Shown: in pieces, positions 1 to 42,443 of the stretch
How positions within the stretch are numbered: position 1 is the stretch's first letter
How the letters are laid out: every line of letters starts with the position of its first letter
Assembly (NCBI GenBank): GCA_905235415.1
Contig: CAJOKX010000014.1
Span: 1-42,443 of the forward strand
Direction: 5' to 3'
Length of the DNA stretch: 42,443 nt
DNA from: an uncultured Lachnospiraceae bacterium
GTDB lineage: Bacteria > Bacillota > Clostridia > Lachnospirales > Lachnospiraceae
The notes under the pieces: generated by a model
Told to the model about the DNA's origin: nothing
What the model saw: the letters and a program-made list of their open reading frames with translations, nothing else
Databases searched by the model: none
Translations under genes and position numbers: made by a program

Positions 1-109
1 AGGAGCTGGGAGAGGCTGCAATGCAACCGATGCAAAGCGCGGGTAGGCAACGTGTTTTCAGTGTGCCCACAAACTCAAAGCAGAGTTGGCTGGCCTGTGG
101 AACTGTAAC
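1..109 (+). mobile_element. Right part of a MITE-like palindromic element (copy A, truncated by window start)
   Basis: Bases 1-76 match 11261-11336 of the complete copy B almost exactly. The copy ends in gttggctggcctgtggaactgtaac, corresponding to B's terminal repeat with a 2-nt insertion. An extra 'aaagcaga' sits inside the arm. Confidence 0.8.
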
Positions 110-139
110 GAAAGTCTTGTGCGGGCATCGGAAAGACAG

Positions 140-168
140 TTTCGCAGAACTTCCGGGTATGGTATAAT
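140..168 (+). promoter_or_regulatory. Candidate promoter, -10 TATAAT (163-168) inside the inverted repeat cgggtat-ggtata-atacccg (154-173); -35 weak
   Basis: Consensus -10 hexamer upstream of the 222 ORF. The -35 candidate TTTCGC at 140-145 (17-bp spacer) is weak. Confidence 0.45.
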
Positions 169-221
169 ACCCGACAGGTTTAGACACAGGCAAAGACAGG
201 AATGGGCACGGCAGGAGAGGT

Positions 222-902
222 ATGCGGATGGCGCGAAGACAGAAGAAGGCTTCCTTTGGCAGCAATCTGTTCTGGGCACTGATGATTGCGCTGTTTATCA
301 TCAGTTTCGCAGTGGTGTTTGTGCTGTACTGCAGGCCCCTTTATTATCTGGATATCCGCCTGCTGCATCTGGAGGAATCCTCCGGCGTTGCGGCGGACGC
401 GATCCGCAGGGACTATGACAGTATTGTGCACTATCTGAGCGTGTGGAACAGGGCGCCGCTGACGATGAGCACATTCGCCATGAGCGAGCAGGGCAGGATT
501 CATTTTGCCGACTGCAAGGTGATTTTTGACGCGGTGCAGGTTCTGTGCCTTGCAACCGGGATCCTCACGCTGGTGAGCTATTTCCTTCACAGACACGGGG
601 GGAACTCCAGATATCTGCGGATGGCGGGGATCCTGACCATCCTGCTTCCGACCGTGCTCGGCGTGCTCTGTGTCTGGAGATGGGATCTTGTATTTGAAAC
701 ATTTCACAAGGTGTTCTTTCGCAATGACTACTGGCTCTTTGATCCGGCGCTTGATCCGGTGATCCTGGTGCTCCCGGACGCGTTTTTCTTCCAGTGTGCC
801 GTGATCATATTTGCCATTGTCCTGGCGGGCGGGCTGATCTGTCTGATCCGGGCGCACAGAAGAAAGAACAAAGTGGCGGCGTGGCGTGCGAAGAGGCGCT
901 GA
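222..902 (+). CDS. Integral membrane protein, DUF1461/TIGR01906-like
   Basis: 226-aa ORF with several hydrophobic segments, an RDYDSIVHYLSVWN...F..SE.GRIHFADCKVIFD motif typical of this family, and a plausible RBS (aggagagg). Confidence 0.65.
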   Translation: MRMARRQKKASFGSNLFWALMIALFIISFAVVFVLYCRPLYYLDIRLLHLEESSGVAADAIRRDYDSIVHYLSVWNRAPLTMSTFAMSEQGRIHFADCKVIFDAVQVLCLATGILTLVSYFLHRHGGNSRYLRMAGILTILLPTVLGVLCVWRWDLVFETFHKVFFRNDYWLFDPALDPVILVLPDAFFFQCAVIIFAIVLAGGLICLIRAHRRKNKVAAWRAKRR

Positions 903-964
903 ACTGAAGGATGCAGAAAACAAATGGCAGTGCAGAAAACAAGTGGTAGGAGATAACAAAGGAT

Positions 965-3919
965 ATGGAACTGCAGAATCTGAAAGCGTACACATTGGTT
1001 GAGGAAAAGGATCTTCCGGACATCGGCTCGAAGGGATACCTGCTGCGGCATAACAGGACCGGCGCGCGGATCATGCTGATTGAAAATGAGGACGACAACA
1101 AGGTCTTCAATATTGCGTTCCGCACAACGCCGACGGATTCGACGGGCGTGCCGCATATCATCGAGCACACGGTGCTGTGCGGGTCTGAGAAATATCCGTC
1201 CAAGGATCCGTTTGTGGAACTGGTCAAGGGTTCCATGAACACATTTCTCAACGCCATGACCTTCCCGGACAAGACGATGTTCCCGGTTGCCAGCTGCAAC
1301 GACCAGGATTTCCGGAATCTGATGGACGTGTACCTGGACGCGGTGTTTCATCCGAACATCTACCGCAATGAGCTGATCTTCCGCCAGGAAGGCTGGAGCT
1401 GGCAGCTGGAAGAAGAGGACGGTCCGGTTGTGATCAACGGCGTCGTCTACAACGAGATGAAGGGCGCCTACTCCTCGCCGGATGAAGTGCTCGAGCGCAA
1501 GATCATGAACTCCCTGTTCCCGGACACGACCTACGGCGTGGATTCCGGCGGAGATCCGGAATGCATCCCGACCCTGACCTATGAGCAGTTCCTGGATTTT
1601 CACAGGAAGTACTACAATCCTTCCAATTCCTACATCTACCTCTACGGGAAGATGGACTTTGCGGAGCGCCTGGAGTATCTGGACCGCGAATACCTGGGCA
1701 CAATGGACAGGATTGATTCTATGATGGGCGAAAACGGCCCGGTGTACTCCGAGGTTGCGCTGCAGAAGAGCTTCGCGGAGCCGGTGCGCGTTGAGACGTC
1801 TTATCCGATCGGGGAAAATGACCCGATGGAGGAGAACACCTACCTGTCCTGGAATGTGGTCTGCTCCCAGAGCAGCGACACCAGGCTGTGCAATGCGCTC
1901 TCCGTGCTGGACTACGTCCTGCTGGAGACCCCGGGCGCGCCGCTCAAGAGGGCGCTTCTGGACGCGGGGATCGGCAAGGATGTGTACGGATCCTTTGATT
2001 CAGGCATCCGCCAGCCCATGTTCTCCGTGGTTGCGAAAAACGCGGAGCGCGAGGACGAGGATCGTTTCCTGGAGGTGATCCGCGAGACGCTCGAAAAGCT
2101 CTGCAGGGAGGGACTGAACAAAAAGGCGCTTGAAGCCGCCGTCAATTCCATGGAGTTCCGCTACAGGGAAGCGGATTACGGCGGATTCCCGAAGGGCCTG
2201 ATCTATTCCATCGATGCATTTGACAGCTGGCTGTACCGGGATGACCAGCCGTTTGACTATGTCGAACAGCTGGACGACTACAGGTTCCTCAGGGAGCAGA
2301 TACAGACCGGCTATTATGAAGACCTGATCCGGACCTATTTCCTGGACAATCCGCACGCATCGATCCTGACAGCGGTTCCTGAGAAGGGGATCGTGAAACG
2401 GACAGAGGAAGAGAGTGCTGCAAGGCTTGCGGCCTGGAAAGAGACCCTCAGCCATGAGCAGATTCTGGGGCTGATCGAGGATACGAAGAAGCTGCGCGCA
2501 TTTCAGGAGACGCCCTCCACGCCGGAGGAGCTGGAAAAGATTCCGATGCTCAGGCGGGAGGACCTCAAGCGGACTGTCCGTCCGTTTACCAATATCGAGC
2601 ATGTGAAAGACGGCGTGAAGCTGGTGCATCATGACGTGCAGACCAACGGGATTGCGTATATCACGCTGTACCTGGACGTCTCGGGCGTTGCACAGGAGGA
2701 CTACCCGTACCTCGGCCTGCTGCGCTCCCTGCTCGGCGAAACCGATACGGAGCACTACAGCTATGACGAGCTGGCCAATGAGATCGGCCGCAGGACGGGC
2801 GGGGTGACGCCGTCCGTGCTTCTGCTTCCGAATACTGAAGACAGCACCCAGGTCAGGGCTGCGTTCTGCATGCAGATTGCGACGCTTCCGGGCGAGATCG
2901 ATTTCGCCATGGACATTGCAAGGGAGATTCTGTTTACTTCCAGGCTGGATGACGAAAAGCGTCTGAAAGAGATCGTGCAGAAGGACAAGAGCCGCCTGTA
3001 TGCGGCCATGACCGGCGCCGGCCACATGACCGCGCTCACAAGGGCGATGTCTTATTTCAGCCCGGAGTCCCTGTTCCAGGATTCGGTGAACGGCGTCGGG
3101 TACTACCGGATGATCGCGGATCTGGAGAAGCATTTTGATGAAAAGAAGGAGTTTCTGGGAAATAAGCTGAAAAGTGTGATGGACACCCTGCTGTCGAAGT
3201 CCGGCTTCCTGGTCAGCTTCACCGGCGATGCGGGGGAGACAGAGCATGTCCGGGAGTGCGCCGCGGCCATTGCAAAGGACATGAAGGGCGAAGCGCCCGC
3301 GCAGGGCGGAGAGATCCGTCCGGTCACATCGATCGTCTGCACCCGGAAAAATGAAGGCCTGCTGACGCCCGCGAAGGTGCAGTATGTCGTCCGGGCAGGA
3401 AACTTCAAGGACGCGGGCCTTCCGTTCACAGGGGCTTTGTATGTCCTTCGCGTCATCCTGAACTATGATTATCTGTGGACGAATCTCAGAGTGGTCGGCG
3501 GCGCGTACGGCTGCGGAGCATCCTTTGTCAGGAGCGGCCCGTCCGGGTTCTATTCGTACCGGGATCCGCATCTGAAGAATACGATCTCCGTTTATGAGAA
3601 GATCGTGGACTATCTGAAGACATTCTCCGCGGATGAGCGGGATATGACCAAATATGTGATCGGCACCATCTCCGGCCTTGACACGCCGCTGACGCCGAGG
3701 CAGTCGGGCAGCCGCTCGATGACCGCGTACCTGACCGGGACGACGGAGGAGATGGCGCAGAAGACGCGTACGCAGATTCTGGACGCGACGCAGGAGGATG
3801 TGCGCGCCCTGGCTCCGTATGTGGAGGCGATCCTCTCCAAGGGCGCGGTCTGCGTGGTCGGAAATGAAGAGAAGATACAGTCGGAGAAGGAACTGTTTGA
3901 TGATATCATTGCGCTTTGA
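965..3919 (+). CDS. M16C-family zinc metalloprotease (presequence protease / insulinase-like)
   Basis: 984-aa ORF with inverted zinc motif HIIEH in 'PHIIEHTVLCGSEKYPSKDPF' and M16C architecture. Confidence 0.92.
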   Translation: MELQNLKAYTLVEEKDLPDIGSKGYLLRHNRTGARIMLIENEDDNKVFNIAFRTTPTDSTGVPHIIEHTVLCGSEKYPSKDPFVELVKGSMNTFLNAMTFPDKTMFPVASCNDQDFRNLMDVYLDAVFHPNIYRNELIFRQEGWSWQLEEEDGPVVINGVVYNEMKGAYSSPDEVLERKIMNSLFPDTTYGVDSGGDPECIPTLTYEQFLDFHRKYYNPSNSYIYLYGKMDFAERLEYLDREYLGTMDRIDSMMGENGPVYSEVALQKSFAEPVRVETSYPIGENDPMEENTYLSWNVVCSQSSDTRLCNALSVLDYVLLETPGAPLKRALLDAGIGKDVYGSFDSGIRQPMFSVVAKNAEREDEDRFLEVIRETLEKLCREGLNKKALEAAVNSMEFRYREADYGGFPKGLIYSIDAFDSWLYRDDQPFDYVEQLDDYRFLREQIQTGYYEDLIRTYFLDNPHASILTAVPEKGIVKRTEEESAARLAAWKETLSHEQILGLIEDTKKLRAFQETPSTPEELEKIPMLRREDLKRTVRPFTNIEHVKDGVKLVHHDVQTNGIAYITLYLDVSGVAQEDYPYLGLLRSLLGETDTEHYSYDELANEIGRRTGGVTPSVLLLPNTEDSTQVRAAFCMQIATLPGEIDFAMDIAREILFTSRLDDEKRLKEIVQKDKSRLYAAMTGAGHMTALTRAMSYFSPESLFQDSVNGVGYYRMIADLEKHFDEKKEFLGNKLKSVMDTLLSKSGFLVSFTGDAGETEHVRECAAAIAKDMKGEAPAQGGEIRPVTSIVCTRKNEGLLTPAKVQYVVRAGNFKDAGLPFTGALYVLRVILNYDYLWTNLRVVGGAYGCGASFVRSGPSGFYSYRDPHLKNTISVYEKIVDYLKTFSADERDMTKYVIGTISGLDTPLTPRQSGSRSMTAYLTGTTEEMAQKTRTQILDATQEDVRALAPYVEAILSKGAVCVVGNEEKIQSEKELFDDIIAL

Positions 3920-3937
3920 TGTGCGGTTGGAGGACAG

Positions 3938-4885
3938 ATGAGCAGCAGCTTTAAATCGGGATTCGTGGGAATCGTGGGGCGGCCGAACGTCGGGAAGTCA
4001 ACGCTGATGAACCACCTGATCGGCCAGAAGATTGCCATTACCAGCGGGAAACCGCAGACGACGCGCAACCAGATCAGGACCGTGTATACGTGCGGCGAAG
4101 GACAGGTGATTTTCCTGGATACGCCCGGCATCCACAAGGCGGCCAACAAGCTCGGAGAGTATATGGACGACGTGGCGTATGAGACGCTCTCGCAGGTGGA
4201 CGTGATCCTGTGGCTGGTGGAGCCGTCCAATTTCAGCGGCGCGGGAGAAAAAGCGATCGCTTCCAGGCTGAAGCTGGAAAAGAAGCCGGTCATCCTGGTG
4301 ATGAATAAGATCGATACCGTCGATAAGAAAAAGGTTCCGGAGTATATGGAACTGTACCGCGCCCTGTATCCGTTCGACGAGATCATCCCCGTCAGCGCGC
4401 TTCGCAGCGTCAACACGGACAGCGTGATGGAAGCCATTTTTTCGCACCTGCCCGAGGGCCCGATGTACTACGACGAAGATACGGTCACGGACCAGACGCA
4501 GAGAACGATCGCAGGAGAGATCATCCGGGAGAAAGCGCTGCGCTGCCTCAAGGAAGAGGTTCCGCACGGGATCGCGGTGGAGATCCTCTCCATGAAGGAA
4601 AGGCCCCGCGCCGGAAAACAGACGCCGGATGCTTCCGGGATCCTGAGCGATACCATCTGGGATATCGACGCCGTGATCATCACGGAGAAGGATTCACACA
4701 AGGGGATCATCATCGGCAAGGGCGGATCGATGCTCAAGCGCATCGGCACGCAGTCGCGTATCGCGATCGAAGAGATGATGGACGCCAAAGTGAACCTGAA
4801 GCTGTTTGTGAAGGTCCGCAAGGACTGGAGGGACAACGCCGGCATTCTGCGAAGCCTCGGATATGACCCGAAGAGCATCCGGTAG
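3938..4885 (+). CDS. era: GTPase Era
   Basis: GRPNVGKS Walker A, DTPGIH, NKID and C-terminal KH domain (IIGKGGSMLKRIG). Confidence 0.97.
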   Translation: MSSSFKSGFVGIVGRPNVGKSTLMNHLIGQKIAITSGKPQTTRNQIRTVYTCGEGQVIFLDTPGIHKAANKLGEYMDDVAYETLSQVDVILWLVEPSNFSGAGEKAIASRLKLEKKPVILVMNKIDTVDKKKVPEYMELYRALYPFDEIIPVSALRSVNTDSVMEAIFSHLPEGPMYYDEDTVTDQTQRTIAGEIIREKALRCLKEEVPHGIAVEILSMKERPRAGKQTPDASGILSDTIWDIDAVIITEKDSHKGIIIGKGGSMLKRIGTQSRIAIEEMMDAKVNLKLFVKVRKDWRDNAGILRSLGYDPKSIR

Positions 4886-4932
4886 GATGCAGGGCAAATG
4901 GATGCGCCAAAGAGAAAGGAAAGCCGGAGGAT

Positions 4933-5625
4933 GTGCAGATCCTCAGGCTGTATGGACCAGAATTGAGCACGGGCGGGATAGAACTGAGCGGCATGGTGCT
5001 GAGAGCGGCACCCGCCGGAGAATATGACAGGCGGATCGTTCTGCTGACCCGGGAGCGGGGCAAGATCACCGCCTTTGCAAGAGGCGCGCGGAAAAGTTCG
5101 AGCCCCCTGATTGCCGCGACGGTCCCCTTCGCGTTCGGAACATTTACGCTGTATGAGGGCAGGAGCGCATACACCTGCGTCAGCGCCCGGATCAGCAATT
5201 ATTTTGAAGCACTGAAGACGGACTTCATCGGAGCGTGCTACGGCGCTTATTTTATGGAGTTTGCCGACTATTACGCCAGAGAGAACCTGGACGGGACGGA
5301 CATGCTGAACCTGCTCTACGCAGCCCTTACGATGCTCGGGAGGGAGGAGGTGCCCGACCGCCAGGTGCGCTATGCGTATGAAGTGCGCCTGATGGTGCAG
5401 GGCGGAGAATTTCCGGCGGATGTGACGCAGGAGGAGAGTCTTGCACCTGCCACGCGGCAGGCGTTTTATCACATGATCACCGCGCCGGTCGGAAGACTGT
5501 TTTCGTTCCAGGTATCCGGCGAGGTGCTGGATGAGATCGCAGCGCGGCAGGATAAGATCCGCGCAAGGTATGTGGACCGTTCGTTCAGGAGTCTTGAAGT
5601 CCTCGACACCCTGCTGAAGGTATAG
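4933..5625 (+). CDS. recO: DNA repair protein RecO
   Basis: GMVLRAAPAGEYDRRIVLLTRERGKITAFARGARK is the RecO OB-fold N-terminus, located downstream of era. Exact start is uncertain (GTG start as listed, or a later one). Confidence 0.9.
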   Translation: MQILRLYGPELSTGGIELSGMVLRAAPAGEYDRRIVLLTRERGKITAFARGARKSSSPLIAATVPFAFGTFTLYEGRSAYTCVSARISNYFEALKTDFIGACYGAYFMEFADYYARENLDGTDMLNLLYAALTMLGREEVPDRQVRYAYEVRLMVQGGEFPADVTQEESLAPATRQAFYHMITAPVGRLFSFQVSGEVLDEIAARQDKIRARYVDRSFRSLEVLDTLLKV

Positions 5626-5691
5626 TATAATCATCTGATGCATGGCGGGGACAAGGCAGACCCGCCGTCTGGCACTGACTGAACACGGAGT

Positions 5692-6465
5692 ATGAGAGGG
5701 GTCGGCAGTATGGGAAAGAGCAGTTTGGGGATAGCGGCGGCAGCCTTATCGGCGGCGTGCCTGCTGACAGGCTGCAGTGTACTCAATCAGGTCGTCGGTG
5801 CGGACAGCTGGAAAGACTGGACGCCGGAAGAGACTGCGTTATCCGTTTATGGAGACGGTTCCGTCACGGAGACGATCTTCGACAGTCTGAACGCGTCCTG
5901 GTACACCGGAGACGAGCTGCAGGATATGATCGCCCGCTCCATGAAAGAGTACAACGCCGAATGGGGTGAGGATGCGCTCAACGTCACCGAGTACAGTGAC
6001 GAGGGCGGCCAGGTACGCACGACGCTCGTGTATAAGACCGGGGAGGACTACGCCAGGTACAACAACGTGGCGTTCTTCTCAGGCTCCATGCTGGACGCCG
6101 AGCTGGAGGGATATCTCTTTACCGGCCCGTTTGCGGCGGTAGACGGAGTGCAGATCTCTTCCGGGGAAGCGGATCAGGATGAAGCGCTCAGCCATAAGGA
6201 GTACAGTGTGGTGATCTCGGACGGTACGCACGCCGTGCAGGTGCCGGGAGAGATCCGCTTCATCAGCGCCGGCGCACAGATGATCAACAGCCATGCGGCG
6301 AGAAGTGCCCCGGTGGGGGGCTCTTCAGCGGAGGATGCAGCCGGGACGTATGTGGAACCGGCCCTTGCGCTGTCAGACAAGGAGTTTGACCGGACGCTTC
6401 TGTACATCATCTACGAGAAGGACCAGGATGCCGACCTGCTGCCATCAGACCTGCAGCAGGAGTAA
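5692..6465 (+). CDS. Putative lipoprotein of unknown function
   Basis: Signal peptide with lipobox (CLLTGCS). Start may be 5710. Confidence 0.7.
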   Translation: MRGVGSMGKSSLGIAAAALSAACLLTGCSVLNQVVGADSWKDWTPEETALSVYGDGSVTETIFDSLNASWYTGDELQDMIARSMKEYNAEWGEDALNVTEYSDEGGQVRTTLVYKTGEDYARYNNVAFFSGSMLDAELEGYLFTGPFAAVDGVQISSGEADQDEALSHKEYSVVISDGTHAVQVPGEIRFISAGAQMINSHAARSAPVGGSSAEDAAGTYVEPALALSDKEFDRTLLYIIYEKDQDADLLPSDLQQE

Positions 6466-6483
6466 TCATAACGGACAGGAGGA

Positions 6484-7887
6484 ATGATTCAGATGGAAAA
6501 GACAATGGAAAAGATCGTTGCGCTCGCCAAGAACAGAGGGTTTGTGTACCCCGGTTCGGAGATCTACGGAGGCCTTGCGAATACGTGGGACTACGGCAAT
6601 CTCGGAGTGGAACTGAAGAATAATGTCAAGAGGGCCTGGTGGCAGAAGTTTGTGCAGGAGAGCCCCTATAATGTCGGCGTTGACTGCGCGATCCTGATGA
6701 ACACCCAGACCTGGGTCGCTTCCGGCCATATCGGAGGCTTCTCTGATCCGCTCATGGACTGCAAGGAATGCCATGAGAGATTCCGCGCGGACCAGCTGAT
6801 CGAGAATTTCTGCAAGGAGCAGGGGATCACACTGGACAAGAGCGTGGACGCGATGAGCCATGAAGAGATGAAGGCGTTTGTGGAGGATCACAACGTTCCC
6901 TGTCCGTCCTGCGGCAAGCACAATTTCACGGACATCCGTCAGTTCAACCTGATGTTCAAGACCTTCCAGGGCGTGACCGAGGATGCGAAGAATACCGTTT
7001 ATCTGCGCCCGGAGACCGCGCAGGGCATCTTCGTCAACTTCAAGAATGTGCAGAGAACCTCGCGCAAGAAGGTCCCGTTCGGAATCGCGCAGGTCGGCAA
7101 GTCCTTCAGAAATGAGATCACCCCGGGCAACTTCACATTCCGCACCCGTGAATTTGAGCAGATGGAACTGGAGTTCTTCTGCAGACCCGGCACGGATCTG
7201 GAATGGTTTGACTACTGGAGAAGTTTCTGCAAGAACTGGCTGCTCTCGCTGGGCATCAAGGAAGATGAGCTTCGCGCGCGGGATCATGACCCGGCAGAGC
7301 TTGCATTCTATTCCAAGGGGACGACAGACCTCGAGTTCCTGTTCCCGTTCGGATGGGGCGAGCTGTGGGGCATCGCGGACCGCACCGACTATGACCTGAC
7401 CCAGCACCAGAACACCTCCGGCCAGGATATGAGCTACTTTGACGATTCCACCAATGAGAAGTACATTCCGTATGTCATCGAACCCTCGCTCGGCGCGGAC
7501 CGTGTCGTGCTCGCGTTCCTGTGCGCGGCGTATGACGAGGAAGTGCTCGACGAAGAGAAGAATGACGTACGCACCGTGATGCATTTCCATCCGGCGCTGG
7601 CACCGGTCAAGATCGGCGTTCTTCCGCTCTCCAAGAAGCTCACTGAGCCGGCGGAGAAGATCTACCTGGAACTGTCAAAGAAGTATAACTGTGAGTTTGA
7701 CGACAGAGGCGCGATCGGCAAGCGCTACAGAAGGGAAGATGAGATCGGAACCCCGTACTGCATCACGTATGACTTTGACTCTGAGACAGACGGCTGCGTG
7801 ACGATCCGCGAGCGTGATTCCATGGAGCAGGTACGTGTCCGGATTGATGAGCTGGACGCCTGGTTTGACGGAAAGTTCAGCTTCTGA
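6484..7887 (+). CDS. glyS: Glycyl-tRNA synthetase (single-chain, class II)
   Basis: 467-aa protein with [15 protein letters not shown]-terminus, RPETAQGIF motif 2 and EPSLGADR motif 3. Confidence 0.95.
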
Positions 7888-7931
7888 GAGACAAACGCGC
7901 GAGAAGGCCTGTCCACGCCCATATGGGATGA

Positions 7932-7960
7932 TAGACAAAACCGGGCGAAGTCTATATAAT
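7932..7960 (+). promoter_or_regulatory. Candidate sigma-A promoter for ppdK: TAGACA-N17-TATAAT
   Basis: -35 at 7932-7937, -10 at 7955-7960, 17-bp spacer. Confidence 0.7.
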
Positions 7961-8025
7961 GAAGTTGTTGAGACAAGCGAACAGGAGATCTCAATCTTTC
8001 AAATATTTATACGGGAGGAAATCGT

Positions 8026-10659
8026 ATGGCAACAAAGTATGTTTACATGTTCACAGAAGGAAATGCGGGCATGAGAAACCTTCTCGGCGGCAAGGGCGCC
8101 GGTCTTGCAGAGATGACAGGACTCGGACTTCCGGTTCCGCAGGGGTTCACGATTACGACAGAAGCTTGCACCAAGTATTATGAGGACGGCCGCCGGATCA
8201 ATGACGAGATCATGGAGCAGATCCAGGATGGCATCGACAAGATGGAGCAGATTACCGGCAAGAAGTTCGGAGACCGTGAGAATCCGCTGCTTGTCTCGGT
8301 CCGTTCCGGTGCGCGCGCTTCCATGCCCGGTATGATGGACACCATCCTGAATCTGGGACTGAATGAAGATGTTGTCAATACGCTGGCTGAAAAGAGCGGC
8401 AATCCCCGCTGGGCGTGGGACTGCTACAGAAGATTTATCCAGATGTTCTCTGACGTCGTCATGGAAGTCGGCAAGAAGTATTTTGAAGAGCTGATCGACC
8501 AGATGAAGGCCAGAAAGGGCGTCACCCAGGACATCGAACTGGACGCCGACGACCTGAAGACGCTCGCGAACCAGTTTAAGGATGAGTACAGGGCCAAGCT
8601 CGGAAGAGATTTCCCGGATGACCCGAAGGAGCAGCTGGTGGAGGCCATCAAGGCCGTGTTCCGTTCCTGGGACAACCCGCGTGCCAATGTATACCGCCGC
8701 GATAACGATATCCCGTATTCCTGGGGCACCGCTGTCAATGTCCAGATGATGGCGTTCGGCAACATGGGCGAAACCTCCGGCACAGGCGTTGCATTTACCA
8801 GAGACCCGGCGACCGGCGAGAAGCACCTGATGGGTGAGTTCCTGCTGAACGCGCAGGGCGAGGACGTCGTTGCGGGTATCCGCACCCCGAACAAGATTGA
8901 CCAGCTCAAGGATATGATGCCTGAGGTGTACGATCAGTTCACTTCAATCTGCAAGATTCTGGAAGATCATTACAGAGACATGCAGGATATGGAGTTTACC
9001 ATTGAAGACAAGCATCTGTACATGCTGCAGACCCGTAACGGCAAGCGTACCGCGAAGGCCGCGCTCAAGATCGCGTGCGACTTGGTGGACGAGGGCATGA
9101 TTGACGAGAAGCAGGCTGTCCTGATGATTGATCCGAGAAACCTGGATACGCTGCTGCATCCGCAGTTTGACCCGGCCTACCTGGTACGGGCGATTCCGAT
9201 CGCGCACGGCCTTCCGGCATCTCCGGGCGCTGCGTGCGGACAGGTTGTCTTCACGGCCGAGGATGCGACCAGATGGAAGGCAAAGGGCAAGAAGGTTGTC
9301 CTGGTCCGTCTGGAGACCAGCCCGGAGGATATCGAGGGCATGAAGAGCGCACAGGGAATCATTACGGTCCGCGGCGGCATGACCAGCCATGCGGCGGTGG
9401 TTGCCAGAGGCATGGGCGCGTGCTGCGTTTCCGGCGTTTCCGAGATCACGATGGATGAGGCGAACAAGTGCTTCACGATCGCGGGAAAGACCTTCCATGA
9501 AGGCGACTGGATCTCCGCAGACGGCTCCACCGGCAATCTGTATGACGGCGTGATCCCGACGGTTGATGCGCAGATCGCAGGCGAGTTCGGCCGCATCATG
9601 GGATGGGCCGACAAGTACCGCAGACTGAAGGTCCGCACCAACGCGGATACCCCTGCGGACGCGAAGAGAGCGCATGATCTCGGTGCAGAGGGCATCGGCC
9701 TGTGCAGAACCGAGCATATGTTCTTCGAGAAGGACAGAATCGAAGCATTCCGTGAGATGATCATCTCCGACACAGTGGAGGAGAGAGAGGAAGCGCTCGA
9801 GAAGATCCTTCCGGTACAGCAGAATGACTTTGAGAAGCTCTACGAAGCGCTTGAGGGTGCGCCGGTCACGATCCGTTTCCTGGATCCGCCGCTGCATGAG
9901 TTCGTTCCGACAGAGGAAGAGGACATCGTCAAGCTCGCCGAGGCCAAGCATAAGAGCGTCAACGCCATCAAGACAATCATCAACTCGCTCCATGAGTTCA
10001 ACCCGATGATGGGACACCGCGGCGTCCGTCTGGACATCACCTATCCGGAGATCTCCAAGATGCAGACGCTGGCCGTGATCCGCGCAGCGATCAATGTACA
10101 GAAGCGGCATCCGGAGTGGAAGATCAAGCCGGAGATCATGATCCCGCTGGTAGGCGACAACAAGGAGTTCCAGTATGTCCGCAAGACCGTCATTGAGACA
10201 GCCGATGCGGAGATCAAGAAGATGGGTTCTGATATGACCTATGAGGTCGGAACCATGATCGAGATCCCGAGAGCGGCCTTGACGGCGGATGAGATTGCAA
10301 AGGATGCGGACTTCTTCTGCTTCGGCACCAATGACCTGACGCAGATGACCTACGGCTTCTCCCGTGACGATGCGGGCAAGTTCCTCCAGGCATACTATGA
10401 CGCCAAGATCTTCGAGAATGACCCGTTTGCGAAGCTCGACCAGAGCGGCGTCGGAAAGCTCATGGAGATGGCGATCAAGCTTGGGAAAGACGTCAATCCG
10501 AAGCTGCACATCGGCATCTGCGGAGAGCATGGCGGAGATCCGACCTCGGTGGAATTCTGTGATTCCATCGGCCTGGATTATGTATCCTGCTCACCGTTCC
10601 GCGTACCGATCGCGAGACTCGCTGCGGCGCAGGCTTCCATCAAGAATGAAACGGCCTGA
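8026..10659 (+). CDS. ppdK: Pyruvate, phosphate dikinase
   Basis: 877-aa protein with GGKGAGLAEM N-terminal ATP domain, GGMTSHAAVVARGMG phosphohistidine domain and GTNDLTQMTYGFSRDD PEP-site motif. Confidence 0.97.
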   Translation: MATKYVYMFTEGNAGMRNLLGGKGAGLAEMTGLGLPVPQGFTITTEACTKYYEDGRRINDEIMEQIQDGIDKMEQITGKKFGDRENPLLVSVRSGARASMPGMMDTILNLGLNEDVVNTLAEKSGNPRWAWDCYRRFIQMFSDVVMEVGKKYFEELIDQMKARKGVTQDIELDADDLKTLANQFKDEYRAKLGRDFPDDPKEQLVEAIKAVFRSWDNPRANVYRRDNDIPYSWGTAVNVQMMAFGNMGETSGTGVAFTRDPATGEKHLMGEFLLNAQGEDVVAGIRTPNKIDQLKDMMPEVYDQFTSICKILEDHYRDMQDMEFTIEDKHLYMLQTRNGKRTAKAALKIACDLVDEGMIDEKQAVLMIDPRNLDTLLHPQFDPAYLVRAIPIAHGLPASPGAACGQVVFTAEDATRWKAKGKKVVLVRLETSPEDIEGMKSAQGIITVRGGMTSHAAVVARGMGACCVSGVSEITMDEANKCFTIAGKTFHEGDWISADGSTGNLYDGVIPTVDAQIAGEFGRIMGWADKYRRLKVRTNADTPADAKRAHDLGAEGIGLCRTEHMFFEKDRIEAFREMIISDTVEEREEALEKILPVQQNDFEKLYEALEGAPVTIRFLDPPLHEFVPTEEEDIVKLAEAKHKSVNAIKTIINSLHEFNPMMGHRGVRLDITYPEISKMQTLAVIRAAINVQKRHPEWKIKPEIMIPLVGDNKEFQYVRKTVIETADAEIKKMGSDMTYEVGTMIEIPRAALTADEIAKDADFFCFGTNDLTQMTYGFSRDDAGKFLQAYYDAKIFENDPFAKLDQSGVGKLMEMAIKLGKDVNPKLHIGICGEHGGDPTSVEFCDSIGLDYVSCSPFRVPIARLAAAQASIKNETA

Positions 10660-10728
10660 GAGAGCGTTGTTGTTCATATTGTTCATAGAACCTTGGCTGC
10701 AGACCGACATTCTCCATGAGAGTCACAA

Positions 10729-10757
10729 TTGACGCGTTGTATCCTGTATGGTAGTAT
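10729..10757 (+). promoter_or_regulatory. Candidate promoter TTGACG-N17-TAGTAT
   Basis: -35 at 10729-10734 and -10 at 10752-10757, upstream of the HPr-like gene. Confidence 0.65.
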
Positions 10758-10823
10758 GACGAAGAGTTGATTTTTGTGTATACTCCACGAGGAGTTTGTG
10801 GTGGGTTATCCAGGAGGGTCTGT

Positions 10824-11069
10824 ATGGTCAGCCAGAGTATCAGCAGCGCGAAACAGCAGGATATCGGGGAACTGATTCCGCATATTGTCCAGACGGCATG
10901 CGCGTATAAGAGCGTGATCACATTTGAAGTGAACAACAAGAGTGTGAATGCAAAGAGTATCATGGGCGTCATGGCGCTTGCGAGCCAGAACGCGCCGACG
11001 ATCTGCGTTCGTGCCGAAGGCGCTGACGAAGAGGACGCGGTGAAGGCGATCGCGGCACTGCTGGGATAA
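10824..11069 (+). CDS. HPr-family protein lacking the catalytic His (Crh-like)
   Basis: 81-aa protein MVSQSISSAKQQDIGELIPHIVQTACAY...AKSIMGVMALA...GADEEDAV aligns by eye with HPr. KSIMGVM is present, but the GIHARPA motif is replaced. The upstream in-frame start at 10767 is less likely. Confidence 0.8.
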   Translation: MVSQSISSAKQQDIGELIPHIVQTACAYKSVITFEVNNKSVNAKSIMGVMALASQNAPTICVRAEGADEEDAVKAIAALLG

Positions 11070-11086
11070 TACAGGTTTAGAGATGT

Positions 11087-11118
11087 ACGGGTACAGTCTG
11101 CGGGCTGTACCCGTTTTT
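11087..11118 (+). terminator. Rho-independent terminator of the HPr-like gene
   Basis: acgggtacag / ctgtacccgt 10-bp stem followed by a T-tract. Confidence 0.88.
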
Positions 11119-11139
11119 CATGCAGACGGGGAGTCAATC

Positions 11140-11359
11140 GTTACAGTTACAGGCCAGCCTCCGACCTTCTGCATGGAGTTCTGTGGGCACAACTGAAAAC
11201 CATAGGCAGCCGACTAAGCTTTGCGAGTTGCTGCAGACTCGGAAGCGACCACGCTTCTATAGGAGCTGGGAGAGGCTGCAATGCAACCGATGCAAAGCGA
11301 GGGTAGGCAACGTGTTTTCAGTGTGCCCACAAACTCGTTGGCTGGCCTGTAACTGTAAC
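11140..11359 (+). mobile_element. Complete MITE-like palindromic element (copy B), 220 bp, 20-bp TIRs, 8-bp TSD
   Basis: Left end gttacagttacaggccagcc (11140-11159) is the exact reverse complement of right end ggctggcctgtaactgtaac (11340-11359). Flanks are both agtcaatc (11132-11139 and 11360-11367). The arms stay complementary well inward. No ORF of note. Confidence 0.9.
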
Positions 11360-11389
11360 AGTCAATCCCCGAGAGTGCAAACTTAGTGC

Positions 11390-11418
11390 TTGACAATAAA
11401 AACAAGTTGCAGTAATAT
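11390..11418 (+). promoter_or_regulatory. tRNA-Arg promoter TTGACA-N17-TAATAT
   Basis: -35 at 11390-11395, -10 at 11413-11418, 20 bp upstream of the mature tRNA. Confidence 0.85.
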
Positions 11419-11437
11419 AGCAACGTTCTGAACATGT

Positions 11438-11511
11438 GTGTGCGTAGCTCAGCTGGATAGAGCGTCTGGCTACGGACCAGAAGGTCGCGAGTTCGAATCT
11501 TGTCGCGCACG
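11438..11511 (+). tRNA. tRNA-Arg (anticodon ACG), CCA not encoded
   Basis: Acceptor GTGTGCG/CGCGCAC pairs 7/7. D-arm GCTC..GAGC, anticodon arm TCTGG-CTACGGA-CCAGA, T-loop TTCGAAT. Confidence 0.95.
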
Positions 11512-11514
11512 CGT

Positions 11515-11554
11515 GAAGTCCTTGTTTCCCGGCCGGGAGACAAGGACTTTTTTT
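11515..11554 (+). terminator. Rho-independent terminator after tRNA-Arg
   Basis: aagtccttgtttcccggccgggagacaaggactttttt stem with T-tail. Confidence 0.85.
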
Positions 11555-11614
11555 GATTCAGGGCGGACCTGACAGGTGGAATTCGTCCGCGCGCACGGCT
11601 ATACTGTAAAAAGA

Positions 11615-11674
11615 CGGTGCCAGCGCACCGGGCGCGGCGCGGCAAGAGGGCCGGGGCGTTCTTGAATGAAATGA
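11615..11674. repeat. GC-rich intergenic repeat, copy 1 (pairs with 39299-39358)
   Basis: cggtgccagcgca..cgcggcgcgg..gggccg.ggcgttc.tgaa shared with copy 2; about 80% identity by eye over 60 nt. Confidence 0.7.
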
Positions 11675-11684
11675 GGAAAGACGC

Positions 11685-12944
11685 ATGCAGAATACGCAGC
11701 AGCAAATGAAAAAGGTTCCGGCCAGGCGGCGGATCTTTGAGATCATCCAGATTGCAGGCGGCAAGGATCTGGCAAGCCGTGCCTTTGACCTTGCGATTAT
11801 CAGCCTGATTATTCTCTCGATTGTCGTGACGACGCTGGATACATTTACACTCAGGCCAGGCGCCCAGACTGCGGTTGATATCCTGGATGCAGTGTGCATG
11901 ATCCTGTTTACGGTGGAGTACCTGCTGCGTCTGTGGACGGCGGATCTGCTGTTTCCGGAGAAAGAGCATCCTTATCTGGGCTATGTGTTTTCTTGGTCTG
12001 CCATCATCGATCTGCTCTCGTTCCTTCCGTTCTATCTGGAGGGCATCGTGCCTCCCGGAATGGTCGTATTCAGGCTGATCAGGGTCGTCAGGATCCTCCG
12101 GCTGTTCAGGATCAATTATTACTCGGATCCGCTGACGGTCATCACGTCGGTCCTGAAGAGGAAGGCGTCGCAGATCCTGGCTTCCCTGTTTCTGGTCTTT
12201 ATGCTGATGCTGGCGGCCTCCCTGCTGATGTACTACGCGGAGCATGAGGCCCAGCCGGAAGTCTTTTCCAATGGATTCTCCGGCCTGTGGTGGGCGGTTT
12301 CCACCCTGTCGACGATCGGGTACGGGGATATCTATCCGGTGACATTCCTCGGTAAAGCGCTGGCGATTATCATCAGTCTTCTGGGAATGGGCGTGGTCGC
12401 GATCCCGACCGGTATTATTACGGCGGGCTTTATGGAAGTTGCCGGGGAGGGATCCCCGAAGGAAGTGAGCGAGTCGGCGGGAACGGGGCTCAGGATCCTG
12501 GATATCACAGGATGTGGGACGCATGTGAAAGCGCCCGCAGAATATGTGAGATGCGGCAATACGGTGGAGCAGCTTTCCCTGGACCGTCTGGTCGGCAGGT
12601 GCGTGGTGACGACACAAAAGGGCGTCCTCTCCCCGCAGCAGATCAGCGATATCATCAGTACCTCCTCCGGACAGGCAGAGAAGCGGATCCTTCTGCGCGG
12701 TGAATGCACGCTCAGCGCCGGTACGGCCACCTACATGTGTGAAATGGGCCTTATGGCTGTCGGGCTGCAGGGGGATGGGATCGAAGACGGAGATGCATGC
12801 AGGATCCTCGCCTCGCACGGGATCCCGGTTCTGGCGGGACTTGACCTTAACGCGGTTGAAGACGGTGAATATCTTCTCAGCGCCGCACCGGTCAGGATGA
12901 ACGGAAAAGGAAGCGCTCCCTGCAGGGCTGTGCTGATGGGGTAG
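11685..12944 (+). CDS. Six-TM voltage-gated-type ion channel with C-terminal cyclase/kynurenine-formamidase-like domain
   Basis: S4-like RLIRVVRILRLFRI and selectivity filter STIGYGDIYP. The C-terminus has CGTHVKAPAEY..GNTVEQLSLDRLVGR and ACRILASHGIPVLAGLDLNAVEDGEYLLSAAPVRMNGKGSAPCRAVL, resembling the putative cyclase family (PF04199). Confidence 0.85.
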   Translation: MQNTQQQMKKVPARRRIFEIIQIAGGKDLASRAFDLAIISLIILSIVVTTLDTFTLRPGAQTAVDILDAVCMILFTVEYLLRLWTADLLFPEKEHPYLGYVFSWSAIIDLLSFLPFYLEGIVPPGMVVFRLIRVVRILRLFRINYYSDPLTVITSVLKRKASQILASLFLVFMLMLAASLLMYYAEHEAQPEVFSNGFSGLWWAVSTLSTIGYGDIYPVTFLGKALAIIISLLGMGVVAIPTGIITAGFMEVAGEGSPKEVSESAGTGLRILDITGCGTHVKAPAEYVRCGNTVEQLSLDRLVGRCVVTTQKGVLSPQQISDIISTSSGQAEKRILLRGECTLSAGTATYMCEMGLMAVGLQGDGIEDGDACRILASHGIPVLAGLDLNAVEDGEYLLSAAPVRMNGKGSAPCRAVLMG

Positions 12945-12946
12945 TC

Positions 12947-12975
12947 TTGCCTGAATTTCTGCAAAATGCTATACT
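12947..12975 (+). promoter_or_regulatory. Candidate promoter for apt/relA: TTGCCT-N17-TATACT
   Basis: -35 at 12947-12952, -10 at 12970-12975. Confidence 0.6.
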
Positions 12976-13062
12976 GTTTTTTGTATGTTTCATATCAGGA
13001 AGTCGCCTGGAGGGGGATTGCCTGGGCAGGCGCAGGAGAAGGACGCAGGAGGTGTTCTGTCT

Positions 13063-13590
13063 ATGAAAACGGTTGCTGATTATGTGAGAACCATTCCGGA
13101 TTTCCCGGAACCGGGCGTGATGTTTCGTGATGTGACGACTGTGATTCAGGATGCGGACGGTCTGCAGCTTGCAATCGATGAGATGGTGAAGCTGTGCGGC
13201 GATCCGGATGAGATCGACGCGATTGTCGGACTGGAGTCGAGAGGATTCATTTTCGGCATGCCGATTGCGTACAATCTGCACAAGCCGTTTATCCTGGTCC
13301 GCAAGAAGGGCAAGCTTCCCTGCGAGACGATCGAGCAGACCTATGACCTGGAGTACGGCAGCGCTACGATCGAGATGCACAAGGATGCGATCAAGCCGGG
13401 ACAGAAGGTGGTCGTGGTGGATGACCTGATTGCGACCGGCGGAACCATTTCAGCTGCGATCCGGCTGGTGGAGAGACTGGGCGGCGAAGTGAAAAAGTGC
13501 GTGTTCCTGATGGAACTTGCAGGACTGAACGGCAGGGAGAAACTGAAGGGATATGACGTTGAGGCAGTTGTATCCTACGAGGGAAAATAA
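13063..13590 (+). CDS. apt: Adenine phosphoribosyltransferase
   Basis: MKTVADYVRTIPDFPEPGVMFRDVTT N-terminus and VVVVDDLIATGGT PRPP motif. RBS aggaggtg supports this start rather than 12985. Confidence 0.95.
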   Translation: MKTVADYVRTIPDFPEPGVMFRDVTTVIQDADGLQLAIDEMVKLCGDPDEIDAIVGLESRGFIFGMPIAYNLHKPFILVRKKGKLPCETIEQTYDLEYGSATIEMHKDAIKPGQKVVVVDDLIATGGTISAAIRLVERLGGEVKKCVFLMELAGLNGREKLKGYDVEAVVSYEGK

Positions 13591-13608
13591 CCGTTTCCGG
13601 GGTTTTGT

Positions 13609-15954
13609 ATGGCTGACGTGAAGGATCTGGCGGCGGAGAATGCCGTATCCGAACTGAATAGTATCCCGGACCAGGGGAGGAACCTGATCCGGGAAGCGGA
13701 TGCGTCTGCAAGGACGATGGAAGAATTCACCAGTCCGGAGGAGCTCTATGACGAACTGATCAAGAGCATCCGCAAGTATCATCCGTCCGATGACCTCTCC
13801 ATGGTGGAGAAGGCGTACCGGATTGCTTATGATGCCCATAAAGGTCAGATGCGCCGGTCCGGCGAGCCATACATCATTCACCCGCTGTGCGTCGCGATCA
13901 TACTGGCAGACCTGGAACTGGACAAGGAGACGATCGTCGCCGGTCTTCTGCATGACGTCGTTGAAGATACGGTCATGACAGACGAGGAGATCCGGGAAGA
14001 GTTCGGCGACGAGGTCGCGCTTCTGGTGGACGGGGTCACCAAGCTCGGCCAGCTGAGTTATTCTTCGGATAAGCTGGACACACAGGCGGAGAATCTTCGG
14101 AAGATGTTCCTGGCGATGGCGAAGGATATCCGGGTCATCCTGATCAAGCTTGCGGACCGCCTTCACAATATGCGGACGCTTCAGTACATGAAGCCGGAGA
14201 AGCAGAAGGAGAAGGCGAGGGAGACCAGAGAGATCTATGCGCCGATCGCGCAGAGGCTCGGTATCAGCAAGATCAAGGTGGAGCTGGATGATCTGTCGCT
14301 CAAGTACCTGGAACCGGAGGTCTACTATGACCTGGTGGATAAGGTTGCCCTGAAAAAAGGAGAGCGCCAGGCATTTATCGACGACGTGGTCAGCAACATC
14401 GACGCGCATATCAAGGCAGCCGGCATCCGGGCGGAGATCTACGGAAGGGCGAAGCACCTGTTCTCCATCTACAGGAAGATGGTGAACCAGGGCAAGACGA
14501 TCGACCAGATCTACGACCTGTTTGCGGTCCGTATCATTGTGGATACGGTCAAGGACTGCTATGCGGCGCTCGGCGTGATCCACGAACTGTACAAGCCGGT
14601 CCCCGGCAGGTTCAAGGATTACATCGCGATGCCGAAGGAGAATATGTACCAGTCGCTGCATTCGACGCTGATCGGCCCGGGCGGCACCCCGTTCGAGATC
14701 CAGATCCGCACATTTGACATGCACCGCATCGCTGAATACGGTATCGCGGCGCACTGGAAGTATAAGGAAGTTTCCGACGGAAAGAAGGTCAGTTCGAAGA
14801 ACTCCGAGGATGAGAAGCTGGTATGGCTCCGTCAGATCCTGGAGTGGCAGCAGGAGTCGGACAACAAGGAGTTTTTGTCCCTGCTCAAGAGCGACCTGAA
14901 TCTGTTCAATGACAGTGTGTACTGCTTTACGCCGTCCGGAGACGTGAAGACGCTCCCGAACGGATCGACGCCGATCGATTTCGCATACAGCATTCACTCG
15001 GCGGTCGGCAATACGATGGTCGGGGCCAGAGTCAACGGGAAGCTGGTCACCATCGATTACCAGATCCAGAACGGAGACCGGATCGAGATCATCACCAGCG
15101 CCAACTCAAAGGGGCCCAGCGCCGACTGGCTGAAGATCGTACGCAGCACACAGGCGAAAAATAAGATCAACCAGTGGTTCAAGCATGAGCGCAAGGAGGA
15201 CAATATCCTGCGCGGCAAGGAGCTGGTCGCGGCCTTCTGCAAGACCAAGGGCCTCAATGCTTCCGAACTGCTCAAACCCGAATACACGGAGATTGTCACC
15301 AGGAAGTACGGATTCCGCGACTGGGACAGCATCCTGGCTGCGATCGGACACGGCGGACTCAAGGAAGGGCAGATCGTCAATAAGCTGCAGGAAGCGTATG
15401 AAAAGGATCACGCATCTTCCCTGACCGACGATGATATCCTGAAGGAGTCACAGGGAAAGCAGCGCGAGAAGTCGACGTACTCCAGGTCCGGGGTTATCGT
15501 CAAGGGAATCGACAATGTGTCGGTCAGGCTCTCGAAGTGCTGCAGCCCGGTACCGGGCGACGAGATTGTCGGATTTATTACCCGGGGAAGGGGCGTTTCG
15601 GTGCATCGGACCGACTGCGTCAATGTCGTCAATATGCCGCCGGATGAACGCTCGCGCCTGATCGAGGTTGAGTGGGCGCAGAATGCGCTGGAGAACACGG
15701 GGAAACAGCCCAAGCTGTATCTGGCGGAGATTAAGATCTACGCGCACAACCGGACAGGCCTTCTGGTGGATATCACAAAGATCCTGACAGAGAGGCATAT
15801 CGACGTCATCTCCGTCTCATCGCGCATCACGCGGCAGGATACCGCGACGATTACATATGAATTTCACGTTCCCGGCAGAGAGGAACTCGGCGAGCTGATC
15901 GCAAAGATCCGGCAGGTGGAGAGCGTGATCGACGTTCAGAGAACGACAGGGTAA
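13609..15954 (+). CDS. Bifunctional (p)ppGpp synthetase/hydrolase, RelA/SpoT family
   Basis: HD domain (LLHDVVEDT), synthetase motif, TGS domain (CFTPSGDVKTLPNGSTPIDFAY) and ACT domain. Confidence 0.96.
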   Translation: MADVKDLAAENAVSELNSIPDQGRNLIREADASARTMEEFTSPEELYDELIKSIRKYHPSDDLSMVEKAYRIAYDAHKGQMRRSGEPYIIHPLCVAIILADLELDKETIVAGLLHDVVEDTVMTDEEIREEFGDEVALLVDGVTKLGQLSYSSDKLDTQAENLRKMFLAMAKDIRVILIKLADRLHNMRTLQYMKPEKQKEKARETREIYAPIAQRLGISKIKVELDDLSLKYLEPEVYYDLVDKVALKKGERQAFIDDVVSNIDAHIKAAGIRAEIYGRAKHLFSIYRKMVNQGKTIDQIYDLFAVRIIVDTVKDCYAALGVIHELYKPVPGRFKDYIAMPKENMYQSLHSTLIGPGGTPFEIQIRTFDMHRIAEYGIAAHWKYKEVSDGKKVSSKNSEDEKLVWLRQILEWQQESDNKEFLSLLKSDLNLFNDSVYCFTPSGDVKTLPNGSTPIDFAYSIHSAVGNTMVGARVNGKLVTIDYQIQNGDRIEIITSANSKGPSADWLKIVRSTQAKNKINQWFKHERKEDNILRGKELVAAFCKTKGLNASELLKPEYTEIVTRKYGFRDWDSILAAIGHGGLKEGQIVNKLQEAYEKDHASSLTDDDILKESQGKQREKSTYSRSGVIVKGIDNVSVRLSKCCSPVPGDEIVGFITRGRGVSVHRTDCVNVVNMPPDERSRLIEVEWAQNALENTGKQPKLYLAEIKIYAHNRTGLLVDITKILTERHIDVISVSSRITRQDTATITYEFHVPGREELGELIAKIRQVESVIDVQRTTG

Positions 15955-15957
15955 GGT

Positions 15958-16605
15958 ATGGCCAATCTCAGAGTGGACTGTCTGGAGCTTGGATTGGTCC
16001 AGACAAATACATACATTGTTTGGAACGCGGATACGCTCGAGTGTATCGTGATCGATCCCTCAGACGGATTTGAACAGATCGAGCAGCGGATCACGGAAAA
16101 GCATCTGCAGCCGGCTGCCGTCTATATTACGCATGGCCATGATGACCATATCGGTTCGGTCAATGAGCTCAAGCGCAGGTATCACGTCCTGGTTTACATC
16201 CTGAAGGAGGAAGAAGAGTTCGTCGAGTCGGTTCAGTACAATCTCTCGATGGCCTTCGGGCATCCGCGGGTGGTCGAGCCGGATATGTTTTTCATAGACG
16301 GACAGGAGGTGTCTGTCCTCGGGTCGAAGGTGCAGGTACTGCATACGCCGGGACACACCGTGGGCGGATGCTGCTATTATTTCCCCGAAGAGAAGATGGT
16401 CTTCACGGGGGATACGCTGTTCTGCGAGTCGGTGGGAAGAAGCGACCTTCCGGGCGGAGACGGGGCGCAGCTGATCGCCTCTGTGCGGGAGAAACTGATG
16501 CCGCTTCCGGACGATGTTTCCGTCTGTCCGGGACACGGGCCGCTCAGCTCGATCGGGCATGAACGAAAGCACAACTATTTTCTGATGCAGGATGCGGGAC
16601 TGTAA
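15958..16605 (+). CDS. MBL-fold metallo-hydrolase (glyoxalase II-like)
   Basis: THGHDDH motif, HTPGHTVGG, FTGDTLF, CPGHGP. Confidence 0.93.
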   Translation: MANLRVDCLELGLVQTNTYIVWNADTLECIVIDPSDGFEQIEQRITEKHLQPAAVYITHGHDDHIGSVNELKRRYHVLVYILKEEEEFVESVQYNLSMAFGHPRVVEPDMFFIDGQEVSVLGSKVQVLHTPGHTVGGCCYYFPEEKMVFTGDTLFCESVGRSDLPGGDGAQLIASVREKLMPLPDDVSVCPGHGPLSSIGHERKHNYFLMQDAGL

Positions 16606-16668
16606 GTTCCCAGGATGGCCGGCAGATGCCGGCCGTTGTTTTTTATTTTCCGCTGTGAGAGGGACGCA

Positions 16669-18150
16669 ATGGGGCAGATTCATAAGATATCCATCCAGAT
16701 CAGTGACAGAAGCTATGAATATGACATCTACACCCTGGTCATCGCATTTTTCCAGGGCATTGAGACGCATGTTTTCGATCCGGACGAGGAGATTCCCGAG
16801 GACAGCGATCTGCTGATCCGGGTTCTCCTGCAGGAATCTTCCATGTGCGGCGCGAAGGCGGCTGTGAAAGAGACGGCACAAGGGGGACGCTTCCTGGAGC
16901 GGGAGATTTGCTGGGATGCGGGGGAAGAGCGGAGATCGGTCAAGAGCCGGATCAAGAGCGCCCTGTATGAGATGCTGAAGGAATACTGCGGCAGGGATCT
17001 TCCCTGGGGGACGCTCACGGGGATCCGCCCGGTGAAGCTGGCGATGGGATTCCTGCAGGAAGAGAGCGCCCCGGATCCGCAGAATGCGAAGATGCGCATG
17101 CAGCAGCTGTACCAGGTCAGTGAAAAGAAAGCGGACCTTGCGGTGAGGATCGCGCAGAGGGAATCGGAGATTCTTTCCGGTCTGGACGCGCAGGATCACT
17201 ACAGCCTGTATGTAGGCATCCCGTTCTGCCCGAGCATCTGCCTGTACTGTTCATTTTCTTCCAGTCCCCTGCATCTGTGGGAAGAGAAGGTGGACCTGTA
17301 TCTGGATGCGCTGGAAAAAGAGATCCGCTCGTGCGCGGACTGTTTTCCGGGGAAAAAGCTGCAGACGGTCTACATCGGGGGCGGGACCCCGACCACGCTG
17401 AGCGCATCGCAGATGGACCGGCTGCTGAGAGTGATCTCGGACACGTTCGATCTGTCGGGCGTTCTGGAATATACCGTGGAGGCGGGGCGGCCGGACAGCA
17501 TCACGAAAGAGAAGCTGGGCGTTCTCAGGGACCATGCAGTCAGCCGGATCTCCATCAATCCACAGACCATGAACCAGAAGACGCTCGACCTGATCGGGCG
17601 CGCGCATACGGTGGAGCAGACGGAAGAAGCGTTTGACCTTGCAAGGCAGATGGGGTTTGACAACATCAACATGGATCTGATCGTGGGACTTCCGGGGGAG
17701 GGCCTTGCCGAGGTGGAGCAGACCATGGAGCGGATCGAGGCGCTGGACCCGGACGACGTGACGGTGCATGCGCTGGCCCTCAAGCGGGCGGCGCGGCTGG
17801 CGCTGCATATGGATGAATACGAGAAGATCTCATTTCAGGCGTCTGACGCAATCATGCAAAGATGCGAGGACGGATGCGCGCGTCTTTCAATGACGCCCTA
17901 CTATCTGTACCGGCAGAAAAACATGGCCGGGAACTTTGAGAACGTGGGGTATGCAAAAGAGGGCAGGGCAGGCCTGTACAATATCTTGATAATGGAAGAG
18001 GCGCAGTGTATACTAGCTTGTGGTGCGTCCGGTTCGACGAAGATCGTATATGAGGACGGGCGCATCGAACGGATTGAAAATGTAAAAGATATACGCAGCT
18101 ATCTGGACCGGATCGATGAGATGATCCGAAGGAAAGATCCGATACGGTGA
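16669..18150 (+). CDS. hemZ: Coproporphyrinogen dehydrogenase HemZ-like radical SAM protein
   Basis: CPSICLYCSF (CX3CX2C), VYIGGGTPTTL, NINMDLIVGLPGE; position next to relA/MBL and aspS. Confidence 0.88.
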   Translation: MGQIHKISIQISDRSYEYDIYTLVIAFFQGIETHVFDPDEEIPEDSDLLIRVLLQESSMCGAKAAVKETAQGGRFLEREICWDAGEERRSVKSRIKSALYEMLKEYCGRDLPWGTLTGIRPVKLAMGFLQEESAPDPQNAKMRMQQLYQVSEKKADLAVRIAQRESEILSGLDAQDHYSLYVGIPFCPSICLYCSFSSSPLHLWEEKVDLYLDALEKEIRSCADCFPGKKLQTVYIGGGTPTTLSASQMDRLLRVISDTFDLSGVLEYTVEAGRPDSITKEKLGVLRDHAVSRISINPQTMNQKTLDLIGRAHTVEQTEEAFDLARQMGFDNINMDLIVGLPGEGLAEVEQTMERIEALDPDDVTVHALALKRAARLALHMDEYEKISFQASDAIMQRCEDGCARLSMTPYYLYRQKNMAGNFENVGYAKEGRAGLYNILIMEEAQCILACGASGSTKIVYEDGRIERIENVKDIRSYLDRIDEMIRRKDPIR

Positions 18151-18170
18151 CAGACAAGGAGACAGAGCCA

Positions 18171-19979
18171 ATGGCAGAATCAATGAAGGGACTCAAGCGC
18201 ACCTGCAGATGCGCGGAGGTCACGGAGGAAATGATCGGAAGCACAGTCACGCTGATGGGCTGGACGCAGAAGAGGCGGAATCTCGGTTCCCTGATCTTTG
18301 TGGATCTCAGAGACCGTTCGGGTCTGATGCAGATCCTGTTCGACGAGACTGCGGTCGGAAGCGCGAACTTTGAGAAAGCAGGGACGATCCGCAGCGAATA
18401 TGTGCTGGCAGTGACCGGCGTGGTGCAGAAGAGAGGCGGCGCGGTCAATGAAAAGCTCAGGACCGGGACCATGGAACTGCTTGCCACGAATCTGCGCATT
18501 CTCTCTGAGTCGGATACCCCGCCGTTCCCGATCGAGGAAGACAGCCAGACCAGAGAAGAAGTCCGCCTGAAGAACCGGACTCTGGATCTGCGCAGGCCGG
18601 ACATCCAGAGGAATCTGATGGTCAAGAGCCGTGTCGCACAGCTGTCGCGTGATTTTATGGCAGCGGAAGGATTCCTCGAGATTGAGACGCCGATGCTCGG
18701 CAAGAGCACGCCGGAAGGCGCGCGCGACTATCTGGTCCCGAGCCGGATCTATCCCGGAAGCTTCTTCGCGCTCCCGCAGTCCCCGCAGCTCTATAAGCAG
18801 CTGCTGATGGCGGCAGGGTACGACCGGTATTTCCAGCTTGCCAGATGCTTCCGTGACGAGGATCTGCGCGCGGACCGCCAGCCGGAATTTACACAGATGG
18901 ATATGGAACTGTCCTTCGTGGACGTCGAGGATGTCCTGGACGTCAACGAGAGACTCCTGCAGCATCTCTGGAAAGAAGTGCTCGGAGTGGATGTGCAGAT
19001 TCCGTTCAGAAGGATGAAATGGATTGACGCCATGAACCGCTACGGCAGCGATAAGCCGGATCTTCGTTTCGGCATGGAACTGGTGGACGTGTCTGAGATT
19101 GTGAAGGACAGCGGCTTCGGCGTATTTGCAAACTGCGTGAAGGAAGGCGGATCTGTCCGCGGAATCAATGTGAAGGGCCAGGCGGACATGCCGCGCAAGA
19201 AGATCGACGCCCTTACGGATTTCGTGAAGGGCTATGGCATGAAGGGCCTTGCCTATATCCAGGTGAAGGAAGACGGTACGAAGTGCTCCTTCCAGAAGTT
19301 TGTGACGGAAGAAGAGATTCAGGCGCTGACAGAAGCGATGGGCGCTGAGAAGGGCGACCTTCTGCTGTTCGGCGCAGACAGGTTCAAGCTGGTCTGCGAG
19401 ACGATGGGCGCACTGAGATGTGAGCTGGCCCGCCGTCTGGATCTGATCGATCCGGACCGTTTCGAGTTCCTGTGGGTCGTGGAGTTCCCGCAGTTTGAAT
19501 GGAGCGAGGAGGAGCAGCGCTTCCAGGCCATGCACCATCCGTTCACCATGCCGATGGAAGAGGATCTTCAGTATCTGGCCCCGGACCAGGATCTGTCGAA
19601 GATCCGCGCGAAGGCGTACGATATCGTCCTGAACGGGACGGAGATCGGCGGCGGGTCGGTCCGTATCCATCAGGCGGATATTCAGGAGAAGATGTTCGAG
19701 TGCCTGGGCTTTACGAAAGAACAGGCGCAGGAACAGTTCAGCTTCCTGCTGAACGCGTTCAGATACGGAGTACCGCCGCACGCGGGACTGGCGTACGGGC
19801 TCGACCGGGTTGTCATGCTGATGCTCGGGCTGGATTCGATCAGGGATGTCATTGCCTTCCCGAAGGTAAAGGATTCCTCGGATCTGATGACAGAGGCGCC
19901 GGGAGAAGTGGACGCGAAACAGCTCGAAGAACTGGGCATTGAGATCAGTCAGAAGAGTGGTGAATCCACAGAATCTTAA
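18171..19979 (+). CDS. aspS: Aspartyl-tRNA synthetase
   Basis: Class II motifs FLEIETPML, FRDEDLRADRQPEFTQMDMELSF, GLAYGLDRVVMLMLG. Start likely 18171 (MAESMKGLKRT). Confidence 0.96.
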   Translation: MAESMKGLKRTCRCAEVTEEMIGSTVTLMGWTQKRRNLGSLIFVDLRDRSGLMQILFDETAVGSANFEKAGTIRSEYVLAVTGVVQKRGGAVNEKLRTGTMELLATNLRILSESDTPPFPIEEDSQTREEVRLKNRTLDLRRPDIQRNLMVKSRVAQLSRDFMAAEGFLEIETPMLGKSTPEGARDYLVPSRIYPGSFFALPQSPQLYKQLLMAAGYDRYFQLARCFRDEDLRADRQPEFTQMDMELSFVDVEDVLDVNERLLQHLWKEVLGVDVQIPFRRMKWIDAMNRYGSDKPDLRFGMELVDVSEIVKDSGFGVFANCVKEGGSVRGINVKGQADMPRKKIDALTDFVKGYGMKGLAYIQVKEDGTKCSFQKFVTEEEIQALTEAMGAEKGDLLLFGADRFKLVCETMGALRCELARRLDLIDPDRFEFLWVVEFPQFEWSEEEQRFQAMHHPFTMPMEEDLQYLAPDQDLSKIRAKAYDIVLNGTEIGGGSVRIHQADIQEKMFECLGFTKEQAQEQFSFLLNAFRYGVPPHAGLAYGLDRVVMLMLGLDSIRDVIAFPKVKDSSDLMTEAPGEVDAKQLEELGIEISQKSGESTES

Positions 19980-19980
19980 T

Positions 19981-20020
19981 AAAAACCTCCGGCATTCATA
20001 TAGGATGTCGGAGGAATTTT
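19981..20020. terminator. Bidirectional terminator between the convergent aspS and 20048 genes
   Basis: aaaaacctccggcat ... atgtcggaggaatttt. Confidence 0.8.
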
Positions 20021-20047
20021 ACTGTAAGATATGCATATTGGAGCGCT

Positions 20048-21172
20048 TTATTCATCTGCCTGCGCGCTGCCGAAGACTTCACTGACCGCTTCGTCCATAC
20101 CGCCGAACAGGGCGTCTGTAAACCGCGAAGCGTCCGTGATCACCCATCCGGATCCGTCGTTTTCCATATAGATTACGGCGTCACAGGTCCTGGTGGAATC
20201 GGCCTCCTTGATGGAGTCGAGCAGCAGCTGCGCGCTCTTGGCGCTGAGGGTGACGGAATCATCCGTGATGGCGTCGATGGTTTCTCCGTAGGAGATGAGT
20301 TTCTCCCGGTAGCTTCCAAGGATCGCGGCAGTATCGATTCCGGTGACGGATACGTGCACTTCAGAGGAAGAAGCGTCGGTTTCCTCCCGGATCTCACCGT
20401 ATGAGAAAGCGTCCTTTGCCCGGGTGAGGAATTCCAGATCGATCTCGGAAGCATTCTCTGCATAGGTGGAGAACAGATCGCTGATCTGGAAGATGGATGC
20501 CCATTCCTCGGCGGACATGGAGACGATCTGTTCCAGCCATGTCCCGGCAACCTCAGAGGGCGTCACCAGGTACGGATCCTGAAGCGCTTCCGGCAGACCG
20601 CCCAGAAGCAGGGAGGGCAGGGAACTGTCCGGAACCAGGTTCCAGACTCCGTTTTGCTTCTCCAGAACCAGGACGCCTTCCGTATCCGTCTGCGGATATG
20701 TGTTTTCTTCAAGAAGGCGCGCCATTGCGTCGTAGGTCTGGTCCGGAGGGACGCTGTCTGTGAGAATCCGGGTCCGGATCATGTCAAGCCGGATATCGGA
20801 TGCCAGAGAGCGGGCGTCGGGTGCGGAGATCTGGACAGTGACCTGTGCGCGGTCCTTGTCCCGGTCAGACCGGAGGATCCTGCAGGAGGACTGGTCAAAG
20901 AAGCATCCGAGCGCACGGGCCTGGGCGGTATAGTCCTGCGTGGAATCTGCAGGGCGCTCCGGAGCAAGAAGCCTGAGGATGGCCTCCTCATCCATGGAGG
21001 AGAGCTGCCGGACCGTTCTCCGGACAGCCCTTGCGGGCGTATCCCTGCGGACCATCCACAGGACGAGCGCCGATACAAAGATCAGGCATACGGCCAGGGA
21101 GGCAGCAAACAGGAGGCGCACAGAGCGAAGCCGTCCTTTCTGTTCTTTATTGGTTGCATGGTTGTGACGCAT
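20048..21172 (-). CDS. Membrane-anchored extracytoplasmic protein of unknown function
   Basis: 374-aa ORF with basic N-terminus and single TM (LLFAASLAVCLIFVSALVLWMV), no close family recognised. Divergent to the exporter operon. Confidence 0.8.
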   Translation of the reverse strand: MRHNHATNKEQKGRLRSVRLLFAASLAVCLIFVSALVLWMVRRDTPARAVRRTVRQLSSMDEEAILRLLAPERPADSTQDYTAQARALGCFFDQSSCRILRSDRDKDRAQVTVQISAPDARSLASDIRLDMIRTRILTDSVPPDQTYDAMARLLEENTYPQTDTEGVLVLEKQNGVWNLVPDSSLPSLLLGGLPEALQDPYLVTPSEVAGTWLEQIVSMSAEEWASIFQISDLFSTYAENASEIDLEFLTRAKDAFSYGEIREETDASSSEVHVSVTGIDTAAILGSYREKLISYGETIDAITDDSVTLSAKSAQLLLDSIKEADSTRTCDAVIYMENDGSGWVITDASRFTDALFGGMDEAVSEVFGSAQADE

Positions 21173-21367
21173 GAGCTGTATTTACCGGTCCTTTCCGGAT
21201 TATTGTAAGCACGGCAAAGATGCCTGTCAATATCGACATGGATCGATTTGAACACATTTATTGCCTCTGAATACGGAATTGGCACAGAATATAAACGTGG
21301 AAACACGGAATTGACACATTATAGTAGTATGAACTGTGTATAAACATAAGGGAGTATCTTCAGACCT

Positions 21368-22900
21368 ATGAAGAAAGCGATTTCATTTATACTGGTACTT
21401 GCGGTGATTGTCGGCGGATTCTTTTTCTGCATGCGTGCAGGACTGATCGACAAATGGTTCCCCGGAGTGCTGGACAGTATCATTCCTGGTTATTCGTCGG
21501 ACTCCTCCGGAGACGGACGCGTCTCTTCGAATGCGGAAAATGCAGTTCATGTAGACCCCGTCAGTGAGATTGCGGAGCTGGGGAGCGGCACAGGGCAGAT
21601 CGAACGCTTCGGAGGCGTTGTGGAACCGCAGGAAACACGCGAGTACAAGCTCGAGGGCGAGCGCACTGTAAAAAAGTGCTACGTCGAGGAGGGCGAGCTG
21701 GTCAAGAAAGGACAGAAGCTGTTCACATACGACGTCGTCAAGACGCAGAATGAACTTGAGCAGGAGAAGATCAATCTGGAGCGGCTTGAGAACCAGGTGA
21801 AAACATCCGAAGCAAGGAAGCCGGAGCTTGAGAAGAAGAAAGCGGAGGCGAACACGCCGGAGAAAGAGCTGGAAGTCCTGGTGGAAGAAAATGAGATGAA
21901 GCAGGAACAGCTGTCTCTCAAGCAGCAGAAGCTCAAGGTCGAACAGCTGGAGGATCAGATCAAGAACGCGACTGTATCCAGCGATATGGAAGGAATCGTG
22001 AAATCCATCAAGGATTCCGCCGGATCGAATTCTTACAGCTCATTTGATTCTTCGGGCGACAGCAGCACGTACATTACGCTCCTGAAGACCGGCTCTTACC
22101 GGATCAAGGCGTCCGTCAACGAACAGAACAGGCGGCTGATCAGCAGAGGCGCACAGATGCTTGTCTTCTCACGCGTGGAATCTGACCTGGTGTGGCACGG
22201 AACCGTTACGGAGATCAAGACAGACCAGGGGTCCGATGAGGAGGACAAGGAAGATTCCTACTACAGCGATTACGGCAGCAATTCATCCGGATCTACGGAT
22301 TATCCGTTCTATGTGGAACTGGATGAATCCAATGACCTGATTCTCGGCCAGCATGTATATCTGGAGCCGGATGTCGGACAGGAGAACGCCCGGGAAGGCC
22401 TGTGGCTGGATGATTATTACATCGTGGAAGAAGGCGATGAGAGCTATGTCTGGGCCGCTTCCGGAGCAAACAAGCTCGAGAAGCGCACCGTTGAGCTGGG
22501 CGAGGCGGATGAAGAGCGCGGCCAGCACAGGATTCTCAGGGGACTGGCGGAGAGCGATTATATCTGCCAGCCGCAGGAAGACCTGGAAGAGGGACTCCCG
22601 GTCATCTACAATTCCGCCACAGAGTTTGAAGAGACCGAGAGCATGTATACCTGGACGGACGATGAATTCGACCCGGATGCGTATGACGATGAATTCTTCG
22701 ATGACGAAGACTTCGATGATGAAGACTGGGACGATGAAGACTGGGATGATGAAGACTGGGATGAGTCCGAGGACTGGGATGAAGATGAGGATTTCTACGA
22801 TTTCGAAGGAGAGGGAGACCTGACCGGATTCTTTGATGCGGACGCGGGCGATGAAGGCGACTATGAAGTCGATGATGAAGGCTACGTCGTTTTGAGATAA
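21368..22900 (+). CDS. HlyD/MacA-like periplasmic-adaptor (membrane fusion) protein with C-terminal Asp/Trp-rich repeat tail
   Basis: N-terminal TM, lipoyl half-motifs (VKKCYVEEGELVKKGQKLFTYD; ATVSSDMEGIVKSI), long coiled coil, then DDEDFDDEDWDDEDWDDEDWDESEDWDEDED. Confidence 0.88.
   Translation: MKKAISFILVLAVIVGGFFFCMRAGLIDKWFPGVLDSIIPGYSSDSSGDGRVSSNAENAVHVDPVSEIAELGSGTGQIERFGGVVEPQETREYKLEGERTVKKCYVEEGELVKKGQKLFTYDVVKTQNELEQEKINLERLENQVKTSEARKPELEKKKAEANTPEKELEVLVEENEMKQEQLSLKQQKLKVEQLEDQIKNATVSSDMEGIVKSIKDSAGSNSYSSFDSSGDSSTYITLLKTGSYRIKASVNEQNRRLISRGAQMLVFSRVESDLVWHGTVTEIKTDQGSDEEDKEDSYYSDYGSNSSGSTDYPFYVELDESNDLILGQHVYLEPDVGQENAREGLWLDDYYIVEEGDESYVWAASGANKLEKRTVELGEADEERGQHRILRGLAESDYICQPQEDLEEGLPVIYNSATEFEETESMYTWTDDEFDPDAYDDEFFDDEDFDDEDWDDEDWDDEDWDESEDWDEDEDFYDFEGEGDLTGFFDADAGDEGDYEVDDEGYVVLR
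22700..22759 (+). repeat. Four tandem 15-bp in-frame units encoding DDED(F/W)
   Basis: gatgacgaagacttc / gatgatgaagactgg / gacgatgaagactgg / gatgatgaagactgg. Confidence 0.9.
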
Positions 22901-22916
22901 CCTGGGAGAGAAAGCT

Positions 22917-23630
22917 TTGGTTCTGAAACTGGATCACATCTATAAAGATTATATTACACAGAGACTGGTGGTCCCGGTGCTGCATGACGTATCCCTGCAT
23001 GTGGAAGAAGGGGAGTATGTCGCCATTATGGGTCCGTCCGGTTCCGGCAAGTCTACCCTGATGAATATCATAGGCTGCCTGGACCGTCCGACCAAAGGGA
23101 CGTACGAGCTGAACGGGGAAAATGTCCTGAATAAGGATGACAAGGCGATGGCGGATATCCGCCTGAACAATCTCGGATTCGTCTTTCAGAATTTTGAACT
23201 GCTCGCAAGGCAGACAGCGTTGGATAACGTTGAACTGCCGCTCATTTATGCGGGCGTGAAGAAGAGGGAAAGAGCAGAGCGGGCCAAAGAGGCGCTTGCC
23301 AGAGTCGGCCTGGAAGAACGTATGTCATTTACCCCGGCGCAGCTGTCCGGCGGACAGAAACAGAGGGTTGCCATCGCAAGAGCGATGGTCAATCACCCCA
23401 GGCTCCTTCTGGCCGATGAGCCGACCGGCGCGCTGGATTCCCGTTCCAGCACTGCCCTTATGAAACTGTTTGAGGAATTGAATCAGGAAGGCGTCACGAT
23501 TGTGATGATCACGCATTCTCCAGAGATTGCATCCTGTGCGAAACGCGTCTGCAATATCTTCGACGGAGTCCTGACGGAGCGTACCGACGCTGACAGGACA
23601 AGGATCGAGGCAGCAGGAGGCAGAAGATGA
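22917..23630 (+). CDS. ABC transporter ATP-binding protein (MacB/LolD-type), TTG start
   Basis: GPSGSGKST Walker A, LSGGQKQRVAIARA signature, LLLADEPTGALD Walker B. RBS gggagag upstream of TTG. Confidence 0.95.
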   Translation: MVLKLDHIYKDYITQRLVVPVLHDVSLHVEEGEYVAIMGPSGSGKSTLMNIIGCLDRPTKGTYELNGENVLNKDDKAMADIRLNNLGFVFQNFELLARQTALDNVELPLIYAGVKKRERAERAKEALARVGLEERMSFTPAQLSGGQKQRVAIARAMVNHPRLLLADEPTGALDSRSSTALMKLFEELNQEGVTIVMITHSPEIASCAKRVCNIFDGVLTERTDADRTRIEAAGGRR

Positions 23631-25819
23631 AAAAAGTTCGGACTACCCTGATCATTATCCTGATCGCCGGGCTGGTCCTGGGAGGCATCAGTTATGCGGC
23701 CCGCAAGGCGGCCTCCAGGACGAGCGACAGAGTCGTTGAAGTGACAGCGGTCGGAAATGTGAATGAACAAAACTTCTATTCGGACTACTCCAACATGGAG
23801 GGCATCATCATTTCCAAGGATACGCAAAGTGTATTCAGAAATAAGAGTTATGCGCTGAAAAAGGTCTATGTAAAAGAAGGAGACCAGGTCAAAAAAGGGG
23901 ACAAGCTTCTTGAATATGACATGGAGAAGCTGGAACTGGAGGAAGAGAAGGCAGAGCTTGACAAATGGGGACTTGAGCTGGAGCTCGAGAGCCTGGAAAA
24001 GCAGCTTGAGCTTCTGAAACAGGGGATCGTCCCCAATGACGAGTCATATTCATACACCGGTACCACGCGCAGATCCTCGGACGATGAGGAGGATGACGAG
24101 GACGATGAAGAGTACGATGACTATGAGTATGATGATGAGGACTATGACGAGGACTATGACGACGCCGATTACGACGATGAAGACTATGTAGATCTCAGCA
24201 TGTCCGCAGATGCCGCACCGGAGGAGAGCTTCGTGCGCACGCGGGAGGAATATGACATCATAGAGGACGACGATGAGGATGAGGAGTTCATTATCGAAGA
24301 GGATAATGATCCCTATGACGGGTCTGGCGGATCATCCGGGTCGGGCGTAAATCCGGATTCCGGAATTGATACGGGCGAGGATGACGAGATCGCCCTGCTG
24401 ACCGATATCAATGCATTCCTGAGTTCGGCGAATCTGATCACAGAGGCTGCCAATGCGTCGCTGTCTGATCTGGGAAATGATACATATTCCGCCATGATCG
24501 ACGAGGCGCTCACGCTGTTTCGGACACGGTTTGCCGAGTCCATGGAGAGCACGCAGACCAACCTGCTCGGAGAGAAGGTCACGGTGAAGGATTATTCTGT
24601 CACGGAATGGATCGCTTCCGTGGCGGGGGAGACGACAGCGCACGTTCTGCAGACTGCCTACGACAGGCTCTGCGTGTATGAATTTGTCAGTGTGATGGAA
24701 AAACTGAATCCGGGAAAGGATGCTTCCTCGAAACAGACTGCGGAAGATGTCCTTGCGCAGGAAGACCTGGTGCAGAAGGCAGTGAACTGTCTGGTGTCGC
24801 TTCCGGGATCCGTATTCAACGATCAGTCGGACAAGTTTGCGACAGCGTATGATGCGCTGAATAACAAATGGACCAAAGACGGATCCCAGAACAGAGTGGA
24901 GTACCTGAAGGCGATCTGCGACCTGCTGAACGGAAATACACTTCTGGTTCCGGGAGACGAAAGCACGGATACCATCATGACGGAAGGAATGTCCCAGAGC
25001 GATCTCGGGGAGCCTTCCTATGACGGGGACGACTTCGACGACGGAGAAGACGTTGATTTTGCGGAAATGATCAAAGAGACGGAGGCCGCCATTTTTGAAC
25101 AGAAGCTCCAGATCCGGGAGGCTGAACTGAACATCAAGGATTACAAAGAGAAGCTGGACGGAAAGATTGTGAAGGCGATTCTTGACGGAGTGGTCCTGAC
25201 CGAGAGCGCAGGCTCGACTTCGGGATCCAGCAAGCCGATTATTGTCGTAACCGGCAAGAAGGGCCTGTACGTCAGGGGCTATATACAGGAGAATTCCCTT
25301 GACACGGTGAAAGTCGGGGACACGATCTACGGATCGTCCTATGAGGGGATGACATTTACGGCAGAGGTCGTCGAGATCTCTGAATTCCCGGAAACGGGAA
25401 ACAATGATGCCTATTACTTCGGCATGGGGGACAGCAATTCCAATGAGTCCAACTATCCGTTCCTCGCTTTTATTGAGGATACGGACGGCCTGGAGGTGGA
25501 TGACGGCGTGGCCCTGTCCCTGCAGGGACCCATTTCCGAATACGGCGAGAGTACAGGCGGACTGACCCTGAACGCGTGCCTGATCCGGACGGATGACAAC
25601 GGCCGCAGCTACAGCCTGGTAGAGGGCAGAGACGGGCGCCTTGAGAAGCGGTATCTGGAACTTGGCACCAGCGAGTGGGGCTTTGTCAAAATCAAATCAG
25701 GTCTGTCGAGGGAAGACTTTATCGCATTTCCTTACGGACAGGGCGTCACGGAGGGCGCCAAAACCACACGCGTGGATTCGCTCAAGGCGATGGAATACGG
25801 ATACTCGGATTACTATTGA
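23627..25819 (+). CDS. Second HlyD/MacA-like adaptor with large acidic insertion in the alpha-hairpin
   Basis: ATGA overlap with the ATPase gene. N-terminal TM, YALKKVYVKEGDQVKKGDKLLEYD and KIVKAILDGVVL lipoyl halves, separated by D/E/Y tract and a roughly 300-aa insertion. Confidence 0.88.
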   Translation: MKKVRTTLIIILIAGLVLGGISYAARKAASRTSDRVVEVTAVGNVNEQNFYSDYSNMEGIIISKDTQSVFRNKSYALKKVYVKEGDQVKKGDKLLEYDMEKLELEEEKAELDKWGLELELESLEKQLELLKQGIVPNDESYSYTGTTRRSSDDEEDDEDDEEYDDYEYDDEDYDEDYDDADYDDEDYVDLSMSADAAPEESFVRTREEYDIIEDDDEDEEFIIEEDNDPYDGSGGSSGSGVNPDSGIDTGEDDEIALLTDINAFLSSANLITEAANASLSDLGNDTYSAMIDEALTLFRTRFAESMESTQTNLLGEKVTVKDYSVTEWIASVAGETTAHVLQTAYDRLCVYEFVSVMEKLNPGKDASSKQTAEDVLAQEDLVQKAVNCLVSLPGSVFNDQSDKFATAYDALNNKWTKDGSQNRVEYLKAICDLLNGNTLLVPGDESTDTIMTEGMSQSDLGEPSYDGDDFDDGEDVDFAEMIKETEAAIFEQKLQIREAELNIKDYKEKLDGKIVKAILDGVVLTESAGSTSGSSKPIIVVTGKKGLYVRGYIQENSLDTVKVGDTIYGSSYEGMTFTAEVVEISEFPETGNNDAYYFGMGDSNSNESNYPFLAFIEDTDGLEVDDGVALSLQGPISEYGESTGGLTLNACLIRTDDNGRSYSLVEGRDGRLEKRYLELGTSEWGFVKIKSGLSREDFIAFPYGQGVTEGAKTTRVDSLKAMEYGYSDYY

Positions 25820-25864
25820 TCAGGGATTGGACTGTGCATCAGGCCGAAAGACTGAGGAAGCGGT

Positions 25865-27124
<1,260 letters not shown>

Positions 27125-27154
27125 TGCTTCCGGGAAGACGCGGGCGTACAAAAG

Positions 27155-27246
27155 CATACCTGAAAGGGACAAGAAGCGATACCTGAAAGAGGCAAGAAGC
27201 GGTATCTGAAAGAGACAAGAAACGATATCTGAAAGGGACAAGAAGC
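27155..27246. repeat. Four tandem 23-bp repeats (VNTR-like)
   Basis: catacctgaaagggacaagaagc / gatacctgaaagaggcaagaagc / ggtatctgaaagagacaagaaac / gatatctgaaagggacaagaagc. Confidence 0.92.
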
Positions 27247-27255
27247 ATATTTTAG

Positions 27256-27287
27256 GCACAAGAGGGGCTTGCATGCCCCTCTTGTGC
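27256..27287 (+). terminator. Perfect 13-bp hairpin, probable terminator/processing signal of the exporter operon (no clear T-tract)
   Basis: gcacaagaggggc-ttgcat-gcccctcttgtgc. Confidence 0.6.
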
Positions 27288-27399
27288 GTGTTATACTCAC
27301 AAAGTTGCTAAAAAACACGCATGCGGATTCCGAGGGCGGTGCCGGAAGGCTCCCGAGGAGGGGAAACATGCGGAAGTACAAAACCAAAGGAGAAAAATA

Positions 27400-28176
27400 A
27401 TGAGTGTACTTTCTATGAAGCAGCTGCTGGAAGCAGGCGTCCATTTCGGACACCAGACCAGGAGATGGAACCCGAAAATGGCTCCGTACATCTACACGGA
27501 GCGCAACGGCATCTACATCATCGACCTGCAGAAGACGGTCGGCATGGTAGACGATGCGTACAACGCAATCGGTGATATCGCGGCAAACGGCGGCACCATC
27601 CTTTTCGTCGGCACCAAGAAGCAGGCGCAGGATTCCATCCGTCAGGAAGCAGAGCGCTGCGGTATGTACTATGTCAATGAGAGATGGCTCGGCGGTATGC
27701 TGACCAACTTCAAGACCATCCAGAGCCGTATCAAGAGACTCAAGGACATCAAGAAGATGCAGGCAGACGGAACCTTCCAGGTACTTCCGAAGAAGGAAGT
27801 CATCAAGCTTGAGAAGGAACTCGATAAGCTCGAGAAGAACCTGGGCGGCATCGAAGAGATGAAGAAGCTCCCGGATGCGATCTTTGTCGTAGACCTCAAG
27901 AAAGAGCGCATCTGCGTACAGGAAGCGCATGCACTGGGCATCCCGCTCATCGGTATCGCTGATACGAACTGCGATCCGGAGGATCTTGACTATGTGATCC
28001 CGGGCAACGACGACGCAATCCGCGCAGTCAGACTGATCGTTTCCAAGATGGCAGACGCTGTCATCGAAGCGAAGCAGGGCGCAGAGGGCGCAGCCCCGAT
28101 CGAGAACCAGGTATTCACCGGCGAGGGCATCGATTACGCAGGTGAAGGCGAAGAGACCCCGGTTGCGGCAGAGTAA
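27400..28176 (+). CDS. rpsB: 30S ribosomal protein S2
   Basis: [41 protein letters not shown]. Confidence 0.98.
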
Positions 28177-28218
28177 TCAGGTTTTTGCTGATTTTCGCTG
28201 ACAACTACGAAACAGATA

Positions 28219-28267
28219 CCGCGCAGGGCCTGCAGCTGCAGATACGGACTGCAGGATTGGTGCGCGG
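28219..28267 (+). promoter_or_regulatory. Nested-stem structured intergenic leader between rpsB and tsf
   Basis: Outer ccgcgca/tgcgcgg (28219-28225/28261-28267) and inner cctgcag/ctgcagg (28229-28235/28249-28255), all perfect. Confidence 0.55.
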
Positions 28268-28301
28268 ATGAGGATATCCGACAGAGAAGGAGAATAGAAT
28301 T

Positions 28302-29243
28302 ATGGCTATCACAGCTTCACAGGTGAAAGAGCTCAGAGAGATGACCGGATCGGGCATGATGGACTGCAAGAAGGCCCTGACTGCAACCGAAGGCAATATC
28401 GAGAAGGCCATTGAGTGGCTGAGAGAAAAAGGACTTGCGACCGCACAGAAGAAAGCAGGCCGCATCGCCGCAGAAGGCGTGTCCATGGCGGCAATCTCTG
28501 AGGACGGCAAGAAGGCAGCAGTCGTGGAAGTCAATTCCGAGACAGACTTCGTCGCACAGAACGAGAAGTTCCAGGCATATGTAAAGCAGGTCGCTGAGCA
28601 GGCGCTCAACACCACCGCATCCACTCTGGAAGAGTTCATGGCAGAGCCGAGCATTGCAGATCCGTCCAAGACCGTTGAGGAAGCACTTGCGGCACAGATC
28701 GCAGTCATCGGCGAGAACCTCAAGATCCGCAGATTCCAGCAGATCGAAGAGCCGAACGGCGTACTGGTAGCATATACCCACCAGAACGGCAAGATCGTCA
28801 CGATCGTAGACATCGAGACGGACAGCGTCAACGATGCGATCCGCGAGATGGGCAAGAACGTTGCCATGCAGGTAACCTCCATGAGACCGCAGTACACCAG
28901 CGACAGCGAAGTGTCCCAGGAATACAAGGATCACGAGATCGAGATCCTCACCAAGCAGATCGAAGAAGATCCCAAGATGGCAGGCAAGCCGGAGAAGGTT
29001 ATCCTCGGCGCAGTCCAGGGCAGACTGAAGAAAGAGCTCAAAGAGATCTGCCTGCTTGACCAGATCTACGTCAAGGCAGAAGACGGCAAGCAGAGCGTCG
29101 CACAGTACGTACAGCAGGCTGCAAAGGAAGCTGGCGCAAAGGCCGGCATCAAGGGCTTCGTCCGCTATGAGACCGGTGAAGGCCTCGAGAAGAAGAGCGA
29201 AGACTTCGCAGCCGAAGTCGCCGCCCAGATGGCTGGAAACTAA
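28302..29243 (+). CDS. tsf: Elongation factor Ts
   Basis: VKELREMTGSGMMDCKKAL and EVNSETDFVAQNEKF motifs, downstream of rpsB. Confidence 0.98.
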   Translation: MAITASQVKELREMTGSGMMDCKKALTATEGNIEKAIEWLREKGLATAQKKAGRIAAEGVSMAAISEDGKKAAVVEVNSETDFVAQNEKFQAYVKQVAEQALNTTASTLEEFMAEPSIADPSKTVEEALAAQIAVIGENLKIRRFQQIEEPNGVLVAYTHQNGKIVTIVDIETDSVNDAIREMGKNVAMQVTSMRPQYTSDSEVSQEYKDHEIEILTKQIEEDPKMAGKPEKVILGAVQGRLKKELKEICLLDQIYVKAEDGKQSVAQYVQQAAKEAGAKAGIKGFVRYETGEGLEKKSEDFAAEVAAQMAGN

Positions 29244-29345
29244 GTTTCTGCAAGTCGAAGACGCAGCAGAAACTGTAGTTGGAAGCTATGCAGCGTTGCT
29301 TAGCGAATGCGAGCCAAAGGCGCAATCATATTATTAGATTTCAGA

Positions 29346-29382
29346 AGTGACCGCCACTCTTTGACAGGGTGACGGTCACTTT
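29346..29382 (+). terminator. Rho-independent terminator downstream of tsf
   Basis: agtgaccg ... cggtcact followed by tttt. Confidence 0.8.
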
Positions 29383-29555
29383 TACAGATTTCAATCCGGG
29401 AGCCGCACGCATTTCCATGATTCGGCCCGTGCCTCGGCTTCCGTGCATAGGGATGGACAAGTCTTGATATCTCTATGCCGCGCACCGGCTCGCGCCGCGC
29501 AACGCCCACTCGCACCCTGCCTTCAGGGCATAGCGCACAAAGAAAGAAGGTATGT

Positions 29556-30116
29556 ATGACACCTGCTGTATGCATCGGTATTGCTGTACTTTTGATGGAG
29601 ATACGGGCACAGTATCTGTGCATTCCGGGAAGGGGCTGGAAGCTTCTGATCTTTTTCACACAGCTTTCCAATTATATGACCTGCATATCGACGGCTGCGC
29701 TGCTCATCGCGACGGCCTCGCCACTGGTCACGGCGCTCCGGTATCTGGCGGTGTGCATGATGGTCATGACGTTTCTGGTGACGACCTGTGTGCTGGTTCC
29801 GATGGGAGGGGATCCGAAGGAGCTGCTCTGGACGGAACCCGGCATTTACCTGCACATTTTCTGCCCCGTGCTCACAGTCCTTTCCTATTTCCTGTTTGAG
29901 CATCACGCCGGGTGGAATCTTTTCTGGCTGCCGGTGACCGTTACGCTTGTCTACGGCCTGGTGATGCTTCTGCTGAATGCATCCAGGAAAGTGGACGGGC
30001 CGTATCCCTTCTTTAAAGTCCATAATCAGAGCGCCGCTGCAACCGTGATGTGGATCCTGATTCTGACAGGCGTCATCTCGGGGACTGCCGCGCTGGTGAT
30101 TCTGCTTTCTGCGTGA
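29556..30116 (+). CDS. Pr6Pr-like multi-TM membrane protein
   Basis: Hydrophobic protein with FFTQLSNYMTC, HIFCPVLTVLSYFLFE and YPFFKVHNQ motifs. RBS gaaggt supports this start rather than 29475. Confidence 0.65.
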   Translation: MTPAVCIGIAVLLMEIRAQYLCIPGRGWKLLIFFTQLSNYMTCISTAALLIATASPLVTALRYLAVCMMVMTFLVTTCVLVPMGGDPKELLWTEPGIYLHIFCPVLTVLSYFLFEHHAGWNLFWLPVTVTLVYGLVMLLLNASRKVDGPYPFFKVHNQSAAATVMWILILTGVISGTAALVILLSA

Positions 30117-30210
30117 AGGGCGGCAGGAGCGTTGATTGCGCCGGAATCAGGAAGTATAATGAGATAGCCGTAAGGGATTCGGTATCCATATCATGAAGGA
30201 GGAATCTGCA

Positions 30211-30723
30211 ATGGAATTCAAAAAAGTGATTCAGGACCGCTATTCCTGCAAGAAATACAGCGGGAAATTGGTGGAAAATGAGAAGCTGCAGGCGATTCTG
30301 GAAGCAGGCCGTCTGGCACCGACTGCAAAGAATCTGCAGGAGCAGCATATCTATGTGGCGCAGTCCGCCGAAGCGCTTGCCAGGATCGACCAGGCCACGC
30401 CCTGCCGCTATGGCGCGCCGACGGTGCTGGTCGTCGCATTTGACAAAGAGAATGTGTTTACATATCCCGGCGAGAAGCGCAATTCCGGAGCGGAGGACGC
30501 AACGATCGTGGCGACCCATATGATTCTTGCCGCGGCGGATGAGGGCGTGGACAGCTGCTGGGTGAACTTCTTCGATCCGGAGAAGCTTGCGGGTGAACTG
30601 GGACTTCCCGAAAATGAAGAGATCCTGATGGTGATGGACCTTGGCTATGCAGCGGAAGGATCCGGCCCGCTCCCGAACCACGAAAGCAGGAAGCCGTTGT
30701 CCGAAACGGTGTCTTATCTGTAA
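30211..30723 (+). CDS. Nitroreductase-family protein
   Basis: VIQDRYSCKKYSGK and EAGRLAPTAKNLQEQHIYV N-terminal motifs, C-terminal RKPLSETVSYL; RBS aaggagg. Confidence 0.9.
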   Translation: MEFKKVIQDRYSCKKYSGKLVENEKLQAILEAGRLAPTAKNLQEQHIYVAQSAEALARIDQATPCRYGAPTVLVVAFDKENVFTYPGEKRNSGAEDATIVATHMILAAADEGVDSCWVNFFDPEKLAGELGLPENEEILMVMDLGYAAEGSGPLPNHESRKPLSETVSYL

Positions 30724-30759
30724 CAGGCAGAAGGCAGAAACGACAGGACGAACGGTCTG

Positions 30760-31095
30760 ATGAAATACATACGAAAGATTGCCCTCTGGCTGAAAACAGA
30801 GTTTGCCAATAAAGAGACCTTTGCGCTGTTCCTGGTGGTGCTTGCAGTGATGTACAGCCCTGTGTGGGGCGGCTACCTGCTGTATGCGCTCTTTCACTGG
30901 AAATGGTGCTTTGTCATGGCCACGGGATATCTTGTGTTCTGGGCAGGACCGTTTACGCCCTTTTTTCCGGTCTGCGTTGCGGTTACGCTGGGCGTCAGAA
31001 GACTGATCGTGAGACTGATGAAAAGAGGAGGAAGAAAAACTCCTGAAACAAAGGAGAAAAAACCTCCTGAGACAAAGGAGAAAAAAAACTCCTGA
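30760..31095 (+). CDS. Small membrane protein with Lys/Glu-rich repeat C-terminus
   Basis: Two or three TM segments, then KTPETKEKKPPETKEKKNS encoded by near-identical repeats. Confidence 0.6.
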   Translation: MKYIRKIALWLKTEFANKETFALFLVVLAVMYSPVWGGYLLYALFHWKWCFVMATGYLVFWAGPFTPFFPVCVAVTLGVRRLIVRLMKRGGRKTPETKEKKPPETKEKKNS

Positions 31096-31105
31096 GACAG
31101 ACTTT

Positions 31106-31135
31106 CGGCTGGGTTATTTCACCCAGCCGTCTTTT
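31106..31135. terminator. Bidirectional terminator overlapping the 3' end of the minus-strand phosphatase gene
   Basis: cggctgggt-tatttc-acccagccg followed by tctttt. Confidence 0.8.
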
Positions 31136-31680
31136 GTATATTCGTAGATGTAGAACTCACAGTTATGCGGCTTCGGGCGCCAGACGATCCCGTCAGGACG
31201 GTTTTCCAGATATCCGCGCAGCGCCCGGATGATGCCGCCGTGGCAGGAGATCAGAATGTTCGAGTCTTCAGAATGGTTTTGCTCAAGATCCTTCAGGAAG
31301 GAAGAGGAACGGCTGACCATGGATGGGATGGTTTCAACCGTTTTCGGAGTCGGAAAGACTTCCGGGAGCGCCCAGTAGAGCGTCATGGAAGGCCCGAGCA
31401 GATAATAGCGTCTGCCTTCATATTTTCCGAAATCCGTTTCGATAAGCCTCTCATCGATGCGGATCTCCTCCGCGGGGACGCCGGAAATGATGGAAGCGGT
31501 CTTCACCGCGCGGATCAGCGGGCTGGAATAGACCGCATCAAAGGAGATCCCTGAAACTTTCCCGGCTGCGGCAGCCGCCTGCCCGATCCCTGTCTCATTC
31601 AGCGGGGCGTCCGTGCGCCCCTGCATCCTCTTTGCTTTGTTCAGATCTGTCTGTCCGTGCCGGACAAGCCATAGTTTCAT
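31114..31680 (-). CDS. Histidine phosphatase family protein (phosphoglycerate mutase-like)
   Basis: LVRHGQTDLNKAKRMQGRTDAPLNETG N-terminus and ISCHGGIIRAL motif. Confidence 0.93.
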   Translation of the reverse strand: MKLWLVRHGQTDLNKAKRMQGRTDAPLNETGIGQAAAAAGKVSGISFDAVYSSPLIRAVKTASIISGVPAEEIRIDERLIETDFGKYEGRRYYLLGPSMTLYWALPEVFPTPKTVETIPSMVSRSSSFLKDLEQNHSEDSNILISCHGGIIRALRGYLENRPDGIVWRPKPHNCEFYIYEYTKDGWVK

Positions 31681-31891
31681 ACCAGCATCTCCTGTATATG
31701 CAACTCTTTGTTTTCTGTTGTTTTTTGCATTTTCCTATTGTATCGGAATTGTATAAAAGTTACAACAAAATAAAAAAATCTAATGACAGATTGTACCGGA
31801 TGCTGTATATTTTAGATGAAGACTTCAATAGCATACGTACTTTGGGAGAGTGCGTATACAGCAGGAAAAATCCGGAAGGAAGGGAGAAACA

Positions 31892-33175
31892 ATGAAGAGG
31901 ATTTGGAAAAGAACAGTGCTGTTAACAGCCATGTTAATGCTGGTGCTTTCAATGAACACACTGGCGGCGTCGAGGCTGATCTGCGCAAAGACGGTCTCGT
32001 TCCCGAATACACACGGAGGCGGATGGTCGAATCAGTTTACTCTTACGTCAAAGAGTTCCGTGTCGATCGGCATCAGCATTACGCAGAACAACCAGGCGTA
32101 TACGATCAACAAAGGACTGACCCTTATACTTGAGAACGTCAATACAAAGAAGAATTATTCTCTTAAACCGTCGAATTTATACAACCTGAACTATACGCTC
32201 CAGACGAATGTGCCTGCAGGTACATACTGCTTTGGCGTGTATTACAAGGGAATCCATACGTTCAAACTGCGGTTCAGCATCTCGGCCAACGGCGGCGGAC
32301 TGGATCTGCCGGCTTCTCTGCAGGTTATGAAGGGAACAACCGAGACGGTCAAAGCGAAACCGTTTGACGGAAGCGCCGCTTCCGGAAAGATCAGGTCCGT
32401 TTCAAGTTCCGCACCGGGATATGCGACTGCTTCCTATGACAACACAAAGAACCCGCCCAGAGTTACGGTTACGGGCGTTGCTGTCGGTTCGGCAACCATT
32501 ACCGTCAGAGATACAAACGGAAATGTGAGTACCATGGCTGTGACGGTGACACCGTATGTTCCCGCACCGACACTGAATCTGAAGGATTTAACGATGGATG
32601 CCGGCGACAAGGTCTATAATGCGGTTGAGAATGCCGTATCGACGGTTACCTGGTCGAGCTCCAACAAAAGCGTTGCAAAGGTTTCAAAGAACGGACGCAT
32701 CCGTGCGGTCGGATATGGCAAGTGCACCATCCGTGCAAAGACTGTCAGCAACAATAAGACCTATGATCTTGCCTGCGTTGTGAAGGTCAATCGTACAAGA
32801 CCCAATTTCAAGATCAAGGTCTACAAGTATCAGGCATCTAAGAAGCGGATGAAGGTCAAGGTGGAGAATCATAGTAATGTTCCGATGGTCTTCAAGAGCA
32901 AGGGCGCAATGATCCATGATTTAATAAGCGGAAGAAAGCTCCGGACTGCAAAGATTCAGACAGCATCCACTTTCAAGGTTCCGTCCGGCAAGAAGAAGAC
33001 GTTCTGGCTCAAGTTTAAGGGCAAGAAGCTTGAAGGGAATCCGATGGACGATATCGCAGTTATCATCCCATTTACGCAGGACAAGCGTGATTATATCGCA
33101 CATGTCTTCAACTATTTCGAAGGCGGACATTACACCACGGCGAGCAAACCCGATAAGTTTTACGCAACCTATTGA
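31892..33175 (+). CDS. Secreted Ig-like (BIG_2-type) domain protein
   Basis: Signal peptide MKRIWKRTVLLTAMLMLVLSMNTLAA. Big_2 signature VTWSSSNKSVAKVSKNGRIRAVGYGKCTIRAK. RBS agggag. Confidence 0.85.
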   Translation: MKRIWKRTVLLTAMLMLVLSMNTLAASRLICAKTVSFPNTHGGGWSNQFTLTSKSSVSIGISITQNNQAYTINKGLTLILENVNTKKNYSLKPSNLYNLNYTLQTNVPAGTYCFGVYYKGIHTFKLRFSISANGGGLDLPASLQVMKGTTETVKAKPFDGSAASGKIRSVSSSAPGYATASYDNTKNPPRVTVTGVAVGSATITVRDTNGNVSTMAVTVTPYVPAPTLNLKDLTMDAGDKVYNAVENAVSTVTWSSSNKSVAKVSKNGRIRAVGYGKCTIRAKTVSNNKTYDLACVVKVNRTRPNFKIKVYKYQASKKRMKVKVENHSNVPMVFKSKGAMIHDLISGRKLRTAKIQTASTFKVPSGKKKTFWLKFKGKKLEGNPMDDIAVIIPFTQDKRDYIAHVFNYFEGGHYTTASKPDKFYATY

Positions 33176-33217
33176 TCCTCAGGGCATCAGTGGGAAGCAG
33201 CGGAGGCTTCCAGACGT

Positions 33218-34663
33218 ATGAAGAAGATATTGTTTGCAGCATCGGAGGGAGTTCCTTTTATCAAGACCGGCGGTCTTGCGGATGTCGTAGGATCGCTGCC
33301 CAGATGTTTTGACAAAGAGAAGTATGATGTGAGAGTCATCCTTCCGAAGTACATGTGCATGCGGCAGGAGTGGAAGGATAAGATGAAATATCTGACCCAC
33401 TTCTACATGGATCTGTCCTGGAGAAGCCAGTATGTCGGCATCCTGCAGATGGAGTATGAGTCTGTACAGTTTTATTTTATAGACAATGAATACTACTTTG
33501 CCGGTCCGAAACCATATGGCAACATCTACCAGGATGTGGAAAAGTTTGCATTCTTTTCCAAAGCTGTGCTCAGCGCGCTGCCGGTGATCGGATTCAGGCC
33601 GGACATCATACACTGCCATGACTGGCAGACCGGTCTGATCCCTGTATACCTGAACGCACAGTTCAGGGAGAATGCGTTCTTTCAGGATATAAAGACGGTG
33701 ATGTCCATCCACAATCTGAAATTCCAGGGTGTGTGGGATGTCAAGACCGTCCAGGATATCACGGGGCTGGATAAGTCATACTTTGCCCCGGACAAGCTGG
33801 AAGCGTACGGCGACGCAAACTACCTCAAGGGCGGTATCGTATATGCGGATCAGATCACAACCGTTTCAAATACGTACGCTCAGGAGATTCAGACCCCGTT
33901 TTACGGTGAGCGGCTGGACGGGCTGATGCGTGCACGGAGCAACTGCCTGACGGGCATTGTGAACGGAATTGATTACGATGAATACAATCCGGCAACGGAT
34001 TCATTCATTGAACGTAATTATGATCCCGAAACCTTCCGCAAGGAGAAGGTGAAGAATAAGAGGGCGCTTCAGAAAGAACTCGGACTTGAGCAGGATGACA
34101 GAAAGTTCCTGATCGGTATTGTATCCCGCCTGACAGACCAGAAGGGATTTGATCTCATCGCGTATATGATGGATGAGATGTGCCAGCAGGATCTCCAGTT
34201 CGTCATACTCGGAACGGGGGAAGAGCGCTACGAGAATATGTTCCGCCACTATGCCTGGAAATACCAGGGAAAGGTTGCATCCAACATATACTATTCCGAG
34301 GCAATGAGCCACAAGATCTATGCTTCCTGCGATGCATTCCTGATGCCTTCGCTGTTTGAGCCGTGCGGACTGTCACAGCTCATGAGCCTGCGGTACGGAA
34401 CCGTTCCGATTGTCAGGGAGACGGGCGGCCTGAAGGATACGGTGGAGCCGTATAATGAATACAACTCCACAGGTACAGGCTTCTCATTTGCCAACTATAA
34501 CGCGCATGAGATGCTCTATACGATCAAGTATGCGCTGGATGTGTTCTACAACCGCAAGAGGGACTGGAACCGGATTGTGGACCGGGCGATGCAGCAGGAT
34601 TACTCCTGGAATACCAGCGCCCGGAAGTATGAGACGCTCTATGAAAGGATGCTCTCAGAATAA
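33218..34663 (+). CDS. glgA: Glycogen synthase (ADP-glucose type)
   Basis: MKKILFAASEGVPFIKTGGLADVVGSLP (KTGGLADV motif) and SLFEPCGLSQLMSLRYGTVPIVRETGGLKDTV. Confidence 0.95.
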   Translation: MKKILFAASEGVPFIKTGGLADVVGSLPRCFDKEKYDVRVILPKYMCMRQEWKDKMKYLTHFYMDLSWRSQYVGILQMEYESVQFYFIDNEYYFAGPKPYGNIYQDVEKFAFFSKAVLSALPVIGFRPDIIHCHDWQTGLIPVYLNAQFRENAFFQDIKTVMSIHNLKFQGVWDVKTVQDITGLDKSYFAPDKLEAYGDANYLKGGIVYADQITTVSNTYAQEIQTPFYGERLDGLMRARSNCLTGIVNGIDYDEYNPATDSFIERNYDPETFRKEKVKNKRALQKELGLEQDDRKFLIGIVSRLTDQKGFDLIAYMMDEMCQQDLQFVILGTGEERYENMFRHYAWKYQGKVASNIYYSEAMSHKIYASCDAFLMPSLFEPCGLSQLMSLRYGTVPIVRETGGLKDTVEPYNEYNSTGTGFSFANYNAHEMLYTIKYALDVFYNRKRDWNRIVDRAMQQDYSWNTSARKYETLYERMLSE

Positions 34664-34704
34664 GAACGGATCCGATGAAGGAACCGGAATATGAAATGAT
34701 CTGA

Positions 34705-34739
34705 AAAGAGGCAGAGTCCATTACGGGTTCTGCCTCTTT
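34705..34739. terminator. Terminator of glgA
   Basis: aaagaggcag ... ctgcctcttt. Confidence 0.82.
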
Positions 34740-34771
34740 GTACATTGCTCTTTGCAGGGAATCCTTTTTTT

Positions 34772-34867
34772 CCCGGCCGGAATCCTGTGCGTTTCCCGGG
34801 CCGGAATCCGGTTCATTTTCCGGACCGGAATCCTGTTCATTTTCCGGACCGGAATCCTTTTATGATC
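34772..34867. repeat. Tandem repeat, about 4 units of 23-25 bp, each with an odd-palindromic TTCCGGNCCGGAA-like core
   Basis: Units at 34772, 34795, 34820 and 34844, consensus ccggaccggaatcctgttcatttt. Directly abuts the stop of the minus-strand PHP gene. Confidence 0.88.
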
Positions 34868-35703
34868 TACAGCGGATATTCTTCCGGGACACGGCCGCGG
34901 AAGACACAGTAGCTGCGGTATCCCAGGGAGACCAGCAGCTCTCTGGTCCGGTCGAATCCAATCGCGATGTGCTCCGGCGCGTGGGCGTCGGCCCCGATGG
35001 TGATGGCAGACCCGCCCAGCTCTCTGTAGCGGCGAAGAATCGACATAGACGGGTGTGGCTGTTCCAGACCGTACTTGTAACCTGCGGTGTTGATCTCCAG
35101 GCATTTGCCGGAACGGATCACATACAGGAGGATCTCGTCGATCAGGTCGCAGGATGCGGCATAGGAGTCATAGACCAGGCTGCCGCGGTCCGGGATATAC
35201 CGGATCACGTAATCGAGATGGGCGAGCGTATCCCATTCCTCCATCGTCTGAAGATTCTGATACATCTCTTCGTAATAAGAACGGATCAGTTCATCCGTGG
35301 TGTGCCCCTCCCACACTTCCGGGAAGTAGGGGTCCAGTCCTCCGGTCAGGTGCTGGGATGCGATGATCAGATCAAGCGGGAAACTGCGGGCAATCTCTGA
35401 AAACCGGGGAGCAAGATGGCTCTGCATTCCGAATTCCAGGCCAAAGCCGATATAAAACCAAGATCCCAAGTCCTGCAGCTCAGCGCGCAGGGCCTGTATC
35501 TTCCTCCACACCTGCTCCGGATCCGCGCAGAAAGCGGACGGAATGTCCGGGTGATAGAAGGGGGGATAATCGAGATCCATATGGTCCGTGAAACAGATCC
35601 CCTCAAGCCCCAGATCCATGGCGCGCCGCACCATACTTTCGGCGCTCGCGTGCGAATCCGTTGAAAACGAAGAATGCATATGGCAGTCATACAGAACAGA
35701 CAT
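34867..35703 (-). CDS. PHP-domain phosphatase, histidinol-phosphatase (HisJ)-like
   Basis: DCHMHSSFSTDSHASAE, ICFTDHMD, LAHLDYVIRY, ITIGADAHAPEHIA. Confidence 0.9.
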   Translation of the reverse strand: MSVLYDCHMHSSFSTDSHASAESMVRRAMDLGLEGICFTDHMDLDYPPFYHPDIPSAFCADPEQVWRKIQALRAELQDLGSWFYIGFGLEFGMQSHLAPRFSEIARSFPLDLIIASQHLTGGLDPYFPEVWEGHTTDELIRSYYEEMYQNLQTMEEWDTLAHLDYVIRYIPDRGSLVYDSYAASCDLIDEILLYVIRSGKCLEINTAGYKYGLEQPHPSMSILRRYRELGGSAITIGADAHAPEHIAIGFDRTRELLVSLGYRSYCVFRGRVPEEYPL

Positions 35704-35842
35704 GGCGAACCCTCCTTTAGCAGATTGTAAAGTGCCGGGGTGCGTGTGTCAATCTGCATGCCTGTGCAGATCTGATCGGAGATTGCCTGCGCAGAGCCTA
35801 TATTTTCAGCGTTTTGACATACGAATTCCGTATGAGGCGTAC

Positions 35843-35871
35843 TTGATTTTTATATGTCGATTCGATAGAAT
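35843..35871 (+). promoter_or_regulatory. Candidate gap promoter TTGATT-N17-TAGAAT
   Basis: -35 at 35843-35848, -10 at 35866-35871. Confidence 0.65.
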
Positions 35872-35974
35872 GTTAGCAGGTTGAGTGCGCAGTGGGCTGC
35901 ATCTGTGACATACGGTTCACACAACGCTTGACGGAAACTGTTTTTCATAATCATTCTTAGGAGGAATCAATATT

Positions 35975-36994
35975 ATGGCAGTAAAAGTTGCAATTAATGG
36001 ATTCGGCCGTATCGGACGTCTTGCTTTCAGACAGATGTTCGGAGCAGAGGGTTTTGAGATCGTCGCTATCAACGACCTGACCTCCCCGAAGATGCTTGCT
36101 CATCTGCTGAAGTATGACAGCACCCAGGGTAAGTATGCGAAGGCTGATACCGTCTCTGCAGGTGAAGATTCCATTACGGTCGATGGCAAGGAGATCAAGA
36201 TCTATGCGATCCCGGATGCAAACAATGCTCCGTGGGGCGAGCTTGGTGTTGATGTTGTCCTTGAGTGCTCCGGTTTCTATACCTCCAAGGCAAAGGCTGA
36301 GGCTCATATCAACGCAGGTGCAAAGCACGTTATCATTTCTGCTCCGGCCGGCAACGATCTGCCGACGATCGTATACAATGTCAACCATGAGAAGCTGACC
36401 AGCGAAGACAAGATCATCTCTGCTGCAAGCTGCACCACCAACTGCCTGGCTCCGATGGCGAAGGGCCTGAACGATCTGGCTCCGATCAAGTCCGGTATCA
36501 TGTGCACCATCCATGCATACACCGGTGATCAGATGACTCTTGACGGACCGCAGAGAAAGGGCGATCTGAGAAGATCCCGCGCAGCTGCAGTCAACATCGT
36601 TCCGAACAGCACCGGCGCTGCAAAGGCAATCGGCCTTGTTATTCCGGAACTGAACGGCAAGCTCATCGGCTCCGCACAGCGTGTTCCGACTCCGACCGGA
36701 TCCACCACCATCCTTACCGCGGTTGTGGAAGGCGAAGTCACCAAGGAGCAGGTCAACGCTGCTATGAAGGCTGCTGCCAACGAATCCTTCGGTTACAACG
36801 AAGATGAGATCGTTTCCAGCGACGTAATCGGCATGACCTATGGTTCTCTGTTTGATGCAACCCAGACCATGGTTCTTCCGCTTGACAACGGAACCACCGA
36901 GGTTCAGGTCGTATCATGGTATGACAATGAGAACTCCTACACCAGCCAGATGGTTCGTACCATCAAGCACTTCGGCAAGCTGCTCGGCGCCTGA
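35975..36994 (+). CDS. gap: Glyceraldehyde-3-phosphate dehydrogenase
   Basis: [17 protein letters not shown] and active-site [15 protein letters not shown]. Confidence 0.98.
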
Positions 36995-37065
36995 TCGGAA
37001 CGGAATATGCGCATGATCGAGCGCTGTGTGCCCGGTCGTGAACCGTCTGAACTAAGACTCAAGAG

Positions 37066-37097
37066 GGGTCCGGTCTGAAAAGGACCGGACCCTTTTA
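37066..37097 (+). terminator. Terminator/attenuator between gap and pgk
   Basis: gggtccggtc / gaccggaccc followed by ttttat. Confidence 0.8.
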
Positions 37098-37122
37098 TCA
37101 ATCAATCAGGAGGAATTGAATC

Positions 37123-38340
37123 ATGGGACTGAATAAGAAATCTGTAGATGACATCAACGTCGAAGGCAAGAGAGTACTGTGCCGCTGTGACTTCAACGTA
37201 CCGCTGAAGGACGGACAGATCACGGATGAGAATCGTCTCGTTGCTGCGCTCCCGACCATCAAGAAGCTGATCAATGACGGCGGCAAGGTGATCCTGTGCT
37301 CTCATCTGGGCAAGGTGAAGACCGACGAGGACAAGCCTTCCAAGACGCTTGCACCGGTAGCTGCAAGACTGTCCGAGCTGCTCGGCCAGGAAGTCAAGTT
37401 CGCGGCGGACGACGAAGTCGTCGGCGAGAACGCGAAGGCTGCAGTTGCAGCGATGAAGAATGGCGACGTCATTCTTCTGCAGAACACCCGTTATCGCAAG
37501 GAAGAGACCAAGAACGGCGAAGAGTTCTCCAAAGAGCTTGCTTTCCTGGCGGATGTGTTTGTCAATGACGCATTCGGAACCGCACACAGAGCACACTGCT
37601 CCAACGTCGGCGTAACGCAGTATCTGGACGGCCCGCATGCAGTCGGATACCTGATGCAGAAAGAGATCGATTTCCTCGGCAACGCCGTAGAGAATCCGGT
37701 TCGTCCGTTCGTTGCCATCCTCGGCGGCGCAAAGGTTGCGGATAAGCTGAATGTTATCTCCAATCTGCTTGAGAAGTGCGATACGCTGATCATCGGCGGC
37801 GGCATGGCGTACACCTTCCTGAAGGCAAAGGGCTATGAAGTCGGCACCTCTCTGCTGGATGAGACCAAGATCGATTACTGCAAAGAGATGATCGAGAAGG
37901 CTGAGAAGCTCGGCAAGCAGCTCCTTCTTCCGGTTGACACCGTATGCACGGATTCCTTCCCGGATCCGATCGACGCGGCTGTAGAGACCGTTATTGTTGA
38001 TTCCGACAAGATCCCGGCAGACAAGATGGGCATGGATATCGGACCGAAGACCATCGCACTGTACAGCGACGCTGTAAAGAACGCCAAGACGGTTGTCTGG
38101 AACGGACCGATGGGCGTATTTGAGAATCCGACTCTCGCAGCCGGAACCAAGGCAGTTGCAGCAGCCCTTGCAGAGACAGATGCCACCACGATCATCGGCG
38201 GCGGCGACAGCGCGGCAGCGGTCAACCAGCTTGGCTATGGCGACAAGATGTCCCACATCTCCACGGGCGGCGGCGCTTCCCTTGAATTCCTTGAGGGCAA
38301 GGAGCTTCCGGGCGTTGCGGCAGCAGACGAGAAGGAATAA
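37123..38340 (+). CDS. pgk: Phosphoglycerate kinase
   Basis: [18 protein letters not shown]-terminus, [25 protein letters not shown]. Confidence 0.98.
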
Positions 38341-38354
38341 GATACCGATGGATG

Positions 38355-38402
38355 TCCCGGGGATGGATGCCTGCCTCAGACAGGCATCCGTCTGCACCGG
38401 GA
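38355..38402 (+). promoter_or_regulatory. Nested inverted repeats in the pgk-tpiA intergenic region
   Basis: Outer tcccgg/ccggga and inner ggatgcctg/caggcatcc, no T-tail. Confidence 0.6.
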
Positions 38403-38440
38403 GTGAACACAGAAGATTGTGATAAGTAGAGGAGATTCTC

Positions 38441-39193
38441 ATGGCAAGAAGAAAGATTATCGCCGGCAACTGGAAGATGAACATGACCCCGAGCGAAGCG
38501 AAGGCTCTGGTCGAGACCCTGAAGGATCTGGTCAACAATCCTGAGGTGGATGTTGTATACTGCGTACCGGCGATCGATATCGTCCCGGTTGTGGAGGCAG
38601 TCAAGGGCTCAAACGTCGAGGTCGGCGCTGAGAATATGTACATTGAAGAGAAGGGTGCATATACCGGAGAGATCGCTCCCGCTATGATCGTGGATGCCGG
38701 CGCGAAGTACGTCATCATCGGCCATTCCGAGAGAAGAGAGTATTTCAAGGAGAGCGATGAGTTCCTGAACAAGAAGGTCCTGAAGGCATTTGAGCATGGC
38801 CTGACCCCGATCCTCTGCTGCGGCGAGAGCCTGGAGCAGAGAGAAGCAGGCGTGACGCTTGACTGGATCCGTCTGCAGATCAAGTCTGATCTTCAGAATG
38901 TGACTGCAGAGCAGGCAGCGTCCATGGTCATCGCTTATGAGCCGATCTGGGCGATCGGAACCGGCAAGACCGCGACGACCGAGCAGGCTGAGGAAGTCTG
39001 CAAGGCGATCCGTGAGACCATCGCTGAGATCTATGACGAAGCGACTGCTGAGTCTATCCGTATCCAGTATGGCGGATCCATGAATGCAAAGAACTGTGAT
39101 GAGCTTCTGGCACAGCCGGATATTGACGGCGGACTGATCGGCGGAGCGTCCCTGAAACCTGATTTCGGACGCATCGTCAATTACGTCAAGTAA
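38441..39193 (+). CDS. tpiA: Triosephosphate isomerase
   Basis: [44 protein letters not shown]. Confidence 0.98.
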
Positions 39194-39218
39194 GAATCCC
39201 GTTACACGCTCTGAGAAG

Positions 39219-39260
39219 TCCTGTATCCGCGAAATAGATGCGCCGGATACAGGATTTTTT
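39219..39260 (+). terminator. Rho-independent terminator of tpiA
   Basis: tcctgtatccg ... cggatacagga followed by tttttt. Confidence 0.92.
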
Positions 39261-39298
39261 CTGCTTATCAGGCGGATATGAGCCGCGCTCTGAGGAGG

Positions 39299-39358
39299 CG
39301 GTGCCAGCGCATCGCTCGCGGCGCGGAAAGTGGGCCGCGGCGTTCCTGAAAAAATGGA
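39299..39358. repeat. GC-rich intergenic repeat, copy 2 (pairs with 11615-11674)
   Basis: Shares cggtgccagcgca..cgcggcgcgg..gggccg.ggcgttc.tgaa with copy 1. Confidence 0.7.
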
Positions 39359-39367
39359 AAACAGCAG

Positions 39368-39396
39368 TTGCAATCGGGCATCTGTGCTTATATAGT
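39368..39396 (+). promoter_or_regulatory. Candidate promoter TTGCAA-N17-TATAGT for the MATE genes
   Basis: -35 at 39368-39373, -10 at 39391-39396. Confidence 0.6.
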
Positions 39397-39436
39397 AGAC
39401 GATAACGCGCCGGGGAAAAGGGAGTTGAAAACAGCC

Positions 39437-40825
39437 ATGCAGAACTCGTATGATCAGACATCCATCGACTGGAAAGACTTTTATCACAGACTCTTTGTGC
39501 TTGCCGCGCCGATTGCATTCCAGAGCCTGATGCTCGCATCTGTCGCGGCGGCGGACGCCCTGATGCTCGGCCGTGTCACGCAGTATGAGATGACGGCTGT
39601 ATCGCTCGCCGCGCAGGTATCGTTTGTCCAGAATATGTTCATCTCGGCGTTCATTTCCGCCGGGGCGATTCTCGGAGCGCAGTACTATGGGAAAGGGGAC
39701 CGCCGGACCATACAGGAACTGTTCAATATGATGCTGCGCTTCACAGTGTGCCTTTCCCTGGTGTTTTTTGCAGCCTGCGAATTGTGTCCGGGCGCCCTGA
39801 TGCATATTTTCGCGGAGGATCCGGAACTGATCCGGATCGGAAGCGGCTACCTTCGGATCGCGGGCTGGTCGTATGTGATCTGCGCCGTCTCGCAGTGTTA
39901 TCTGACGGTGATGAAGGTCACCGATCACGTTCTTCCAAACGCGCTGATCAGTTCGGTGGCTGTCGTGAGCAACATTCTTCTCAACGCGGTTTTCATCTAC
40001 GGGCTGTTCGGAATGCCGGCGCTGCACTATAAGGGGACCGCGGTTGCAACGACGATCGCGCGCCTGATCGAACTGATCCTGTGCCTGGTTGTTTCCGCAG
40101 GAGCCGGCCACGTCCGGCCCGGATGGCGGCGTCTGTTCAGACGGGACAAGGCTTTGACAAAGGACTATGTGCGGCAGTGCCTCCCGCTTCTGGGCGGCTC
40201 TCTTCTGTGGGGCGTCGGATTCACTTCCTACACCGCGATCATCGGGCATCTCGGCGCGGATGCGGCGGCCGCCAATTCCGTCTCGGCTGTCATCCGGGAT
40301 CTGATCTGCTGCGCGTGCAACGGCATCGCCTGCGCTGCCGGAATCATGGTCGGAAATGAGCTTGGCGCGGGAAGGCTGGAGAGAGGAAAACAGTACGGAA
40401 TCAAACTGAAAAGTATTTCCTGGGTGATCGGATTCGGATCGACCGCGCTGGTGCTGGCGCTGACTCCGCTCGTGGTGCGCATGGTGATCCTGACCGGCCA
40501 GGCGCGCAGTTACCTGACCGGGATGATGGTTATCATGGCCTTTTACATGATCGGAAGATGTGTAAATACGGTCACGATCAACGGAGTGCTGGACGGGGGC
40601 GGAGACACCCTGTTCGATATGTACAGCCTTGCAGTCAGCATGTGGGGAATCGCGATCCCGCTGGCGCTGCTGGGGGCGTTTGTCTGGCACTGGCCGGTAC
40701 TGGCCGTGTATTCATGCACCTGCCTTGATGAAGTCGGGAAGATCCCCTGGGTGATGATCCGTTTCAGAAAGTACAAATGGGTGCGGAACCTGACGAGGGA
40801 ACAGACACCGGACAATAAAGAGTAA
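39437..40825 (+). CDS. MATE-family efflux transporter
   Basis: 12-TM-type hydrophobic pattern and MATE-type repeats (LAAPIAFQSLMLASVAAADALMLGRV). Start 39437 is more plausible than TTG 39368, which overlaps the promoter. Confidence 0.92.
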   Translation: MQNSYDQTSIDWKDFYHRLFVLAAPIAFQSLMLASVAAADALMLGRVTQYEMTAVSLAAQVSFVQNMFISAFISAGAILGAQYYGKGDRRTIQELFNMMLRFTVCLSLVFFAACELCPGALMHIFAEDPELIRIGSGYLRIAGWSYVICAVSQCYLTVMKVTDHVLPNALISSVAVVSNILLNAVFIYGLFGMPALHYKGTAVATTIARLIELILCLVVSAGAGHVRPGWRRLFRRDKALTKDYVRQCLPLLGGSLLWGVGFTSYTAIIGHLGADAAAANSVSAVIRDLICCACNGIACAAGIMVGNELGAGRLERGKQYGIKLKSISWVIGFGSTALVLALTPLVVRMVILTGQARSYLTGMMVIMAFYMIGRCVNTVTINGVLDGGGDTLFDMYSLAVSMWGIAIPLALLGAFVWHWPVLAVYSCTCLDEVGKIPWVMIRFRKYKWVRNLTREQTPDNKE

Positions 40826-40829
40826 GACT

Positions 40830-42236
40830 ATGAAGATAACAGGAAGCAAGTATATAGGGGATAAGGCGTTCTACAAGATGCTGGTCACCGTCGCCGTCCC
40901 GGTGATGATCCAGAACGGCATCACCAACTTTGTCAGCCTGCTCGACAATATCATGATCGGCCAGGTCGGGACGGAGCAGATGTCCGGCGTTGCCATTGTG
41001 AACCAGATCATGTTCATATTTTTCCTGTGCATGTTCGGAGGGCTGTCCGGCGCGGGGATCTTTACAGCGCAGTATTTCGGATATGAGGATGACGAGGGCG
41101 TCCGCAATACCTTCCGCTATAAGCTGTGGCTGGGACTGGTGGTGACAGTGACAGCCGTTTTAATCATGGCTGTTTTCGGGCCGGATCTGATCGGCCTGTT
41201 CCTGAATGAGAGCGAAGGCGGAGGAGACCTTGCGGCAACCCTGCGCTATGGACTTGGTTACATGCACATCATCTTTCTGGGGATGCCGTTCATTTTTATC
41301 AGCTTTACCTACTCCAGCACGATGCGTGAGTGCGGCGAGACTTTCTTCCCGATGATCGCCGGCATGGTGGCCGTGGGCGTCAACCTGGTATTCAATTATC
41401 TGCTGATCTTCGGGAAATTCGGCTTCCCGAAGCTGGGTGTCAACGGCGCAGCGATTGCGACGGACCTGTCCAGAGTGGCAGAATGCGCGCTGATCGTCAT
41501 CTGGCTGCACCGGCACTCAGACACGCATACCTATGTGAAGGGGCTCTACAGGACCCTGAAGGTGCCGATTGCCAGCGTGCGGAAGTTCTTTGTGACCGGG
41601 GCGCCCCTCCTGGTCAACGAGACGCTCTGGGCGCTCGGAATCTTCCTGCAGAGCCAGGCGTATTCCCTGCGCGGGCTCAACGCCGTTGCTGGACAGAATA
41701 TTGCCAATACCATTTATAATGTATTCAACATTGCGTTTATCGCGCTGGGAGACGCGGTTGCCATCATCGTCGGCCAGCTGCTCGGCGCCGGGAAGATGAA
41801 AGAGGCCAAGCAGACGGATACCTGGATCATCTCGTCCTCCGTGATGATCGGAAGCATGATCATGATCCTGATGCTGATCGCCGCGCCGGTGTTTCCGCAG
41901 CTGTACAATACGAACGATGAGGCGCGCCATCTGGCCACACTGTTCCTGATGGTGCAGGCGGTTGCGACGCCGAAGGAAGCGTTTCTGCATACGACCTACT
42001 TTACGATACGCTCCGGAGGAAAGACGATCATCACCTTTTTCTTTGACAGCTTTTTCATGTGCGTGGTCAGCGTTCCGACTGCTTTTCTCCTCAGCCGGTT
42101 CACAGACATGCACGTTGTGATGATCTTTGCCGTTGTTCATGCGATGGATCTGATCAAGTGCGTGATCGGATATATCCTGGTTAGGAAAAATGTGTGGATG
42201 ATCAATATTGTCCGGGAGGAGACGGATCCGCAGTGA
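40830..42236 (+). CDS. MATE-family efflux transporter (second, tandem)
   Basis: VTVAVPVMIQNGITNFVSLLDNIMIGQVGTEQMSGVAIVNQ. Confidence 0.93.
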   Translation: MKITGSKYIGDKAFYKMLVTVAVPVMIQNGITNFVSLLDNIMIGQVGTEQMSGVAIVNQIMFIFFLCMFGGLSGAGIFTAQYFGYEDDEGVRNTFRYKLWLGLVVTVTAVLIMAVFGPDLIGLFLNESEGGGDLAATLRYGLGYMHIIFLGMPFIFISFTYSSTMRECGETFFPMIAGMVAVGVNLVFNYLLIFGKFGFPKLGVNGAAIATDLSRVAECALIVIWLHRHSDTHTYVKGLYRTLKVPIASVRKFFVTGAPLLVNETLWALGIFLQSQAYSLRGLNAVAGQNIANTIYNVFNIAFIALGDAVAIIVGQLLGAGKMKEAKQTDTWIISSSVMIGSMIMILMLIAAPVFPQLYNTNDEARHLATLFLMVQAVATPKEAFLHTTYFTIRSGGKTIITFFFDSFFMCVVSVPTAFLLSRFTDMHVVMIFAVVHAMDLIKCVIGYILVRKNVWMINIVREETDPQ

Positions 42237-42276
42237 CGGAGAATCGCACAGTTCCGCCGATGGCGTACTTGAATTC

Positions 42277-42443
42277 ACAGGCCAGCCTCCGACCTTCTGC
42301 ATGGAGTTCTGTGGGCACAACTGAAAACCATAGGCAGCCGACTAAGCTTTGCGAGTTGCTGCAGCCGCGGTGCTGAACGTCCAGTGGACGTTCGTCCAGC
42401 ACCGACCGGAACGGAGTGGAGAAGCGACCACGCTTCTATAGGA
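42277..42443 (+). mobile_element. Left part of MITE-like element (copy C, truncated by window end), carrying an extra hairpin module
   Basis: acaggccagcctccgaccttctgcatggagttctgtgggcacaactgaaaaccataggcagccgactaagctttgcgagttgctgcag is identical to copy B. About 56 nt with hairpin 42369-42403 then replace 'actcgg', after which the match resumes. The outer terminus is divergent and may begin nearer 42246. Confidence 0.8.

Follow-up and report, generated by a model that had tools for sequence, protein, structure and literature searches.

The gene at positions 11685–12944 of the window (the whole 42,443 nucleotide stretch of DNA analysed, from an uncultured Lachnospiraceae bacterium) encodes an ion channel that continues in the same frame into a tail resembling a kynurenine formamidase. 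This raises the questions of where the tail came from, whether it is still an enzyme, and what it may do for the channel. The features of the locus are as follows.

11685–12944, forward strand: complete fusion gene of a channel and a degenerate cyclase domain, 419 amino acids plus stop
11778–12440, forward strand: six-helix voltage-sensor/pore module (Ion_trans), residues 32–252, from PF00520, PF07885, Kv channels in the PDB and the S1–S6 helices of the model
12441–12494, forward strand: linker, residues 253–270, of low confidence (low pLDDT)
12495–12941, forward strand: predicted degenerate domain of PF04199 / kynurenine-formamidase fold, residues 271–418, from sequence and predicted fold (residue 419 is 12939–12941)
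12495–12539, forward strand: strand beta1 joined straight to the GTH strand (ILDITG/CGTHVKAPA), from the model and alignments with the relatives L023, L026 and L027

The open reading frame has a single ATG start and both parts share one frame. In the Pfam scan, residues 32–252 match PF00520 (6.7e-33, 114.3 bits, cut-off 25) and the module also matches PF07885 (6.4e-14). The nearest solved structures in a PDB sequence search are Kv channels (1e-26 to 1e-17). The selectivity filter reads TLSTIGYGD, which is the K+-type T-x-G-Y-G, and S4 (FRLIRVVRILRLFR) has an Arg at each third position (Arg130/133/136/139/142); the S4 Arg and the filter are conserved across the channel alignment. By its sequence, the channel part is a voltage-gated-type K+ channel. 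Helices S1–S6 are present in the full-length predicted model, which as a monomer is weak (pTM 0.42), such that the orientation of the domains is not readable from it. The linker has pLDDT below 50 at residues 254–268 of this model and at residues 1–16 of a model of the tail only.

The tail matches PF04199 at 2.8e-5 with the whole protein and at 3.1e-6 with the domain alone (27.9 bits against a cut-off of 23.1). Its top NCBIfam match is the arylformamidase TIGR03035 (2.9e-13), with 50.3 bits that do not reach the equivalog cut-off of 223.05. Sequence matches in the PDB include 8hmo (2e-13), 1r61 (3.3e-10) and 4cob (2.5e-7), and the solved relatives are 8hmo, a Mn-dependent hydrolase of Bacillus smithii, 1r61/3krv, and three KynB enzymes. 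The tail-only model, built from 12 aligned sequences, has a pLDDT of 85.5 and a pTM of 0.80. Foldseek with this model finds 3krv (4.7e-14), 8hmo (5e-14) and 4cob (1.8e-12), with a TM of 0.78 on query length. All 33 of its PDB matches at E ≤ 1e-3 read as PF04199-type proteins (KynB, isatin hydrolase and putative cyclases), counting 2b0a as such in accordance with PMC4243253. No RCK (TrkA_N/TrkA_C) or cNMP-binding domain was found after S6 of the window protein in the Pfam scan. The tail is thus predicted by several concordant methods to have the PF04199/KynB fold. This is the cyclase/formamidase fold proposed in the preliminary description, and both sequence stretches that it quoted are in place, letter for letter; the contrary outcomes, lack of such a fold or an assignment to RCK or CNBD, were looked for and did not occur.

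In KynB, H50, H54, D56, H161 and E173 are the ligands of two zinc ions and H60 is the key histidine (PMC4243253). Only H54 of these six catalytic or metal residues is kept in the window; in KynB numbering, H50 falls in a gap and the others are D56K, H60E, H161C and E173A. Loss of the first His, the Asp and the last His of the motif had been claimed from the sequence and is borne out (His to Gly or gap, Asp to Lys, His to Glu), while H161 to Cys and E173 to Ala are two additional ligand losses absent from that account. Compared with the full-length domains of L023, L026 and L027, the window domain also lacks some 40-odd residues containing beta2–beta3, between beta1 and the GTH motif. Strands E20–22 and E24–31 adjoin in the tail model, matching the join of beta1 to the GTH strand. 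The exact breakpoints of the missing segment are not placeable, the DNA alignment there being too diverged. The KynB dimer is made by beta1, beta11 and beta12 together with an intersubunit sheet of beta2–beta3, and the start of beta3 adds to the active site of the partner (PMC4243253). Losing beta2–beta3 should therefore be enough in itself to inactivate the site, whatever the point changes. Judged by its active site, the window domain is not a kynurenine formamidase, and the window channel, lacking a complete site, is by sequence not a chanzyme.

The preliminary description had proposed looking for the same two-domain architecture elsewhere. Searches of the genus and of GTDB contigs place it in 12 genomes including the window's (L019–L028, L032 and the window), eight of them in the window's genus. 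These genomes appear to be rumen-type Lachnospiraceae or unplaced Clostridia, largely from rumen samples. With profile A3, no fused channel was found beyond the window's genus and G274 among 397 family, 392 order and 399 phylum genomes. Two further candidates, L154 (a 366 amino acid frame) and L157 (a 473 amino acid frame), were rejected since they are unrelated to channels. The L157 frame (G246) reads as TrmD and, after it, a PF04199-like protein containing HTGTHADAPSH, and is either a fusion or a read-through. At L012:1492–2490 there is a PF04199 cyclase with a complete motif fused to a GNAT acetyltransferase.

The fusions differ in the state of the enzyme domain. In three, the domain is full length and none of the six active-site residues is missing, which makes them candidate bacterial enzyme-channels.

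L023:3600–4970: fusion with full-length domain, 6/6 active-site residues
L026:1678–3030: fusion with full-length domain, 6/6 active-site residues
L027:4759–6132: fusion with full-length domain, 6/6 active-site residues

The other nine are degenerate, with one of the six residues in the window, two in L022 and none in the remaining seven. All 19 standalone homologues aligned have the complete set. Three further channels of the same clade have short tails in which no PF04199-like sequence is visible by eye.

L029:5248–6276: clade channel without cyclase domain
L030:2963–3928: clade channel without cyclase domain
L031:5911–6933: clade channel without cyclase domain

Short 'DLTG...VP' stretches in the tails of L030 and L031 might be what is left of the first strand of the domain; for 'DLTGGQNVNVP' of L030 this is guesswork. 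Most unfused channels outside the clade have TrkA_C-like or short CPYCG tails, with TrkA_C confirmed by the Pfam scan after S6 in L034 and L037, at the position of the fused domain. The CPYCG-type tails (L033, L044, L049, L054, L055, L091 and others) are possibly half of a zinc-binding ribbon. A related channel at L097:5875–7263 carries an HD-domain-like tail at the same position (PF13328 at 4.4e-6, marginally below the curated cut-off).

In the channel tree, the 15 clade members (12 fused and L029–L031) lie on one side of a branch with 100/100 support, and the domain tree separates the fused domains from the standalone ones with support of 98. The degenerate L022 is sister to the intact L026 in both trees (92 in the domain tree, 100/100 in the channel tree). 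The deeper branch order is unstable, differing between the trees. A single origin of degeneration, constrained as one clade of the degenerate and domain-less members excluding L026, is rejected by the AU test at p = 5.5e-6, a value that is somewhat optimistic because the constrained group was picked after the first tree. A site and a segment that have gone are unlikely to come back, so these sequences are most simply explained by one fusion with an intact enzyme followed by at least two inactivations. The preliminary description called the domain catalytically dead. By sequence this holds for the window, with one residue of six, but not as the original state of the fusion, as the intact L023, L026 and L027 make the dead state a derived one that was reached at least twice. 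Because relatives with complete active sites share the fusion, the stepwise loss of catalysis is traceable in a bacterial ion channel.

Pairwise dN/dS was calculated by NG86 for the domain and channel parts separately. In the intact pair L023/L027, the two parts are equal (domain dN 0.210, channel dN 0.220, ratio 0.95). In 13 pairs with a degenerate member, the domain dN is 1.6–6.4 times that of the channel: approximately 2.1–2.8 in the window group (L019–L021 and the window), 1.6 for L022/L026 and 1.9–2.5 for full-length pairs of the L024 group. The top ratios, 4.0–6.4, all involve L032, where the channel part is just 116 codons. Where dS is finite, omega of the degenerate domains is 0.10–0.35, indicating purifying selection, these values being rough because dS is near saturation in many pairs. 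Active-site segments are less conserved in the degenerate members, from 0.61 to 0.37 for the motif loop and from 0.60 to 0.26 for the former H161 loop. Strands E52–59 (0.72) and E83–92 (0.64) stay conserved in them, as do the strands equated with KynB beta11 and beta12 (0.66 and 0.73), an equation made by chain order and not by superposition. The core and presumed interface strands are about as conserved in degenerate members as in their active relatives, which for the interface strands is no more than suggestive of a KynB-like homodimer. Taken with the omega values and the raised dN, this indicates that the domain is constrained, though less than before. The raised dN fits relaxed constraint as well as it fits a new function.

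The neighbours of the window gene are PPDK and relA (both read from the sequence), HPr, tRNA-Arg and apt, and those in the relatives are CLC, Mrp-type antiporter, ZIP or HypF genes. A conserved operon is ruled out by this variation between subclades. Ion-transport genes adjoin some of the channels: CLC in L020 (L020:7388–8656), Mrp-type antiporter genes in L022 (L022:581–5940) and ZIP in L026 (L026:873–1655). The preliminary description had put forward kynurenine-like compounds as ligands for a test. A tail sensing kynurenine or another tryptophan catabolite would agree with TIGR03035 being the best NCBIfam match, yet this match is far under the equivalog level and the metal ligands are lost. 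No tryptophan genes are present among the inspected neighbours of the window and its relatives. Nor was a tryptophan dioxygenase found in the five genomes searched, including those of the window and of the intact L023, which makes kynurenine or tryptophan an unlikely ligand, even with import from the rumen possible. Such a sensor is considered very improbable.

Other explanations for the tail carry different weight. Chance resemblance or an assembly chimera is ruled out, its probability being practically negligible, by the identical in-frame junction in 12 different assemblies and by the concurrence of sequence and fold searches. It is more conceivable that the tail is vestigial, with no positive function since catalysis was lost, kept folded to spare the channel and heading for loss. 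L029–L031 lie inside the clade and lack the domain, so the channel can do without it. Together with the raised substitution rate of the domain in pairs with degenerate members (1.6–6 times the channel, against 0.95 in L023/L027), these three species make partial decay a serious rival. However, frame and fold are maintained in nine species across near-saturated synonymous distances, and the low omega and the conserved strands are those of a domain under selection; a purely vestigial tail is therefore regarded as somewhat unlikely.

The old substrate pocket, free of metal, might instead bind a small metabolite and so control gating, much as ADP-ribose acts through NUDT9-H of human TRPM2. The analogy is strong (PMC6461439, PMC5671594), and relatives of the window channel have the regulatory TrkA_C at the same place. 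Against this, the segments of the old pocket diverge most among degenerate members, the former H161 loop among them, and the beta2–beta3 segment that would add to the pocket of the partner is missing. A ligand sensor of this type would be improbable.

The reading preferred here, and on balance just probable, is that an enzyme-channel fusion turned, in analogy with TRPM2, into a pseudoenzyme tail which is kept for subunit pairing, assembly or gating. The ancestor of the tail would be a binuclear-metal hydrolase of kynurenine-formamidase/PF04199 type, fused once behind S6 where many related channels have the TrkA_C regulatory domain, and the early fusion would still have had its active site complete. 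The metal site has since gone, and beta2–beta3 with it, both in the genus of the window and independently in the L022 lineage, so that beta1 now joins beta4. The remnant would be the barrel core plus the strands that correspond to the KynB dimer interface. Its present role may be that of a non-catalytic cytosolic domain pairing subunits under the pore, influencing assembly or gating, possibly with some ligand. The data show the fusion, its predicted fold, the missing catalytic residues, one clade of fusions, inactivation at least twice and continuing purifying selection; we infer the pairing, the effect on gating and any ligand. A more tentative proposal, possible rather than probable, is that L023, L026 and L027 are enzyme-channels, each pairing a voltage-gated-type K+ channel with a binuclear-metal hydrolase whose substrate is a cytosolic metabolite, that the window and L022 lineages separately made of it a pseudoenzyme gating domain, and that the system is a prokaryotic, convergent counterpart of TRPM2.

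To our knowledge, channels with enzyme-derived domains are few, the best known being the animal TRPM channels. The preliminary description was aware of no channel of the present type, and none was found in the open-access papers that were searched. One small bacterial clade here has intact-site fusions, ruined-site fusions and domain-less channels together. This lets the purpose of the fusion, whether catalysis, ligand binding or assembly, be asked in proteins of about 420–470 residues.

The KynB/PF04199 hydrolases (4cob, 4co9, 4cog, 8hmo and 1r61/3krv) share with the window domain the predicted fold, the strand order and the C-terminal '..G.Y.l.a.P......aP.RAvL'; the window domain differs in being fused behind a channel, in lacking beta2–beta3 and in having lost five of the six catalytic or metal residues. 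The eukaryotic Kv channels (Kv4, Kv2 and KCNQ in the PDB) have the same voltage-sensor/pore module and T-x-GYG filter but different cytosolic domains. Bacterial Ion_trans channels whose C-terminus holds one TrkA_C domain or two (L034, L037 and others) have a homologous module and the same attachment point after S6. The window channel has a PF04199 domain there instead, and the tails share no match in Pfam scans. The NUDT9-H domain of TRPM2 is reported to work as a hydrolase in some lineages but to have no activity in humans (PMC6461439, PMC5671594, PMC11479946). TRPM2 is thus likewise a cation channel with a hydrolase-derived C-terminal domain whose enzyme site is kept or lost depending on the relative, whereas the window channel is bacterial, belongs to an unrelated subfamily and has a tail of an unrelated enzyme fold that is not homologous to NUDT9-H.
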